The position numbers and the translations under genes are program-made. A stretch of DNA of 64,000 nt from a virus. Below are positions 1 through 64,000 of the stretch, piece after piece. Each line of letters begins with the position of its first letter. Position 1 is the stretch's first letter. The stretch covers positions 1 through 64,000 of the IMG/VR virus record IMGVR_UViG_3300025071_000010. One strand, 5' to 3'. Below the pieces are notes generated by a model. That model was given only the letters and a program-made list of their open reading frames with translations. It did not search any database and had not been told where the DNA came from.

Positions 1-1
1 G

Positions 2-463
2 AACTTCCCTGTTTTTAGGTATCACGATTCAGGAGATCTTTTATCGGCACAACACGCATCAATGATTGCGGATATTACGGCAAAGAATCCAGACGTTATG
101 AGTTGGGTTCCAACAAGAGAATGGAAAATGATTGACGAATTGGTTCGTGCAAGAGGGGGAGATATGCCTTCTAATTTTGTTCCACGTATTTCATTGCCGA
201 TGGTAAATCAAACGCTTGATAACGACGAAAATGAGCGCAGGGGTGTTGAACCGTTAGACCAGCGAATTATTGATTTGATACAGGATAACGAAGGCGTGAA
301 GCATTCGGAAGTCATTACCGAACCAAAATATGCAACCCGTCATTCCCAAATGAAATCCACTGTATGCCCAGTCACAAGAAGCAAGAAAGACTCTTGCCAA
401 AATCGAAGATGTTCGGCTTGCTACATGCCAAATGTTGATTTGACATCCTACATAAAACATTGA
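2..463 (+). CDS. GP88-like protein, C-terminal part (5' end outside window)
   Basis: The reading frame is open to the left edge of the window, so the N-terminus is missing; the first ATG at 62 is probably internal. The visible part begins with an FRYHDSGDLLSAQH stretch and continues with a WVPTRE block, then ends in a cysteine cluster (CPVTRSKKDSC, CSAC). This arrangement is what I recall for the phage Gene product 88 family: an H-x-S-G-D motif, a 'P...W.pTRE' motif and a terminal Cys cluster that may bind metal. The function of that family is not established. The gene is followed after 9 bases by the methyltransferase gene, with a GAGGTGAT ribosome-binding site between them. Family assignment is from memory of motifs only. 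Confidence 0.55.
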   Translation, partial: NFPVFRYHDSGDLLSAQHASMIADITAKNPDVMSWVPTREWKMIDELVRARGGDMPSNFVPRISLPMVNQTLDNDENERRGVEPLDQRIIDLIQDNEGVKHSEVITEPKYATRHSQMKSTVCPVTRSKKDSCQNRRCSACYMPNVDLTSYIKH

Positions 464-472
464 GGTGATATA

Positions 473-2791
473 ATGACAGACATATTCGAGAAGGCGTGGT
501 ATGATAACCTCAAGCGCAATAAGCGTGATCGCCCAGACTTGGGAACAGTTAGCCTAACTGGTGCAACTGCATATCCAACTGTGGATATGGATAATATCTT
601 GTATAGCGGTGAAATGTCAGGGGGATATAAGGGTAAAAGAAAACACAACATTGAGGCATTTAGGAACATTGACTCAGGACAGAAACATTTGAGTCCTGGT
701 TTGCTTGCTGCAACGGGAGAAACCCGCCCAGACACAGGTATTCTCAGTGTTGAAAGAAAAGTTCGGACTCCAGATGGAAAAAGCACAGGAAAAACAATTG
801 CTGTCGCCAATGCACTTCCATTGAATGATCCCTTTTTCCGTTTAAGTGAAAGCGCACAAAGAAGTGCTTACGAAGGAAAGCCACCAACGAATACGTCAAA
901 AGGTCGAAATCCAAACCGAACTGCTCACATGTGGACCGCAGGTGATTTGAGCCGTGAGCAATTAGATTCTTTGATTTCAGGGGAAAAAACACCAACTGAG
1001 ATTTTAGGCATTACAAATCAATTGGCTATGACAAGAAATGATTTTGGCGATGCGCTTTATTCTTGGAAAACGGGTCATCCTCAAGTTCCTGAAATTGAAG
1101 CCCCACGTTTTGCCTATGAAGTCTATGATTTGATGGATAAAAACCTCCCTCATAGCAAAAAATGGAAAATGGAAAACAGAATTATGCGACCAGATGTTCC
1201 GCCTCCATTCCGTGAAGCAAGAGGGCATACCGTATCTGGTTCAGTCGATCCCCTATTGAGAATCCCGTTGTCATTCTTAGGAGATGATCAGAAAGGGCTG
1301 GCAAGGCAAAGTCAAGGTGGCCGATATATTGAATGGACCAATCCTGAAAATCCTTCATACCGATATGAGGGCATTCCTGTTCCATTGAGTTTAACTGGCG
1401 ATTACAAACGCCCTGCTATCTCAAGAGGAATCTCAACAGGAACACACGGACTTTACTTTGACCCAAATGATTTGACAGGCGCAGGTCAAGAACTTTGGAA
1501 TGCTGCTATGTCTGGAGATATTATCCGCAGGGCTTTAGAGAGCATACAAATACGGGATGGAATGAGTCTTGAAAAGATGCCGCATCCATCTTCTGGGGAT
1601 TTCAGCCGAAGGCAAGCATTACCAACTGCGTTTCGACTTCAAGGGGTCAAAAACAATCCTATGTATTCTCAAATAATGGGTGCATTACGTGAAACGCTTG
1701 GTGATCGTGAAATGATTGAAACGTTTGGCGGTGGTGGAGGACTCTCATTGGGGTTTAAGCCATCAAAAGCAATCATTAACGACATAAACCCCGACATAGG
1801 AAACCTAATGCGAAGAATCATCCGAGAACCAATGAAAATAGACCCAGAACAATACAATGTGGGCGTTGGCGAACCAATCACAATCCCTCATCCATCATTA
1901 GGTCAAATGAACATTGGAACAATGACGGAAGAGATGAAGACTCGTTTTGGTGAAGGCAACAGAACCTTTATTCCAGCACATTTTTACAATCTTCGCAATC
2001 AATACGCTGGATTAAGGGAAAAGGCTGCAAGTGGAACTGCAACTCCCGAAGAATACGACAAAATGGCTGAAATCTTCTATATGCTTCAATTGACTGGCTT
2101 CAACAGTTTGGTTCGATACGGCAAAGGAAAAGAATTGCCTTCATGGGATAATCCATATTCAACTCCGCCAGGAACTACACGTTCAAAGCAATATATCCCC
2201 GAAGATGAAGAATTAGCAGGTTCGTTTTTCCAACAAATGAAGGATGCTGGACTTTACGACGCTGAAAAAGACCGATACAAAGGCCGTATTCAACCAGGGG
2301 GCAACGCTTTCCGACCAACTCCAATTCGAGGGGGAATCGGAGAACACGATTTCGCACCCTGGCATGATGCTATGAAAGACTGGGATTGGAGGACTGGAAA
2401 TGCTTTTGAGTTCTATGATGACATCAAAGACCAAATGAAAGCCGACAAGAACCTATTGACATTTGACCCACCTTACTTTGGTGAAGAGGGCGCACATGGT
2501 TTCTTTGGAAAAGATGAGCAAGAACGGCTTATTCAACAAATGATTGATGCAAAGGACAGGGGCATTCCCACTACGGTTTTCAATTCAATGCACCCTTCGA
2601 TTGTTGAACCATTGCGTGATGCTGGATTTACAATCCATGAATTGGGTCGAAAAGACCTTTCAAGTTCCGATCCAAACACAAGAGGAACGGTTGGAGAACT
2701 TATGGCTATGGCAAACATTGATCAAGACGCATTCCAAACAGCATGGGAGAGTCAAAAGAATCCTCAGCCAGCGCAACGCACTTTGTTCTAA
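473..2791 (+). CDS. Tagged Dam-type DNA adenine methyltransferase
   Basis: A 772-residue protein whose C-terminal part carries the D12-class adenine methyltransferase signatures: a glycine-rich AdoMet loop (FGGGGGLSLGF from residue 418), then DIN, and the catalytic DPPY at residues 665-668. It is more than twice the usual ~270-300 residue length of Dam enzymes; the first 400 residues are not recognised. The N-terminus (FEKAWYDNLKR, residues 5-15) and a site near the C-terminus (FQTAWESQK, from residue 754) are variants of the F-x-x-A-W-D tag found in many proteins here. A GAGGTGAT ribosome-binding site supports the ATG at 473. The stop overlaps the stop of the convergent gene at 2788. Likely role: methylating adenine in viral DNA; the tag suggests it could also be a virion component (inference). 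Confidence 0.85.
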   Translation: MTDIFEKAWYDNLKRNKRDRPDLGTVSLTGATAYPTVDMDNILYSGEMSGGYKGKRKHNIEAFRNIDSGQKHLSPGLLAATGETRPDTGILSVERKVRTPDGKSTGKTIAVANALPLNDPFFRLSESAQRSAYEGKPPTNTSKGRNPNRTAHMWTAGDLSREQLDSLISGEKTPTEILGITNQLAMTRNDFGDALYSWKTGHPQVPEIEAPRFAYEVYDLMDKNLPHSKKWKMENRIMRPDVPPPFREARGHTVSGSVDPLLRIPLSFLGDDQKGLARQSQGGRYIEWTNPENPSYRYEGIPVPLSLTGDYKRPAISRGISTGTHGLYFDPNDLTGAGQELWNAAMSGDIIRRALESIQIRDGMSLEKMPHPSSGDFSRRQALPTAFRLQGVKNNPMYSQIMGALRETLGDREMIETFGGGGGLSLGFKPSKAIINDINPDIGNLMRRIIREPMKIDPEQYNVGVGEPITIPHPSLGQMNIGTMTEEMKTRFGEGNRTFIPAHFYNLRNQYAGLREKAASGTATPEEYDKMAEIFYMLQLTGFNSLVRYGKGKELPSWDNPYSTPPGTTRSKQYIPEDEELAGSFFQQMKDAGLYDAEKDRYKGRIQPGGNAFRPTPIRGGIGEHDFAPWHDAMKDWDWRTGNAFEFYDDIKDQMKADKNLLTFDPPYFGEEGAHGFFGKDEQERLIQQMIDAKDRGIPTTVFNSMHPSIVEPLRDAGFTIHELGRKDLSSSDPNTRGTVGELMAMANIDQDAFQTAWESQKNPQPAQRTLF

Positions 2792-3300
2792 GGAATCGGT
2801 TGTTGCATACTTGGCGGAGTCATTGGGGAATGAGATATTCCGCCAGCACCACTTGAACCTTGACAGGTTCGGAGATCGGTGATAAGTTTATTCACAAAAT
2901 ACTCAAATGAAATATCCATTGGATATTGTAGTGATTGAGCGTAAAGTTGAATCCATTCCTTATCAGTTCCAAACAATCGAGCATAAGATGTTTGGCTGTT
3001 TTGGGAATGTTGAGTGTTTTGCCAGTTTGCTTCTTGAATCAAAGCCTGTTCAGCACTTGCGAATATAGCCGACCATTGTTGTTGCATTGCCTCAATGTTT
3101 GCATAAGCATAAATCGGATTGCCTAAATGACAAAGCAAACCAATGGCTGCATCTCGACAAAAATATGGGGCGGAGTTCTCATTTTCAGCATATCTGGTTA
3201 TCCACGAAGAAACACTTTGCGGATCGTGAGTAAGTCCATCCAAAGCGATGTTGTAAGAACGGAGAGTATGCACCGCTTCGATTATATTAACTGCGCTCAT
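2788..3300 (-). CDS. Hypothetical protein, 170 residues, leftward
   Basis: Not recognised. It is a mostly helical-looking, tryptophan- and glutamine-containing protein with no membrane segment, ending in a low-complexity proline/serine/glutamine tail (TPPSMQQPIP). The start is supported by a GTGGAGATACTATG ribosome-binding site just upstream on the minus strand. It is the only leftward gene inside the left rightward block. It is convergent with, and overlaps by 4 bases, the methyltransferase gene, and it is divergent from the ribbon-helix-helix gene at 3381 across an 80-base AT-rich spacer. That arrangement suggests it may be controlled by the small DNA-binding protein next door (inference). 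Confidence 0.65.
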   Translation of the reverse strand: MSAVNIIEAVHTLRSYNIALDGLTHDPQSVSSWITRYAENENSAPYFCRDAAIGLLCHLGNPIYAYANIEAMQQQWSAIFASAEQALIQEANWQNTQHSQNSQTSYARLFGTDKEWIQLYAQSLQYPMDISFEYFVNKLITDLRTCQGSSGAGGISHSPMTPPSMQQPIP

Positions 3301-3380
3301 AGTATCTCCACTATCGCCTTCTTATTTTATGTTGTTTATACTGTCATAGTTCATATACTTGTTAAACATGGGAGGTATCA
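3301..3380. promoter_or_regulatory. Divergent intergenic promoter region
   Basis: AT-rich 80-base spacer between the leftward gene ending upstream and the ribbon-helix-helix gene. On the plus strand it contains TTTATACT (about 3335-3342) and TTCATATAC (3350-3358), both resembling archaeal TATA boxes, and a GGAGGT ribosome-binding site at 3371. On the minus strand an AT-rich CATAAAATAAG lies upstream of the leftward start. It is one of the few non-coding stretches in the window and the only divergent one. A small predicted repressor beside it fits autoregulation, but no operator repeat could be identified with confidence. Confidence 0.5.
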
Positions 3381-3527
3381 ATGGGCAAGCATGTTTCCGT
3401 TGTGATGAGAGAGCAACTTTTTGCTAAAATGGAAGCAGAACGAGGGCGTGAGTCTAAATCCTCCTTTGTTAATCATGCGCTTGCCTTTTACTTCAAAAAC
3501 AAAGAAAAGGTGAATAATGATGAATAA
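3381..3527 (+). CDS. Small ribbon-helix-helix DNA-binding protein
   Basis: A 48-residue protein that is easy to miss because of its size. ATG at 3381 is preceded by a perfect GGAGGT ten bases upstream. The sequence starts with a short alternating strand (HVSVVMREQLFAKM), followed by a helix and an SKSSFVNHALAFYF helix, which is the pattern of CopG/Arc-type ribbon-helix-helix proteins of about 45-55 residues. These act as dimers that insert a beta ribbon into the DNA major groove. The stop overlaps the start of the next gene at 3517, so translation is probably coupled. Likely role: transcription regulator of the membrane/GTPase operon or of the divergent gene. Confidence 0.7.
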   Translation: MGKHVSVVMREQLFAKMEAERGRESKSSFVNHALAFYFKNKEKVNNDE

Positions 3528-3969
3528 ACCTGATGAAAAACAACAACAGGGCTTCTATCCGCCCCCATTTGCGCCAGACGACACGAACAGAATTGACATT
3601 AACCTCATTGCTATGTTGTTATGGCAAGCCCTATTGACAGGTATTGCAGTAGCGATCTCTCACGCAGGTTGGTATCTCCCTGATGCGGGGGCAGGTGAGA
3701 TGGGATTACAATATGGGTTGATTGCCTTTGGTTTCCTTTGCACTTCGATGGTTCTTTTCCATGTCGGAGGGATTCGTGATTCTTTGGCTATGAGGGCCGA
3801 GTTTTCAAGAGAAAATCAAGTTGATAAATGGCAACGCCAACAAGCACGTTTGGCTCAACGCAGGGCATCAAAGCAAAATTATTGGCAAAATCAACAAAAC
3901 CCCCAATACCCACCTGGTCAAATAACTCAAAACACATTTGGAGTTCCGAATGACAAAAAAGAAGAATGA
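3517..3969 (+). CDS. Two-transmembrane protein with polar tail
   Basis: 150 residues. Two hydrophobic segments, at about residues 26-50 and 63-85, predict a small integral membrane protein. The C-terminal third is highly charged and glutamine-rich (QARLAQRRASKQ and repeated Q/N residues), likely cytoplasmic and perhaps coiled. Two in-frame ATGs at 3517 and 3520 follow an AAGGTGA site; either could be used. It overlaps the ribbon-helix-helix gene and precedes another single-membrane-span protein and the GTPase, so the genes probably form one membrane-associated unit. No family recognised. Confidence 0.75.
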   Translation: MMNKPDEKQQQGFYPPPFAPDDTNRIDINLIAMLLWQALLTGIAVAISHAGWYLPDAGAGEMGLQYGLIAFGFLCTSMVLFHVGGIRDSLAMRAEFSRENQVDKWQRQQARLAQRRASKQNYWQNQQNPQYPPGQITQNTFGVPNDKKEE

Positions 3970-3989
3970 TTGACCCTTGAGGACTCATT

Positions 3990-4214
3990 ATGTGGCCTTT
4001 CACGACTCAAGCCGAGCGACAGACCGAAGCGATGTCGCAAATACTCGCTGAGAACGCATACGAAAGAAAAATGGAAAGGGTATCTGGATGGGTAAGGACA
4101 ATTTTAGCACTGGTTGGGGGCATTACCTTGACTTTTGCGATCCTAATCGGACTCGATACTTTGGGACTCACCCCAACCGACGTGTGGGAAAAAATCAAAG
4201 GACTTTTCAATTGA
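3990..4214 (+). CDS. Single-transmembrane small protein
   Basis: 74 residues: a polar helical N-terminal half (TQAERQTEAMSQILAENAYE) then one hydrophobic span at about residues 35-56 (ILALVGGITLTFAILIGL) and a short C-terminal tail. It lies 20 bases after the preceding membrane protein and 10 bases before the GTPase gene. The size and topology are compatible with a holin-like or accessory membrane protein, but nothing in the sequence decides this. Confidence 0.7.
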   Translation: MWPFTTQAERQTEAMSQILAENAYERKMERVSGWVRTILALVGGITLTFAILIGLDTLGLTPTDVWEKIKGLFN

Positions 4215-4224
4215 GGCTTAATCC

Positions 4225-4956
4225 ATGTCAGCCCTAATAGCGGGACACATGGTTATGGCTTCGGCCTCAGCCCTTTACACGCTATACCGCATCCTTAGAC
4301 CATTTCGAGTTGGGATATACGGGCCATCAATGGTTGGAAAAACAACTCTTGATCAATATCTTACCGTTCCTGGTGATATTGACCCTATTCCGTTTCACAT
4401 GAGAACGGCACACCCTAAATCAAATACTGCAACTGGATTTAAGCAACCGCATGAATCCAGAAAGCAAGTCCGAATGGTAAAAATCAAAAAACCAATTACA
4501 ACGACTGATATTGCGGGTGACTCTATGTTTCGCAACCTTTGGGTTGATGATATGTTCGGAAGAAACGTTGAATTGATTATGTTTATGGTTGATCATAGAG
4601 CCATGACTTCTCAACAATTTGCTATGGATGCCGCAGCGAGCCTTTCATATTTGGTTGATAACATCATCAAAAGAGACATCAGCAAAAACATCTCACGGAA
4701 AGCAAAAAAGAACTCAAAAAAATATACGCCCCGTTTGTTTTGTTTGATGATTAACAAAATGGATATTTGGTGGGATGATCGAACCGAGATGCTTTGGAAT
4801 ATGGGCTTACAAAAAGAACACCCGATTGTAGCCCCATTCCGTGATTCTTTGAGGCGTTTGCGTAAAGCAGGTATTCGTGCCGAAGTGATGGCTATGTCTT
4901 CGCAACACGGAATTAACGTCGAAAAGAACTTAATTGACTTATTAGATTCCTTGTAG
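4225..4956 (+). CDS. Membrane-anchored Arf/SRbeta-like small GTPase
   Basis: 243 residues. A hydrophobic N-terminal segment (about residues 3-22) is followed directly by a Ras-superfamily GTPase domain. G1 P-loop is GPSMVGKTT (33-41), G3 is DIAGD (95-99, DxxG), and G4 is NKMD (177-180), the guanine-specificity motif; an SSQ near residue 230 could be G5. One N-terminal membrane span plus an Arf-like domain is the layout of the SRP-receptor beta subunit. Small GTPases of this kind are very rare in viruses. The gene sits among small membrane proteins, suggesting a GTP-controlled membrane function such as trafficking, membrane remodelling or exit. That role is inference; the GTPase call itself rests on visible motifs. 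Confidence 0.8.
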   Translation: MSALIAGHMVMASASALYTLYRILRPFRVGIYGPSMVGKTTLDQYLTVPGDIDPIPFHMRTAHPKSNTATGFKQPHESRKQVRMVKIKKPITTTDIAGDSMFRNLWVDDMFGRNVELIMFMVDHRAMTSQQFAMDAAASLSYLVDNIIKRDISKNISRKAKKNSKKYTPRLFCLMINKMDIWWDDRTEMLWNMGLQKEHPIVAPFRDSLRRLRKAGIRAEVMAMSSQHGINVEKNLIDLLDSL

Positions 4957-4969
4957 GAGAACCCTTATC

Positions 4970-5950
4970 ATGTTGTCAGTTATGGGAGGGTTAATGGCGT
5001 GGAATGCTCAAGCCCTCAACCCCATGTCGTATGTGCCTTATCAACGAGGCTTGAAATTGCATGGATTAGATGCTGAACAATTGAAGGTGGTGTCTTCTCA
5101 AACTGGCGTTTCAGTTGAATTATTGAGGTCGCAGCAACGTGCTGAGATGGCAAGTGCTGGATCGACAGGTGACATTGGAGATGAACAATTGATCCCAACT
5201 GTTGAAATACAACTTAAATCCAACCCTAAAAATCCTAAAAAAGCACGTAAGAAAAACATTAAGATGCTTCGCAAAGCATTGAGGCCACCAAATTACAATT
5301 TAGGACTTTTCAAAATATACCGATACAATGCAGCGCATGAATGTGCTTGCTGCGGGGTTGATATTCGCAGGTTCCTTGAAGGCGATAACGCATACGCTCA
5401 CATTGTTGATGACAGAACGGGCCTTTCTCTTGCTGATACATACTGGTTCGATGAAGAAACAGGGAATGCTCGAAAGCCATTAGCCAGAACTCATGGCGAT
5501 CACGGCGACGAAATGAACAGTTCTCTTTGCCCCGCACATCTCCACATTTACCACACTTTGAAATCATTGGTTCAAGAACATGAAATGGCCGAAGAAGGTT
5601 TCAGCCGTATTGCCTCTAAAGGAACCAAGTTCACCCGCATTCCTGGTATGGGGGTATTGATGGGCGCAGGTCAAGCAAAGAATCGTAGCACATCGGACTC
5701 ATTATTGAAATACGAACCGTTTTTTGCTTTAATCCATAAAGATGCACAGCACAGCAAAGGAGTTCAATTGACCCAACTCCCCAATCCAACGACAGGAGTT
5801 GTTGATATTGTGCAAGTCACATTCGATTTACGGGCTTTACAGGCGGAAAGCGTGTTGGCTCAAAGAAGTGCAATGGCAAATGGAGTTGCTATGCAAAACG
5901 CTATGAATGCCCAGTTCGTGCCGCAACAAGAGACTCCGATTCAACAGTAG
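4970..5950 (+). CDS. Hypothetical protein with Cys/His cluster
   Basis: 326 residues. The central region has a CACCGVD cysteine group followed about 70 residues later by LCPAHLHIYH, so four or more Cys/His residues could coordinate a metal. The spacing is reminiscent of an HNH-like or treble-clef fold, but the catalytic residues of HNH nucleases cannot be assigned. The N-terminal ~100 residues include a lysine-rich stretch (NPKKARKKN). The C-terminus is glutamine-rich. It lies 13 bases after the GTPase gene and is followed by the GM/N-repeat protein. Alternative start at the second ATG (4982). Function unknown. Confidence 0.7.
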   Translation: MLSVMGGLMAWNAQALNPMSYVPYQRGLKLHGLDAEQLKVVSSQTGVSVELLRSQQRAEMASAGSTGDIGDEQLIPTVEIQLKSNPKNPKKARKKNIKMLRKALRPPNYNLGLFKIYRYNAAHECACCGVDIRRFLEGDNAYAHIVDDRTGLSLADTYWFDEETGNARKPLARTHGDHGDEMNSSLCPAHLHIYHTLKSLVQEHEMAEEGFSRIASKGTKFTRIPGMGVLMGAGQAKNRSTSDSLLKYEPFFALIHKDAQHSKGVQLTQLPNPTTGVVDIVQVTFDLRALQAESVLAQRSAMANGVAMQNAMNAQFVPQQETPIQQ

Positions 5951-5959
5951 GTGGATAAT

Positions 5960-6601
5960 ATGGGATGGTTTAGCAAAAACGACACGCAAAGCAGCACACA
6001 ATTTGGCTCTCCCTCTCAACAAATGGGTGGAATGGGAATGAATGGAATGAATGGAATGAATGGAATGAACATGGGCATGGACCCATCAATGATGGGAATG
6101 CAAATGGCTCAAAACCCAATGATGCAACAAATGGCAAATGACCCAGTGACCGCAACTGCACGTTTGCTTCAACTCAACGATCCAGTGGCTCAATTCATCA
6201 CATCAAACAATATCGGATTGGTTATGGATTTAATCGGTGAAGTAGTTCGCCTTTCAATTAAAGAGTTCTTTACTCAGGTGTCATTTATTACAGACGAAAG
6301 CGGTAAAATTACATTAGACCCTTCTTCATTACCTCCTTCGATCAACACACTTTCTCCTGAAAATCTTGGATTAACAATGACTCGGCTTCAATCATCGGCG
6401 CAACAAACGCTTTCGATGAATGAGCAGCAAAGACAGATGTTCCTTCAAGCGCATTCAATGGGAATGACAATGAATCCTCAACAGCAACCTGGCTTCTTTG
6501 GCAACTTAATTGGCGGTATGCTTGGAAACCAAGTTCAACAACAAGGCGGATTTGGTCAAGTAGCAAAGACTGTGGGAACAGCAGGTATGGTGGCACTATG
6601 A
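5960..6601 (+). CDS. Methionine/glycine-rich repeat protein
   Basis: About 213 residues. ATG at 5960 is preferred over the upstream GTG (5951) because a TAGGTGGAT ribosome-binding site sits at the right distance. Residues ~20-45 are a low-complexity Gly-Met-Asn run built from a 9-base repeat. The middle (residues ~65-130) looks folded and helical, and the C-terminus is Gln/Gly-rich with hydrophobic patches (FFGNLIGGMLGNQ). The gene overlaps the next one by the ATGA junction at 6598. The repeated Met/Gly segments resemble linker or condensate-type regions; function is not recognised. Confidence 0.65.
   Translation: MGWFSKNDTQSSTQFGSPSQQMGGMGMNGMNGMNGMNMGMDPSMMGMQMAQNPMMQQMANDPVTATARLLQLNDPVAQFITSNNIGLVMDLIGEVVRLSIKEFFTQVSFITDESGKITLDPSSLPPSINTLSPENLGLTMTRLQSSAQQTLSMNEQQRQMFLQAHSMGMTMNPQQQPGFFGNLIGGMLGNQVQQQGGFGQVAKTVGTAGMVAL
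6027..6075 (+). repeat. 9-bp coding microrepeat (GMN)
   Basis: Tandem copies of a nonamer close to AATGGAATG encode alternating Gly-Met-Asn residues inside the Met/Gly-rich protein. The unit keeps the frame, so copy number could vary without disrupting the gene. Confidence 0.8.
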
Positions 6602-6843
6602 CGGAAAAAGAAAATCAACAACAAGACCTCAACTTTTACAGTGCGCCAAGCGCAATTTTGAATCCAAACAAAATGTTGGTCGAAAGTGCAACAATGATCT
6701 TCATCATTTCATTTATGATGGCTATGTTCGTTATGCTTGTTTGGCGTGGTTCCGAACTCAATTCAACTCAGGTATTGATGGGCGCATTTGGTTTGATTTT
6801 TACCTTTGGAATCGCAATTCGTCAATTTGCTTCCTTTCGGTGA
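6598..6843 (+). CDS. Small two-transmembrane protein
   Basis: 81 residues. A polar N-terminus is followed by two hydrophobic segments, about residues 30-48 (ATMIFIISFMMAMFVMLVW) and 58-76 (VLMGAFGLIFTFGIAI). ATG at 6598 overlaps the stop of the upstream gene, indicating translational coupling. This is the fourth small membrane-associated protein in the operon that contains the GTPase. No family recognised; a holin-like role is possible but unsupported. Confidence 0.7.
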   Translation: MTEKENQQQDLNFYSAPSAILNPNKMLVESATMIFIISFMMAMFVMLVWRGSELNSTQVLMGAFGLIFTFGIAIRQFASFR

Positions 6844-6850
6844 TTCCTCA

Positions 6851-7084
6851 TTGGGAATGAGGCGTTTTAATCCGCTACCGTATAGTCCGTTGCTCACCCG
6901 CTTCGATCAAGACGGAGATGGCGACTTCGATATGGATGATGTAAAAATCATTATGAGTAAAAGAAAACAGCCTAAAGACGTGTGCGTTGCCATCACTAAA
7001 TCTGGCGAAAGATGCAAACGGCATGGCAATTTGAATGACGAGAAACTGTGCCATACCCACAGGAACTATGAAAAGACCAATTAA
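6851..7084 (+). CDS. EF-hand-like loop plus Cys/His protein
   Basis: About 77 residues. The N-terminal part has a classical calcium-binding loop (DQDGDGDFDMDDV, the DxDxDG pattern of EF-hand or dockerin loops). The C-terminal part has C-x8-C and LCHTH residues, resembling small zinc-binding domains annotated in many phages (CVAITKSGERC ... CHTH). The likely start is TTG at 6851, six bases after a GGTGAT site that contains the upstream stop; an ATG at 6857 is the alternative. A single EF-hand loop usually needs a partner, so it may dimerise or be structural. Confidence 0.6.
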   Translation: MGMRRFNPLPYSPLLTRFDQDGDGDFDMDDVKIIMSKRKQPKDVCVAITKSGERCKRHGNLNDEKLCHTHRNYEKTN

Positions 7085-7106
7085 GGCAACTTGCGTGGGA
7101 TAATTT

Positions 7107-7814
7107 ATGGCTGGTCGGCAGACGAGAAAAAACTGTCCGTTTTGTCAGCATCCAGAACGTGATTTGATTGAGCAAAAGATTCTGGAAGGATCGCTTGATG
7201 TGAAGGATTGCGATTTAGAATATGGATGGGCTGAGGGAACAACACACCGCCACATGAGAAGGCATTCTGGAGAGTATTACAACAACAGCAATACAACCTG
7301 CCCCATTTGCACAGACCCCAACCGTTCCGAGATTGAAAAAGCAATTCTTGAAGGTGTTGCAGGTATTGACGACTTCGCTATTGAACTTGGGGTTGCCAGT
7401 AGCCTTGTTTCAACTCACATGGAAAAGCACACAAAGCCGATTATCCAACAGCACGTGCATATTGAAGCATTGCCGAATGCAATGAAAACAGTTCATGAAT
7501 CATTAGGCCGTGTTGAGTCCAATATGAATCGCTTAGACCGATTGTTGGGTCGAGTTCTCGATCATGTTGAGAATCAATTCGATGATGAGCAAGAAGTTAT
7601 TGAAATGCGTGATGTTGAAACCGCACTAAAGGTTCATCGTGAAGTTCGAGATACCTTAGTTGAATTAACAAAGTGGATGGAGAAGGCTGAAACGATTGAA
7701 GATAAACAATCAGTATCAATCCTTAATGTTCTCCAACAATTTTATTCGGAAAAATCACCCCATGAATGGGTTGAATTGAAGAAGCGTTTGGTTGCATCAG
7801 GGGTGATGAGTTAA
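7107..7814 (+). CDS. Tandem zinc-finger/HTH-like DNA-binding protein
   Basis: 235 residues. Two related modules occur in tandem: CPFC ... PER-LIEQKILEG ... HRHMRRH starting at residue 10, and CPIC ... PNR-EIEKAILEG ... STHMEKH about 56 residues later. Each has a CPxC pair, a shared 'I-x-x-x-I-L-E-G' helix, an HTH-like segment and a terminal H-x3-H-type pair, so each probably binds one zinc. The C-terminal half is a long, charged helical region, probably coiled coil. The position upstream of the terminase and the DNA-binding appearance make it a candidate small terminase or packaging-site recognition protein, but that is inference. It ends at an ATGA overlap with the next gene. Confidence 0.65.
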   Translation: MAGRQTRKNCPFCQHPERDLIEQKILEGSLDVKDCDLEYGWAEGTTHRHMRRHSGEYYNNSNTTCPICTDPNRSEIEKAILEGVAGIDDFAIELGVASSLVSTHMEKHTKPIIQQHVHIEALPNAMKTVHESLGRVESNMNRLDRLLGRVLDHVENQFDDEQEVIEMRDVETALKVHREVRDTLVELTKWMEKAETIEDKQSVSILNVLQQFYSEKSPHEWVELKKRLVASGVMS

Positions 7815-8254
7815 TGAAAACAGTTCGTCAATTGATGCTTGAAGATTTACCGCTACATAGCAACATATTGAAAAGTAAGAAGCCAAAAGAGGAATGGACT
7901 ATTGGTGATTTGACAAATTACACCAATTCGGTTGATATGGTTGTCAAACGTTGGGCGGAGGCTGTCACTGAGCATTTAGAGTTCCCTGAAAGCATAGTTG
8001 CTGAAATACTCGGCTCTTTAGTTGTCACACGCTTATTGATTGATGATTTGAAGATTTTAAGAAAGAATCCCTCGGCTGATTGCATTTCACTTCTTGATGG
8101 AACGCAAATCATCACCGATCTCAAACAGAAAATGCTTCCAATGTCAAAATCATACGCACGTGTTCCTTCTTTGGCTCAATGGTATATGACTTTACCAAAT
8201 GAAATAGATGTTGTTTATCGCTCAATACGAAGGAGGTTAAAGGATGGTCAGTAG
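7814..8254 (+). CDS. Hypothetical helical protein
   Basis: 146 residues, mostly helix-forming, with no cysteine cluster or membrane span. Its start overlaps the stop of the zinc-finger gene and its end overlaps the following gene by 11 bases, so the three are co-translated. The N-terminal region contains an NILKSKKPKEEW stretch. Position between a DNA-binding protein and a basic protein suggests a packaging or head role. Not recognised. Confidence 0.6.
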   Translation: MKTVRQLMLEDLPLHSNILKSKKPKEEWTIGDLTNYTNSVDMVVKRWAEAVTEHLEFPESIVAEILGSLVVTRLLIDDLKILRKNPSADCISLLDGTQIITDLKQKMLPMSKSYARVPSLAQWYMTLPNEIDVVYRSIRRRLKDGQ

Positions 8255-9716
8255 CAACCCAAGAGAACCCGTTCTTTGGACTCCAAGAACTCAAGAGATG
8301 ATGGGTGGTTTCAGTCCACGTGAAATGATTGATCATGACATTAACCCAAATGAGGATAGCGACGGTTTATCTCATCATGGCCGTGAAACGCCAGAAGATG
8401 GGGAGAGTCGTGATCAGCAAGACTCTCAAAAACGGAAAGAACGGGCAACGCGTGAATTAGCGGCAAAAATCCCCCACGTAAGCATCAAACCTGAGAAAAT
8501 AGATGACACTTTAGGGAGATCGCCGCAATTTGAACAGGAACAACAAATGATTGAAGCAGGTATTGGCCTTGATTTGAATAGGAACGGTATTGGCTTGTCA
8601 AATGGATTTAATGCTGGTTCTGTCCGAACAGAAGGCCCAAATATACGATACGGAGGGGGCAATACTTTGGTTCCAGGTATGCTTGGAAAGGCAATCAAAG
8701 ACCAAAAATGCACAGAATGTGGCAGGGCTGTTTGGATGCCAGACGACCCCAAAGGGTCTTGTATGTTTTGTGAAGCAGGGATAGATCCCGTAGTGGGTCG
8801 AAGGCAACACAGCGAAGCATTGCACATTGAGGGTCGTGATGACTTCGGAGATACTTCAAACATTGATTATTTCACCGCCAGCGAGGACATATTCACCGCC
8901 ACTTGGGATAGCGTCATCAAAGGCAAAAGGAAATACAAAGGCCGTCGAATGTATGACGATGAAGAATCCGAAGAGGAAGAAAAGAAGTCCAAATCAAAGC
9001 GTAAGCGAAAAAAGAAGCGTCAAGGAAAGAAGAAAAAAGCGGCACGTGGAGGCCGACAACCTAAATCAATGACAACTCGACGTGCTGGAAACCTTGAGCA
9101 AGACATTGATCGTGGCTCAAAACGTCAAGCATTCCATCCAAACAAACACAGTGAGGCAATTCGAGGCGTAGGCCGTTCAAGAACCGACAGGATTCCTCTT
9201 CGATTGCGTGACCCTATCGCATGGGAAAGAAAGAAAGCAAATGAGCGTATGCGAAGACAGATGGGTTCATTGCCGACAGGATTAACACATCACGCTGATA
9301 CAAGGGGCGTTGGAACAAAAGGCCGTTCTATATTGGGCGGCACTATTGGCTCAGGAACAAAAATGCCTTCTGTATCTCGAATGGGGTCTGGAACATCAAC
9401 AAAGCGATTTTCAAGAGATGCGGTGGGAGATCCGTTAGGCGCACATGACCCTCTTTTCACCAAAGCAAAACCAAATCTCACAAGAGCCGAGATTATGAGC
9501 ATGAAGCGTAAAATTGAGAAGTTGCTTCAACGCCTTAACAAATTGACAAAGACTACGCCAGAACTTGGAAACGAGGGTAAGGTGGGCGCACAGGCGAATA
9601 GCGACACGGCATCAGCACCAACTGGTGCAACCAAATTAAATGAGGAAGAACAACCGTATAGGGCATTTGTTGATATGGCTTTAGGACAAGAAATGGGGCT
9701 TATTGGCAAGAAGTGA
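8244..9716 (+). CDS. Tagged zinc-ribbon and polybasic protein
   Basis: 490 residues. A zinc ribbon (CTECGRAV...CMFC, about residues 152-172) is followed by the shared tag FTATWDSVIKG at 8892-8924 (residues 217-227). Directly after it is an acidic patch (EESEEEE) and a long Lys/Arg run (residues ~245-275) that must bind nucleic acid or an acidic partner. The rest is low-complexity Arg/Gly/Ser/Thr with a C-terminal helix. The arrangement 'tag then basic domain' is repeated in the protein at 55415. It overlaps the previous gene by 11 bases. Likely an internal head or DNA-associated protein (inference). Confidence 0.65.
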   Translation: MVSSNPREPVLWTPRTQEMMGGFSPREMIDHDINPNEDSDGLSHHGRETPEDGESRDQQDSQKRKERATRELAAKIPHVSIKPEKIDDTLGRSPQFEQEQQMIEAGIGLDLNRNGIGLSNGFNAGSVRTEGPNIRYGGGNTLVPGMLGKAIKDQKCTECGRAVWMPDDPKGSCMFCEAGIDPVVGRRQHSEALHIEGRDDFGDTSNIDYFTASEDIFTATWDSVIKGKRKYKGRRMYDDEESEEEEKKSKSKRKRKKKRQGKKKKAARGGRQPKSMTTRRAGNLEQDIDRGSKRQAFHPNKHSEAIRGVGRSRTDRIPLRLRDPIAWERKKANERMRRQMGSLPTGLTHHADTRGVGTKGRSILGGTIGSGTKMPSVSRMGSGTSTKRFSRDAVGDPLGAHDPLFTKAKPNLTRAEIMSMKRKIEKLLQRLNKLTKTTPELGNEGKVGAQANSDTASAPTGATKLNEEEQPYRAFVDMALGQEMGLIGKK

Positions 9717-9721
9717 TTATC

Positions 9722-11620
9722 ATGCCGCTTATTGTTCTTGATGATTACCTTATTCGTAAAGGAAACGGTGTATTCAACATTCATGAGTTCATTGATGCTA
9801 TGCTTGGAAGCAATAGTGTTGATGAAGGATTTGCTGCTTTACAGGATAGCCACCACGATCTTAATCATGATAACTTTGCAGGTGTTGAAGCCGATGCCGT
9901 CAAAATTGCGGCAAGTCGAGGCATTGGTGGATTAACTCAACAGGACATCGCCATCATCAATCAAGGAGAAGCAGCAAATCCTCAAGCGTGGCATCAAGCA
10001 TTTCAAAAAGCCGTCAATGCAGGTGCGCCATTCATCAATGAAGCAATCAGTAAGACAAATGAAATCAACCGTCAAAAGGCGGCAGTAGCGGCTGTTCCAT
10101 TCCGTGAAATCCCTCCCGCATTTACTCAAGACATGGGGAATTATGTTGCAGTTCAAGCATGGAGATCCCCAGTATTGGGCTTCAAAGATCAAGGAAGCCA
10201 TAATCAACAAGGCGCATTGATTACTCAATATGTTAGCAAGAACACAAAGAAGCCTGAATCATACGCTCGACCATATTCAATTGGCCTTCAAGCATTACGC
10301 AAAGAAAAATACCCCGATCTCAAAGTTCCAAATGCAAGTGATGAGATAAGCCCAACTATTTTGCATGGCGATTCACTTTACATCAAAGACCCTAAATTGA
10401 AAGCAAAGTTCGGTTTAACCGTTCAAGGAATCAAAGAAGCATACCCAACGGCTCATCCTGAACAATTGAAAGGAATGGCACTACAAGCATTACGTGGCTT
10501 GCCTGAGTTCCAAAAGTTCGGTGGTATCGCACATAGCGGTGGTTTGCAGTTCGGACAACATTCGGAAGAGGCTATGGGGCAACGCATGGTTGAACATAAA
10601 GAAGCAAATGCAAACTCAAGCGAGGAATTGAAGAACTTTATTCATCCCGAATTAAGAGGTCACGCTTCTTTCAATACAACGGGACATAGCACATATCACA
10701 CCCCTAATCCGACAAATAAAATGCTGAAACTTTTTGCTCAACATCATGGTTGGGATGAAGAAACGACACGTGGCGTATATGAAAACGCATATTCTGGAAA
10801 GTTCAACAATTTGAGCAATACACGTGACAAATTGATGGCCGCAGTTCGAGAACAAGAGATGAGTGATGGGAAGCCCCCTGAATGGGCGGGAGATGCGGCT
10901 ATGCCAAAGGGCGCAGCGATTGGATCGCCAGTTGATGAAGACACAGGCGGATTCAAAGTCAATTTCAATCCCACACTTGGAGGGGGTCAAAAGTTCACCC
11001 CTACAACTACCACAGGAGAAATCAATACTGAAACAGGCGGGGGCGCACCCAAAACGCCCATTCAAGAAGCAGTTGAACAACCTCTCCCTTACGCTATTCG
11101 ACCCAACCCCGAACCGCCAAAACCCTCAGCATCATTTCAAGGCGCACAACCAATTCCTGTAAGACCTAAACCACCCGCCCCGCCGATGTCATCTCCACAA
11201 AAACCCTCTTCACCCCCTATGCAATCCCTAAACGCTTATCCCTCACCGCCCGTTGCGAATCAAAATAGGGGGAAAGGTTTCTTGGATAATTTAATGACTC
11301 GACTTGGTTATGGATATGAAACTTTATTCCCTTCGTTTGGAAAGTCCGAAGGAATGACCGACGAGCAAATGTTGAAAGAAATGCTTGAAAATGTTCAGTT
11401 GGAACTCGCTAAGAAAGAAGTAGTTCAAACGTCATTAACCAAATCTCCACGATCCATCAGTTCGATAACTGATGTCACAATGATTGGGAACAGTATGAAA
11501 AGACCCAATTCCGATATTGTATCAATTTACCACAGTCGAGGTGACTGGGAAAATGTAGCGAAAGCATTTGGCATGACTCATACTGAGGTTCAAACAGTAA
11601 AGGTGATTTTTAATGAATGA
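9722..11620 (+). CDS. Large virion-associated protein, Pro-rich C-terminus
   Basis: About 632 residues. ATG at 9722 fits a GTGAT ribosome-binding site; a GTG at 9713 is an alternative. The first ~390 residues appear folded (conserved-looking HSGGLQFGQH and HHGWDEETTRG stretches). Residues ~460-520 are a proline-rich linker (PKPPAPPMSSPQKPSSPP). The last ~110 residues are helical and end at an overlap with the next gene. No enzymatic motif recognised. Its place just upstream of the terminase, with other low-complexity proteins, suggests a structural or ejected protein. Confidence 0.55.
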   Translation: MPLIVLDDYLIRKGNGVFNIHEFIDAMLGSNSVDEGFAALQDSHHDLNHDNFAGVEADAVKIAASRGIGGLTQQDIAIINQGEAANPQAWHQAFQKAVNAGAPFINEAISKTNEINRQKAAVAAVPFREIPPAFTQDMGNYVAVQAWRSPVLGFKDQGSHNQQGALITQYVSKNTKKPESYARPYSIGLQALRKEKYPDLKVPNASDEISPTILHGDSLYIKDPKLKAKFGLTVQGIKEAYPTAHPEQLKGMALQALRGLPEFQKFGGIAHSGGLQFGQHSEEAMGQRMVEHKEANANSSEELKNFIHPELRGHASFNTTGHSTYHTPNPTNKMLKLFAQHHGWDEETTRGVYENAYSGKFNNLSNTRDKLMAAVREQEMSDGKPPEWAGDAAMPKGAAIGSPVDEDTGGFKVNFNPTLGGGQKFTPTTTTGEINTETGGGAPKTPIQEAVEQPLPYAIRPNPEPPKPSASFQGAQPIPVRPKPPAPPMSSPQKPSSPPMQSLNAYPSPPVANQNRGKGFLDNLMTRLGYGYETLFPSFGKSEGMTDEQMLKEMLENVQLELAKKEVVQTSLTKSPRSISSITDVTMIGNSMKRPNSDIVSIYHSRGDWENVAKAFGMTHTEVQTVKVIFNE

Positions 11621-12641
11621 TGAATTGATTTTAAGAGCAAGACTGGATGCACAGGGCTATTCGGATGAAGATATTGTCAAGATTATGGGGCTGCCTAAAG
11701 GCGCAGGTGCAGCATCAGGGAAACTCACCGACAGACTCCCTGGTGGCGCAGCAAGACAAGACAAAAGAATGGGTCAAGAAGGTTTTACCGCAAACAACCA
11801 AGCGTTGATTACAGGCCAAAAACAAGTTGATGCTCAACAAGGCTATGCCGACAAGATGGGTGCAAAGGGATATGAAACAATTACCTCCGTTCCATCTGGC
11901 ATGACTGATAACAGCATCTCAGCCCCATTACCAGCAGGTTCAGGTGGGCCAAAAGGAAATGTCAAGATTTCCCCTCAAAGCGCAATGAACCGAAACATGA
12001 CAACAGGCCAACCTGTTGCTGATGATTCGGTGACTGGAAATAACGCTCAAGCCGATAAAGTCAAAACAGAAACAACAATGGGTGCAGATGGCGCAGCCGC
12101 AAAAACCACAACAACAGAAACTCATAATGCCAATGCCGACACTACGGGCGAAGGCAACGGTGTATCAACCGCACCTTCAACATCTCAAGATTCGACAGGG
12201 ACAGGTCCAACAACTCAAACCCCGCCTCAGCAACAACAGGCTCAAGGTCAAGGTGGCGTTAATCAACAAGTTCAAGGAATGGCTCAACAATTCCAAGCGG
12301 GACAGGATATGCAAACAATTCAGCAAGGAAAAGGTGCTGATAAACAGTCTTGGTGGAAAGACCGTTCTTTGTCGGGTAAAATCTTTGATATGGCGACTTT
12401 TGGTGGAACAAAAGAAATCGGAAGCACAGGTAGTGGCGCACGTCGAAAGGCCAATCAGCAATCTCAACAACAGACTCAAAATTACCAAACGGCAAATCAG
12501 CGCATGAATCAACGGGCAATGGGCATGAATGCGCCAATGGTTGCTACATCATTCGATTCTCAACTATCGGCTTATTCCGACGTTCTTTCACTTCGTAAAT
12601 CAATCCAAGAGCGAAATACAACAACAAATCTAAGGCGGTGA
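11613..12641 (+). CDS. Low-complexity Gln/Thr-rich protein
   Basis: 342 residues. The N-terminal ~35 residues resemble a small folded helix pair (ILRARLDAQGYSDEDIVKIM), after which the protein is dominated by Gly, Gln, Thr, Ala and Asn with little hydrophobic content, so it is probably disordered. It starts with an AAAGGTGAT site and overlaps the previous gene by 8 bases. The composition recalls scaffold-like or tail-fiber linker proteins; nothing specific identifies it. Confidence 0.6.
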   Translation: MNDELILRARLDAQGYSDEDIVKIMGLPKGAGAASGKLTDRLPGGAARQDKRMGQEGFTANNQALITGQKQVDAQQGYADKMGAKGYETITSVPSGMTDNSISAPLPAGSGGPKGNVKISPQSAMNRNMTTGQPVADDSVTGNNAQADKVKTETTMGADGAAAKTTTTETHNANADTTGEGNGVSTAPSTSQDSTGTGPTTQTPPQQQQAQGQGGVNQQVQGMAQQFQAGQDMQTIQQGKGADKQSWWKDRSLSGKIFDMATFGGTKEIGSTGSGARRKANQQSQQQTQNYQTANQRMNQRAMGMNAPMVATSFDSQLSAYSDVLSLRKSIQERNTTTNLRR

Positions 12642-12645
12642 GTTC

Positions 12646-15150
12646 ATGGAAGAACGTGACGAGGCTTTAGATTTCATTTACAAGGGTTGGCGTGATGGCC
12701 GACAAAACAGAAGAGAGGTCCGAACACAACGAGGACAAGATCGGATGGCTTCTCGAAGACAAACTATGGAGGGTATGAATCGTCAGGCTCAAACAAGGCG
12801 AGGTCCACCATCACAAAACAATGTAGCCTCTTCTCCGCCATCAACACCTTATGAAGATCCCGTTGCTGCGGTTCTTGCTCGAAATGCTGCTGCTGATCAA
12901 CAATCAACAACATCAGGGAACTTTACAGATGATGTGATGACACCTGATGATGAATCAACACCTCAAAATGAAGCAGTTGAAGAAGCAATTTCACAACCAC
13001 CATCTTTAGAAACATCAATGGGGTTGTTAGGTGATGGAACAACTTCTTCACGGAGTCCAAGTGATCCAAAGCCAACTCAAGCGAATGTAGTTCCATATAC
13101 AAGCCGTAAGGATAACCAACCTGAATGGATGAATCAATTTGAGAATAGAACACCTGTTCCTGAAACACAAGATGTATCGGCATCACTTGAAGAACTTTCG
13201 GGTAAAGGGCAACAATACAATTTAGACGGACAGCCAATCCCTGAACCAGAAAAACCCGTTGGCATGGGTGAAAAACCGTATGAGGCACGAAAACCTCCCG
13301 TTGCACCCTCCGACAAAGAGCCGCCAGCAGAACCATATAAGGGTCCAGAAGGAACTCCTGGTGATTGGAAGAATACGGCTGAATTAAGACCAATTACTCA
13401 ATTAAAGCCCAATGGAGGTTCTGGTGAAGAAGCAAGGGTTGAAGAACCTACAATCGAAGAACCTTCGCCAGAAAAAATCCAACACGAAACCGCATTTAAA
13501 GAAGCATATCCAGCAATGGTTGAGCCAAAGCCTGAGCCAAAGCCTAAGCCTAAGCCAAAGCCTAAGCCAAAGCCTAAGCCAAAGCCTAAGCCTAAACCCG
13601 ATCCATCGGTTTCTAAGGTCGCACCTAAAGCCGTAAAGACCGCAGAACTAAGGCCAATTAGTGGAAAGACAATGGGCGGCGAACCCACTACAACTCCAAA
13701 AACCGATAAAAACGTTCTAAACGCAGCAAAAAAGATACCAACGGCAACGAAAAAGCCGATTACTTCATTAAAGCCTAATGGCGGCAAGGGCGAGCCAGCC
13801 GCAAAGAAAACAACGGCGCAATCTAACATGGAACTCATTAACCGCAAGGTGGCATCGGAGAAAGGAAAGAATACTGTATCGGAACGTGCTGCCGCAATGG
13901 TGGCGGCAGGTATGAAGGGCCAGAAGCCCTCCAACGACAAAACCACCGAAGCGGCAAAGAAAGCCGCAAAAGGTTCTAAAAAAAAAAGTGAAGTGAAAGA
14001 AGAAACGCAAGATTTATCAGCCGTTGATTCAAAAAAACCAACTGATTATCGGCGTTCAGCCGACTCTTTAGAACTCGATTCAGCAAGTGATCTTTTGAAA
14101 AGACTCACAATGAATGATTTGCGAATGTTTGGTAAATTAAAAACCGACCCTTTGTTGATGTTGGATAGTCAAGGCTACATTGATTCGGCAGGGGCAGTTG
14201 ATCCATCGCATGTTTATCAACACGCAGTTGGTCCAAGAAGCATGTTTGATGATAAAGGATTTTTTGTTCCTCCAAAGGAAAGGGGGGCAATAGGTCTTGA
14301 CACGGATAAAATTATGAGTATGTCATCTGGTGGCGGGGGTTTGAGCGCACGTTCAAAAAGTGATAGGATAGACGAGATGGATCGGTTCTTGAGGATCCCA
14401 GGAGAACATAACAAAAGAGTTTCAAGTTGGGTCACACCGAAACCATATCCTTCAATGCCTCGAATTATCGCAGGGAGTCCTGAGCCACTTAGGAGGTATG
14501 AAGGTCTTCCAAAAGGAACAACAAACAATCCAGAAGGATATTTTAGAGAAGATGGCTCAAGAATCATGTCCTCTTCCCCAGAAGGACAAAGAATAATCAA
14601 TGCAAAGAGCAAAAATCCTTTTCCTTCAATTAAAGGTCCAAATATGCTTTCGCCACGATATAATCCAAACTCAGGCTTTTTAGATTTTCCATTTGAAAGG
14701 GGCGTAAATCTCGGTGCAAAATCACATGAACTTCCTGGCTATTTGTTAGGAGAACGTTCAATTAGACCACTGGATGGTCAAACCATTACTCCTTTTGTTG
14801 GGCTGGATGACACTTCTTCAATGAAGGAGATTCTTTCCATGACTCCAAAAGAGTTCAAAGCAAGAGTCAAAGGCGCATCCCCTCAACAGAATATGTTGCG
14901 TATTGGTGAGGCCGCTTTTTCAGCCCCTAATATAAACCGATTCGCAAATATGTTCCAATCAAACAGTATAGACCCAAACCAAGAAATTACGTTTCATGGT
15001 GGAGAACATACGCCCCTTAGTTTGTCAGGCTTGGCTCACATGAATACTGAGGATAATGATAATCTGTTTCAAACATTGATTGCGCCGAGGCTACAATCCA
15101 ATGATGATGGAAACCCTGTGTGGACCAGCATGAATGATTTATTTGAGTAG
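12646..15150 (+). CDS. Large modular protein with Lys-Pro repeat
   Basis: 834 residues. The N-terminal half is disordered and charged, with a Lys-Pro dipeptide run at about residues 294-320 (13524-13599). It has duplicated short blocks: TAELRPI occurs twice and LKPNGG twice, flanking the repeat. The C-terminal ~350 residues, from about residue 480, look folded and contain gly/ser-rich loops. KP runs typically form extended, stiff spacers (as in TonB), here possibly separating two virion domains. The N-terminus resembles the shared tag only loosely and is not counted as one. It lies 10 bases before the terminase gene. Function unknown. Confidence 0.6.
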   Translation: MEERDEALDFIYKGWRDGRQNRREVRTQRGQDRMASRRQTMEGMNRQAQTRRGPPSQNNVASSPPSTPYEDPVAAVLARNAAADQQSTTSGNFTDDVMTPDDESTPQNEAVEEAISQPPSLETSMGLLGDGTTSSRSPSDPKPTQANVVPYTSRKDNQPEWMNQFENRTPVPETQDVSASLEELSGKGQQYNLDGQPIPEPEKPVGMGEKPYEARKPPVAPSDKEPPAEPYKGPEGTPGDWKNTAELRPITQLKPNGGSGEEARVEEPTIEEPSPEKIQHETAFKEAYPAMVEPKPEPKPKPKPKPKPKPKPKPKPKPDPSVSKVAPKAVKTAELRPISGKTMGGEPTTTPKTDKNVLNAAKKIPTATKKPITSLKPNGGKGEPAAKKTTAQSNMELINRKVASEKGKNTVSERAAAMVAAGMKGQKPSNDKTTEAAKKAAKGSKKKSEVKEETQDLSAVDSKKPTDYRRSADSLELDSASDLLKRLTMNDLRMFGKLKTDPLLMLDSQGYIDSAGAVDPSHVYQHAVGPRSMFDDKGFFVPPKERGAIGLDTDKIMSMSSGGGGLSARSKSDRIDEMDRFLRIPGEHNKRVSSWVTPKPYPSMPRIIAGSPEPLRRYEGLPKGTTNNPEGYFREDGSRIMSSSPEGQRIINAKSKNPFPSIKGPNMLSPRYNPNSGFLDFPFERGVNLGAKSHELPGYLLGERSIRPLDGQTITPFVGLDDTSSMKEILSMTPKEFKARVKGASPQQNMLRIGEAAFSAPNINRFANMFQSNSIDPNQEITFHGGEHTPLSLSGLAHMNTEDNDNLFQTLIAPRLQSNDDGNPVWTSMNDLFE
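13524..13599 (+). repeat. Lys-Pro coding repeat (6/12-bp units)
   Basis: A run of CCTAAG/CCAAAG hexamers, about a dozen copies, encodes an unbroken Lys-Pro dipeptide tract. The complementary strand is open over the same region because the repeat lacks stop codons in several frames, which produces spurious antisense frames. Confidence 0.9.
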
Positions 15151-15160
15151 GTGATCGCAA

Positions 15161-16597
15161 ATGTCCGAAGCCCTCAAACAATTAACTGCTAATGTTGATT
15201 TTGAAATGGGTCGCCGTGATTTCAAGTATTTTTTTGAAGAGGTATGTGGGAAGTATGAAGCAAAGAATCCCTGGATTTTAACAAAGTTTCACCAAGAATG
15301 GTTTGAGTTATCCGAAGGGAATAGTAAGACCTGCATTATTGCCAGTCGTGATCATGGAAAATCTGTATTTTATCGGGTTTATCTCCTTTGGAAAATGGCT
15401 TACAATCCTGGCACAGAAGTTCTTTTCTTCTCTCACAGCCAACACCAATCTATCGAACACATGGGTAAAATGAATGAGTTGATTGAATCAATCCCTGCAT
15501 TACAACATCTCAAGCCAAAAAGAGGATGGGCGAAACAGAAGTTCAAGTTCACCAACAAATCATCCATATCGGCTATGTCTGTCGGGAAAGCAGTTCGTGG
15601 GGCGCACCCTCAAATCGTAGTGCTTGACGATATTTTGTCAAGTGAGGCGCAAACCCAACTCAAGCACATATCCTCATGGTTTTACACAGCATTATTGCCA
15701 GTTCTTCACCACACAGCCCAGTTATGTATTGTTGGAACTCCGTTTTCATATACCGATCTTTACGCTGAATTGAAGAAATTAAAATCATACGCTGTTCGAG
15801 AATATCCCGCTATCAATGAGCAAACAGGAGAATGTTTGTTCCCTGAGCGTTGGGATATGGAGGCATTGAACTCAAGACGCAATGATATGACTTCTATTGC
15901 ATTCACAAGAGAATACCTGTGCAAACCAATTGCGAGCGAAGCAAGTCTATTCCCAGAAGAGGTGCTAAACAAAGTCAAAGACGAAGAGTTAGCGTTGTCT
16001 TACTATCCGCATGATGGCGAAGCCTACAACTATTACATCGGATGGGATCCTGCAATCTCAGCAGATCGGAGAGCCGACTACACGTGCATGATGGTTATTG
16101 CCGTTGATGAAAACAAAAACAAACACATCATTCATACTCATCACGAAAAGGGAATGGACTTTTCATCTCAAATTGACAAAATCATTGAATTGAATGCTCG
16201 CTTCAATCCAGTTATCATCGAACTTGAAACAAACAACTTCGCAATTGCATTCAATCAAGTGCTAAACGAAATCAGCGATCTTCCAATAAAACCATTCAAT
16301 ATGAGCCGTATGAAGAAAGAGGCTTTAATTCATACCCTCCAACTGCAATTTGAACAGGGCAAGTTGAATATACCCTACAAAGACGAAGGAGGGACACGGA
16401 GATTGATGAACACTTTATTGACTGAACTCTCCACGTTCACTATGTTGGATAACGGGAGGATGGAGAGTTTGGGCGGTCACGACGACATGGTTATTGCTCT
16501 CGCATTAGGCGTTCAAGCAACAAAAGAATATCGAGATAGCATCGTCATTTTAGATGCTGAATTATGGCAAGGAAGGTTGGGATGGGCAAATGTTTGA
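15161..16597 (+). CDS. terL: Terminase large subunit
   Basis: 478 residues, the usual length for a large terminase. The N-terminal ATPase has a Walker A-type loop SRDHGKS (residues 62-68) and Walker B IVVLDD (152-157). The C-terminal RNase H-like nuclease shows the expected acidic residues: GWDP near residue 295, VIIELE near residue 353 and HDDMVIA near residue 440. It cuts concatemeric DNA and pumps it into the prohead through the portal. TAGGTGATCGCAAATG gives a clear ribosome-binding site and start. The portal gene follows after one gene. This is one of the most secure calls in the window. Confidence 0.95.
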   Translation: MSEALKQLTANVDFEMGRRDFKYFFEEVCGKYEAKNPWILTKFHQEWFELSEGNSKTCIIASRDHGKSVFYRVYLLWKMAYNPGTEVLFFSHSQHQSIEHMGKMNELIESIPALQHLKPKRGWAKQKFKFTNKSSISAMSVGKAVRGAHPQIVVLDDILSSEAQTQLKHISSWFYTALLPVLHHTAQLCIVGTPFSYTDLYAELKKLKSYAVREYPAINEQTGECLFPERWDMEALNSRRNDMTSIAFTREYLCKPIASEASLFPEEVLNKVKDEELALSYYPHDGEAYNYYIGWDPAISADRRADYTCMMVIAVDENKNKHIIHTHHEKGMDFSSQIDKIIELNARFNPVIIELETNNFAIAFNQVLNEISDLPIKPFNMSRMKKEALIHTLQLQFEQGKLNIPYKDEGGTRRLMNTLLTELSTFTMLDNGRMESLGGHDDMVIALALGVQATKEYRDSIVILDAELWQGRLGWANV

Positions 16598-17834
16598 AGG
16601 AAGAATAGAGGGTGTTTTTGACGTTCAATCACCCGCCGATGCAATCATCAAAGTTCTCGACACCAAATTGGTTGAGATGGAATTAAAAAACAACGTTCAA
16701 GAAAAGAAATTACTTGAGCAAAAAAAGAAAGAGGCGGCAAATCAAAAGGATGCAGCAGCCGCAGGTAGCCCACGTGATGAAGCGTCTATTGATGGTCTTG
16801 AATCATCAAATACTGGTGGCGGTGATAAACAACCTGGAACATCTGTTCAAACGGCTACATCTCCCTTGCCCGTATCAAAGACATGGTTTGTTGATAATTT
16901 CGGAATGCAGGGAACTGAGATTGTTGATTTGTTAATCAAATCTGGGAAAACGCAAATCGTTGGAATTATTCAGCCGTTGATTGTTGAAGAACGAAAATCG
17001 TTGCTAAAATCCTTTCCTTCTGTATCAGCCGATCTTGTTGATAAAATACCGTTCACTGATTTTGATTGGAAAATGTTGCATAAAAATACATCATCATTAG
17101 AAATCCCGTTTAGAAGATTTGTAAAAAGTTGGAATGATGGGAATGATGATGCTTATGATATTTGGTCGAATCGAATTACCAAAGAGCAACATTTGAGTCT
17201 CCCTGAAAGAAAGACGCTACAAAAAACACATGAGGTTCTTGACAAACATGGGAACATGAATACACAATCGCTACAAACCTATGGGGTTGATGGAAGCACG
17301 ACTAAAATTGCTATGCTTATCAAATCACATGGATTCCTTTACGACATAGAGGCATTTGGTTCAGGTTCAAAGAATAATGCAAGGTCTTTGTTTTATGGCT
17401 TAAAGAAAAATGACATCATAGTGAAGGATGCAGGGGCTTTAATCGGCAATTTGTATGAAATGGGGGGGCATTATGAAATTAGTCCACGTGGAACTCCAAG
17501 AATTATTTTACCATTCAATTCAAGAGTATGCAAAGAATATGCTCATGCACTTAATTCTCAATTAGAGGTGCGAGGAATTATAGCCGAGGGCAAAGGGTTG
17601 GTCATTGAGGGGGAATCCTCAGTCGCCAAGTCTCTTGATTTGGCGTTGCCCCATTTGAATGAGAAGAAAGGTGAGATCGTGGTTTTGAAGAAAGCACTTG
17701 AGGATGACGAGGATGCGTTAAGATGTTTGGCATATTCTCAAGCAAATACCCAAAAGCAGGTAAAGTTGTTGAAGTCATGGAATCTCTCACTTGAAGCATT
17801 TGATGAGTTAATTAGTGGTGTTGTAAATGGCTGA
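16590..17834 (+). CDS. Hypothetical protein between terminase and portal
   Basis: About 414 residues. ATG at 16590 overlaps the terminase stop and is preferred over an upstream ATG at 16554, which would overlap by 44 bases. The N-terminal 80 residues are helical and charged (KKLLEQKKKEAANQK), then a Gly/Ser/Thr linker, then a folded domain with hydrophobic core segments from residue ~110. No catalytic motif was recognised. Location between terminase and portal suggests a packaging or head-assembly role. It overlaps the portal gene by 8 bases. Confidence 0.6.
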   Translation: MFEGRIEGVFDVQSPADAIIKVLDTKLVEMELKNNVQEKKLLEQKKKEAANQKDAAAAGSPRDEASIDGLESSNTGGGDKQPGTSVQTATSPLPVSKTWFVDNFGMQGTEIVDLLIKSGKTQIVGIIQPLIVEERKSLLKSFPSVSADLVDKIPFTDFDWKMLHKNTSSLEIPFRRFVKSWNDGNDDAYDIWSNRITKEQHLSLPERKTLQKTHEVLDKHGNMNTQSLQTYGVDGSTTKIAMLIKSHGFLYDIEAFGSGSKNNARSLFYGLKKNDIIVKDAGALIGNLYEMGGHYEISPRGTPRIILPFNSRVCKEYAHALNSQLEVRGIIAEGKGLVIEGESSVAKSLDLALPHLNEKKGEIVVLKKALEDDEDALRCLAYSQANTQKQVKLLKSWNLSLEAFDELISGVVNG

Positions 17835-19632
17835 TAAAGAGAGAATGGAACGTTTGTTCTCAGCCATTGGAATTGACATGGAAAGGCATACAACGCCTAA
17901 GCCAACAATGCCTTTGTTTCAATCTGGCATTCAAGAACCTCCGCTTTTACAAGGAATCACCATCCCTGCACTTTACGCTGCAACCTTTGAATGTGTAGTG
18001 CTGCGATCAATTTTGAATCATTTGTCTGTTGAAGCGTTTAGAAAGGGCTATGGATGGAAGCCAAAGTTTGTAGTAAAATGTAGGGAATGTGAAGAGAAAT
18101 ACCACCAAGAAGTCGAATCATGCAAAAAATGTGGCGGTGATGTTCGTAAAGCGGATAAATCCGAACTCGAATATGCTGAAACATTGCTGGAAAGCAAGAA
18201 CAGCATGATGCAATCATTTATTGAAATTATGAAAGAAGTTGAAATGGACTTAAACATCGTTGATGATGCTTATTTGGTTTTAACCAAAGAATACTTTGTT
18301 GATCCTGATACAAAGAAAGTTATGTTTTTTAGGGTCAAAGAGATTACACGTGCCGACCCTATTTTCATGCGTATGCTTGCCGACAAGAGAGGTATGCGTG
18401 GCGGGAGTCAATATACCAGCCTTGTTGATCGAACATTCCGAACCAGCGACCCAAAAGACAAATGCCCTGTGACTGGAATGCCAGTAGTTCCAATTCACTA
18501 CATGAACCTCGCAGGTGTTGGTAAAGGTCAAGTATATACTGAGGGTGAAGTCATTCACCTTAGCAAATGGTCGCCTGGTAAATTGTATGGCCGTAGTCCT
18601 ATCGCAACAATGTGGCGACAGGTCAATACTCTCATTGCGATGGATAATTACGTTTATTCAGCATATCAAAAGAAGCGTATGCCGAGAGGGGTTATGGTCA
18701 TCAAATCATCCAACATGGAAACGGTTGAGCGAACTGCCCGAAACATTCAGGAACACCTTGAGCGTGATCCTTCTTACATCCCAACAATTGGTGTTGAAAC
18801 CGAATCTGGGCGAGGTGGCCTTGAATATGTGCGTATGATGGACACCCTCGAAGAACTACAATACATTCCAATTAAAGACGATATTCGCCAGCGCATTGCA
18901 GCATTCTTTGGTGTTTCAAATGTGTTTATGAATGATGTATCAGGTGGTGGACTCAATAACGAAGGAATGCAAATTGTAGTGAGCAATAGAGCCGTTGCCT
19001 TTGCTCAATCAATTTACAATCGAGTTTTATTTCCTCAAATCATCGAAGCATTTGAAATTAAAGAATGGGAATTGGTCTTGAATCCGCATGAGGAAGAGGA
19101 TGAGATTATGCAACTGCGAAGAGATGAAATGGCAATTCGCAACATGATGCAAATGAAGCAAGCAGGGTATGAAGCAAACCTGCGTGATGGAATAGATGAC
19201 AAGATACTCCACTTCGATTTCAAGCAACCCGACCCTCAAGCGGTTGCTGCGGCTGAGGCTCAACAGGCTCAACAACAAGGTGGAGGCGGAGGTCAGCCAG
19301 TCCAAAAGGGAGATGATACCTTCTCCGATCCAAACGCACTTTTCAAGCGAACTAATTTTGATGCAAGCAGGGGGTCTGTTCCTTTTGCTGATTCATTGGC
19401 TACAACTGCTGGAACTGATTTGCCGCCTTTGAGGAATCAAAGCGAAAACACACGTCAAAGCGGAGGTCAAAGTCCAGGTATGATTCGCAGGGTTGAGGGT
19501 GCGCCAACTGGCGCATCGGTAAAAACGGATAAAAGAGAACATAAGTCTCCACAGGAAAAAGCCATTGACCACCAAATCAAAGAAACAGAAAAACGACACG
19601 GTTTGGGCGGTTCAAGGGGCAACAGTCAATAA
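17827..19632 (+). CDS. Portal protein with inserted zinc ribbon
   Basis: 601 residues. Order after the terminase, the long mixed core, and the late block with 'AFFGVSNVFMND' followed by repeated helices and 'FPQIIEAFEI' fit the phage portal family (dodecameric ring at the head vertex through which DNA passes). The N-terminal region has an unusual C-x2-C-x10-C-x2-C element (Cys 85, 88, 99, 102) with a KCRECEEKYH sequence, a zinc ribbon in the region that usually forms the clip/stem connection. Ordinary portals lack this. The C-terminal ~130 residues are Gln/Gly-rich and disordered with a QKGDDTFSDP segment. It overlaps the preceding gene by 8 bases. Confidence 0.85.
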   Translation: MADKERMERLFSAIGIDMERHTTPKPTMPLFQSGIQEPPLLQGITIPALYAATFECVVLRSILNHLSVEAFRKGYGWKPKFVVKCRECEEKYHQEVESCKKCGGDVRKADKSELEYAETLLESKNSMMQSFIEIMKEVEMDLNIVDDAYLVLTKEYFVDPDTKKVMFFRVKEITRADPIFMRMLADKRGMRGGSQYTSLVDRTFRTSDPKDKCPVTGMPVVPIHYMNLAGVGKGQVYTEGEVIHLSKWSPGKLYGRSPIATMWRQVNTLIAMDNYVYSAYQKKRMPRGVMVIKSSNMETVERTARNIQEHLERDPSYIPTIGVETESGRGGLEYVRMMDTLEELQYIPIKDDIRQRIAAFFGVSNVFMNDVSGGGLNNEGMQIVVSNRAVAFAQSIYNRVLFPQIIEAFEIKEWELVLNPHEEEDEIMQLRRDEMAIRNMMQMKQAGYEANLRDGIDDKILHFDFKQPDPQAVAAAEAQQAQQQGGGGGQPVQKGDDTFSDPNALFKRTNFDASRGSVPFADSLATTAGTDLPPLRNQSENTRQSGGQSPGMIRRVEGAPTGASVKTDKREHKSPQEKAIDHQIKETEKRHGLGGSRGNSQ

Positions 19633-19662
19633 GTGGGAGATAGTGCCAAAGGGTGAGCGAAG

Positions 19663-20001
19663 ATGTTTGATATTATTGAAAAGATGGACCCAATGGCTCG
19701 AAAGGCATTAGCAGCAGTTGAAGGAATACAAAAGGCAATTGCCTCAAATGACCCAAACGCAATCTCCGCAGGGATTATGGCTGCTGAAAACGCACTATCA
19801 ATGTTAAAGGGCGATTTGGCACTACATGACCAAGTTCAAAAGTCCATTTCAAAGAATCAACCTGCTGATTTATTTATGGGAGTTATCCCTCAATTCGACA
19901 ACTTAGCATCCGATTATAACGGGACTGAAAATGCGGTGGCTCAGGGAGTAAGTCGTCATGGTCGTGCCACTGGTTTCTTTACACCTCATCGGGTGGTTTG
20001 A
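19663..20001 (+). CDS. Small helical protein after portal
   Basis: 112 residues, helical with an AIASNDPNAISAG stretch, no Cys or membrane span. It follows the portal with a 30-base spacer that contains a GGTGAGCG ribosome-binding site. The next gene begins 3 bases after its stop. Position between portal and protease suggests a minor head protein. Not recognised. Confidence 0.6.
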   Translation: MFDIIEKMDPMARKALAAVEGIQKAIASNDPNAISAGIMAAENALSMLKGDLALHDQVQKSISKNQPADLFMGVIPQFDNLASDYNGTENAVAQGVSRHGRATGFFTPHRVV

Positions 20002-20004
20002 ACA

Positions 20005-20448
20005 ATGTGGAAAATAGACGGGTGGGTAGATCGTCGCCAAACAGCGCACATCTATGATCTTTACAAGAACTCTCCTGTGACTTCTGTTTCAACCGCACCT
20101 GCGGCTTTGCTCATTAACGCAATTGATGACGGAATCCAAATGCTTGCATCACAATGCAATGAAATGAACCAACTCATGTCTCAAGCACGTGCAACAAATG
20201 TTGAGTCCGAACCAACTTTGGCACTTCAAAAGAACATGGAAGCACTTCGTCAAAAAGTCCTATCTCTCTCTCAAGACATTTCAATGATTAGAACCGCACA
20301 TGATTCAATCGCAAATATGCAACCGCTTGGACCAATTCAACCAGGAATGGAAGGTATGCCACAAGGTATGCCACCACAAGGTATGCCGCCACAAGGTATG
20401 CCACCACAAGGTATGCCACCACAGGGCGGCATGGGGGTGGGAATGTGA
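20005..20448 (+). CDS. Small protein with GMPPQ repeats
   Basis: 147 residues. The first ~105 residues appear helical and folded; the C-terminus is five tandem copies of a five-residue unit (GMPPQ) followed by a glycine-rich end. The repeat is encoded by a 15-base unit. The stop overlaps a GTG start of the next gene. It sits in the head-assembly cluster; function unknown. Confidence 0.6.
   Translation: MWKIDGWVDRRQTAHIYDLYKNSPVTSVSTAPAALLINAIDDGIQMLASQCNEMNQLMSQARATNVESEPTLALQKNMEALRQKVLSLSQDISMIRTAHDSIANMQPLGPIQPGMEGMPQGMPPQGMPPQGMPPQGMPPQGGMGVGM
20354..20428 (+). repeat. 15-bp tandem repeat coding GMPPQ
   Basis: Five near-identical copies of a 15-base unit close to GGTATGCCACCACAA. All remain in frame, with one or two synonymous changes between copies, indicating recent duplication. 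Confidence 0.85.
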
Positions 20449-20759
20449 GCGATGAACAAGAGCAAATTGACATTCTAAAAGAATTGATTGGCGAAGTTCG
20501 AGTTCTCAATCAAAGAGTCCAAGCACTTGAGGCTGAGAACACTTCTTTAGCAAAAGCAATTGGCGATCCCGAAGTGATGATGAAAAAGCATGGTTGGAAA
20601 AAGTTCACCACGCCCCATGCTGATGAAACTTTCGATCCATTGAATCGTCAAATACCAAACGACAATACTCCGTTTTCAGGAAGCGGTGACTTATTCCTTA
20701 AATCAAGAGATGAAAGACTCAAGGATTGGGAAGCAGCAGAACAACAGGTGAGAGCATGA
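20445..20759 (+). CDS. Short coiled-coil protein
   Basis: 104 residues. Start is GTG (20445), overlapping the upstream stop. The first ~40 residues form a clear heptad pattern (IDILKELIGEVRVLNQRVQALEAEN), a short coiled coil, and the rest is polar and aromatic. Such proteins often act in oligomeric head or scaffold assemblies. It overlaps the next gene by 4 bases. No family recognised. Confidence 0.6.
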   Translation: MSDEQEQIDILKELIGEVRVLNQRVQALEAENTSLAKAIGDPEVMMKKHGWKKFTTPHADETFDPLNRQIPNDNTPFSGSGDLFLKSRDERLKDWEAAEQQVRA

Positions 20760-21745
20760 GTATTCAATGGTTTAATCCAATGACCGACACCCCAGAAGGG
20801 CTTCTTTTAGGCGACGTGCAAGAATTGTTGAAAGCAGTTCGCAATAAGAAAAAAGCCGACTTGGATAAAGACGGTAAATTGTCAGGTTATGAAAAGAAAA
20901 GAGCAAAAGCCATCGAAAGAAACATGAACCCAAAGATGGGGCAATACAAATCAGATCGTGGTCAAAGAACGCCTCCAAATATGCCAACTCCAAAAGGCAA
21001 CAAAATCAAGATTGACAAAACAACCGAGATTCTTCAAGAAATGGGTATTTTCGTAAAAAACACCACTTGTAGCGTGTGCATGAGCGACGATGACAAAATG
21101 AATTGCTCGGATTGCATGAGCGACATGAAAAAGTCAAGTATGGATTCAAAAAACGCATACTGTCAAAAGAACTTCCAATGCAATTATTCTCAATGCACAC
21201 CTAAGCAAAAAGCAAAATGCGACAGGGAATGCGGAAAAGAATTGTCGAAAGCCGACATGAGCGAGAAGAATAAATACTGTCAAAAGCACTTTAATTGCAG
21301 TTATTCCGAATGTTCATCCAAACAAAAAGCGCAATGCGATAGGGAATGCGGAAAAGAACTCAAAAAATATAGTCAAGAATCAAGTGTTGAGAACTTATTC
21401 CCCAAGTTCCAAAACGTTGATGGCGGAATGCCAGTTGATGCACACGGATTCACAACCAATGGCACATACCCTGCAACTAACGACGGACCTAAAAAATCCA
21501 TTATCAGTGAAACCGCTAAAATCCCTGCATACGCTCAAAACGGCTACACAGTAAAGAGTAGTAGCCTTCACATGCACTACAATGATGCTGGCGGAACTCG
21601 AAAGAATCCTCCAAACATTGACACTATCGAACAACGCCTTGCATCATTAACAAAACACGCAGGGCGAAACAATCTTGGAATGATCGGAGAGATTGAAGGA
21701 TTGTTGAAGCAGGTCAAAGACCTAATCGAAACCCCTTCAAATTGA
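20756..21745 (+). CDS. Cys-rich tandem-module protein with EF-hand loop
   Basis: About 329 residues. An EF-hand-like loop (DLDKDGKLSGYE) lies near residue 30. In the middle are two copies of a cysteine module: YCQKNFQC-NYSQC-...-KCDREC and YCQKHFNC-SYSEC-...-QCDREC, the units starting at 21158 and 21275 (117 bases apart). Each repeat has six cysteines, so these are metal-binding or disulfide-bonded knots. Another CSVC...CSDC pair sits just before. The C-terminal part is polar. ATG at 20756 is preferred. Together with 6851 this makes two calcium-type loops in the virus. Probably a virion protein. Confidence 0.6.
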   Translation: MSIQWFNPMTDTPEGLLLGDVQELLKAVRNKKKADLDKDGKLSGYEKKRAKAIERNMNPKMGQYKSDRGQRTPPNMPTPKGNKIKIDKTTEILQEMGIFVKNTTCSVCMSDDDKMNCSDCMSDMKKSSMDSKNAYCQKNFQCNYSQCTPKQKAKCDRECGKELSKADMSEKNKYCQKHFNCSYSECSSKQKAQCDRECGKELKKYSQESSVENLFPKFQNVDGGMPVDAHGFTTNGTYPATNDGPKKSIISETAKIPAYAQNGYTVKSSSLHMHYNDAGGTRKNPPNIDTIEQRLASLTKHAGRNNLGMIGEIEGLLKQVKDLIETPSN

Positions 21746-21756
21746 GGGGGGTTTAG

Positions 21757-24700
21757 ATGACAACGGATTTAGACAGATTGCGAACTGATGCAATTATATC
21801 CATTCACAAAGCAAGTCCTTTTGATTTTAAGCATTATGCGGGTCAAATACCAGAAGGTGAAGAAACACCACTTGACACAGCAACCATGCTTGGAGGCATG
21901 AGTCCTGAGTTGCCCGAGTTTAGAATGACAAATCTATCAGCACCAATGGCCGTATCTCAAATGAAGATACCAAGTCATGCTGATTTTATTGCAGGTCATA
22001 CAAAAGTTTCAAACAGTCCATTAACAGATTGGCCGATTGCATCTCCTGAAAATCAATTTGGGGAACATCAACCCTTTGGCATGAAATCGAATAGTTGCCC
22101 TTTGCTACATGGCGCAGCATGGGGCGACCCTGCGTATGCTGAACATTTGGCTCACGCTATGCCAAACCTAAAAGAAATCGCCCAACGTGAAAAACGAATC
22201 AATTTTGACCCAGACCGATACGGGCAACCAAAAGAAACACTTCATGACTTAATGATACGTGATCGAAATCGCTACAACACTTATTCCGATGAAGAATACC
22301 GTGATGGCAAAGTGAATGAATGGCAAAAACGTTTGGGATTATTGCCTTATTTGTTCGGTCTTGAATACAATAGCGAGGATCAACGTGAACATTTTATTCG
22401 ACTTATGAAAAAAATGGGAACAAAGAAAGATTTGAACTCCCCTGATTCAAGAGTCTTGCGAAATAAAATGCAAGAAAAAGCAGGTATCTCTTGGGGTCGA
22501 GCATTGCGTTCATTTCGAGCAAGGTTCATTCCCCTCCTTCAATGGTGGAGAAGGGCAAGTGATCGACATGGGCCAGTCACCCCTGCTCAAATGCCAATGC
22601 CTATGATGATGCCAAATGTTGATTTGATGAAAAGTGACCCCTCCAATGCTGATTTACACTTCGTCAGTCCTTATGTCGAAATGCCGCAGGGAGTTGAAGA
22701 ATCATTTACGCATCATTGGTGGGACATATTTCAGCCCTGGGGCGGGGTTGGCCGAGATTACAACTCACTACACGATATATTGAAACAATCATATCCCGAA
22801 GTATTTGACAATGGTTGGTTAGATGATGTTTTGATGAACACTTCAAACAATATGCTTGACACCTATGACTCCGATGGAGGGAGTCATTTTCCTAATGTCA
22901 CCAACCATCCAGATGCTAAAGGACATCCCGACCACGCATCTCTTAAATCCAATTTTAACGATGCTGAGTTCTTTGAAAAAAGAAGGGCGAATTGGAGTCA
23001 TGCTTCAAACCTTCACTTTTTGCATCCAAGTGAAGTTCAAGGTCAAGGAGGCCGAATGCTTATTCCATCCGACCAAATGATGATGAGTCGTTTAGGTCGT
23101 TCATTATCTGGTCAAGCCGACATGGGTTCTCCAAGAATTGGTATGTTCCGTGAAGAACACCCATCATCGAACCCCACATATTGGGATAATCACAATGCTC
23201 TATTCGCAGCAAATGACATGCACATGGGTAAAGTGATGAACAATATGGCTCAAAAAGTGATGAAACAACTTGGTTCAGGAATACTCAATCCAGCCGATCC
23301 AAAGAATATGGAACAAGCGACTCTTGCACGTGGCAACTTACAACAACTCGCAAGTGCGGCTGATTTTGCCATGAAGAAAGTCAATATGGGGGATGAATAC
23401 AGGGCATTAGCCCCTTCAATGAATGGAACCGATATGGCAATGCAATTGAAATCAATTGGCCCAGTTCATCCATCATCTTTCGCAACCACCCCTCCGATTT
23501 ACAATACAGGAAACACGCATCTTTGGGGTCATGAAATGCCAGCAACGCTCACATGGAAACATGATCCTCAAAGCGGAGGAATCAGTTTTGGCATGGCCGA
23601 GGAACCTTTCAACATCATGCAAAGAACCGTTCATGAAAATAAAATAAAAGCAGTTTTACCTTCATTATTGGAATCAAGCATTATGCCAAAGCAAAGAGAC
23701 ATTCATGCTTTATCAGCATTAGATTCCAGGGGGCTATCTCCTATCGCCACAGGGAGTATTCTCAAAGCCGAGGACTATGAGCCAACAGGCGTGTTCACAA
23801 CCAAGATTATTCCAGCATATACAATTCACAAATTAGAAGACATGGATAAGTTGAAGGGATTTTCGGGCGATTGGATTGTTCAAAAGATGCCGCAGGGAAA
23901 GCGAATGTTTGTTGAAAAGAAAGGCAACCATTTGAAAACAGATAAATTGCCAAGTAAAATTAAAAAGCAACTTCGTGAGATAAAAGGCGATTTCATATTT
24001 GATGGATATTTGGATGGAAAAACGCTCAAAGTTGTTGATTTGTTGGTTCATAAAGGCTCGGATTTGCACCTCGAACCTCTTGATGATCGAATCAATGCAC
24101 TACGAACTCTTTACGACTCAACAGAAAATGTTCACTTCCCAATGCCAACAAATTGTGTATCAACCGATCATGAAGGTTTGGATAAAGCAATAAGCAATTT
24201 TGATGAAAACGAATTATTGATTAGAGATTCCAAATCAACATTTATGAAAGAAAAAGAAGTTCACCCTAAGTGGATTCGTTATGCTAAGGAATCAATTGCT
24301 AAGGCATTCTATCCGCCAATGCCTGAACTCATTGTATATCCAAATCAAATCAAATTGGTTTATCCGTCAATTTATGACCCTGTGATTGTTAAGGGTGACT
24401 TCGATGGAAAAGGATTCAACATCTCATCATTTGAAGGGTATGATGCTATATTCGACAAAGCAAGAAAAGATATTCCATTATGGGGTCCAGTTGCTATTGA
24501 TTTGCTCAAAGAGGGTGCTGCGGCAGGTGGTGGCGGTGGTGCATCGTCGGCAGGTGGCGCATCTGGGGCATTTACTTCAAGTGATGCTGGTTCTTATCAA
24601 CCGCTTCATTCAACACCTAAAAGAAAGAAGCCACGTAAGTTGAAAATAACAAAACAAACCTTGCTACGTGCGCCATCAATTATTGGTGAAAACGAAGAAG

Positions 24701-25227
24701 GCGACAATGTAGCCGCTATTATGCAGTTCACACGTAAAGCAATCACTAAAGACGATACCGCTAAAACAACAGAATATCTTTTGAAAAATGTCAAGGGATT
24801 GAATAAGAAAATGCTTGAGATGTATTGCGGTGAATATGGTATCGAAAAAACAGAAGATAGCAAAAAGTGGACTGTGAATCAAGCAATTGATGATGATGTC
24901 ATCGAAAATATGTTTCCTCGAATGAATCGGGTTTCACCAGATGGTGGCGCATGGTCTGGCCTTCAAGCGGATATTACCGCACCAAGAGGCCCAACAGAAC
25001 TTATTGAGGATAGTGGGACTACATTTTACGATCCCAAAGAATCCGAAGAGGTTGAAGAGATTCCAATGAAACATTTGCAGGTCAAAGATAACGCAACTGG
25101 GGATCAAGCCGTTGTTGATATTGAAAATGGCAAGGCAACATTAAGAATGCCTCTAAAAACGCAACAGGGGATGGCTGATGAGCAAGAATCCGAACCTGAT
25201 GATAGGTCGGAAGCCGAAGAGATTTGA
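21757..25227 (+). CDS. Large protein with degenerate ATP-ligase-like domain
   Basis: 1156 residues. Residues ~690-845 resemble the nucleotidyltransferase fold of ATP-dependent DNA ligases: a motif I-like QKMPQGKR (Lys 710), a motif III-like FIFDGYLDG (near residue 749), VVDLL, an R-x3-L segment (PLDDRINALRTLY), a motif IV-like ELLIRD and a motif V-like PKWIRYAK (Trp 839). Spacing in motif I (KxxxG rather than KxDG) and loss of the Glu after DG suggest the domain may be inactive or repurposed. A Gly-rich linker follows (residues ~925-950). The N-terminal half is unrecognised and contains MKSD. Sits just before the prohead protease, so a head or ejection role is plausible. Confidence 0.55.
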   Translation: MTTDLDRLRTDAIISIHKASPFDFKHYAGQIPEGEETPLDTATMLGGMSPELPEFRMTNLSAPMAVSQMKIPSHADFIAGHTKVSNSPLTDWPIASPENQFGEHQPFGMKSNSCPLLHGAAWGDPAYAEHLAHAMPNLKEIAQREKRINFDPDRYGQPKETLHDLMIRDRNRYNTYSDEEYRDGKVNEWQKRLGLLPYLFGLEYNSEDQREHFIRLMKKMGTKKDLNSPDSRVLRNKMQEKAGISWGRALRSFRARFIPLLQWWRRASDRHGPVTPAQMPMPMMMPNVDLMKSDPSNADLHFVSPYVEMPQGVEESFTHHWWDIFQPWGGVGRDYNSLHDILKQSYPEVFDNGWLDDVLMNTSNNMLDTYDSDGGSHFPNVTNHPDAKGHPDHASLKSNFNDAEFFEKRRANWSHASNLHFLHPSEVQGQGGRMLIPSDQMMMSRLGRSLSGQADMGSPRIGMFREEHPSSNPTYWDNHNALFAANDMHMGKVMNNMAQKVMKQLGSGILNPADPKNMEQATLARGNLQQLASAADFAMKKVNMGDEYRALAPSMNGTDMAMQLKSIGPVHPSSFATTPPIYNTGNTHLWGHEMPATLTWKHDPQSGGISFGMAEEPFNIMQRTVHENKIKAVLPSLLESSIMPKQRDIHALSALDSRGLSPIATGSILKAEDYEPTGVFTTKIIPAYTIHKLEDMDKLKGFSGDWIVQKMPQGKRMFVEKKGNHLKTDKLPSKIKKQLREIKGDFIFDGYLDGKTLKVVDLLVHKGSDLHLEPLDDRINALRTLYDSTENVHFPMPTNCVSTDHEGLDKAISNFDENELLIRDSKSTFMKEKEVHPKWIRYAKESIAKAFYPPMPELIVYPNQIKLVYPSIYDPVIVKGDFDGKGFNISSFEGYDAIFDKARKDIPLWGPVAIDLLKEGAAAGGGGGASSAGGASGAFTSSDAGSYQPLHSTPKRKKPRKLKITKQTLLRAPSIIGENEEGDNVAAIMQFTRKAITKDDTAKTTEYLLKNVKGLNKKMLEMYCGEYGIEKTEDSKKWTVNQAIDDDVIENMFPRMNRVSPDGGAWSGLQADITAPRGPTELIEDSGTTFYDPKESEEVEEIPMKHLQVKDNATGDQAVVDIENGKATLRMPLKTQQGMADEQESEPDDRSEAEEI

Positions 25228-25236
25228 ACATATCCC

Positions 25237-25245
25237 TTCATATAG
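25237..25245 (+). promoter_or_regulatory. Candidate TATA box upstream of protease gene
   Basis: TTCATATAG lies 25 bases before the ATG at 25270, at the spacing of an archaeal TATA box to a leaderless start. No purine-rich ribosome-binding site lies between. It is the only head gene with such a spacer and could drive the protease-capsid segment. Confidence 0.4.
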
Positions 25246-25269
25246 GATTACACGAAGTCGTATAGTTTA

Positions 25270-26613
25270 ATGGCGACCAGTCTTGAACTCCACACCGCAT
25301 CTTGGAATGCGGAAGGTTCGGACTTTTTATTGAAGTCGTCTGGTAGTCAAGGCGAACTTTATGTTGCTGGCTACGCATCTGTTGATATGGTGGATAAGCA
25401 GGGAGATAGAATCCCAACTGCTGCTCTAAAGAAAGCATTCGGTCAATTCATGGATAACAAAGCATTCCGCAACGTTCAGTTGGCACATTCTGGTATTCAA
25501 GTCGGTGAAGTTGTTGGCAACCACACAGACTCCGATGGCCGAGTATGGAAATCAGAAGTGGATGATCACGGACTATTCGTAGTATGTAAGATTCGCAATG
25601 ATATTCAAAAAGCACGTGAAGTGCAAAAACAGATTCGCAACGGAGATTTGCGAGCATTCTCGATTGGGGGTCAAGCCCTATTCCGTGTGAGTAAAACCAC
25701 ACCAGAACTTGGCAACCATCGAGAGATTACCGATCTTGAACTGCATGAAATTACGCTGTGCAAGAAAGGAATAAACCCAGAATCAACCTACACGATACTA
25801 AAAATGGAAGATGATAACATGAGCAATACGGAAACCCTAAATGAAATTAAGGCTGGACTGAACACAGTCCTCAAAGAACTGAGCGAAAAAGCCGATGACA
25901 AGGAAATGAAAGAAGAAAAGTTGTATAACGAAGATAAAACGGATGCCAAAAAATCCTTTGAGGAAGAAGCGGCACTCGAATACATCACAACTCTTGAAAA
26001 GTTTGCTCAAGAATCTGGCGTTGATTTGAATGCGGTTCGTGATCACTTTGGTTTGGAGAAGGCTTACCTCCCAGAACAAGGTCGTGGCGGTTATTCTCAC
26101 CGAGGACAAGGAGATGAAGTCGGATCTGGCGAAGGTGCAACCGAGCCATCTTATCCATCTCTCCCATCCCCAAGTGGCAATCAAAACGTCATCAAAGCCC
26201 CAAGTGTTCGCCCAATGGCAATGAACGCACCAAGCGGCAATGAAAACGTTATCAAGTCCTTGACTCCTGAAACATTGGAAAAAGGCTATCGAACTTACGC
26301 TGCACTTCGAGATGAAGAAGCAGTAAAGGGTCTTGTTGAGAAAGAATGGCAAGAGCGATACAATGTTGAAACAACTCAGGCAATCGAGATGCGAAAAGCA
26401 AACGATGTTGGCGTTCAGTTGAACTCTCTCCGTGAAGAGATCGCAATGCTCAAGTCGGAAAATGATACGTTGTCAAAGAGCGACTTGACACCTACAACCC
26501 CATCAACTTCAATCCGTGTTCCAACTCATGCTGAGTTTGGCGCAATGGGAAGCGACCTCGACGGCTGGCGAGCAGCAGAAATGCTCGCTCAACGTGCTTT
26601 GCGGGGCGAGTGA
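25270..26613 (+). CDS. HK97-type prohead protease fused to scaffold
   Basis: 447 residues. The first ~175 residues match HK97-family prohead proteases: a conserved 'GYASVDMVDKQGD' region, catalytic His at LAHSG (residue 73) and catalytic Ser at AFSIGG (residue 131). The following charged region (residues ~185-270) and coiled C-terminus (AMLKSENDTL) look like a fused scaffold domain, as in other viruses where protease and scaffold are one protein. The end of the protease part has ILKMEDD, a possible self-cleavage site. The protease digests the scaffold and trims capsid and internal proteins during maturation. No ribosome-binding site is visible before the ATG. Confidence 0.9.
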   Translation: MATSLELHTASWNAEGSDFLLKSSGSQGELYVAGYASVDMVDKQGDRIPTAALKKAFGQFMDNKAFRNVQLAHSGIQVGEVVGNHTDSDGRVWKSEVDDHGLFVVCKIRNDIQKAREVQKQIRNGDLRAFSIGGQALFRVSKTTPELGNHREITDLELHEITLCKKGINPESTYTILKMEDDNMSNTETLNEIKAGLNTVLKELSEKADDKEMKEEKLYNEDKTDAKKSFEEEAALEYITTLEKFAQESGVDLNAVRDHFGLEKAYLPEQGRGGYSHRGQGDEVGSGEGATEPSYPSLPSPSGNQNVIKAPSVRPMAMNAPSGNENVIKSLTPETLEKGYRTYAALRDEEAVKGLVEKEWQERYNVETTQAIEMRKANDVGVQLNSLREEIAMLKSENDTLSKSDLTPTTPSTSIRVPTHAEFGAMGSDLDGWRAAEMLAQRALRGE

Positions 26614-26617
26614 AAAC

Positions 26618-26642
26618 CAAAAAATAAATGGAGATGAATAAG
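26618..26642 (+). promoter_or_regulatory. A-rich leader and strong RBS of capsid gene
   Basis: An A-tract followed by GGAGATGAATAAG and ATG. Almost the same 27-base string precedes the next gene at 27826, so the two highly expressed head genes share a leader. This is probably an enhanced ribosome-binding site or promoter leader. Confidence 0.55.
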
Positions 26643-27791
26643 ATGACACAAGGATATATCCGAACAATCGAAGACATGGAACGCCTTTACTACGGTGCGG
26701 GTGCTGGAACAAACGCATGGGCATACAGTGGAACAGACTTACTCAAGGCTGATAACCCATTGATGTCCTCAACATCAGGAACTTACCAAGCGATCTTTGG
26801 TCGTAAAGTTTGGTCACAGTTGAACCAAGAGTTCAACGCCTTCTCAATTCTTCCTAAGAAACCCTGGGAAAAGAGTGGATGGCGTGTCGTGACTGGCAAG
26901 CCAACTGATGCTGTCGGTGTCCCTGAAAACGGTGCGCTTCCAGATTCGACCAAGCCAACCTTTGAAGAAGTCAGCACAAAGCCAAAGACTGTGGCTTCTA
27001 AGTTTGACCTCAGCGAAACCGCCATGTTCCTTGCAGACAAGGATGATGGACTGGGCGATGCAAGGGCTGTTATCAAGATGGAAATGTCGAAATCTCACGC
27101 TGAGAGCATTAACAAAATGCTTCTTCGAGATGTTGATACCGTTGCTTCAAACAACTTTGAATCACTTGATCGTGCAACTTCTTCCTCTTTCACTGAACCA
27201 GCAAGTTTCGGTGACATCTCGGCTTTGACAGACCACAACATGTATTCCATTACCCGCAACTCAACTGGCGCAAACAGTTGGTTTGATGCAAACGTGGATG
27301 CTGGAACTGCTGGTGCTGAACGCCCTCTCACCCTGAATGTCCTTGACGGAATGTTCCGCAAGGTCTGGGAACGTGGAGGTCAGCCAAAGGTCATGCTCAC
27401 TGGATATGATACCATTGAGAAGATTCAACAACTGCTTCAACCTCAGCAGCGTTTCACTGAAATGAAGCGTGTCACGCCATCCGTGAACGGTGTTCAAGGA
27501 ATCCCTGGTATGGAAGGCGGATTTGTTGTCGCAACCTACAATGGTGTGCCAATCATCCCTGCAAAGGATGTTCACGCACCAGCAGGTGGACTATCTCGAA
27601 TCTATATGCTTGATACAGATTACATGTATTTTTGCACAGCAAAACCAACTCTTTACCACGAAAGCGGAATTGAGACTGGCGATCCATTCGGTATCAACCG
27701 TCTTGGTCAAGTCGGACTCTTCCACACAATGGGTGAACTTTGGCAACTCTTCTATGGCGCACACGGCAAGATTCGTGACCTATCCGCCTGA
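26643..27791 (+). CDS. Major capsid protein
   Basis: About 382 residues, directly after the protease-scaffold gene. The ATG at 26643 follows an A-rich leader with GGAGATGAATAAG; an ATG at 26628 lies too early relative to the site. The length and order (protease then capsid then small decoration protein) match an HK97-fold capsid, with a typical E-loop/P-domain type sequence (FEEVSTKPKTVASKFDLSE). Residues 31-38 (TDLLKADN) contain an LLKAD element that resembles the shared tag's LMKAD end, a plausible protease cleavage point removing a short N-terminal segment (inference). Forms the icosahedral shell. Confidence 0.88.
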   Translation: MTQGYIRTIEDMERLYYGAGAGTNAWAYSGTDLLKADNPLMSSTSGTYQAIFGRKVWSQLNQEFNAFSILPKKPWEKSGWRVVTGKPTDAVGVPENGALPDSTKPTFEEVSTKPKTVASKFDLSETAMFLADKDDGLGDARAVIKMEMSKSHAESINKMLLRDVDTVASNNFESLDRATSSSFTEPASFGDISALTDHNMYSITRNSTGANSWFDANVDAGTAGAERPLTLNVLDGMFRKVWERGGQPKVMLTGYDTIEKIQQLLQPQQRFTEMKRVTPSVNGVQGIPGMEGGFVVATYNGVPIIPAKDVHAPAGGLSRIYMLDTDYMYFCTAKPTLYHESGIETGDPFGINRLGQVGLFHTMGELWQLFYGAHGKIRDLSA

Positions 27792-27797
27792 TACTCA

Positions 27798-27825
27798 AAA
27801 CAAAAAAATATGGAGATGAATTAAG
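27798..27825 (+). promoter_or_regulatory. Duplicated A-rich leader of decoration-like gene
   Basis: A-tract then GGAGATGAATTAAGATG; it aligns with the capsid leader at 26618 over 27 bases with one base inserted and one deleted. Confidence 0.55.
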
Positions 27826-28242
27826 ATGGCAAATGCAAACCTAACTGGAAATGGAACTGTTGTCCTTAACGCCGCACTATGGGCTGGCGTTGGTGGACTT
27901 ACAAAAGTGAACAACGCTGGCACATTGATTGATGCTGGCGATACTGATTGGCTACAAAGCCCAATTGGATCGAATGCAGCAAATGGCACTGTTCACCTGG
28001 GCGTAGTTGATGTGGTCGTCGCTGATGGTGACGCTGCTTTCGCTTATGACCTTGCTTTGGCTACAAACGCTGTGTCTGGAACAACCCTTGTTGGGCTTCT
28101 TTCAGCACACAACATCACAACCGCAGGTGGAAACGCTTTCACGGTTGCTGGAAACGTTTCAACCACAACACTGATCAAATTGACCCCCGCAGCAGCAGGT
28201 CAAGATGGCGACACTGTTCGATTGACTTTCTTATACCGTTGA
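27826..28242 (+). CDS. Putative capsid decoration/stabilisation protein
   Basis: 138 residues, rich in Ala, Gly, Thr, Val with alternating beta pattern and no Cys. Immediately after the major capsid gene, with the same leader, it is most likely a head decoration or cement protein, a position used by many head-tailed viruses. The N-terminal ~30 residues are hydrophobic-polar alternating and the C-terminus ends in a strand (DTVRLTFLYR). The assignment depends on context only. Confidence 0.6.
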   Translation: MANANLTGNGTVVLNAALWAGVGGLTKVNNAGTLIDAGDTDWLQSPIGSNAANGTVHLGVVDVVVADGDAAFAYDLALATNAVSGTTLVGLLSAHNITTAGGNAFTVAGNVSTTTLIKLTPAAAGQDGDTVRLTFLYR

Positions 28243-28250
28243 GGTGAACC

Positions 28251-28649
28251 TTGATGGTTAAGGTCCAATATGTGGGCGGCAGTTCTTACACTGAGTTCGC
28301 TCTTGATGGCGTGAGAACTGGTTTTTCACGTGGCATGATTCGAGATTTACCAGATTCATTTGTTGATACAATGATCCGACCTGGTATTGAACACGGCACA
28401 ACTATGTGGAAAATCATTGAAGATTCAAAACCTGATGAAAAAACAGAAGCAATGAAGGCTACAATTGAGCCGACTGTTGAAGAGATCGTTGAAGAACTGG
28501 TTGAAGAAACAGAAAGCGAAGAAGCAGTTGAAGAGGTTAATTACTCATCCTTGACGAGAGCAAAATTGATGTCTCTATGCAAAGAACGTGGAATTGCTGT
28601 TAAGAACACTTCAAAGAAAGCAGAACTCATTGAACTTTTGTCGGCATGA
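28251..28649 (+). CDS. SAP-domain structural protein
   Basis: 132 residues. The N-terminal ~60 residues are mixed and unrecognised, then an acidic stretch (EEIVEELVEETESEE), and the C-terminal ~35 residues form a SAP motif (LTRAKLMSLCKERGIAV...KKAELIELL), a helix-extended-helix DNA-binding fold. TTG (28251) or ATG (28254) are possible starts after a GAGGTGA site. A second SAP protein lies at 34791. SAP domains bind AT-rich DNA in host proteins; a virion role such as contacting packaged DNA is inferred. Confidence 0.75.
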   Translation: MMVKVQYVGGSSYTEFALDGVRTGFSRGMIRDLPDSFVDTMIRPGIEHGTTMWKIIEDSKPDEKTEAMKATIEPTVEEIVEELVEETESEEAVEEVNYSSLTRAKLMSLCKERGIAVKNTSKKAELIELLSA

Positions 28650-28663
28650 TAAGGTGATTTATC

Positions 28664-29185
28664 ATGACGGGCAACAGGCAAACAATGACTGATGGAGAGA
28701 ATTACCTCAGCCGTTGCCGTGTTAATCGTTATGTTGTTGAAATCTCAGGTGAGAATCCCGCAGTTCAAGTCCGAATAAACGGAAAGGTTTCAAAGGTCAT
28801 TGTTGATGCAACAGGGGCGACAACACTTGGCTCAACTTCCAATGTAGGAGAACTCCAATTTTTAATGGATGTTGAAACAGATGGGGGATCCGAACACCCT
28901 TACTTTGATAAAATATCAAAATTGAACTTTACTGGTTCTGGCGGAGATATGGTTTCAATGCACGAAGTCACGCAAGGATCGAATCAAGGAACTGCTAATT
29001 CAAAGAACTCACTTCACTTTTCAGTTTCAACCACCTCCGCTTCCGAATCGGGGGCTGGCGCAATTAACGAACCCGCAGCATGGAACGGCCTTGTTTGCGG
29101 AAATGTTAGGATTGTTATTGGTTGCACAGCACCAGCCGCAGTAGCCCCACCATCCGTTGTCCGAGTCATTATCCTTACTGAATAA
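28664..29185 (+). CDS. Beta-rich head-region protein
   Basis: 173 residues with frequent Gly, Ser, Val, Thr and a beta pattern, no membrane span. AAGGTGATTTATCATG gives a clear start. It lies between a SAP protein and another small beta-rich protein within the head cluster, so it is probably a minor capsid or head-fiber protein. Not recognised. Confidence 0.6.
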   Translation: MTGNRQTMTDGENYLSRCRVNRYVVEISGENPAVQVRINGKVSKVIVDATGATTLGSTSNVGELQFLMDVETDGGSEHPYFDKISKLNFTGSGGDMVSMHEVTQGSNQGTANSKNSLHFSVSTTSASESGAGAINEPAAWNGLVCGNVRIVIGCTAPAAVAPPSVVRVIILTE

Positions 29186-29203
29186 GCATCTATTATGAAA
29201 AGG

Positions 29204-29234
29204 GATATAAACAAAAACGAACTGAGGAATAAAT
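29204..29234 (+). promoter_or_regulatory. Short AT-rich spacer with TATA-like box
   Basis: GATATAAA at 29204-29211 lies about 24 bases before the ATG at 29235, followed by a TGAGGAATAAAT ribosome-binding site. It is a candidate internal promoter; the evidence is only sequence similarity. Confidence 0.3.
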
Positions 29235-29549
29235 ATGGCATTGACGGTCACACAAGAAGGAAGAGATAACGTAAGCGGTTCACGAAAAACCGTTGTATTG
29301 AAAGTAGTGCCTGATGCTTCATGGCTTGCTGCTGGCGAAGCACTTGTTCTCACTGATTATGTCAAAACAATTGAATCAATCTCCCTTGATGGTGGCGCAA
29401 CAGGATATGTCTGGCAATATGATCGGGCAAACAACAAGTTGCTCGCTTTTGAAGCGGGATCTGATGGTGCGGCTTTGGATGCCGTCGCTGATGCAACCAA
29501 CCTTTCAACTCACACCGTCTATATCACCGTGACTGGCCGACGTGCATGA
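29235..29549 (+). CDS. Small head decoration-like protein
   Basis: 104 residues, beta-rich. The pattern 'GEALVLTDYVKTIESISLDGG...WQYDRANNKLLAFE' is what I recall for small phage capsid-associated proteins that follow the capsid gene, with a conserved 'yD..nnkLlaf' strand. Located 1.4 kb downstream of the capsid gene. The function (decoration or head fiber) is inferred. Confidence 0.55.
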   Translation: MALTVTQEGRDNVSGSRKTVVLKVVPDASWLAAGEALVLTDYVKTIESISLDGGATGYVWQYDRANNKLLAFEAGSDGAALDAVADATNLSTHTVYITVTGRRA

Positions 29550-29562
29550 GGGGGAATACCCC

Positions 29563-29877
29563 ATGCCAAGACTCGAATTAGGCGACATAGACCTTGACAC
29601 TTCGCTTGAGATTAAAAAGCGAAGGAATACTCGAATGTTTGAGTTAGCAACGAATCAAGGTTCGATTGCCGAGGATCAATCTCCTTTCAGCAAAGAAAAC
29701 ATGGCGAGAGCAGCGAACACCTTTGTTAAGGTGACACAGCAACAAGCCAAAGACATTCAAAACATCGGCTCAGGAACACGTTGTTTGTCCTGTGGTATGC
29801 TTCACTTCTGTTGGACTCCCGAATGCGCCGTATGTGGAGATCAAATGCACTACAACTTAGGAGGACACCACCAATGA
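29563..29877 (+). CDS. Zinc-finger head-region protein
   Basis: About 104 residues. The C-terminus is a small zinc ribbon (C-L-S-C ... C-x-x-C: CLSCGMLHFCWTPECAVC) with a terminal HH pair. ATG at 29563 is preferred over GTG at 29542. The stop overlaps the start of the next gene. Small zinc proteins are numerous in this virus; role unknown. Confidence 0.6.
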   Translation: MPRLELGDIDLDTSLEIKKRRNTRMFELATNQGSIAEDQSPFSKENMARAANTFVKVTQQQAKDIQNIGSGTRCLSCGMLHFCWTPECAVCGDQMHYNLGGHHQ

Positions 29878-30239
29878 GCAAAAAAGACTCCAACCCATTC
29901 AACCCAACAAAGAAAAACCCTGATTCTCAGCCGTATAATGAACCAGTTAATCCAAAGAAAAGACAGCCTTTTGCACCAAAGCGGGATGTCGCTGCGGATA
30001 AGAAAAATATGGAGAACAACATGATGAATGATCCAAAGAACTTTGGTAAATCAAAGGATGTTGTTTTTGACACTTCATGGGATTTGATGAAGTTTGGCGA
30101 TTGCCCAGTTTGTCTTGGCGATCATATGGCTTGCCCTACACCTGATGTTCCAATGTCAGCATGTGGGACTCGAAGAAACGCAATTAAACACATGATGCGA
30201 GGCAAAGGTGGAAGACCCCCAATGATCCTCCGCCAGTAA
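29874..30239 (+). CDS. Tagged small zinc protein
   Basis: About 121 residues. The N-terminal half is basic, Lys/Pro/Asn-rich. The shared tag FDTSWDLMKFGD lies at 30066-30101 (residues 65-76) and runs directly into a zinc-binding CPVC...C...C region. Start ATG at 29874 overlaps the previous stop. Like the proteins at 53904 and 8244 it combines tag and zinc ribbon. Likely a virion internal protein (inference). Confidence 0.65.
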   Translation: MSKKDSNPFNPTKKNPDSQPYNEPVNPKKRQPFAPKRDVAADKKNMENNMMNDPKNFGKSKDVVFDTSWDLMKFGDCPVCLGDHMACPTPDVPMSACGTRRNAIKHMMRGKGGRPPMILRQ

Positions 30240-30294
30240 GGAGGGATAGACGCTGCCAGAAATCTTCAATCCAGGTCATCGGCCAAGTTCGCCT

Positions 30295-31833
30295 TTGTTC
30301 CCAGAAGAACTGGTATATTGTAGCGTTGATGACGTTGCCAATTTTCTTCAACTGCCCCTCCCCGATCCAGTGGCACTATCTGGCGATAGCATCGTTGCTG
30401 GTGATAATTTGAAATTGCCAATAACTGGTGCAAATTACAGGCGTTGGAAAATTGAGAAGGACACCTCAATTACTGTTTATGATGATGCAAATGCGCTTGG
30501 CGATACCTACACTGTATTGACCGTTGAAAGCGGCAGTAGTGGCAACGTCAATGTCATTGTTGAGCAAATAGCCAGCGAAACATATTCCACCGCCAATGGC
30601 GCACAAATACAAATCAATTCGGCATTAACCAATAGCAAAGAACGTGGATTGACGAAATCACAGGTTGAATCACTTATCCGTGAAAAGCAAGATTACATTG
30701 ATACCGTGTGCCGTATGACATGGAGGCCGCATATTGCTTCTGATCAGTATTACAATTTCACCACCTTCAAACCGTATAGAAGACGGTATTATACTGATTA
30801 TGTGGGTGCTGTTTATCTTCGACATAGGGCAGTTCAAAGAATCCTTCGTTTGAGCGTTTGGCAAGGCGACAAATACCGAGAGTTGGGTTCGTCAATTGCT
30901 AAGTTTGAAGTTAAGCATAATTCAATCACCGCTACGGATAAGTTGTTCCTATGCCCTGGTGTGCCTCATACGGCTACGCTGGAACGTGGAAAGACTTTGA
31001 CTACGTGGGATGGGGATTTTGGGCATAAAACAACCGCACAGAACATTGCGAATCTCATTAACAAAGATACGGCAACTTCACGTGGAGATATTGCGATTGG
31101 GACTTTGACTGAGAATAGCAAACAACTCAATGTGGATAATGAGTATTTGGCAACGGCCAATAGTGATGAAGGAGATGGATTTGTCACTATCTCATCTATG
31201 CGTTCAACAGAAGAAGGTGAGGATTCAACCATTGCTACAACCAATCGAGAGGCTTTTGAGTTCTCATTGGTGCATGACCCTGAAAGCGCAATCACTAATG
31301 TTGATGGATCGAACTTTACCGTTGCTAATGGAAGCACCTTTAGCGAAAGAATAGGGTTGGTTTTTTACACCAAATCGGAAACAACTTATGTTGCTCGATG
31401 TAGCCGTTTGGCGAATGTATTCACTGTTCAAGCCGAGTTGGTGGCAGGTTTTACATCAAATCTGGCAACTGATATTGTAGTGAAGCAATTGCGATTCAAA
31501 ACCGACATCATAGATGAAGCCCGTCAAAAGGATTGGTGGGCTATGGAGGATAACGGGGCAATCATGTTCAACAATCAATATCCGTTCTATGAAAACCATT
31601 CAATCAAAGTATCATACATATTTGGAGAGCGATATTTGGATAAGGTCATTAAAGAGGCTTGCATCAAAATGGTTTGCATGGATATATACCTCACTGATGA
31701 TTATACAGTTCTTTTCCCAGAAGGAACAAGCAACATAGACTTGAATACAAAAGTGCAAAAGTTGGATGAAGAAGTCAAGCGAATGTTAATTCCTTATCAA
31801 GAAACAATCATTGTTGCAGGGATGGGTGGTTAA
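30295..31833 (+). CDS. Head-tail adaptor (neck) protein
   Basis: About 512 residues from TTG at 30295. The N-terminus (VYCSVDDVANFLQLP) resembles the first helix of neck adaptor proteins, and the block of neck/tail genes follows. It is longer than ordinary adaptors (100-150 residues); a beta-rich insertion occupies residues ~30-110 and ~200-390. A strong AAGGAGGG site at 30239 is better spaced to a CTG at 30253, in the same frame and adding 14 residues, so the true start may be CTG. Role: connects portal to tail. Confidence 0.6.
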   Translation: MFPEELVYCSVDDVANFLQLPLPDPVALSGDSIVAGDNLKLPITGANYRRWKIEKDTSITVYDDANALGDTYTVLTVESGSSGNVNVIVEQIASETYSTANGAQIQINSALTNSKERGLTKSQVESLIREKQDYIDTVCRMTWRPHIASDQYYNFTTFKPYRRRYYTDYVGAVYLRHRAVQRILRLSVWQGDKYRELGSSIAKFEVKHNSITATDKLFLCPGVPHTATLERGKTLTTWDGDFGHKTTAQNIANLINKDTATSRGDIAIGTLTENSKQLNVDNEYLATANSDEGDGFVTISSMRSTEEGEDSTIATTNREAFEFSLVHDPESAITNVDGSNFTVANGSTFSERIGLVFYTKSETTYVARCSRLANVFTVQAELVAGFTSNLATDIVVKQLRFKTDIIDEARQKDWWAMEDNGAIMFNNQYPFYENHSIKVSYIFGERYLDKVIKEACIKMVCMDIYLTDDYTVLFPEGTSNIDLNTKVQKLDEEVKRMLIPYQETIIVAGMGG

Positions 31834-32106
31834 ATGCTCTTTCTTTTTATGGAGATGTATATGAAAGAACTATCAAAGTCTTTCAAGGACATAGCCCGTT
31901 CAACTGAGGCTGCTATCAAAGGCGAATCGGATTATCGAAAACAAATTAAAGATCGTGAAATTAAAATGGCTGAAGCCGATAGTGATAGCATTGAGATGGA
32001 TGATGAAGAAATTGATAGAAACGTATCTATACTTGCAGAATCAAGCCCTTACAAGAGAAAGGTTGATGAGGATTTGAAACGCACTTTGAAAGCGATGAAT
32101 AGGTGA
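31834..32106 (+). CDS. Small charged coiled protein of the neck region
   Basis: 90 residues or fewer; ATG at 31834 follows the upstream stop, but ATG at 31861 is better spaced to a GGAGATG site. The protein is highly charged and helical, with many Asp/Glu and Lys residues and no hydrophobic segment. Stop is embedded in the GGTGAT ribosome-binding site of the next gene. Probably a small head-tail joining protein by position. Confidence 0.5.
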   Translation: MLFLFMEMYMKELSKSFKDIARSTEAAIKGESDYRKQIKDREIKMAEADSDSIEMDDEEIDRNVSILAESSPYKRKVDEDLKRTLKAMNR

Positions 32107-32112
32107 TAATTT

Positions 32113-32550
32113 ATGGCTAAAGATGCTTTGTTTGCTATTCGAGATTTGTTGGACTCAAATTGGAATATCTCGCCAAAACCTTCTATTGAGGATATTGCAG
32201 TATTGGATCGTGGCGAAGGTAAAAGAGGCCGACTTCAAGATCACGATGTCATCCGACTTTTTGAAACGGCTCATAACGAGGCGCAACCAGAATTGCTCTT
32301 TGATTTTGTAAATATAAACGTCAATTTGACGATTGATATTCGCACCGTCAAGAGTCGAGAGCGTCTTGCCGCCCTCCGTGACGAGGTTCGACGCATCATT
32401 CATAAGCACAGAAAGGGCAACAATACCGACTTTGATAGGGTTATCTTCAAGACGAGAACCGATTTGTCGGACCGTAGTAAGAGGTTCTTTCGATACACAA
32501 TGCAAGCCGAAGTGATCACGTTTGCTGATGCTTTAGAAACAATAACATGA
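32113..32550 (+). CDS. Putative tail terminator/closure protein
   Basis: 145 residues. An AGGTGATAATTTATG start is clear. The size, position between the adaptor and the tail-tube gene, and mixed alpha/beta pattern suit a tail-terminator or head-closure protein. The sequence has RLAALRDEVRRIIHKHR, a basic helix. Not recognised by motif, assignment is positional. Confidence 0.55.
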   Translation: MAKDALFAIRDLLDSNWNISPKPSIEDIAVLDRGEGKRGRLQDHDVIRLFETAHNEAQPELLFDFVNINVNLTIDIRTVKSRERLAALRDEVRRIIHKHRKGNNTDFDRVIFKTRTDLSDRSKRFFRYTMQAEVITFADALETIT

Positions 32551-32560
32551 GGAATGAAAA

Positions 32561-34750
32561 ATGGTTGGAACGATATTCAAGGGTGACGTAGCCGAAGTGT
32601 CATGGGGCAAAGAAACAGGATTGATGGCGACTGGCACAGGTTCAGCAACAGGATGGACTCACACCTCTAAATCGGGCAATACAAGCCTCATCACCATTGG
32701 AACAGCCAATTATTGGCATACAGGAAGTGGAAATGATGTTGAAATCCCAGACAATGCTCTTGTTGGCTGCATTATGAGAATTACAGGTGGAAGTGCCTTC
32801 GCATTAGATGACCATGCTTCAACAAAACGCACGTATTATGTGATTGCTAACGATACTACGGCTGGAACAATTACCGTTCAACCCTCGCTTGTCACCGCAG
32901 CAGGTGGATCTTCACACGCCGCCACAACCGATTTGCTTATTCTTGATTCACTACGATCTCCAACTTTTGAATCGGCTATGACCGATGCTGCACAGCAGGT
33001 TAAGACTGATCAGTTCTTTGGACTTCTTGACAACTTCTCTCTCCCTGAGCCTGAGATTGATGTTCGCAAACAACACATCATCGGCATGGGTCGAGATGTC
33101 AATGTTTTGACAAGTGGCCGTGAAACGCTTGCTGGCGGTTCTTTCGCCCTTAACGCTCACACCCTTCGGTGGATGAAGTATGCGCTTGGAGGCCATGTAG
33201 CAAAGAGCAAAGGCGAGTTTGTCACGCTTTCCGATGGCTCAGGCGGCATTACAGGCGGAGAACAACCGCTTAACATCAAGGCCGCAACTAAAGTGTATCA
33301 AGCACAGCAATACGGAACAGCCGACACCGATACCCTTAGTGCTGTTTCATCAAGCACTTTGACAGGAACAAGCAGTTTGGTTTCAGGTGATCATGTTCTT
33401 GTTGGGGCAAAGACCAACACTTCAACAGATGCAGCAAGTATAATTACACTTCTCACAAACATTGCCGCCGACACTCACGTATCGGTTGATACTTCAAATG
33501 GAGGCATATTCAAAACCCTAAGCAACACAGGCGATGTTTTGTTTGGGTCATATACAGGCATTGACGCACTAAATCTAACAGGGGCGGCAGATATTGATAC
33601 TGGCGCATTAGCAAGAGCAGCAGCATCAGGGAATACCGTTTATCTCCTTGCCCCTCTTACTGCCGTCATATCTCGAAGAGATGTTCGAGTAAAGGTTGGT
33701 GCAACAATACGGGCATTATTCACAGCAGGTGATTATATCCAAATCATTGACAAAGATACGCACACTATTCCTGGTCAAGACGACACCTTGCCGACAGTAT
33801 TCAAGAATGAGATTCGACGGGTTATTGCTGTTGATGGTGATTACGTTTATGTCGAAGAACCGTTCTTTTTCGCTCACGCTGTTGGATCGGCTGGTGTTGA
33901 AAGACTTCAATACACCGCAACGGATTTAAGAGGAAGTCCAAACATTGATGCAACAACAAAAGAACTCCAATTCGGCGTTGAACACACCCTATTTGGTGAC
34001 ACTTCTCTTCCAACATTTATGATTGAGCAATCATTCCGCAGGGATAACGCAACACCTGGTTCTAATCAGTTGCTACGCCTTTACAATGGATGCAAAGTTC
34101 AAGGAATCTCCTTTGCAGCAAATACTGAGGGTGAAGTTAAGTTGCAGGTTGATTATGAAGGTGGCCGACACTACACAGATACGGCAAATGCGTTCACGCC
34201 TCACCGCATGTTTGAGAATACTGCAAACACAGCAATTAACAGGAAAGCATCTGGAATTGCAGTTAATGGAGAGAAGCCATACCTATTCCAAGACTTGAAC
34301 TTTGAAGTCTTTGGCCGACCTGTTCTAAGAGCATCACAGGTTGATTTTACCATCGCTAATGGGAATCAAGCACGACACTTTATTCGAGGGTATGAAGGGG
34401 CTACAACCGATTCAGATCAAGTTCAACTTGGTGCAGTTCAAATGCCTCTTGATATTACAGAAGCACAGCGAGAATACACCTTTTCCTTTACTGCCATGAT
34501 CGAAGATGACCAACTTTGGGAACAGATTCGCACACGCAAGCATCATCAAAACACAAACGACATTACATTGAGCATGAAAAAGCGTGGAAGCAGTAGCACA
34601 CGTGAAAATGCAACAATTACAATTGAGGATTATACCATCATTAAGGCCGACCATCAAATGCCAGAAGACAAAGGGGCAGTTATGGTTCAAGTCGAACTGG
34701 CGGTCCGACACCTCAAAGTGACGGAGAACTCGCCTTATTTCACGCTTTGA
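32561..34750 (+). CDS. Major tail tube protein, enlarged
   Basis: 729 residues. Position before the tail chaperones and tape measure, and the 'GSNQLLRLYNGCKVQGISF' followed by 'VKLQVDYEGG' pattern fit a tail tube subunit. It is about twice the usual size: a large beta-rich insertion (residues ~230-470, rich in Ser/Thr/Ala and Asp) probably forms an outer domain on the tail surface. GGAATGAAAA ribosome-binding site. Role: polymerises around the tape measure to form the tail tube. Confidence 0.7.
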   Translation: MVGTIFKGDVAEVSWGKETGLMATGTGSATGWTHTSKSGNTSLITIGTANYWHTGSGNDVEIPDNALVGCIMRITGGSAFALDDHASTKRTYYVIANDTTAGTITVQPSLVTAAGGSSHAATTDLLILDSLRSPTFESAMTDAAQQVKTDQFFGLLDNFSLPEPEIDVRKQHIIGMGRDVNVLTSGRETLAGGSFALNAHTLRWMKYALGGHVAKSKGEFVTLSDGSGGITGGEQPLNIKAATKVYQAQQYGTADTDTLSAVSSSTLTGTSSLVSGDHVLVGAKTNTSTDAASIITLLTNIAADTHVSVDTSNGGIFKTLSNTGDVLFGSYTGIDALNLTGAADIDTGALARAAASGNTVYLLAPLTAVISRRDVRVKVGATIRALFTAGDYIQIIDKDTHTIPGQDDTLPTVFKNEIRRVIAVDGDYVYVEEPFFFAHAVGSAGVERLQYTATDLRGSPNIDATTKELQFGVEHTLFGDTSLPTFMIEQSFRRDNATPGSNQLLRLYNGCKVQGISFAANTEGEVKLQVDYEGGRHYTDTANAFTPHRMFENTANTAINRKASGIAVNGEKPYLFQDLNFEVFGRPVLRASQVDFTIANGNQARHFIRGYEGATTDSDQVQLGAVQMPLDITEAQREYTFSFTAMIEDDQLWEQIRTRKHHQNTNDITLSMKKRGSSSTRENATITIEDYTIIKADHQMPEDKGAVMVQVELAVRHLKVTENSPYFTL

Positions 34751-34790
34751 TGATGAGGCTTTAAGACAAAAGAAAACAACGGTGAATACA

Positions 34791-35147
34791 ATGCGATTAA
34801 CGGGAACTGTGAATGTTGATGGAAAGCGAGTAAGTTTAGATTGGCGAATTGACGGCATATCTGTCAAGGCTGGACCAGGGCTATCAGCCGATGATGTCCG
34901 AGTTCATACCTCAATTCCCGATTTGGCGGCATCTGTTCGTGGCGCACCTGCGCCTCTAAAAGAAGTCGAAACAAACCGATGGGATGCAATGACTGTCACC
35001 GATCTTCGAGTCGAATTAACAAACCGAGGATTGACTGTATCTGGTAAAAAGGATGAACTGATTGCACGTTTGCTCGAATACGATGCCGAACCTGTTGAAG
35101 AAGAAGTTGTTGAAGAAGGAGAGGATGAGGATGAGCAATCCGAATAA
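34791..35147 (+). CDS. SAP-domain small protein before tail chaperone
   Basis: About 118 residues. ATG at 34791 follows GGTGAATACA; the GTG at 34782 is an alternative. The central part is a predicted small beta domain, and residues ~65-100 form a SAP motif (VTDLRVELTNRGLTVSGKKDEL in two pieces), followed by a highly acidic tail (EEEVVEEGEDEDEQ). This repeats the layout of 28251, suggesting duplication and a common binding partner. The next gene starts within its tail at 35131. Confidence 0.7.
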   Translation: MRLTGTVNVDGKRVSLDWRIDGISVKAGPGLSADDVRVHTSIPDLAASVRGAPAPLKEVETNRWDAMTVTDLRVELTNRGLTVSGKKDELIARLLEYDAEPVEEEVVEEGEDEDEQSE

Positions 35148-35490
35148 TCCCTTTGTATTAAGCAACAAACCTCAACGCCACGAATTAGAAACCCCAGTTG
35201 GTTTGTTGGTTGTTTATGTCAAACCCTTGTCTTGGGTTGAGCAGCAAGAGGCCATGTCACAATTCGTTTCATTCAAAACAGGAGAAGATGGAGGACTTGC
35301 GCCGAACATTGATTTGGGCGGTTATTGGAAATATGTCTTGACGAATTGTATTCAAAAGACTGAGCCAAACCTCAGCAAAAAAGACCTTCTCAATCTTACG
35401 CCAGAAGTAGGGGCTGTTATCAAAACAGTTCTCCCAGACCTCAATGAAATCATCGGACAATTTGCGGCTGGTGTAAGCCCTTTGGATTGA
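35131..35490 (+). CDS. Tail assembly chaperone (upstream frame)
   Basis: 119 residues from ATG at 35131, after a GGAGAGGATGAGG site. Size, position between tail tube and tape measure, and the presence of a second overlapping frame are the signature of the lambda-G/T-type tail assembly chaperones. It ends at TGA 35488-35490, two codons after a slippery CCCTTTG heptamer that can shift ribosomes into the next frame. It binds the tape measure protein to keep it soluble and positions tail-tube subunits. Confidence 0.8.
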   Translation: MSNPNNPFVLSNKPQRHELETPVGLLVVYVKPLSWVEQQEAMSQFVSFKTGEDGGLAPNIDLGGYWKYVLTNCIQKTEPNLSKKDLLNLTPEVGAVIKTVLPDLNEIIGQFAAGVSPLD

Positions 35491-35517
35491 CTTACGAGGA
35501 TTTAGTTTCATTCCTCG
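35478..35517 (+). promoter_or_regulatory. Programmed -1 frameshift signal
   Basis: C-CCT-TTG at 35478-35484 in the upstream reading frame is a canonical X-XXY-YYZ slippery heptamer. Slippage by -1 re-pairs both tRNAs with CCC and TTT, and continues in the frame of the next gene, bypassing the TGA at 35488. A perfect 6-bp inverted repeat, CGAGGA (35495-35500) and TCCTCG (35512-35517), begins 10 nucleotides downstream of the slippery site. The second frame has no ATG start nearby. Confidence 0.75.
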
Positions 35518-35849
35518 ATGAAGATTTAGATGAAGATGAGCGACCCGATCTCAATGTCACTCAGGCAACAATACTTTCTTATCAAGCAATCACTTTTGGT
35601 CTTGGAACTCATTTTGGTTGCCCCCCTCACTTTTGGGATGATCAACCACCAGACCGTGTTATGCTTGATTACATGATTATGCGAGCAGCAAATGAAAAGA
35701 AAGCGGAGATGCTTGAGAGAATGAAAAAACAGGCTGAAAGGCAAATGAAACACGGAAGAGGCAATAAGGGGCAACCTATACGCACAACGAGCGATGGCGA
35801 CTCTTTAGATGATTTCTTTGAGCGACATAATCAAAAAGTGATGGAGTGA
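35484..35849 (+). CDS. Tail assembly chaperone extension (frameshift product)
   Basis: 121 residues after the shift point; a TTG at 35487 is the only nominal start and has no good ribosome-binding site. The segment is acidic at first (DEDLDEDERPD) and basic near the end (MKKQAERQMKHGRGN), like T-domain extensions that contact the tail-tube protein. Fused to the upstream chaperone by -1 frameshifting, it would give a protein of about 239 residues. The tape-measure gene follows after 4 bases. Confidence 0.7.
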   Translation, partial: GLTYEDLVSFLDEDLDEDERPDLNVTQATILSYQAITFGLGTHFGCPPHFWDDQPPDRVMLDYMIMRAANEKKAEMLERMKKQAERQMKHGRGNKGQPIRTTSDGDSLDDFFERHNQKVME

Positions 35850-35853
35850 TAAA

Positions 35854-37281
35854 ATGTCCGATGAGATGAATAAGTTTCTATCGGCACAGTCCAAGTTGAA
35901 CACCCTTGCGAAAGAACAGGGTAAATCAATGAACATTCTTAACATGAAATACAAATTGATTAACAAAACATTAGGTCCATTTTATCGCAAGTATGTTGAT
36001 TTGAAAAATACTGCTGAAACCGTAGTGGATGTTTTTGAAGAGGTCGGTGCTTCGACTGAAAAATTGGCTAAGGCAACCGATCTTCTTCTAAAGCCAGTGA
36101 CAGGAGTTTTGAAAGCATTCACCCAAATAAACACAATTATGATTTTTGTTTTAGGCGCATTTGCATTGGTTGGTGCGGCTATATTTTTACTCACCAAATC
36201 ATTTGGAGGTGGTGAATCGGCCTTTGCCGCTTTCGGAATGGTTGTTGAGGCAGGTAAAGGTGTCATTGAGGCTTTTATGGGTGTTGTAAGTGCTGTCGGA
36301 GATGCGGTGGGCGGTATTGACTTTGAAGGGTCGGCAGGGGTGTTTATACCAATGTTAGAAGGTATTTTTGTATTCCTTTCAAACATCCTCACCTTGTATC
36401 TTACTTTCATTGGTGCGGTATTGACTGGAATTGGAGATATTGTCACACGTATGGATGAAGCGGGTATGTTTCAAAGGATCGTGGATGCCTTCGGAACATT
36501 CTTTGGTCTTGTCGGCATGGCTTTAGGAATCATAATGGATGCGTTTGATGATACAGGAATTACAATGGATGATTTAATTTCAGGTATTGAGAACGCTGTA
36601 AATGGATTTGTCAATTTCTTGTTCAACAGTGGACTCATTGAGTTTGCAGTTCAAGTGATTGAATACGTTGCGGTGTTTTATGGCGTATTAGCAGTTGTTA
36701 TTGCTTCTGTTATTGCACTTTTCATCAAGATTTGGGGAATTGTTGGCCCCCCATTGGTTCGATTTGTTAGTGCGTTTTTCAGTTTCCTTGAGCCAATTAT
36801 TCGGATTGTGACGGGAATAATCGGACTAATTATGAATGCAATTATGGGGCTTATTGGCTGGCTTGCGCCATATTTTGAGGATGCGATGGATGGCCTAATG
36901 TATATCCTTGAGCCGATTCTTGACGTTATCACCACGATTATTGATGGGGCTTCGGAAGCACTTTCATTTGGAGGCGATCTATTGGGCGGTGCTGCTGATT
37001 TCATGGGCTTTAATGACGGCGGAGTAGCAAGTGGACCGAAAAGCGGCTATCCAGTCACACTACACGGAACGGAGGCAGTTGTCCCTCTTCCAGATGGTCG
37101 AACAATCCCCGTATCAATCAAAGGCGGCATGGGGGGCGGTTCATCCACCAATACCAACATTACAATCAATGTAAGCGGTGGAGGGAATGCTAAAGAAATC
37201 GCAAAGGCCGTCAGCGATGAAGTAAGTAAAGTCATGAGAAACCGTTCAAGGGGCGGCAACTTCACAAGAGGGGTGATTTGA
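35854..37281 (+). CDS. Tape measure protein
   Basis: 475 residues, following the chaperone pair. It has several long hydrophobic stretches (from about residue 85, IMIFVLGAFALVGAAIFLL, and others between 160 and 360), which are typical of tape-measure proteins that insert into the host membrane, and a Gly-rich C-terminus. It is short for the class; at about 1.5 Angstrom per residue in a helix the tail would be roughly 70 nm (estimate). It determines tail length and is probably ejected to form a membrane channel. Stop overlaps the next TTG start. Confidence 0.8.
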   Translation: MSDEMNKFLSAQSKLNTLAKEQGKSMNILNMKYKLINKTLGPFYRKYVDLKNTAETVVDVFEEVGASTEKLAKATDLLLKPVTGVLKAFTQINTIMIFVLGAFALVGAAIFLLTKSFGGGESAFAAFGMVVEAGKGVIEAFMGVVSAVGDAVGGIDFEGSAGVFIPMLEGIFVFLSNILTLYLTFIGAVLTGIGDIVTRMDEAGMFQRIVDAFGTFFGLVGMALGIIMDAFDDTGITMDDLISGIENAVNGFVNFLFNSGLIEFAVQVIEYVAVFYGVLAVVIASVIALFIKIWGIVGPPLVRFVSAFFSFLEPIIRIVTGIIGLIMNAIMGLIGWLAPYFEDAMDGLMYILEPILDVITTIIDGASEALSFGGDLLGGAADFMGFNDGGVASGPKSGYPVTLHGTEAVVPLPDGRTIPVSIKGGMGGGSSTNTNITINVSGGGNAKEIAKAVSDEVSKVMRNRSRGGNFTRGVI

Positions 37282-38562
37282 TTGCCAAAGATTCAATTGA
37301 TACGAAGGGATAGCACTATCATAGAACTCGAAGCAACAAGCATCGGCATTTCGATCCAACGCAACGTTTTGGTTCACCCTATTCCTTTGTTGGCGACACG
37401 TGCAGCGTTGGACCTTAACCAACCTCAAGTTGGCATTGTTATTGATGGAATTATTACCGATGATGAAGAAGCAAAAGGGGCTTCGGCTGCTGAATTAACT
37501 CTTGATTTATCCCTTGCATTTGGAAATGCAGGTGCAACTTCATGGTATCTATCCGCCCTTCCAAACGGATTCGCATTGGGTGGCGGTCTTGGCGCAAATT
37601 GGCCTAACATCAAAACACAAATCCATTTAGCAACAATCAAGTTTCAAACCAAAGGCCAAGTTGTGGCTGGACTGGGTGAAGCAAATGAAATTAGGCTGTA
37701 TAATGGCAGTTTAGCGAATACAGTTGCTACAAAAAGCGTCATCAATGTGAACGTTTCATCCACCACCAACACATCAACGCTTTCAACGGCCATTGTAAAT
37801 GCTTTGAATGCGGCAAGTATCAAAGTTGATACTGCAACCGTATCTCTTTCATCCCATGTCACCGTTTCAACCAAAGCAGGTCAAGCGGCGGCAGTATCAT
37901 ATCAAAATCAAAACGGTTCAATCGGAACATACTCGAATGAAATGATTTCAATAAGAAACGTTCAAACAGGAGAATTAGGCAATACGATTACAAACGTGAT
38001 GAAACAAAGTGGAACGAGCAATACCTCATGGGAGAAGCAATTCTTTGTCACCAATATGACTGGCGGTGTTGATGGAATACAGATGACACGTGGAGATAAA
38101 TTACAAGACCTCATCAACGCTGTGACAAATCCAAGTGCTGGTGGTGCTTTAATTAGTCCACAGGTATTGACTGGATCGGCAATTGACTTGCCAGATTCTA
38201 TTGCTTCTTTTGATTCAGCGCAATTTTTACGCATAGATCAAGCAAAGTCTGTTAAAAAATACATTGTAGGAGTTCGCATCCCCTATGAATCGCTTGTTTC
38301 ATCAGCATCAGGCAACAGGGAATTGAGGCAATTCTTGATACCTGCTGGACCAGGAACCGACCATTCGGCAATATCGAATACTGAATCTTATGACCCAGTG
38401 GATATTATCAACAACAAGGCAGTTCGCCCAAACCCGTTTTTGAGGCAAGGTGTGGCTATACCAGTTGTTGTTCAATCCTTCGACCCTGGTTATGAAGCGG
38501 GTGATTCGGTGTGGACTTATCAAATCAACCTCGCACCAGTTGAACAGTTGGTGGGGTTGTGA
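37282..38562 (+). CDS. Distal tail/baseplate protein
   Basis: 426 residues from TTG at 37282, with a GGGGTGAT site. Position right after the tape measure suggests a distal tail or baseplate component. The sequence is mainly beta, with a Ser/Thr-rich middle (NVSSTTNTSTLSTA) and N-terminal strands that resemble tail-protein beta-sandwiches (IELEATSIGISIQ). The role is inferred from order; no motif. Confidence 0.55.
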   Translation: MPKIQLIRRDSTIIELEATSIGISIQRNVLVHPIPLLATRAALDLNQPQVGIVIDGIITDDEEAKGASAAELTLDLSLAFGNAGATSWYLSALPNGFALGGGLGANWPNIKTQIHLATIKFQTKGQVVAGLGEANEIRLYNGSLANTVATKSVINVNVSSTTNTSTLSTAIVNALNAASIKVDTATVSLSSHVTVSTKAGQAAAVSYQNQNGSIGTYSNEMISIRNVQTGELGNTITNVMKQSGTSNTSWEKQFFVTNMTGGVDGIQMTRGDKLQDLINAVTNPSAGGALISPQVLTGSAIDLPDSIASFDSAQFLRIDQAKSVKKYIVGVRIPYESLVSSASGNRELRQFLIPAGPGTDHSAISNTESYDPVDIINNKAVRPNPFLRQGVAIPVVVQSFDPGYEAGDSVWTYQINLAPVEQLVGL

Positions 38563-38563
38563 A

Positions 38564-40921
38564 ATGGGGCTTCACAGAATCAAGAGCAAAGCCATTCGTT
38601 TCAATGGTTTTACGGATGGAATAGTCGTTCCAACAGGGCAATTCAAAGAATCGGGAGTCAATTTACTCCGCCCAACATACGCAGGTGGATCGGCAACCAC
38701 CACCAGTCAAGCAACCAAAATTGGTCGAAAACATTTGCCAAATGAAACGAACCCTCTCAATAACATATTGGGTGCATTTACAATCAATGCTTACGTTGTT
38801 CCAAATTATGGTGGAACTGTTGTTGTTAAGCCAGAATGTTTTGAACTGAAAGTGGGCGACCCTTTCAAAGCAGCACCAATTCAGTTCTCTATACATTGTA
38901 TTGGCAGGGTTTTTACTTTGATTACCCCCTTTGACGTTAATACATTGATGGAATCTCATTCAGGGGCATATACTGGGGGTGAACACCTTCCAAATGACCT
39001 ATCCGAAGGGGCGCAACCATTGATGCTCATTACTGCTCAATTTACAGGAGATGCAATGCGTTTGTATGTCAATACAAATCTTGTTGCTTCATTGAATCTA
39101 ATTGAACAGCGTATTTTAGATAACGTTTCATCGGATTTGTTTATCGGCGGGAGAGGGGGAGAGTTTCGAGGTATAATCGAAAGTATTCGCATTGACAGTG
39201 GCGAAGATATGCCAATCCTCGCCCCATTATCGGTTATTGATGATACACTGGGTTTTTGGGATTTTGAAGATGAGTTGCATATACCCAATTTACATTTTTT
39301 CAATAACAGAAACGAAGCCACGCCGTATCAAGGAAGAGATGGAACTTCCGATCACAAAGAGAACTTTGAATTGCCTTTGGTTTTTATTGGATATGATTTT
39401 CAAAACATCAACGATTTGGGATATTTCAAGGTATATCAAAAGCCAGCACATCCAAACGGCAACGATGACTCATACTCAGCATTGGAAAAAATTGCTTCTT
39501 TTGCTACGGGAATTGAACTTGAAAAAATAAAAGAACAAACATGGTTTTCCACTTCTTTGAACTTAAACGCATACGCTTACGGAACTAACATTGGAACGTT
39601 GGATTACTTAGCATCGGATCGAATTAAGCATTCAACGTTAAACGCAGTTATCAATCAATCTGGAACGCACCCAATAACTGGCCTTGCTAAAAGTGCAAGT
39701 GGTCGTTTAATCAATATGACATCAGGCTCGGACATAGCACTTGCCAATATCGCTGATTTAGATCCGATGGTTAATCCAATTGAAAGAGTTCGGATTATCG
39801 CTCTCGATTTTGCTAATGACAGAATTATTTGTCAATCCGTTCACCTTGCTAATGATGCTACAAGCGGGGCTACAACCGATAATCACCCAAAGGGTCAAGG
39901 AATGTTATTCGATCATGATGACGGAACTCCAATTTGGTTGGTTTTAGGGAATGCTGATTTGGTTATTGACGATGGGAATAAAACGACATCGGCGGCGGTT
40001 GGGGGTCAAGTCACAAGACAAAAAGATGCTTTTACAAGAGCCATTTTTACTCAAGGGCAAAGATTCAATGATAAAAGCGGAAATGGCAATACTGCTTTTT
40101 TTACTTCAATTCAAAGTCGAATACCTTCAACTCTTGCAGCCTCACCGCCTTCAACTGAGGTATCATTGCCCGACCCCCCAAAGTTCAGTTCTTCATTGAT
40201 TATGTGGCTTCCAGTAAGTGCTTTGACTGGTTTATCGGATGGGGCGACAGTCACGCATCTTCCCGATTATAGCGGGAATGATTTTGGAGTTTATACCGTA
40301 GGAACATGGGCTTATGAGGCTCAAAGTGCAGTATTCAATTCATTCCCTGCATTGAAAATTACCTCAGCAACGGGCGCATTGGTCAATATCGGAACTAACG
40401 ATGGTGAATCAAAGCAAATAACTCACGATCTCACTACAAATGGTTTTACTGCCTTTTTCATGGTTCAAAGACCGTCTGGAACGTTAAGTGCAAATTATGA
40501 TTTGATAGGGGAAAACGCTTCCACGCAAAAGACGTTTTTCGGACAAGACCCAAACCCCGATAAGTTCTTTTTGACAAATAATGGGGCAACTACAATTGTA
40601 AGTGGTGCGAACTTGACTCAAGCAGGTTTGTTTTCAATCACCTTCAATCACACAACGACCAATGCGACACTTCATCATCATTCAAATGCAGGTGGAACTT
40701 TTGTTGGAAAGGTTGTCGCAAATTATCGCTTTGACAATCGTTTGTTTGGTCTTTTCGGCAGGGCTTTAAGCACCAACCCTGCCGCTAAAACAGGAACGGC
40801 AAGCGATAAAGCCCCCCAAAATATGAGATTGGCTGAGTTCTTGCTCTATGACAGGGTTCTTACAGATGCGGAAAGACTTCAAGTTCAAGGTTATTTTATT
40901 GACAAATACACGGTGATATGA
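38564..40921 (+). CDS. Concanavalin/LamG-like tail protein
   Basis: 785 residues from ATG at 38564 (an upstream GTG is unlikely). Two lectin-like beta-sandwich regions are visible: residues ~1-240 (FNGFTDGIVVP...TAQFTGDAMRLYV...FRGIIESIRIDSGE) and the C-terminal residues ~541-785, ending in AEFLLYDRVLTDAERLQVQGYF. The same 'aEviiYDR.Lt.aEq..veaYl..KY' end occurs in the 2511-residue protein at 45868. Such domains bind glycans. Likely part of the tail tip or fiber contacting the host surface. Confidence 0.7.
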   Translation: MGLHRIKSKAIRFNGFTDGIVVPTGQFKESGVNLLRPTYAGGSATTTSQATKIGRKHLPNETNPLNNILGAFTINAYVVPNYGGTVVVKPECFELKVGDPFKAAPIQFSIHCIGRVFTLITPFDVNTLMESHSGAYTGGEHLPNDLSEGAQPLMLITAQFTGDAMRLYVNTNLVASLNLIEQRILDNVSSDLFIGGRGGEFRGIIESIRIDSGEDMPILAPLSVIDDTLGFWDFEDELHIPNLHFFNNRNEATPYQGRDGTSDHKENFELPLVFIGYDFQNINDLGYFKVYQKPAHPNGNDDSYSALEKIASFATGIELEKIKEQTWFSTSLNLNAYAYGTNIGTLDYLASDRIKHSTLNAVINQSGTHPITGLAKSASGRLINMTSGSDIALANIADLDPMVNPIERVRIIALDFANDRIICQSVHLANDATSGATTDNHPKGQGMLFDHDDGTPIWLVLGNADLVIDDGNKTTSAAVGGQVTRQKDAFTRAIFTQGQRFNDKSGNGNTAFFTSIQSRIPSTLAASPPSTEVSLPDPPKFSSSLIMWLPVSALTGLSDGATVTHLPDYSGNDFGVYTVGTWAYEAQSAVFNSFPALKITSATGALVNIGTNDGESKQITHDLTTNGFTAFFMVQRPSGTLSANYDLIGENASTQKTFFGQDPNPDKFFLTNNGATTIVSGANLTQAGLFSITFNHTTTNATLHHHSNAGGTFVGKVVANYRFDNRLFGLFGRALSTNPAAKTGTASDKAPQNMRLAEFLLYDRVLTDAERLQVQGYFIDKYTVI

Positions 40922-43900
40922 TGGTTGATCTCAAAGAATCCAATGAAGACGGACTGGCTGGAATGTCAGGAATGACCGCATACAACAGGGTTGATGGAGA
41001 GTTTTTCTTACATCAAATGCCGATTCCAGAAGAACAGGTGGTGAAGCAAACAATTCAAGGCGTTGTTGATGAGTTCATTTATTCCAGCGAAGAAGTCTCT
41101 CTTCAATCAATTCTAAAACAAAATGAGCCAGTCAAGATAACAGAAAACACATACATTGGTGAAACAAAGTCGGTTTATAACCGAACTGAAACATCATACT
41201 CAACCGATTCAGGCGGCGATCCTTTCAACCGAATTATCATTCAAGGTGGTGCAGGTTCTTATGATGAAACATTGGCTACAAATCTATCAGCATCAGTTCA
41301 CGATGAGATAATTGCAGTTGCGGTTGATGACATAAGGCCATTTTTAATCAAGGGTCTTGATACAGATTACACAGGCGAAATTAAAAACGACAAACCAACA
41401 AATGACGGCTACATTAAGCACTTAACCCCTACGGATCGAACTGTTATTGCATCAATTAAATCCCCTGCTATACTTACCTCAGCAGGTGGTCCAAGTCGCA
41501 TATTGGTGTATTATGATGCAATTGATTTGACGGGAGAAGTTGTTGCTGGAACAGGTTTGACTCCTTCTCAAGTCAATCCTCGAATTAGGCCATATCATGT
41601 TCAAAGCAATAAACCATATTTGGTTGTAAAAAAGACTGTTCCATCTGGTTCAACACTGTTCAATATAGCGGGAACATACCGTTCATTATCCGATATTTTG
41701 TTGAAACCCTACACCTCGGCACCTGGAACTGCTTCGGATGTTCAGTTGGAAGTTATTGCAGCAGGGGGCATTGTTGAAATACCAACACAAGATTTCAAAC
41801 GACCTATCAAATCTCATTTATTGAAGGCTCATGGTTTCGATGGTTCTTTTCCATCACCTTTCATCAACATTGAAAATTGCGTTTTAACCATAAAGGATGG
41901 TTTATCTGGATATGGTCGGCCTAAAGCAATTGAAAACACCAATACTCCCGATCCAACCGCCAATCCCTCACATCACGTTATGACTGTTTCATCATCCGTT
42001 GGAGAAAACCTTACTGCTTACACAGGAACAACACAAACCCCTTCATCTTTCGCACGTTCCTCTTTACAAGTGTTCAACATTCTTGATAATGAAATAACGC
42101 AAAATCAACATTTCATTTTAGTTGCACCAGCAAATCCCAACCGTTATGCTGGACTTGAAGACTTCTTATCGGCATCGGAATCAGTAAATCCGCCATTGAT
42201 TACAATTGAAATTGCTTTACTCAATGGTCGTGCGGAAGAGTTCAACACTTTGATTGGAAACGAGGGCGCAAGCCTTGAGATAAGAGGCCGTTCAAACCTA
42301 ATGGATGTGACCGATTCGGAGATCAAGCGCAACTTAAATCTTGGTGAAACAACTCCACTTAAAGAAATTGGGGATTTAGGAACTCCTACTGTCTCAATGA
42401 CTTTAGGAGGTGTCGGTCAAGGTGGTGTTGATGTCAAGACTCAGCGAACTGAGCATGATTCATTAAAAGGATGGAAGGATAAAATTGTCAGTTCTGGCAA
42501 CGTTTCAGTTCGCAATGATAAGCAAACATCAACTGATTACGCATCAACACGTGCTTTGGTTGAGTTGCCTATTTTTCCGACAATGTTTTTCGATAAAAAG
42601 GGGTTGTATGAGGAAATTGATGGAATTACAACGGGAGTCCACGCAAGAGGTAAAGAGTTCAAGATCGGAATTGATTGCACTATGACGGCAATGAATCGGG
42701 TTCAAATGCAAACCTATGAGGCTCGAAATGCTGTTGATTGGGGGGCAGTTGGAGGGGCTACAATTACTTACAATGATCGAACCGCTTTGAGTAAAACAGA
42801 TACCCCTTATTCATTTGGTTTGAAAGCGATTCACCCTAAGATTCAAGCCGTCATTGCGTCTATTGGAACGCCTGGGGCTGCAATAGATTACATCACTGTG
42901 GATAGTGTTGATGCCTTTGTAAATGACACCTTACAAGGCGTTGGCGGTATAAATCGAAATACAAGTTCAGGGGAACTGGGGCAAAAGTTCTATGTTCTTG
43001 TTGGGCAAGGAGAAGTTTCAGCAACAAGCACTTATGATTTAAGTTATGCAACTTACTTCCACATGAGGGTTTGGAAAATTGATACCTCGAACAACCGTCT
43101 TTACATTGACAAGGCTTTTTTGCGCCACCCAAGAGCCGACATTACACAAAATCTTACTTCATCTTCACCTGCGGCATCAGCACTATTGCGAGTTGGAATG
43201 TCAGTTCAAATGGGCGGCGTTATTGTCAATAATTTAGCATCACATAACGCTGAAATGGCGGTTGATTGGGGGAATGCAAATATCCCCGCCGCCGCAATTC
43301 AAACGGCTATCCAAGAATGCGTTGGCATGTCTTCCTCAATTTGTTCATTTCAAGGGATAACTCATGAACTTGGGATGGGTTGCCTCGAATGGGATGTTTT
43401 CAATGAATGGGGGCATGACAACAACAGGCAGTTGAAAGAACCAATTGAAGTAAAAAGTGTTTCAAACGGTTTGGCGGGGATTAAAAGTGATGGAACAGGA
43501 CTCACCTCAGTTCAAGTTCAACATATCAATTTTCGACATATCGCCTTAAAATCCGCCAGTTTTGAAGAAGCCGTGAATAATTTGATTCGTAAAATAAACA
43601 TGGCGGGTCATCCAGATGCAATTGAGATCGGTATTTTCGATGCGAATGATGCGGATTTGACACCAGGAAGTGCTTACACATCCCACATGGGTTATGTTCG
43701 TGCCTTCTTAGGTGATGCCGTTGAATCAAGAGATGGTGAAGACGGAGTTTCTATTGTCATTCATAGCACAGTTCCAGGTGCGTCAGGTCGCAACTTTGCT
43801 GTCACACTATCAAACGACTCATATTATCCTTATCGCCCAATTCAGGCTTTTGGTCATGGTGGCTTATTGGCTACAAATAGCAGATCATACCAATTGAACT

Positions 43901-45861
43901 CATTCCCTGCACCTATGCCTATTGGTGCTGATGGAGAAACATACGCCCCAATAACGACATTTACTGGGGCGGTTCACGGACCAATTACCCACCCCCATGA
44001 TGCTTTGAATACGCAAAGAACTTACAATGGCATTGGGCAAAGAATGACAGTCACGACTAAGGCAACGAGTTCGACACTTAGCGCACCCTATTCATGGGAT
44101 GCTGGAAATAATCGAATGAGTTATGTGGTTGTTGATGGGAAGGCTGCGGATTACAGAATGAGGGCGAATGGAACTGGCAAAGGAGGCATTGTGAGAATCA
44201 ATGGTCGGTATGCAACCTTTGACGATTTAAGAGTAAATTATGACTCAACCGTTTATAATCATGATGAGATGTATTTTATCAACGTCACACCATTGATTGA
44301 ACCTGATAAGTTTGAAGACAGTTTCAAGAACTCAGGAGGAACAAATGTGACAGGTCTTGAGGTTGAAATTGTATATCCCTTGATGGATTCGGAAGGAATC
44401 ATTTTCTTTGGTGGAGGGCATACTGGCCTTACATTCGACATAAGCGATGGATCGAAAAACGATTATTCCAATTTTTACAAACACCCGCTTGCCAACGGAC
44501 CAACTGGTTTTTCTGGTTTCCAAAATCTCGGCAGATTCAGCCAAGCCCATGCTGTATTGGATTTTACCGATATTGTCAATGAAGATACAATCAATGACGA
44601 TACGCTTAGAGGGCTACATCATAAAACCATATTTAATTCAAACAATGAGCCAGAAGGAAAGTGTGCTTTCTATTGTCGTGTCGCTAATGGCGTTCATATT
44701 GGAGAGGATGTGTTTTACAATCCCTCCGCTTCTGGATCCGCAGCAGCGACCTACAATATGCACACTTCAAACGGAGTTCAACCAGGAATGAGAGAGGAAC
44801 TTTACAATCGAAAGGTAAGACTCTCAGGTGACTTTGTTAATGATCTTGCAGGTCCAACGAATGGAACAGAAGTCACTCCAACGGGGGCATCTTTAGACAT
44901 TAAAGAGTTCATGTTCGGCCATTCAATTGCTCTTTTCAACAATAACGGTGGAACAATCGAACATGAACATGGAGAAGTCAAAGATTTTGTTGTAGCAGGG
45001 AATACGGATTGGTGCGTGTCATGTGTTGTTAAACAAGGGTCGCATCAGCCATATTATCCAACTGGTCCAATTTGGCATGGAATTACGAATGATGGAACTA
45101 CGGCTGGAAAGCCGTATGGATTGCATTTAGGGGCGCAACCAACTACTGCCAGCCCTGGTGCAGCAAACGTATTCCCAATCACTTTTGCGATCTCATATCC
45201 AAAGCCAGTTGGGAGTCCAGTCGCAGTTAGCGTTCTTTGCCCTGCCGCAACGCCATCTGGAACTGTTGAAATCCGAGGTGGCGGTTGGACTTTCATAATG
45301 GCTGGAAGAGTCGGAGGTTTGTCATTTTTGTATTTAGGAAATACTGCGGGGATTACAAATCCATTGTCAGGGGCAAGCGAAGTGGGTATTTTTGATTATT
45401 CGGATTTTCTTTTGAATACGACAGATAACAATTATCTTGTAGGGATAGGTCCAAACGCAAGATCTTCATTTGATACTCGTTCCAATTCATACGGAGGGGG
45501 TGTTCCCGATCACCCTAATGTTTCAGCAGGTCAAAACACAATAAGAGATATTGATATGACTTTGATTGGAGGTGCTTTAATTGGTGCGCCTTTCATCCAT
45601 CACCTTGCGCCAACTACGACTCAAGGAGGGCATACACAGCCACCAATTTCAGGCTATTTTACTGAACTTGCCTCCCCTACACAAACCTATGGGGTTGTTG
45701 CTGCTCAAGCATTTGGTTCAGGAACGGCAACTCATGGCACTGGAACAAACCATGCTGGACCAATTCATTTCAACGGATATTTAGGCGAAGTTGCTTTATG
45801 GAAGCGCAGTTTGTCATTTGCTGAGGCGCAAGAATGGTTCAACTCCAGAACCGTGTGGTGA
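40918..45861 (+). CDS. Giant baseplate/tail protein with LamG-like end
   Basis: 1647 residues. ATG at 40918 or 40921; overlaps the upstream stop. Mostly beta-rich, Gly/Asn/Thr-rich. The C-terminal ~340 residues end in FNGYLGEVALWKRSLSFAEAQEWF, the terminal strand-helix pattern of LamG/concanavalin domains. Together with the flanking genes, it forms a three-gene distal-tail module dominated by lectin-like domains. Predicted to be a central baseplate or receptor-binding protein; assignment from size and position. Confidence 0.65.
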   Translation: MMVDLKESNEDGLAGMSGMTAYNRVDGEFFLHQMPIPEEQVVKQTIQGVVDEFIYSSEEVSLQSILKQNEPVKITENTYIGETKSVYNRTETSYSTDSGGDPFNRIIIQGGAGSYDETLATNLSASVHDEIIAVAVDDIRPFLIKGLDTDYTGEIKNDKPTNDGYIKHLTPTDRTVIASIKSPAILTSAGGPSRILVYYDAIDLTGEVVAGTGLTPSQVNPRIRPYHVQSNKPYLVVKKTVPSGSTLFNIAGTYRSLSDILLKPYTSAPGTASDVQLEVIAAGGIVEIPTQDFKRPIKSHLLKAHGFDGSFPSPFINIENCVLTIKDGLSGYGRPKAIENTNTPDPTANPSHHVMTVSSSVGENLTAYTGTTQTPSSFARSSLQVFNILDNEITQNQHFILVAPANPNRYAGLEDFLSASESVNPPLITIEIALLNGRAEEFNTLIGNEGASLEIRGRSNLMDVTDSEIKRNLNLGETTPLKEIGDLGTPTVSMTLGGVGQGGVDVKTQRTEHDSLKGWKDKIVSSGNVSVRNDKQTSTDYASTRALVELPIFPTMFFDKKGLYEEIDGITTGVHARGKEFKIGIDCTMTAMNRVQMQTYEARNAVDWGAVGGATITYNDRTALSKTDTPYSFGLKAIHPKIQAVIASIGTPGAAIDYITVDSVDAFVNDTLQGVGGINRNTSSGELGQKFYVLVGQGEVSATSTYDLSYATYFHMRVWKIDTSNNRLYIDKAFLRHPRADITQNLTSSSPAASALLRVGMSVQMGGVIVNNLASHNAEMAVDWGNANIPAAAIQTAIQECVGMSSSICSFQGITHELGMGCLEWDVFNEWGHDNNRQLKEPIEVKSVSNGLAGIKSDGTGLTSVQVQHINFRHIALKSASFEEAVNNLIRKINMAGHPDAIEIGIFDANDADLTPGSAYTSHMGYVRAFLGDAVESRDGEDGVSIVIHSTVPGASGRNFAVTLSNDSYYPYRPIQAFGHGGLLATNSRSYQLNSFPAPMPIGADGETYAPITTFTGAVHGPITHPHDALNTQRTYNGIGQRMTVTTKATSSTLSAPYSWDAGNNRMSYVVVDGKAADYRMRANGTGKGGIVRINGRYATFDDLRVNYDSTVYNHDEMYFINVTPLIEPDKFEDSFKNSGGTNVTGLEVEIVYPLMDSEGIIFFGGGHTGLTFDISDGSKNDYSNFYKHPLANGPTGFSGFQNLGRFSQAHAVLDFTDIVNEDTINDDTLRGLHHKTIFNSNNEPEGKCAFYCRVANGVHIGEDVFYNPSASGSAAATYNMHTSNGVQPGMREELYNRKVRLSGDFVNDLAGPTNGTEVTPTGASLDIKEFMFGHSIALFNNNGGTIEHEHGEVKDFVVAGNTDWCVSCVVKQGSHQPYYPTGPIWHGITNDGTTAGKPYGLHLGAQPTTASPGAANVFPITFAISYPKPVGSPVAVSVLCPAATPSGTVEIRGGGWTFIMAGRVGGLSFLYLGNTAGITNPLSGASEVGIFDYSDFLLNTTDNNYLVGIGPNARSSFDTRSNSYGGGVPDHPNVSAGQNTIRDIDMTLIGGALIGAPFIHHLAPTTTQGGHTQPPISGYFTELASPTQTYGVVAAQAFGSGTATHGTGTNHAGPIHFNGYLGEVALWKRSLSFAEAQEWFNSRTVW

Positions 45862-45867
45862 TGATTT

Positions 45868-48800
45868 ATGGCTGAAACCTTTTCACGTGTTCTTGAACCC
45901 GCTAAGAATGAATCTTGGGGAAGCACAAGCACTGGAAAATACCCGTCTGGCGTATTTGCGATACACCTTACTTACCCCGATACTGGATATTTAGACAGCG
46001 TGACAAATTGGGTATCTGGAACTAATACAGGGAGTTGGAAACAAGGACTTACAGTGCTTGTAAAAACACCATTAGCCGCCACAGGTTCAACAATAGCGGA
46101 AGCATCCAATGGAAACGTTATCGCTGTTGATTTGAAAGCGGCGGCTACGGCGGCTCTCACTGGTGATGGGAGTTGGGATTTAGGATCGGAAAATGCAACC
46201 CGTATGATTGCCGCTAAAATCAATTCAAGACGAATAAAAATGATTGGCGGTCATAGTCGGACAAAATACTTGAAAGCAACTTATGTTCGTCAATCTTTGC
46301 CTCATAAATACCAAGTTTTGAGCGCAAGGGCTGGTGCTGGTTCAGCAAACGTTATCAATTTAGAATTGGCAACGTGTAGTCGAAGTGGATTCCCAACTGA
46401 ATTGAAAAACGATTTTATTTTACGGGTTGAAAATGCAAGCAGCACGAAAAATGTCACTAACGGTGATTATCAAAATCCCGCTTTGAGGTGGCTACGATCT
46501 CCCGATGGAGGGGCGTTTAATGCGGTTGTTGAAGCAACTATTGGTTCTTCAAATATCAATGGATCTCCAACAGGCGGGTTAGCACTTGCAGGTGATGTCT
46601 TAAACAACGATTTCACACTTATTGGCGAATCTCCAAAACATACAATTGTCCTTTCATGGCTTCATAAAGGTCCAACAGATGGGGATTATTGGGGTGAGCA
46701 AAACGGAGGTCCATTTATTCAAGGAATGGGGGCAATCGGAGTTCATCGTTTAGTCGCAAAACCGATGGATGGCGGGAATAGAGGAATACCTGCTGTTAAT
46801 TATTCTTCATCAAATGGTAAGGCGGCAACAGCGCATACTACGGGAGAAGGATTCAACCGTTTTTCAATTGAAGGTCTTAACTCATGCAATATGCCTGATA
46901 TGCCCCCCCCTGATTTTCATTCTATATACCCTACAATTCGAGGTATCACGACAGTTCATCCAAATGCAAAGACGGATGCGGTGACAAATAACAGATTGAG
47001 AATACAGCCATTGGAATATGGAACTGAGTTCCCGATAATGGGAACCGCAGGTGGTCAAGGGATTGGCGTTGAAACAGGCTATAACCACGCATTTTCTGGA
47101 ACGGATGCTCAAGCCTATGTTCCGACAGGTTCTAATGGCATTCACATCAAAAATATATCCGTTTCAAATACCAATTATATTGCGTCAATCTCAAGTTCAT
47201 TATTCTCGGATTCGGGCTATGCACGTGAGATAATGACGACTATGACCGTGAATGATGAAAAGGTCATTGGTTTTCAAATCAGCAATGAAGAACGTGTTTT
47301 TGAGGACATCGAAGTTATTGATGATTTAGGGAATACAATGACCCTTAATGGTGGCTCACCCTTTGGAACTGTTATTCGAGATTACAAAATAACAAATGAA
47401 AGAGAAGATAAATCAACTGGCAACCTATTTTTAGGTCCATCAAACCCTGGTGGTGAAGTTGAACCGAACTTGCGAATCCAACTCCCAAAGCAAGAAGATA
47501 TTCCTGGTGGCATATTTGTCCGAAGCGGTCATGATCGTGTGCAAGCATGGTCGAATCAATCATGGGGCATGGGTGGCCTTTCAGCACCAAATCCGCAAGT
47601 GGCAGGTATTCTTGAAGCAGATGGAAAACCTTCTCAGTATGACACCCATGACCGTTCTTTGATTTTTCATTGTCAGCGAATTATCGGAGATCACATTGAA
47701 GACATATTCGGATTATCAGCGAATCAAGAAAATGGCGGTGCATCATCAGGAGAAACCCGCATCTTTTCAGCACATCGGGCATCTGATCATGTGGAAAGAG
47801 GAAGCCTTCTAAGACAGACAAATAATGGAGTCGAAACAGGCAATTTATTCCCCCATCACAGAATAAGATTTGGAAGACAGGGGCATTCTTTTGTCATGCC
47901 TTTTTGTCATCGTGGAACTCCTATGTCGTTAAGGCGACAATTGCACCGATCTCACGGCTCGGCTTATTCTCTAATGTTTGAAGGTGAAAGCGAGTATAAG
48001 CATCATGGATTTGGAAATGGTGCGGCAACAAATACCTCATCTGTATTCCAACTTGACACCATAGACGTAAAGAACTCAGGGAGTTTATACGATACTGGGT
48101 CTTTTGCATCCGATGGATTACCTCTTGATGAAATCAAAGGAAAAAGACATTTTGATGCCGACGTGAAATACACCTCAGCGACCCATAGAAGTGTTGCTGA
48201 TTTCTTATTCGCACCAGGTCAAAAACACACCAATGTTGAAGGAACTCCTGAGTTTGTATCGTTTGCTGAAAGCGGCATTGATGGTTCAATTCCAACTGGT
48301 TCAGCAACTAAATTAAATCTTCAAGGAAGCACTTTTTCTGTAAGAAACAGGCATAATACAGCCAGTGAAGTTATGGTAAATGGATTTTTTATCAACAATT
48401 ATATTGGCATGGGAGGAAGACCTGAGCCAATTAAGATAATGGCGCAAGATTCTCAAAACAACTTCTTTGTTAGAGGCCACCATGAAGGAATCATTATACC
48501 ACGTGTAGCGACTGAATTAGCCACTGTTCCTCCACTATTGGTTCACGATCCAGAAAGGATGAATGCAAGTCGAGATGACGGCCAACGTGATTTTGGTTTA
48601 ATCAAAGGAAGTGAAACCATTTCAGGTGGAACACCAGACGCATTCCTTTGTCATTGGTTGGCTGAGTATAGCCATCCGATTTATTTTGGAACTACAAGAG
48701 AGCATTACATGACATTCCGTTATCGTGAATCGGGTATGCCACGTGCCGTTAGTTATCCATCTGTAAATGGATTGCTTTTACGCAATCATTCTAATTCAAC

Positions 48801-51800
48801 AACTGAGGGGCAACCTGAAAAGGCTTTGCCATTTGAAAGAATGTATGTTGCTCAATGGCTACAAAATTATGGCTACAATGCCCTAAATGCAGGGGGTCAT
48901 GGGAACGTTGAAGGCTTGAGAGCGTGGAATGCTGTCATGATGGGGCATACAACAATTCGAGAAGCAAATGGAACTATTCAACTGTATAATCAAAATGGAA
49001 CTAAACGCCTTTCACGTGGAGAAGGTATTGGAGATTCTTTGAATCCGAGCAGAATACGTGTCGTAAAAGGTATTGACTTAGATGGTGATTCGGAGGACTT
49101 AAACCGCTTATTCTATGTTCCAGAACCTTATGTTGGAATTGATATTAGCCGAAGATTGCCTGTTAGAGCATGGGGAATAAGAGGTGCAACAAATCCTATC
49201 ACTATTTTAGGCGGCGATCCTACGGAAAATCAAAACACGTATGCAAATCATCTCCCTGTGAGATTCGATGGTGGGCCACAAGACTCACAACAAGAATCGG
49301 CTTACCCTATATCGGCGGCAGATGTTTCCTCAATGCCAGTTCCAGGTGGAGGTTCTAATTATGTTGAAAAATCAGTTCCAGTTGGATTTGTTGCTAATGA
49401 CTTTACGACTGAGGCTCACCCCTTTGAAAGAAACATAAGGCAAAGCAATGACCCAATTAGGCAACAAGAAGTTCCAATTGGGATCGGTGCGAGTTTAGGT
49501 ATTACTCAAAATGGAATGCTCGCCCCTGATGCGATGGCCGCAGGTGCTTGGGATTATGAATTGAATGATTTGAGGCCAGAAACATTACCCCTTAGCAATC
49601 CTGTGTTATGGTTGAAGGCTGATTCTTTGAACTTAGACGATGGCGCATCTGTCGCTTCATGGACTGATTCATCACCCAATAAATGGGCATTTACTCAAGG
49701 AACTGCCTCAGCGCAACCATCTTTGGTTAAACGTGATGCTGATTTCAACCTAAAACCTCATGTTCATTTCGACGGGGGAGATAACCTCGCTGTTTCTTTT
49801 GATGCAAAATTGAACCCAAATAACATGACTGTTTTTGTTGTATCAACTGTTGATTCGGACAATAACGCATATCATGGAATCATAGATAATATGAATGGGA
49901 ATACTGGGTGGCTTCTTTACGCCAAGATGAGTGGTTCGGACAATTATTGGCAATGGAGAACTGGAACTGGTTCTGGGCAAACAATAATTTCAGCCGCCGC
50001 CGACACCGTAGTTCCAAACACACCTTCGATAGTGACATTGAAAATGCAGGGAAGCAACGGGGCAGGTGGGGGAACAACAACTCAAACATTATCTGTTAAT
50101 GGCAAATCCGAGGCAACATCAAGTGCGGTATTTACTAAGAAAACGGCAACAACAAGCACACCAATGCTCGGCAAAGTCGGGTCATTCCAATTAACGGGTC
50201 AAATGGCCGAGGTGATTATTTATGATCGAGATTTGACTACGGCTGAACAGTATGAAGTTGAAGCATACTTGTCTCGAAAATACGGAGTTTCAATATCAAC
50301 ATCGGCATCATCGTCACATACAGGAATACTGCACCCAGTTGATACAATCCCAATCAACAAAGGGAGTGATCCTTTCATTGACCTTGTTCAAAGAAGTGGA
50401 AGCCCAAGTTATCCTCAACAGGATTCAGCAGGTGCATTCTTGACTCCTGATGATAGAAGATTCGGTCATGGAAGCAACTTTTACCATCTTAGAGGCAACG
50501 CTTTACACGCTAACTATCACGCCATAAATGAAACAAAAGGGCGTTTTTCATATCCACCAGGCGGAATTGCTGAGGCCGAAATCGCTTCAAATGCAATTTC
50601 ACGTGTGACTCCAGATTTAATGGCTGAAATCTCCGATACACGACAGATACAATCTCGAACAGAACCACGCTTAGGATTGGTTATGGAGGTTGAAAGTGAG
50701 CGTAAAGAAAATAAGAACGTGGATTATGCAGTTGTTGGAACAAGAGCAGTTTCGCTGCATACCGACAAAATGTTGGGTTATCAATTCCCAGTTCTTCCAT
50801 CGCACGTCATAAATACTTACTTCGCAAATAGCGGATTTACGACGAATGGAACAGGTTCAACATCAACGAAACCTGATTTCTCTAAAAAGCCAACATGGAG
50901 TCCAGATTCCAATTCGGCTAAAGGTGATGTGTTGGGGGCATTTTCAAGCGATACGACCAGAAGCGATTTCAAGACTCACGCTTTAGACGCTTGGGCTGTT
51001 CGTGGCGTTTCCGATCTTCCCGCATGGGGCGGAGTATATATTCTCCGAAAAACATACTTGAGGCGTGAAGAAGATAGCGACACTTTGAGAACAGAAGTGG
51101 ATGGCGGCAATGGAAAGGCAACTCCTTCTCACCCAACCAGAAGGTATGTTGATTACATTGTAAGACCTGTAAGGCCGTTGAAAATGTTTGGTTTTGCATC
51201 CGATGTATTACAAGACGGTTGGACTCTCGGACCAAGATGTAAGATTTCAACGGCTGGATTTAATCATCAGCCGTTTGCACGTGACAAGCGGTATGGAATC
51301 TTTGAAATGAATGCTTTGAGAGGGGTCAATGGCATCGAACCTATCACCTCCGCAACCTCGGCCTTTACAATGGATTATCCAGATGCAAACGATTACGACG
51401 TGACTTGGCATCTCATACCTACTGCAAATATGCTTCAACATTTCAAATCCGATGCACACCGATTCGATGATTCAGGAGAGTTTAACTCAAAGATTGAGGC
51501 TCGCTATTCACAAGCAACTCATACTGGCGGTGGCGAACCAGTCTATCAGTCGGAAACCAAGTATTCAGTTCAAAATGGAATAATGGGAGATCATTCAATA
51601 CACGCCAAAGAATCAAAAGCAACACAAGCAAAACAAGCGTTGAGGATTTACCCAAATGTCACCGTAGTTGCTCATAAAGGGGGAAGCGTGTATTCAGTTG
51701 ATGAAGGATCGGTTCTTCCAGCAGCAGGTTATCTCCTTGCCCTTGATTTCAAAGGGCTTTTGAAATACACACGTTCTGGAAACGACCTTACTTTTGATTT

Positions 51801-53403
51801 TAGCGGTTATCTATTGTATAATCAATTGAATGCTGCCGTGAGCGATTACACAGGGTTTGTTTTGTATTATTCGGATGTATCGCACACTTACCATCCCACA
51901 GATATGCCAATTCGCACTATAAAGGATGTAAGAAGCAACCCTGTTGTTATGCAAGCCGTGTCTCCAACCTTTGTTGATAATGCAGTTGTCGCAATGAAGA
52001 TACAAACGCAATCATGGTATCATTTCGATGAGATAAGAAATACTGTGAGCAAAACCGCTTTGAATTATCGTGGTCTTATGCACTATGAACCCAGTGATTT
52101 CTTTATGGTTTCACAACAAGCATTCAACATATTCGATGGCAAGGATCGTGGCGTTATTGAGCATTTGAATGGTTCAAAGGATATTTATGTTGATGGAACT
52201 AAATTGTCGCCATCTTACTTCCCCCCTTATTTGATTGATTCAAACAACATCAAATGGCGTGTTGCTGAGATTACCCAAGTGCAGAAAAATACCCTCATGA
52301 ACTTCAAGGGTATGTCTAAGAAAAGTTTGAGCGAATCAGGAATGGCCGTTGGAGGGGTCTTATCGGGGCAATTGGGCTATATTGGCATTAGAACCACAGA
52401 TGCCGCTTTGCACCTCTTGAATGACGCAGGGGGCAATAAATCGGGCGTATCAATCACGCCAACAGATGAGTTCCATAAAAACACAAGAGATGTTGAAAAT
52501 TATTTGGGCGCACATCCTATGATTAGGCAAATCAATGATCACAGCACACGCTACGTTGCACGTGATACGAGAGGACTGAACACAATGGAGGTTATGAGAA
52601 ACCTTTCACAACTTGATGGTCGGCAAATAATGAGCGAAAAGAACGGAACCATACTCTTCTCAAATGATGTATTCAAAGAAAGAGGCTTGCGTATTGGAAG
52701 CGATAACGGTTCCGATCTCATTGAAGTCAGCAAGTTATTTGATTCGCCAAATGAAATCGTCATTGTTGGTGACGTTATCGCAGGGAATGAAATTGTATTC
52801 ATTCGAGTTCATGATACCGAGAAAATCCGAGAAGCCGCCGCAAGCGGGGCTGAGGGTGTAGTCAAGACGCTTCGACAAAGCATACCTGGAATCAAGAGCG
52901 TTGCAGCCGCAAGAAAGTTGGCTAAAACCCTCTTAGCAAGGGCTGAAAACGGTGCGCCGATGATTAACATAAAAGGATTGATGAACGCCACTTCTATTGT
53001 TGCTGGCGACATCATAGATGTCAATTTACCAAATCAAGGGGTCGTTGGAAAGTTCGCTGTGTTTGAAGCAAAACATAAGTTCCAATCACTACGTTCCGAT
53101 TTGGTGATCGGCCAGTATGAAAAAGGAATTGAAGGTCTGTTATCCGATGTCAAGACAGATACGATTGACATAAGCGGTTTGAGCGAAAGCGTAGGTGATA
53201 AGGACATCACAGATAACCTCACTATGTCGGCATCAGTCAATGTCGTTTCAGTTCACAGAATCCGTGTTCGCAACGTCAATGAAACAGGTTTCATCATCGG
53301 TGCAAAACACAAAAACGGACTTGGGAAGATAGGTGTTAGGGATGATAATAAAAGAGCGTTCCCTATCGGCATGAGTAAGAGTCGCAACTTCGTGGTGAAA
53401 TGA
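45868..53403 (+). CDS. 2511-residue tail hub/receptor-binding protein
   Basis: The largest gene here. GTGGTGATGATTTATG start. Residues ~1244-1475 are a LamG-like domain (NPVLWLKADSLNL ... IIYDRDLTTAEQYEVEAYL). The C-terminal ~300 residues (MSEKNGTILFSNDVF, VIVGDVIAGNE, then VAGDIIDVNLP) resemble tail hub proteins of the gp27/late-control D type. So one protein appears to join a baseplate hub domain with host-binding domains. Many Arg/His/Gly residues and repeated 'GG' turns suggest a beta-rich extended structure. Ends 1 base before the next gene. Confidence 0.65.
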   Translation: MAETFSRVLEPAKNESWGSTSTGKYPSGVFAIHLTYPDTGYLDSVTNWVSGTNTGSWKQGLTVLVKTPLAATGSTIAEASNGNVIAVDLKAAATAALTGDGSWDLGSENATRMIAAKINSRRIKMIGGHSRTKYLKATYVRQSLPHKYQVLSARAGAGSANVINLELATCSRSGFPTELKNDFILRVENASSTKNVTNGDYQNPALRWLRSPDGGAFNAVVEATIGSSNINGSPTGGLALAGDVLNNDFTLIGESPKHTIVLSWLHKGPTDGDYWGEQNGGPFIQGMGAIGVHRLVAKPMDGGNRGIPAVNYSSSNGKAATAHTTGEGFNRFSIEGLNSCNMPDMPPPDFHSIYPTIRGITTVHPNAKTDAVTNNRLRIQPLEYGTEFPIMGTAGGQGIGVETGYNHAFSGTDAQAYVPTGSNGIHIKNISVSNTNYIASISSSLFSDSGYAREIMTTMTVNDEKVIGFQISNEERVFEDIEVIDDLGNTMTLNGGSPFGTVIRDYKITNEREDKSTGNLFLGPSNPGGEVEPNLRIQLPKQEDIPGGIFVRSGHDRVQAWSNQSWGMGGLSAPNPQVAGILEADGKPSQYDTHDRSLIFHCQRIIGDHIEDIFGLSANQENGGASSGETRIFSAHRASDHVERGSLLRQTNNGVETGNLFPHHRIRFGRQGHSFVMPFCHRGTPMSLRRQLHRSHGSAYSLMFEGESEYKHHGFGNGAATNTSSVFQLDTIDVKNSGSLYDTGSFASDGLPLDEIKGKRHFDADVKYTSATHRSVADFLFAPGQKHTNVEGTPEFVSFAESGIDGSIPTGSATKLNLQGSTFSVRNRHNTASEVMVNGFFINNYIGMGGRPEPIKIMAQDSQNNFFVRGHHEGIIIPRVATELATVPPLLVHDPERMNASRDDGQRDFGLIKGSETISGGTPDAFLCHWLAEYSHPIYFGTTREHYMTFRYRESGMPRAVSYPSVNGLLLRNHSNSTTEGQPEKALPFERMYVAQWLQNYGYNALNAGGHGNVEGLRAWNAVMMGHTTIREANGTIQLYNQNGTKRLSRGEGIGDSLNPSRIRVVKGIDLDGDSEDLNRLFYVPEPYVGIDISRRLPVRAWGIRGATNPITILGGDPTENQNTYANHLPVRFDGGPQDSQQESAYPISAADVSSMPVPGGGSNYVEKSVPVGFVANDFTTEAHPFERNIRQSNDPIRQQEVPIGIGASLGITQNGMLAPDAMAAGAWDYELNDLRPETLPLSNPVLWLKADSLNLDDGASVASWTDSSPNKWAFTQGTASAQPSLVKRDADFNLKPHVHFDGGDNLAVSFDAKLNPNNMTVFVVSTVDSDNNAYHGIIDNMNGNTGWLLYAKMSGSDNYWQWRTGTGSGQTIISAAADTVVPNTPSIVTLKMQGSNGAGGGTTTQTLSVNGKSEATSSAVFTKKTATTSTPMLGKVGSFQLTGQMAEVIIYDRDLTTAEQYEVEAYLSRKYGVSISTSASSSHTGILHPVDTIPINKGSDPFIDLVQRSGSPSYPQQDSAGAFLTPDDRRFGHGSNFYHLRGNALHANYHAINETKGRFSYPPGGIAEAEIASNAISRVTPDLMAEISDTRQIQSRTEPRLGLVMEVESERKENKNVDYAVVGTRAVSLHTDKMLGYQFPVLPSHVINTYFANSGFTTNGTGSTSTKPDFSKKPTWSPDSNSAKGDVLGAFSSDTTRSDFKTHALDAWAVRGVSDLPAWGGVYILRKTYLRREEDSDTLRTEVDGGNGKATPSHPTRRYVDYIVRPVRPLKMFGFASDVLQDGWTLGPRCKISTAGFNHQPFARDKRYGIFEMNALRGVNGIEPITSATSAFTMDYPDANDYDVTWHLIPTANMLQHFKSDAHRFDDSGEFNSKIEARYSQATHTGGGEPVYQSETKYSVQNGIMGDHSIHAKESKATQAKQALRIYPNVTVVAHKGGSVYSVDEGSVLPAAGYLLALDFKGLLKYTRSGNDLTFDFSGYLLYNQLNAAVSDYTGFVLYYSDVSHTYHPTDMPIRTIKDVRSNPVVMQAVSPTFVDNAVVAMKIQTQSWYHFDEIRNTVSKTALNYRGLMHYEPSDFFMVSQQAFNIFDGKDRGVIEHLNGSKDIYVDGTKLSPSYFPPYLIDSNNIKWRVAEITQVQKNTLMNFKGMSKKSLSESGMAVGGVLSGQLGYIGIRTTDAALHLLNDAGGNKSGVSITPTDEFHKNTRDVENYLGAHPMIRQINDHSTRYVARDTRGLNTMEVMRNLSQLDGRQIMSEKNGTILFSNDVFKERGLRIGSDNGSDLIEVSKLFDSPNEIVIVGDVIAGNEIVFIRVHDTEKIREAAASGAEGVVKTLRQSIPGIKSVAAARKLAKTLLARAENGAPMINIKGLMNATSIVAGDIIDVNLPNQGVVGKFAVFEAKHKFQSLRSDLVIGQYEKGIEGLLSDVKTDTIDISGLSESVGDKDITDNLTMSASVNVVSVHRIRVRNVNETGFIIGAKHKNGLGKIGVRDDNKRAFPIGMSKSRNFVVK

Positions 53404-53404
53404 T

Positions 53405-53902
53405 ATGGGCGCATTTGAACAAACATGGGCGTTTATCAAGTTTGATGATGAATCACCAACGCCTTATTTGAGCAATTCTTGTAAGCGTTGCGAAGAACAA
53501 TACCCGTTAATGCACGACCCCGACATACCCCCTTCAAGTCCCGACTTTCCAATACATGAACATCTCGCAACTTCTATGTGTAAAAAATGTCGCCACGATA
53601 AATTATCGGAATTAAAATGGACTCACGAAAACCACCCCGCACCAGACGTTATTGGCCTTGATGATCGACGAATGCTTAATCACCTTGTTGATATTGGGAA
53701 ATTAAAGGATGGGCAAGAGTCCACACAGAATGAGTTGGACTTTTTGAACACCCCTTGTATGATGAGTCAAACACGGTATGAAAATGACAGGGAAGATTCT
53801 TCGAGAGCATGGATGAAACCTTTGCCCCCATGCACTTGCGGAGGATGCCCACCTCTAAGGTGGTATGAACGAATGCAGGGAATACCAGAAGGGATGGAAT
53901 GA
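53405..53902 (+). CDS. N-terminally tagged zinc protein
   Basis: 165 residues. The tag-like FEQTWAFIKFDD starts at residue 4 (53414-53446). The rest has several Cys pairs: CKRC near residue 27, CKKC near residue 63 and a CTCGGC near residue 142, i.e. zinc-binding sites. GGTGAAATGAT precedes the ATG. First of a run of small proteins that follow the tail genes. Probably a packaged or ejected protein (inference). Confidence 0.65.
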   Translation: MGAFEQTWAFIKFDDESPTPYLSNSCKRCEEQYPLMHDPDIPPSSPDFPIHEHLATSMCKKCRHDKLSELKWTHENHPAPDVIGLDDRRMLNHLVDIGKLKDGQESTQNELDFLNTPCMMSQTRYENDREDSSRAWMKPLPPCTCGGCPPLRWYERMQGIPEGME

Positions 53903-53903
53903 A

Positions 53904-54509
53904 ATGAGCGATGGGAACTGTTATCAATGCGCTTTTCAAGCACTTATGACTGGAAATCCTGATTGGAAAAACCCACGTTTGATTCATAGCGACATAACGC
54001 ATTCCAAAACAGGTGAACCATATTCTCATGCCTATGTTGCTTATGATAAGGAACTTGAGTTTCCTGAACCGATGCCCGAAGAATGGGGTGGGAACATTCC
54101 AACAATGCAATTTGTTCACGACCAATCCAATTCATTCAAAGGATCAGGCGATATACCACGTATGTTTTATGAAATGAATGCAAAGCCAATACGTGATACA
54201 ATGCGTGAATACACGCTGGAACAAATGATGGAACAGGCAATGAAGCATTCACATTACGGACCCTGGCCTAATGAAGAAGCATTTGGAAAATCATGGGATT
54301 TGATGAAATCAGGGGTCAAACGCCTCAATACCAATAAGAAAGTTCCTATGCCCTGCCCTGAATGTAGGGGTCCGATGGAACATCAAGATGGTTATGTTGG
54401 TTCAAGTGGCCGTTATGTTGAACCTGCCTATATGTGCATGGACCCCAAAACAAGTTATTGCGAAGCAAGAAGGCATGATGTGAAAAGTTCATTGAAGGAG
54501 ATGAAATAA
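53904..54509 (+). CDS. Tagged protein: Cys/His domain plus zinc ribbon
   Basis: 201 residues from ATG at 53904 (an upstream ATG at 53865 would overlap the previous gene). N-terminal NCYQCAFQ and a later PYSHAYVAYD place Cys and His as in papain/transglutaminase-like folds, but no family can be named with confidence. The shared tag FGKSWDLMKSG is at 54282-54314 (residues 127-137). The C-terminus is a zinc ribbon (PCPECRG ... C). A short overlap joins it to the next gene. Confidence 0.6.
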   Translation: MSDGNCYQCAFQALMTGNPDWKNPRLIHSDITHSKTGEPYSHAYVAYDKELEFPEPMPEEWGGNIPTMQFVHDQSNSFKGSGDIPRMFYEMNAKPIRDTMREYTLEQMMEQAMKHSHYGPWPNEEAFGKSWDLMKSGVKRLNTNKKVPMPCPECRGPMEHQDGYVGSSGRYVEPAYMCMDPKTSYCEARRHDVKSSLKEMK

Positions 54510-54850
54510 TGCCAGTCCTCGACCCCCTAAAAGCCGCTTTGACCGACCACCTCCAAACGCTCATCAAGAAGTGTTCACTTGGTTCTGGGGCTTCCGATGC
54601 CTCAAGCCGTGATGGAGGCGCAGGGAATACAAAGATGAGTCAAAATACACTGGTTCAACGCATTGATGATCGAACCATCTCAGTTAGTGCGTTGTTCGAT
54701 TCGCAATTGAGCAGCGAACAGGCGATTACCGAAGTTGTTCTTCATGGGGAAAACCCTCTTGACTCACCATCCTTTAGGGCAACATTCATGCCAATAAACA
54801 AGAACGGCACAAATGAAGTCCGAATTGATATTCTAATGGAAGTGAGATAG
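54509..54850 (+). CDS. Small mixed alpha/beta protein
   Basis: 113 residues. The N-terminus (LDPLKAALTDHLQTLIKKC) is an amphipathic helix, followed by a Gly/Ser linker and a beta-rich half ending in EVRIDILMEVR. The start overlaps the upstream stop and the gene ends at a GTG start of the next. No tag. Not recognised. Confidence 0.55.
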   Translation: MPVLDPLKAALTDHLQTLIKKCSLGSGASDASSRDGGAGNTKMSQNTLVQRIDDRTISVSALFDSQLSSEQAITEVVLHGENPLDSPSFRATFMPINKNGTNEVRIDILMEVR

Positions 54851-55203
54851 TGTCCGATAAAAAATCCGAAGAAAAGAACGATGAAAAGATAGCCCCAGTG
54901 GTTGCAGGTGCGGCGAGAGTCGGAGTTGCAGCAGCAAAGAATCCAGCAGTTCGAGGGGCTGTTGGTGGTGCGGTTCAAGGAATGATGAAGAAACGGATTG
55001 ATGAACCATTTGAGATGACATGGGAATTGATGAAAAGCGACGAGAAGGGCGACAACGCCCCAACCAACCCTGGTCTTTGGTCGCAAGCCAAATCAAAGGC
55101 ACGTTCTAAGTTCAAGGTTTATCCATCAGCCTACGCTAACGGTTGGGCTTCTAAATGGTATAAATCCAAAGGCGGCGGCTGGAAGAAAAAGAGCAAGGAG
55201 TGA
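54850..55203 (+). CDS. Tagged Ala/Gly-rich basic protein
   Basis: 117 residues from GTG. The first ~20 are charged, then an Ala/Gly/Val helix (GAARVGVAAAKNPAVRGAVGGAV) that could be membrane-interacting. The tag FEMTWELMKSD (55009-55041, residues 54-64) lies in the middle and is followed by a basic, aromatic C-terminus rich in Lys/Trp. Tag in the centre, not the end, with the basic part after it, as in 8244 and 55415. Confidence 0.6.
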   Translation: MSDKKSEEKNDEKIAPVVAGAARVGVAAAKNPAVRGAVGGAVQGMMKKRIDEPFEMTWELMKSDEKGDNAPTNPGLWSQAKSKARSKFKVYPSAYANGWASKWYKSKGGGWKKKSKE

Positions 55204-55208
55204 ATGTC

Positions 55209-55403
55209 ATGGTTGAGTTGAAGAAAAAAGAATGTTGCTGTGGTGCAACTGAAAAAAACCCATGCGCTTGTATGAAAAAAGGAATTATGAAATGTTCCGC
55301 AAAAGTTCCTATGTGTCAATGCTACAAAGACCTCAAAAAAGAAGGCAAGCATCCTGATGATTTGAAAAAGGCATTTACCATTGCGTGGGATTATACATTC
55401 TAA
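55209..55403 (+). CDS. Cys-rich mini-protein ending in tag
   Basis: 64 residues; ATG at 55209, eight bases after an AAGGAG site. Nine cysteines in the first 45 residues (CCCG, CAC, C, C-Q-C) suggest metal clusters, like metallothionein. It ends with FTIAWDYTF (55374-55400), the tag cut off at the stop codon, so here the tag is C-terminal and lacks the LMKAD half. This shows the F-x-x-A-W-D core can exist without the downstream part. Confidence 0.6.
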   Translation: MVELKKKECCCGATEKNPCACMKKGIMKCSAKVPMCQCYKDLKKEGKHPDDLKKAFTIAWDYTF

Positions 55404-55414
55404 AGGTGATATAA

Positions 55415-55945
55415 TTGATTGACGTTCCTATCGCCGATCTCATCTCAAAGGATTTGAGGCGATGGTTCAAAGAAAAGTGGGTGGATGTTGGCAGTAAGGA
55501 CAAAGACGGCAACCACCCTCCCTGTGGCCGTAGTGACGCAAAGACTGATAGCAAAGGCTATCCCAAGTGCCGACCATCAAAGAAGGTCAGCAGCAAGACC
55601 CCTGAAACGACACGTGGCATCAGTTCAAAGGAGAAGAAGGCTATGACTCGAAGAAAGCGTTCAAAGCCACAGGGCGTTGGTGGAAAGCCAACGGTGGTTA
55701 AGAGCGATCCATTTGAAGCCGTATGGGATTCAATCATCAAAGGTCGCTTTCGAGGCTACACGCAATCAAACATCGGTGACAGGCCATACCGACAGGCCGA
55801 ACATAGAATCTGGGATATATCCCGTAAAGTCAAACGTGAGCGAACAAAACGACGATATAAGCGCAATAAAAGCAGGGGAACTGTTCGGCCAGCCATGCGC
55901 CGTCAATTAGGCGCAGGGGGCAAAAGAGCCTCCACAAAGAGGTGA
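55415..55945 (+). CDS. DUF5872-like basic protein with tag
   Basis: 176 residues from TTG with an AAAGGTGAT site. The N-terminal region (RWFKEKWVDVGSKDKDG, PCGRSD, YPKCRP) matches my memory of the DUF5872 family seen in viral and algal-virus proteins. The tag FEAVWDSIIKG is at 55712-55744 (residues 100-110). The C-terminus is strongly basic (KVKRERTKRRYKRNKSR), likely DNA-binding. This repeats the 'tag then basic tail' order. Family name is tentative. Confidence 0.6.
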   Translation: MIDVPIADLISKDLRRWFKEKWVDVGSKDKDGNHPPCGRSDAKTDSKGYPKCRPSKKVSSKTPETTRGISSKEKKAMTRRKRSKPQGVGGKPTVVKSDPFEAVWDSIIKGRFRGYTQSNIGDRPYRQAEHRIWDISRKVKRERTKRRYKRNKSRGTVRPAMRRQLGAGGKRASTKR

Positions 55946-55953
55946 GGCTTGAT

Positions 55954-57156
55954 ATGATTTTTGATGCTGCATGGGATATGATGAAAGCCGACATTTTTCA
56001 TGAGGGGCGAGCCTATTCCAGCATGGATGATTTGATGCCTAAATTGAATCAGCAAATTGAAGGATGGGGGGGAAGCAACAAACAATTGTCGCCATTCCCA
56101 TTCCCGTATAAAAGCGGAAACTATCGGCATAAATCGTGGAAAGGAATGTCAGATCGAGGGCTTGATGATTTCATAAATAAAAATCCAGGTTTCAAATCAA
56201 GCAGCGAGATGTTGCCAGCAATGATGCCCTGGGTTGGTGGAAAAACACAAATCCAGCCATACATTAGGGGTCTTGCCGATTTTTTCCCTAATGCCCGACC
56301 TGCTGAACTTTATGGGGGAAGCGGTTCGACAATTCTCGGTATGAACAGGGGAACTGGTTTTTATGCAGACATAAACCCCGATAATACTAACGCATTTCAA
56401 CACTTAAAAGATGGTTTAGGGGTCGTTGAAATCCCAAAAACAAGAGAGCGTATGGCTGAGATGGTTTCAAGAATGAATGATTTGAGATTTAGGCGTGATG
56501 TGAAAGGAGAACAATTGTCAAGCGATGAATTATCGGAACTCGCATCTCATTACATTGGAACAAATCATCAAGCATTTGGCAATTTGAAATATCCTAATCA
56601 AAAACAAAGGAAAAACTATCCTGAATGGTATGGTGGTTCACGATATACCGAAGGACCAATTATGGATAAACAAGGATGGCGTAAGAGTTCGGTGAGAGTT
56701 ATGCCGCACAAAGTCGGAGGTCTTGATTTGAGCGCATACCCAGATAGGATGCGTGATGTTGAGATTCATACTGGGGATCTTCGAGACACACATAAATTGC
56801 TACAAGGCGACGAATACCTTTACCTCGACCCTCAATATATTGACCGAATGCACCAATATGGAGGTTCGGATGAACAACTATCAGGTGGGGGTTATGACCA
56901 ACTTCAACGAGACACCATAAGGATTGGTGCTGAACATGACGGGCCAGTTCTTTATTCAAATTATTTGGTTGGTCCAAAATCAGGTTTGCCCAACGAAGAG
57001 ATGATTGCAGATCTGCTGGATAGTGGTTTCGATGCACATACATGGATGAGAAAACCAAAGGGCAACTCAAGACCCGTAGTTGAAGTTCTTGGATTGAGAA
57101 ATCATCCTGAACACGTTCAAAGAGGATTGAAAACAAAAAGACTTTTTGATTACTGA
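55954..57156 (+). CDS. Tagged Dam-like methyltransferase (DPQY variant)
   Basis: About 400 residues from ATG at 55954, after a GAGGTGAG site. The tag FDAAWDMMKAD occupies residues 3-13 (55960-55992), the extreme N-terminus. The catalytic domain has WVGGK (93-97), ELYGGSGS (from residue 118, AdoMet loop, where most Dam enzymes have FxGxG) and DPQY (292-295), a variant of DPPY. The Pro-to-Gln change may alter activity. A second methyltransferase in one virus, again tagged, is notable. It ends at an overlap with a tiny membrane-protein gene. Confidence 0.8.
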   Translation: MIFDAAWDMMKADIFHEGRAYSSMDDLMPKLNQQIEGWGGSNKQLSPFPFPYKSGNYRHKSWKGMSDRGLDDFINKNPGFKSSSEMLPAMMPWVGGKTQIQPYIRGLADFFPNARPAELYGGSGSTILGMNRGTGFYADINPDNTNAFQHLKDGLGVVEIPKTRERMAEMVSRMNDLRFRRDVKGEQLSSDELSELASHYIGTNHQAFGNLKYPNQKQRKNYPEWYGGSRYTEGPIMDKQGWRKSSVRVMPHKVGGLDLSAYPDRMRDVEIHTGDLRDTHKLLQGDEYLYLDPQYIDRMHQYGGSDEQLSGGGYDQLQRDTIRIGAEHDGPVLYSNYLVGPKSGLPNEEMIADLLDSGFDAHTWMRKPKGNSRPVVEVLGLRNHPEHVQRGLKTKRLFDY

Positions 57157-57266
57157 TGGCGAAGAAAATGGATAATCTGGATAAGGTGTTAATCCCAATT
57201 GTCATCGTTGCCACAATCATTTGGATTTATTCAATTGTGATGCACCACGAATGGTTGAGGAAATAA
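57156..57266 (+). CDS. Tiny single-span membrane protein
   Basis: 36 residues. A TGATG overlap with the methyltransferase stop makes this a translationally coupled gene that is too short for most gene finders. It has a polar N-terminus and one hydrophobic span at residues 11-29 (VLIPIVIVATIIWIYSIVM), then a short polar C-terminus. It abuts the convergent leftward gene without a gap. A holin or membrane anchor is possible; nothing proves it. Confidence 0.55.
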   Translation: MAKKMDNLDKVLIPIVIVATIIWIYSIVMHHEWLRK

Positions 57267-57542
57267 CTAACTCAACGGGTTTTGCACATTACGATCACCA
57301 AGAGTCCATCGGAGGGTCTTGATTACACCCTCCAATGCTTTCTTGTTTCGAGCGCATTCTTTCATCATGTCTTTGTCGCTGTTTTGCTTTGCTTTATGGA
57401 ACTTGAGAATCCAGTCGTTTTGCTTAGATTCCGCACGAACTAACATCTGTTCGATTTGTTCCCATGAACGGTCATAGGAGAAGATTTCATGCTCTAATTG
57501 CATCATGCGAACAAAGTTGCCGCATCGTTTCAAGTATATCAA
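57267..57542 (-). CDS. Small helical protein, end of leftward block
   Basis: 91 residues, highly charged and helical (KNDWILKF-like, ESK, NKK), without Cys or membrane span. It is the last gene of the leftward operon and its stop abuts the stop of the rightward membrane protein. Its start overlaps the preceding fiber-like gene by 4 bases. Possibly a small chaperone for the fiber-like protein; unproven. Confidence 0.55.
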   Translation of the reverse strand: MIYLKRCGNFVRMMQLEHEIFSYDRSWEQIEQMLVRAESKQNDWILKFHKAKQNSDKDMMKECARNKKALEGVIKTLRWTLGDRNVQNPLS

Positions 57543-58687
57543 GCGTGTTGCGAATGAACATAAGTGATATGAACAAAAGCAGCAGGTATTCCAAGCGGTG
57601 CGGGATCGAGAAGTGTCAAATCGCCAGCATTCATAGCGAAATGATGAGGATGAACCAACTTTCCTAAAAAGTTGTTTGCACCGTCAAATACATCCACGCT
57701 AACCAAAGGTTCGACCCCATCCTCTTCACTTAACAATGGCTTGTAAAGAAGCCCTGCTGGTGCTGCTGCGCCGAAAGGTAAAACCTTTGGCGCACCTGGG
57801 GTGAAAGGAATTGCAGTTGTTTTTGATGTTCTGTGAACGGGAGTTAATTGATATGTTCCACCGCCGCCAGGATGCAAACCAACCCCCACATCGGATTGAT
57901 AAAATAAGTGAGTTTGACCGCCTCCTTGAACTGTGGAAAAGAAACCATTAGGATTTCGTGCAAATAAGACTCCGAGATCGGTGATTGGCAAGTTGGCGGC
58001 ATTGAAACCTGCGACAAAATCATTCCTTAGAGAAGATTCCGAACCGTCGCTATGCTCAATTGCCGACAAAGCAACTGGACCAGGGCGAACAAACACCCTC
58101 TTGTCCTCTATGGCGAGGATAACAGGCCCAGATGAACCCTTGCCGACTCGAACTGCTGCCAAGACTGTATTTTGTAAGACAAGGTGATTTGAAGGGGATT
58201 GAGGGTATAGCCCTGTGGCAGTATCAACATACGAACCGTAAGTGAAGCCAACATTACTTGGTTTGCGAGGATCAACATAAGCCAAGAGAATTGCCTCATC
58301 TCCAGGGTTTGTTCCGTTGGGTATGGCTGAACCATGATATGTTGATTGATAGTTCGTTGCAGCCGCAATATCCAACACTGAGCCAGAACCGACGTTGAAA
58401 AACATTCCATCGAGTTGAACTACGCCAGCATCAACATAAAGTTGCGAGGTGCTTCCCAATGTTCCGTTTGGTCGAACACAGCAATTGCCGCTAACAGGGT
58501 TGTTTCTATTCGCTTCATCATATCGGTTGAGGGTGATCGGAATCACGCCGTTGCCAAGTCCACGTTCAACGTTGTTTGTCAATGATGGGCTGGTAAGGAC
58601 ATCGGAATCACGGAGGCCATCGTTTTGATAGGTTGATGCACCCGTAGCCGTTTTTTCATGACCCTCAGCCAGATTGGTGTTAGACAT
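57539..58687 (-). CDS. Fiber/appendage-like protein in the leftward block
   Basis: 382 residues, beta-rich with Gly, Asn, Thr and Val, e.g. QLDGMFFNVG and ILLAYVDPRKPSN strands. It resembles tail-fiber or baseplate-plug proteins (a 'DGM.F.V..G' strand motif is usual at their N-terminus) but nothing definitive is seen. Structurally it belongs to the late genes but is coded on the other strand with replication genes, an unusual place for a structural protein. It overlaps the small gene at 57267. Confidence 0.5.
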   Translation of the reverse strand: MSNTNLAEGHEKTATGASTYQNDGLRDSDVLTSPSLTNNVERGLGNGVIPITLNRYDEANRNNPVSGNCCVRPNGTLGSTSQLYVDAGVVQLDGMFFNVGSGSVLDIAAATNYQSTYHGSAIPNGTNPGDEAILLAYVDPRKPSNVGFTYGSYVDTATGLYPQSPSNHLVLQNTVLAAVRVGKGSSGPVILAIEDKRVFVRPGPVALSAIEHSDGSESSLRNDFVAGFNAANLPITDLGVLFARNPNGFFSTVQGGGQTHLFYQSDVGVGLHPGGGGTYQLTPVHRTSKTTAIPFTPGAPKVLPFGAAAPAGLLYKPLLSEEDGVEPLVSVDVFDGANNFLGKLVHPHHFAMNAGDLTLLDPAPLGIPAAFVHITYVHSQHA

Positions 58688-58691
58688 TCAA

Positions 58692-59072
58692 TCAATCCTC
58701 TTCCAATTCCATCAATCTTTTTATCCTTTCACGCATTTCAACGCTCATGATGTCGCCTTTGTCGTGCATTCGATACTCAGGATTGGGCTTTATGATTTTC
58801 CCTGAACCATCTTCCATCAATCTTTTCATCTTTTCACGCATTTCAACGCTCATGATGTCGCCTTTGTCGTGCATTCGATACGGAGGATCAATCATTTGGG
58901 TTTTTCCTGAACCAGCCAGTGCAGCAATAAGATGAGGCGGCGCACCACCTTTCCCTGCATAGGCATTCATGACCTTGAGTTGTTCTTCGCTCATTGGAGG
59001 TTTTAATTCTTCATCATTCGTGGTTTCCCACCAATCGGCCTTCATCAAATCCCATGCTCTTTGAAAAACCAT
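58692..59072 (-). CDS. Tagged small protein with duplicated segment and P-loop-like motif
   Basis: 126 residues from ATG at 59072, overlapping the upstream stop as TGATG; the tag FQRAWDLMKAD is at residues 3-13 (59034-59066), exactly as in the methyltransferase at 55954. After a short stretch comes ALAGSGKT, a Walker A-like sequence seen in UvrD/Rep-type helicases, but no other helicase motif follows, so it may be a remnant. The C-terminal half is two copies of a ~23-residue unit (RMHDKGDIMSVEMRE), duplicated at the DNA level. Function unknown. Confidence 0.6.
   Translation of the reverse strand: MVFQRAWDLMKADWWETTNDEELKPPMSEEQLKVMNAYAGKGGAPPHLIAALAGSGKTQMIDPPYRMHDKGDIMSVEMREKMKRLMEDGSGKIIKPNPEYRMHDKGDIMSVEMRERIKRLMELEED
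58709..58776 (-). repeat. 68-bp direct repeat, copy A
   Basis: Matches copy B (58814-58881) at 66 of 68 positions by eye, 105 bases away. The offset is a multiple of three, so both encode the same peptide in frame. Recent tandem duplication within a gene. Confidence 0.85.
58814..58881 (-). repeat. 68-bp direct repeat, copy B
   Basis: Second copy of the duplicated segment; see copy A. The differences are in the TTTTTATCC versus TTTTCATCT portion. Confidence 0.85.
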
Positions 59073-59599
59073 CAACAATTCCACCTTTTCAATGCTGCAC
59101 CTTTCGGAGTCATTTTGCCACCTTTACTGGTCGGACCTTTGACTCCACCCATTCGAGCGCAAAAAGACTTTCGCCTCTTGGCCTTCTTCGATCCAGCCTT
59201 GAGTTTGCTTGGTTTAGTGGTGACTGGGGGCTTGAGATTTGCACCTTCTTCACGCTTGAACTTGGCTCGACCCTTTGCATTTAATCCACCTTTACGGCTA
59301 TGCTTGTTTGGGTTGTAGCCGTGAAATGGTTTTGACTTCTTTTTACCTTTGAGTAAAGCATCAACCAATAGTTCGTCGGACTTTGTAAAAGAACGTTTCC
59401 TCCATTGCGAAGGTTTTGTTGCCCTCATCGTTCCGTATGGTGTGCTTTCAAAGCCGCATCCATCGCATTTAGGAGTTGAGCCTTTTCCATTGCATTGACC
59501 GCACACGTGCTTTCCTTTCTTTGCATCGGGGGTTGGCTTTTTCTCACGCCCAATAACGGTTTTGGTTAAGAGGTTGCAGGTATCGCAATCACACGTCAT
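59072..59599 (-). CDS. DUF6321-like zinc protein
   Basis: 175 residues. N-terminus CDCDTC and then a DnaJ-like pair CGQC ... CDGC bind zinc. The C-terminal end (RRKSFCARMGGVKGP ... ALKRWNC) matches the short DUF6321 motif that is widespread in viruses. Between them is a basic Lys/Ser/Gly-rich region and DALLKGKKK, which loosely resembles the second half of the tag. Stop overlaps the ATG of the tagged gene at 59072; start overlaps the gene at 59589. Confidence 0.65.
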   Translation of the reverse strand: MTCDCDTCNLLTKTVIGREKKPTPDAKKGKHVCGQCNGKGSTPKCDGCGFESTPYGTMRATKPSQWRKRSFTKSDELLVDALLKGKKKSKPFHGYNPNKHSRKGGLNAKGRAKFKREEGANLKPPVTTKPSKLKAGSKKAKRRKSFCARMGGVKGPTSKGGKMTPKGAALKRWNC

Positions 59600-59768
59600 T
59601 GTTTTTCACCACAGGTTTTGGCTTGCGCCAGATAAATTGACACAAAGGACATTCCCATAAAAAGATTCTATCTCGACTCCCCGCATAAAACCCGTTTATA
59701 CGAATTGCCAAAACATCGGTATCGCAACTCGAACAGGTTTGCATTACCCGATCACGATACTCTTTCAT
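59589..59768 (-). CDS. 59-residue zinc-ribbon protein
   Basis: A small gene between two others, with ATG at 59768 (ATGA overlap with the upstream gene's stop) and stop at 59589, overlapping the start of the DUF6321-like gene. CSSC near residue 12 and CPLC near residue 40 form a zinc ribbon. Otherwise basic and aromatic. Sequence: MKEYRDRVMQT...; likely nucleic-acid or protein binding. Size excludes it from common gene tracks. Confidence 0.65.
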   Translation of the reverse strand: MKEYRDRVMQTCSSCDTDVLAIRINGFYAGSRDRIFLWECPLCQFIWRKPKPVVKNNDV

Positions 59769-60409
59769 TCCTCTTCCGACCCTAATTTGATTCTTTTGTG
59801 CTTGCCGTTTTCATCCTTTACATTCAGGGATTTATGTTTGATCATTCGATAAGTCAATTGAGATACCCATTTTAATTCACTTCTCAACTTTTTGACAATG
59901 TTTCTTTTTGAACCATTGAACCAATCGGTTATGATTTTTAATTTGTTAAATTGAAACACATGAGATATTCTTGATGCGTCTTCACAGGCGTTCCAAAAGG
60001 CTAAATTGAATAATTTATACCTTTTTCCTGTCACGTCTGTTATCATTTTCGATAAATCAATTGGGTTTGGATTGCCCCAGACATGAGCCGATTCACTGGG
60101 TCGGCAATTAGCATCAAGCAATTTTATTGTGAACTCTAAATCATAACCACATAGAGTCATTCCTTCAATAAATGATGGCAACTCGCTGAAAGGATGCGAC
60201 TTTACTCTTTGTTCTTGAATGACAAATTGTTGTTCGGTGATGTCTTGAAACACATGGAAATAATCGCTTTTGTGAACCATCACCATGTCAAGAGAGAACT
60301 TAGATGGATCGGAATATCCTGTTTCTAATTCGGCTGCTTCTGTTGATGAGAAAATGGCGATTGGGAGTATGTTGTTTTCTGTTAAGAACTTCTCAACTTT
60401 ACGCTTCAT
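59765..60409 (-). CDS. Hypothetical protein of the replication block
   Basis: 214 residues, mixed alpha/beta, no Cys cluster pairs. Start ATG at 60409 with GGTGATGAC. The C-terminal portion is basic (RNIVKKLRSELKW, KHKRIKLG). It lies directly after the P-loop ATPase, so a replication accessory role is plausible; not recognised. Confidence 0.6.
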   Translation of the reverse strand: MKRKVEKFLTENNILPIAIFSSTEAAELETGYSDPSKFSLDMVMVHKSDYFHVFQDITEQQFVIQEQRVKSHPFSELPSFIEGMTLCGYDLEFTIKLLDANCRPSESAHVWGNPNPIDLSKMITDVTGKRYKLFNLAFWNACEDASRISHVFQFNKLKIITDWFNGSKRNIVKKLRSELKWVSQLTYRMIKHKSLNVKDENGKHKRIKLGSEEE

Positions 60410-60413
60410 GTCA

Positions 60414-61865
60414 TCACCAATTCATTGCTATGAAAGCATTTCGACCATCCATGAGCCTGTCAGCATCAGGGGATTCAGTCAATTTCTTCAACCTTCTTTC
60501 AGCCGTCTTTTTGCTTACACCTTGATTGACGGCATAAACACTTTCCAATTCCTTCTTCGCAACGCATTCACGCTTTGAACGTGAATGTGCCAACTTCTTG
60601 CATTTGTTGTATGCAATTTTCCATTCGTGGAGGCTTGCATCACGCTTTTTCTTTGCTTTGAAATCCTGTTTCTGTTCGAGCCAGATAACCAGGTTGTGCA
60701 AGTTGTCATAGATAATTTCAGTTGCCATCATTATGTGGTCGGCTGTGATCACTGTCGAACCCATGATGGTTGCGATAATGTTTCCAAATGTGATTGTGTA
60801 GTTCTCTATGTTTGGAATGAAAGATGTAGCAGTTTCTTTGACGTTTGGATCGTGTATTTGATTGACTAATTCATAATAGTCGGTGGTCGCATTGAGCAAC
60901 GCTGCGTGGTATGATTCATCAACTGTAAATATGTCATAACAATGACGATTGGCAATCATATCTCTATCATAATCCTCCAACTCATCCCATTCTTCAAGGG
61001 TCATTTTAGCCGCTTTCAATAAACGTGTTCGCACATCATCCCTTCTTTCGAGGATAAATGCGGCAAGTGCATCATACCCCCATACCTTCTCAGGAACGGG
61101 AACATAAGTGCCTTGAAGTCGGTGTTCGCTGGTGGTTTGACGCAATTCATTGCTTACGTCATTTTGATATAGGAATACACGCTGGAAGAATCCCTTTTCC
61201 AATACGTGGTGCATGATGTCCTTTGGAGGGAATGTCGTCGCCCAAATTGATACACCAGAAGTCACTTGAATATCAGCACCTTTCAAAACCTTAGCCAAAT
61301 TGTTTGTCGCCGATCCTATGGGGGCCATCGCCTCTTGAAGATACAGAATCTTTTCCGAGAAGTATGACTTTTTATCATCAAGCAAAACACTTGCTTCATC
61401 GAATAGAAGGGTCTTGTAGCCGTTAAGCAAACCTTTGGTGACGACATACTTCATTTTCCCTGTTGGCTTTCCCGCTTCATCATACTCAGGTTCAGCATCA
61501 ACGTGACCTAAAAGCCCTGCATCCGAACCAGATGTGAACTTAGCACTTTCAACCTCGCAAGCGTCAAGCAATTGCTTGGTGAACTCATAGGCTGCTGATT
61601 TACCAGTTCTTGATTGTTGAATCCAATAGACGTGAACCCTGGTGTCGAGATGAGTTCCGTGAATTGGAACTCGAACATAAGGAGAGATAACTTGGCCGAC
61701 TACATAGAACAAAGAGAGCATACCTGCGAACTCATTGAAGAAAGAAACAGTGTTGAATCTCTCAATGTATTCTTTGATGTATTTGCTTCCTTCGTATGGT
61801 GTCTTGACGAGCGAGTAGTCAAACCATTTGCGATCTCCTGAGTCCGATGTGGGTTTCAATATCAT
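60414..61865 (-). CDS. P-loop ATPase, probable replicative helicase
   Basis: About 483 residues from ATG at 61865 after AGGAGGAAACAAC. A Walker A-like QSRTGKSA (first Gly of the usual loop replaced) and a Walker B-like KTLLFDEAS are about 100 residues apart. The arrangement and a downstream 'SGVSIWATTFP' sensor-like region resemble AAA+/DUF3987-type helicase-like ATPases of mobile elements. It is between the ERCC4 nuclease and unknown genes, upstream of which a TATA-like box occurs at 61915. A role in DNA unwinding or packaging is possible; helicase is the best guess. Confidence 0.6.
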   Translation of the reverse strand: MILKPTSDSGDRKWFDYSLVKTPYEGSKYIKEYIERFNTVSFFNEFAGMLSLFYVVGQVISPYVRVPIHGTHLDTRVHVYWIQQSRTGKSAAYEFTKQLLDACEVESAKFTSGSDAGLLGHVDAEPEYDEAGKPTGKMKYVVTKGLLNGYKTLLFDEASVLLDDKKSYFSEKILYLQEAMAPIGSATNNLAKVLKGADIQVTSGVSIWATTFPPKDIMHHVLEKGFFQRVFLYQNDVSNELRQTTSEHRLQGTYVPVPEKVWGYDALAAFILERRDDVRTRLLKAAKMTLEEWDELEDYDRDMIANRHCYDIFTVDESYHAALLNATTDYYELVNQIHDPNVKETATSFIPNIENYTITFGNIIATIMGSTVITADHIMMATEIIYDNLHNLVIWLEQKQDFKAKKKRDASLHEWKIAYNKCKKLAHSRSKRECVAKKELESVYAVNQGVSKKTAERRLKKLTESPDADRLMDGRNAFIAMNW

Positions 61866-61914
61866 GTTGTTTCCTCCTGTTGTTCTTTGGGCATCCCTAT
61901 CCACCGTAAGTAGG

Positions 61915-61923
61915 GTATATGAA
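61915..61923 (-). promoter_or_regulatory. Candidate TATA box upstream of ATPase gene
   Basis: Minus-strand TTCATATAC, the same nonamer as at 3350-3358, 50 bases before the start codon at 61865, so the transcript would begin about 27 bases upstream of the start and retain the AGGAGG site. The spacer between this gene and the nuclease gene is the longest in the leftward block. Confidence 0.4.
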
Positions 61924-61934
61924 GCCTCACTAAA

Positions 61935-62645
61935 TCAAGCCCTCGACATCTTCACTTTCTCTTGAGCAATTGGTTCTTCACTGTTGAAAGATGCAAGGAT
62001 TCTCTTTGCTCTTACCTTGCCAATCCCTTCAACCATTTGAAGTTCCTTTTCAGTAAGAGATGAGATTTCAATAACTGATCCGTATTGTTCGAGTAAGCGT
62101 TTGGCGATGGCTACGCTGCAACCAGCACCCTGCAAAATATCAATCCTCATATCCTCAGTAGCGGTTTTTCTAAGCAATTTGTATGTTGATGATGACCCAA
62201 GCGTTCCATGCTTCTCAAAACGCTTACAGATGAAACGTGCTGCTGTGGATTTATCAGGGAAAATTAAAATCGAAACGTCAAAGTCGGTGTGATAGCGAGC
62301 AAGCGAGCCAGTGAATGATGCAAATGCGGTTGGGTATCGAATCTTTCTTCCTCTCTTAACCGATTTAGCAACATACTGATCGAGCGTTCCATGAATCAAA
62401 AGAACTGGATTTGTATAATTGTCCTCAAGATTTTGCAGTTGTCTTTCGAGATGACCAGAATACATACTGCTCATGTAGTCCTCAATTGATTTAGCCTCTA
62501 TTCCCACATCAGCAAACGAATAATCCGTGATGATTGTTTGTCGAACTTCATATTTGAGTTTCTTCTTATCACAATACTTGATGACAAGACCTTCCAAGCC
62601 TGAACGCTCTCGATTGTCAATGAAGAGTATTCTTTCAGTTGCCAT
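61935..62645 (-). CDS. ERCC4-type nuclease with HhH domain (XPF/Hef-like)
   Basis: 236 residues; ATG at 62645 after GGTGG. The N-terminal domain has DNRERSG and GIEAKSIEDY, corresponding to the GDxn-ERKxxxD site of XPF/Hef/Mus81 nucleases, though the central Arg of ERK is Ala here. The C-terminus has two helix-hairpin-helix units (LQGAGCSVAIAKRLL and VEGIGKVRAKRIL). Known relatives cleave branched DNA at stalled forks or junctions. It overlaps the small upstream gene. A role in resolving replication or packaging intermediates fits. Archaeal and eukaryotic in distribution. Confidence 0.8.
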   Translation of the reverse strand: MATERILFIDNRERSGLEGLVIKYCDKKKLKYEVRQTIITDYSFADVGIEAKSIEDYMSSMYSGHLERQLQNLEDNYTNPVLLIHGTLDQYVAKSVKRGRKIRYPTAFASFTGSLARYHTDFDVSILIFPDKSTAARFICKRFEKHGTLGSSSTYKLLRKTATEDMRIDILQGAGCSVAIAKRLLEQYGSVIEISSLTEKELQMVEGIGKVRAKRILASFNSEEPIAQEKVKMSRA

Positions 62646-62889
62646 CGCCAACCACCTGTTGTGCGAGAGTTATACTGTTCAACATATCCACGACCAAGTT
62701 CGCCCAATTTGGGTCTTGAGTTATCGCAACCATGTTTTCTTTTTGGCATATTTCAAAGAAGCCAGATTGATTGTTTCGACGGAATGACCAGTCTAACACT
62801 TCTGGCGGTGCTTCACCCTTATGGTGTGCTTGTAGCATTTCTTCGGCTTTCTTTCTTCGGATTTCTTCTAATTCTTGTTCTTCTGTCAT
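62635..62889 (-). CDS. Small charged protein between nuclease and primase
   Basis: 84 residues. The first ~20 are an acidic/basic coil (EEQELEEIRRKKAEEML); then WSFRRNNQSGFFEI and a polar end. Overlaps the primase gene by 4 bases and the nuclease gene by 11, so it is in the same operon. Possibly a replication accessory protein. Not recognised. Confidence 0.6.
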   Translation of the reverse strand: MTEEQELEEIRRKKAEEMLQAHHKGEAPPEVLDWSFRRNNQSGFFEICQKENMVAITQDPNWANLVVDMLNSITLAQQVVGDGN

Positions 62890-63986
62890 GCGGTTGCCCC
62901 CTTTTCATCATAATACGGACACTTGCCAACGCACAATCCCTCATGGTAAATCGTGGGGCAAGTTGGAGTCAAATAATACCGATCAACACCATGTTGGAGG
63001 TATTTTGAGGTTTCTTTTGGGCTATAATCCGACCATTCTAAAGAACGTATGAATGCGTGAGTCAATGTCAAGACCTCGCTATTGGGAACTATGGCCTCTC
63101 TCGCAGGTCTGGCGAAGTTCCTGAAATAGTCCATTAGATACATCATCAAGTAAGATCGTGGCTTGTGTGGAGGGTTGCTGCCCTTCTCACAGGCTGCTTG
63201 AGCCAAACAGGGAAGCATTGGAATGTTATTGATTCTTTGAATATCAACTTCTAAATCCTCCATCTCAAATGTTCTTGTTTCGCTGTTATATCTCCCTTTG
63301 AACATATCCACAGAATCACGTTCAACAATTTCAAGTTGCATTCCTCGGCCATCATAGAGGTGCATACCAGGGAGGGGGTTGTCGGCTTTCTCAACGATAA
63401 AATCCCAACCTTGTTCTAAATCCTCATGTTGAATTGGGATGCCCCAGATTTGACGTTTGAAATTGTATGTGTTTGGAATGCGTATGTGCCTGTCTGGTCG
63501 AAACGATACCACAGGATCAAGAGTTTTCATATTGTATTGCTTGACCCATTCATTGATTTTCATTCGGCCTGAGAATAGCAAGTCGGCCATCTTATCAGGT
63601 GGCAAGACATACTCCCTGTCAAGTTTAGTCCAAATGTGGAATCCTCCGCCAGTGAACCAAATAGCGTGGCGATAGCCTTTTCTTTTGAAATGTTTTGAAA
63701 GAGTCAAAACCTCATCACAGCACTTTTCCTTTGCGACTTTCTCATCCAGTCCGTGAACTCGAACACCTTGATCGGCATCGAAGTCCATAACAAAGTGAGG
63801 GATAATCGCCGTGTTGTATTCACATCGGTTTCCTTTAGGCTTCAACGCTCTAAATCCATACACAGTCGTTGTAAGGTTTCCCTTGCCGTTGGTGGTGTTG
63901 ATGTAGTGCTGCAACTGTTTTTCGGTGGAGATAACCTTTCGAGTCCTCATGTCAATTTCACGTGGGAAATGATTGAATAGAGCCAT
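62886..63986 (-). CDS. Archaeal-type primase with Cys-rich C-terminal domain
   Basis: 366 residues; ATG at 63986 after a GGTGATTAT site. The AEP-type catalytic core has VMDFDAD (two metal-binding Asp, residues 68 and 70), TGGGFHIW (112-119, the SGxxxH-like motif) and RPDRHIRIPNT near residue 167. The C-terminus has Cys residues PCLAQAAC and TCPTIYHEGLCVGKC, reminiscent of the 4Fe-4S domain of the large primase subunit, so both parts may be fused in one protein. It synthesises primers for viral replication. Motifs are visible; the PriL-like part is inferred. Confidence 0.8.
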   Translation of the reverse strand: MALFNHFPREIDMRTRKVISTEKQLQHYINTTNGKGNLTTTVYGFRALKPKGNRCEYNTAIIPHFVMDFDADQGVRVHGLDEKVAKEKCCDEVLTLSKHFKRKGYRHAIWFTGGGFHIWTKLDREYVLPPDKMADLLFSGRMKINEWVKQYNMKTLDPVVSFRPDRHIRIPNTYNFKRQIWGIPIQHEDLEQGWDFIVEKADNPLPGMHLYDGRGMQLEIVERDSVDMFKGRYNSETRTFEMEDLEVDIQRINNIPMLPCLAQAACEKGSNPPHKPRSYLMMYLMDYFRNFARPAREAIVPNSEVLTLTHAFIRSLEWSDYSPKETSKYLQHGVDRYYLTPTCPTIYHEGLCVGKCPYYDEKGATA

Positions 63987-64000
63987 ATAATCACCATAAT

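Follow-up and report, generated by a model that had tools for sequence, protein, structure and literature searches.

A predicted small GTPase of mixed Arf and ArvA affinity as a core gene of magrovirus-type viruses, within a conserved block of putative membrane-protein genes

Introduction

Small GTPases are well-known proteins. Those that act on membranes characterise eukaryotic cells and also occur in a few systems of archaea, and genes of this type are most familiar for their role in the vesicle traffic of complex cells. P-loop GTPases are recognised by the motifs GxxxxGK[ST] (G1), DxxG (G3) and NKxD (G4). Members of the Arf family are marked by a G3 motif of the form DxGGQ, which carries the catalytic Gln, and by an N-terminal amphipathic helix that can be myristoylated at Gly2 and to which an interswitch toggle is coupled. 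Giant viruses are also known to carry small GTPases, of the Rab/Ras type. To our knowledge, the exit of head-tailed archaeal viruses from their cells is largely unknown. Among archaeal systems, vesicles of Haloferax are formed by the action of the GTPase ArvA (PMC10927574).

The stretch of viral DNA analysed here (referred to as the window; 64,000 nucleotides, positions 1 to 64,000 of IMG/VR record IMGVR_UViG_3300025071_000010) was found to contain an ORF for a putative small GTPase of Arf/ArvA-like character (4225..4956, + strand; 243 aa, ATG start), this assignment being based on the ORF, family motifs and predicted fold. A first-pass annotation made from the sequence of the window had described the product as a membrane-anchored Ras-superfamily GTPase, very unusual for a head-tailed virus.

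Motifs of the GTPase and selection on its gene

The motifs GPSMVGKTT, DIAGD and NKMD, reported in that order by the first-pass annotation, were confirmed in the 243-aa ORF and correspond to G1 or the P-loop (residues 33-41; 4321..4347), G3 (residues 95-99; 4507..4521) and the G4 element of guanine specificity (residues 177-180; 4753..4764), all on the + strand. Also on this strand, a G5-like element, MSSQHG (residues 224-229, with SSQ at ~225-227; 4894..4911), was identified from the family alignment, with the variants SAQ, SSQ, AAQ, ATR and ATK among relatives, and a candidate G2 or switch-I Thr was assigned by position to T61 of 'IPxxxRT' (4405..4407). Residues G33, G38, K39, T40, T41, T61, D95, G98, N177, K178 and D180 were found to be invariant across 63 non-redundant relatives, thus including GKTT of the P-loop and N, K and D of G4. 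As judged from this invariance, the motif set of the ORF lies far beyond chance. Strong purifying selection acts on the gene (dN/dS ~0.05 against its closest relative, L001, by the Nei-Gojobori method), and a chance or low-complexity ORF was ruled out by the family-wide invariance of the motifs, by the dN/dS and by the structural model described below. The GTPase is predicted to bind GTP by means of its G1, G3, G4 and G5 elements and to hydrolyse it. Searches of Pfam, PHROG and PDB with the window protein alone gave GTPase matches that were all sub-threshold, with no Pfam cut-off passed, so such genes are easily left as hypothetical.

The catalytic Gln of Arf proteins had been noted to be missing after DIAGD, which holds for the window protein but not as a feature of the family, since the last position of G3 is Gln in 37/63 relatives (DIGGQ, DVGGQ, DIAGQ, DLGGQ, DVAGQ), with D, E or H in the other 26. 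On the tree, the window protein lies within a clade of eight, all with D at this position (support 99/99), while E and D were found there in the second clade of the family too. The absence of Gln in the window protein is accordingly read from the tree as a derived, subclade-specific change and not as a family trait. A pseudogene or dead GTPase was ruled out, the change seen in the window being confined to this clade of eight; replacements by D, E or H recur in the family while every nucleotide-binding residue stays invariant. Owing to these replacements, hydrolysis may be slow or GAP-dependent in the members concerned and may differ among members of the family; nucleotide binding should not.

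Predicted structure and N-terminal helix

Structure prediction, proposed as a check in the first-pass annotation, was performed with AlphaFold2 on an alignment of 63 rows and gave a confident model with the alpha/beta fold of small GTPases (pLDDT 88.2, pTM 0.85); a poor model from an earlier alignment of 13 sequences (pLDDT 60) was set aside. Comparison of the model to PDB using Foldseek returned 1148 matches at E <= 0.001, with Rab and other small GTPases on top. Following re-alignment with VIA-align, Z was at least 8 for 1000/1000 chains, with small GTPases at the top, the first rows being Arl1, Arf6, Arl8b and Arf1 (Z 17.6-17.2, 157-163 residues, 2.3-2.5 A), and with Asgard GerdArfR1 (Z 16.7), SRbeta (16.2) and Lokiarchaeal RagO (15.9) in lower rows. 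These matches agree with the SRbeta/Arf-like architecture first proposed for the protein. As the differences in Z are below 2, they cannot tell Arf from SRbeta from Rag, and the modelled fold is described as Arf/SRbeta/Rag-like.

A candidate membrane-associating helix was identified at the N-terminus from the model, hydropathy and moment (residues 2-24; 4228..4296, + strand), ending in a basic YRxLRPxR. The hydrophobic anchor claimed for this region was retained as a helix in the model but not as a clear transmembrane segment, with the best 17-residue Kyte-Doolittle mean of the helix being ~1.3 across the family (moderate hydrophobicity only) and with no segment above the transmembrane threshold of 1.6 in 51/53 family members. 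It may represent a weak membrane helix, or an amphipathic one, instead of a clear anchor, and from its sequence, association of the GTPase with a membrane through this helix is likely.

Affinity to cellular GTPases

The best match of the family profile against PDB was the Asgard Arf GTPase 8oun (E 1.8e-6). The profile also gave matches in 71/194 genomes of Thermoplasmatota, the phylum of the hosts, and its best cellular match there adjoins OapB (DUF2073) in 32/33 genomes having both, by which it was recognised as ArvA. Alignment of the family to ArvA using hhalign gave a probability of 95.5 with 43% identity over 44 columns that cover the P-loop and switch I, this match being limited to residues ~25-69 and stopping short of G3. 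The ArvA pattern IYGPPxxGKTTLANR ... IPHETRR was found to be present only in part in the viral family (IYGPxxxGKTTL ... IPxxxR), and at G3 the viral proteins have D[IVLM][GA]G[QEDH] where ArvA has DTPG. Sequence affinity is divided, switch I pointing to euryarchaeal ArvA and G3 to Asgard or eukaryotic Arf.

Assignment to a single named family was rejected, given that hmmsearch and hhalign favour ArvA (residues 25-69) while the PDB profile search and the fold favour Arf. Because of this split no named family is assigned, and the viral GTPases are treated here, on their motifs and profiles, as a separate family of mixed affinities that is filed under neither Arf nor ArvA. PF00025 gave no match at E <= 1 for the window protein and weak matches in 28/63 relatives (best E 1.6e-4), with weak matches to PF09439 in 7/63 members. 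What had been called a full Ras-superfamily GTPase is consequently upheld as a genuine small GTPase, but not as a member of a named family. The phylogeny against archaeal and eukaryotic GTPases that had been suggested for the protein was also carried out: the viral GTPases formed a single clade, separated from ArvA by a branch of 3.9 changes per site, though this deep tree, built with ArvA and ARF1 only, shows a long branch and does not settle the origin of the family.

Distribution among viruses and host

Stepwise scans of IMG/VR identified relatives in growing number, 12 in the first (51-92% identity), 56 in the next and, in the end, at least 240 loci on viral contigs, with a second GTPase clade at ~40% identity. 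Large contigs picked by capsid or terminase contained the GTPase in 17/30 cases, with the remaining 13 ending before its expected place, and it was present in 17/17 of those that reach this place. The GTPase is a core gene of magrovirus-type viruses. Matching capsid and terminase genes were found in all 12 records picked by GTPase (11 virus contigs and a single-cell genome), with identities in the first clade versus the second of 77-81% vs 64-66% for MCP and 75-79% vs 44-47% for TerL. This divergence is ordered as in the GTPase, so inheritance of the GTPase in these viruses is consistent with being vertical.

The rarity in head-tailed viruses that had been remarked on at first is supported: no PHROG family was found, a tblastn search of 50,697 phage records gave no match to the window protein, and among viral models in BFVD, the best 50 rows were all from eukaryotic giant viruses. 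Druskaviridae (HVTV-1, HCTV-1) were identified as the nearest cultured relatives by capsid (MCP 32% identity), and the GTPase was not found in them by profile. Apparent bacterial homologues in Maricaulis (L059) and Cytophagaceae (L060) MAGs were rejected, as these are short contigs with the viral block that lie inside the viral clade; they are probably misbinned virus DNA in public bacterial MAGs. Internal TGA codons in second-clade capsid genes were dismissed as an artefact of an alignment that ran upstream of the start codon.

A 106-kb magrovirus-type contig (L058; CACGHY010000002.1) was found in the Poseidoniales single-cell genome AG-422-I20, on which the GTPase gene lies with those for the capsid protein (81%) and the terminase (78%) in the arrangement of the window. 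The virus group is linked by this contig to Poseidoniales, archaea that are very common in the ocean, and from this relative the host of the window virus would be the same. Apart from the virus contig itself, a search of 60 host-family genomes gave no cellular homologue of the GTPase, three other matches there being P-loop-only (12-13 bits). PF00025 had no match in 40 genomes of the host order, and OapB was not found in the 14 host-order members of the phylum sample; completeness of these genomes being not given, the absence is taken as moderate evidence. Recent capture of the gene from the host was rejected on the lack of a homologue in the 60 host-family genomes and on the length of the branch to ArvA.

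Gene block containing the GTPase

The GTPase gene lies in a block of closely spaced genes, which overlap or sit 0-21 bases apart. Upstream of it, on the + strand, are ORFs for a membrane protein that has two TM segments at its N-terminus and a tail that is charged, rich in Q and coiled-coil-like (3517..3969) and for a membrane protein with one TM (3990..4214; N-terminus MWPF / MGWLFKT). Downstream, on the same strand, are ORFs for a soluble, conserved and probably Zn-binding protein that carries the Cys/His cluster C..G.D ... CPxHLHxYH (4970..5950), a conserved soluble Gln/Met-rich protein (5951..6601; N-terminus MGWFS / MVWPFS) and a protein of 81 aa that has two TM segments and resembles holins in size and topology (6598..6843). 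The operon with three small membrane proteins described by the first-pass annotation was therefore recovered. Its ribbon-helix-helix (RHH) regulator was retained as a short RHH-like ORF of 48 aa (3381..3527, + strand), recognised by sequence pattern with no Pfam match and present in the first clade only.

Neighbours in related viruses, whose comparison had also been proposed, showed the same order (2TM, 1TM, GTPase, Cys/His protein, Q/M-rich protein, 2TM) in 58 diverse loci in addition to the window, and this order is kept across relatives of 37 to 92% identity; where some of the loci were without a label for one block gene, this was tentatively put down to ORF calling. The block lies upstream of the terminase, being followed by a zinc-finger/HTH protein that is TerS-like by position (7107-7814) and then by head-region genes toward TerL. 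Searches of PDB, Pfam and PHROG revealed no recognised relatives of the block proteins tested, with no Pfam or PDB match of note for the 4970..5950 protein and no PHROG match for that of 5951..6601. No OapB/arvB (DUF2073) partner was found with Pfam among the window neighbours scanned.

Similar N-termini were observed for the products of 3990-4214 (MWPFT / MGWLFKT) and 5951-6601 (MGWFS / MVWPFS), kept in both clades, and perhaps represent a binding or membrane motif. In the second clade (for example L066, L070, L114, L128 and L136), an ORF of ~1,590-1,700 aa is often located directly upstream of the block, at the place where the first clade has methyltransferase and RHH genes.

Elsewhere in the window, a motif F(D/E)xxWD(L/S)(M/I)K was observed to recur in many proteins that share no other relationship, frequently close to one terminus, with 12 matches to FxxxW[DEY] versus 1.5 (maximum 6) in shuffled proteins. 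The ORFs concerned are 473-2791, 8244-9716, 29781-30239, 53865-54509, 54850-55203, 55200-55403, 55415-55945, 55942-57156 and 58692-59084, and the motif is possibly a common tag for virion packaging or for binding to a protease or assembly factor. Among them, 473-2791 resembles D12-class adenine methyltransferases (Pfam E 4.9e-9) and 55942-57156 is similar to it in sequence character; the two could possibly serve in virion-delivered DNA modification.

Proposed function

At somewhat less than an even chance, and thus tentatively, the GTPase is proposed to be the switch subunit of a virus-encoded membrane complex that would act in late membrane remodelling, in the timing of virion release or in the docking of assembly. 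A GTPase of Arf/ArvA type would bind GTP and be seated by its N-terminal helix on the cytoplasmic side of the host's membrane, and its cycling between GDP and GTP would control the partners encoded by 3517-3969, 3990-4214, 4970-5950, 5951-6601 and 6598-6843. The most likely task would be late membrane remodelling in Poseidoniales, by which virion release would be prepared or timed, or assembly docked at the membrane. The neighbour-encoded proteins would form a complex with the GTPase, late expression of the block is suggested by its strand and its position beside the terminase, and egress rather than assembly or entry is our guess. Egress or remodelling is favoured on three grounds: its nearest relatives in sequence and fold, ArvA and Arf, are membrane-shaping proteins; related viruses that have the same head genes are without the block; and one of the block products is a holin-sized 2-TM protein.

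A bolder form of this proposal, which we consider unlikely, is that the GTPase and its five partners constitute an Arf-type machine that buds or cuts the host membrane for virion release, as a viral counterpart, evolved independently, of eukaryotic Arf/COP and archaeal ArvA vesiculation; the hosts would here be without the archaeal ArvA vesiculation GTPase system.

Control of lysis is unlikely, but several properties of the block speak for it. The 81-aa protein (6598-6843) would form a holin-like pore regulated by the small membrane proteins, with the GTPase as a timer and not a membrane shaper. A lytic lifestyle is predicted for magroviruses (PMC10768690, PMC12999244). The 2-TM protein has the same layout throughout the family (77-105 aa), its gene lies on the same strand in the block upstream of the terminase, and, in the window, the surroundings of the module held no further recognised lysis gene. 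However, no match to a holin family was seen for this protein, the two conserved soluble proteins are left unexplained, and we know of no precedent for a GTPase timer of lysis.

It is decidedly unlikely that the complex serves to tether procapsids or the terminase to the membrane with the GTPase as an assembly checkpoint, a role that would suit the run from the block through the zinc-finger/HTH protein and head-region genes to TerL, several genes of this region being co-conserved. Druskaviridae possess TerL and the head genes with no block between RadA/TerS and TerL, and since they package without it at that place, the block is dispensable for such packaging in other hosts.

A decoy or inhibitor, in which a captured GTPase would sequester or misregulate a factor of the host's membrane or defence and hydrolysis would be unimportant, is very unlikely. 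The repeated loss of Gln in 26/63 members and the long branch to cellular GTPases would fit such a role, but no variation is seen in the P-loop Lys/Thr, NKxD and G3 Asp, the block stays fixed even between deeply diverged relatives, as host-interaction genes seldom do, and no host homologue to mimic was found in the host-family and host-order genomes searched.

Least probable is an SRbeta-like targeting receptor, a membrane-anchored GTPase that would recruit a targeting factor for the insertion of viral membrane proteins, to which the N-terminal helix followed by a GTPase domain, the SRbeta Z and the weak PF09439 matches would point, but Arf/Arl score at least equally, the helix is not a clear TM and the block has no recognised partner of the SRalpha/SRX type.

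Comparison with known systems

As far as found, no earlier description exists of an Arf-like family that head-tailed archaeal viruses carry as a core gene together with fixed partners. No link between magroviruses and a GTPase was found in the literature searched, with GTP not mentioned by Xu et al. 2023 and an earlier mention being possible in the main magrovirus papers (Philosof 2017, Prabhu 2025). A GTPase fixed with membrane partners in archaeal viruses that are among the most abundant in the surface ocean would provide a compact genetic system for GTPase action on archaeal membranes, and would also offer a first candidate mechanism for the exit of head-tailed archaeal viruses from their cells.

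Arf/Arl proteins, including Asgard ArfR1 (8oum/8oun), share with the viral family the fold (Z 16.4-17.6, rmsd ~2.5 A), a helix before beta-1 and, in many viral relatives, a DxGGQ-type G3. Unlike them, the viral proteins show ~17-20% identity to Arf/Arl, have a longer and distinct switch-I region (residues 45-80) and are encoded within a viral operon of membrane proteins, the subclade of the window being without Gln. The window protein also has Ser as residue 2 instead of the myristoylatable Gly2, with the helix nonetheless present in the model. ArvA (OapA; PMC10927574) is alike in its IYGPxxxGKTTL ... IPxxxR stretch, N-terminal helix and operon context, but its G3 is DTPGIATK and the viral match is confined to the N-terminal third. 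SRbeta (SRPRB) shares the layout of a membrane helix followed by a GTPase domain (Z 16.2), whereas the viral protein is without a clear TM helix or a partner recognised in the block and matches SRbeta more weakly in sequence than Arf. Druskaviridae (HVTV-1, HCTV-1) are similar in genome size and head-gene layout but are without the block between RadA/TerS and TerL, and the profile found no such GTPase in them. Finally, the Rab/Ras proteins of giant viruses are likewise virus-encoded small GTPases of the same fold, but belong to another virus realm with other hosts and are close enough to cellular Rab/Ras for annotation, whereas the magrovirus family is deeply diverged and forms part of a fixed gene block.
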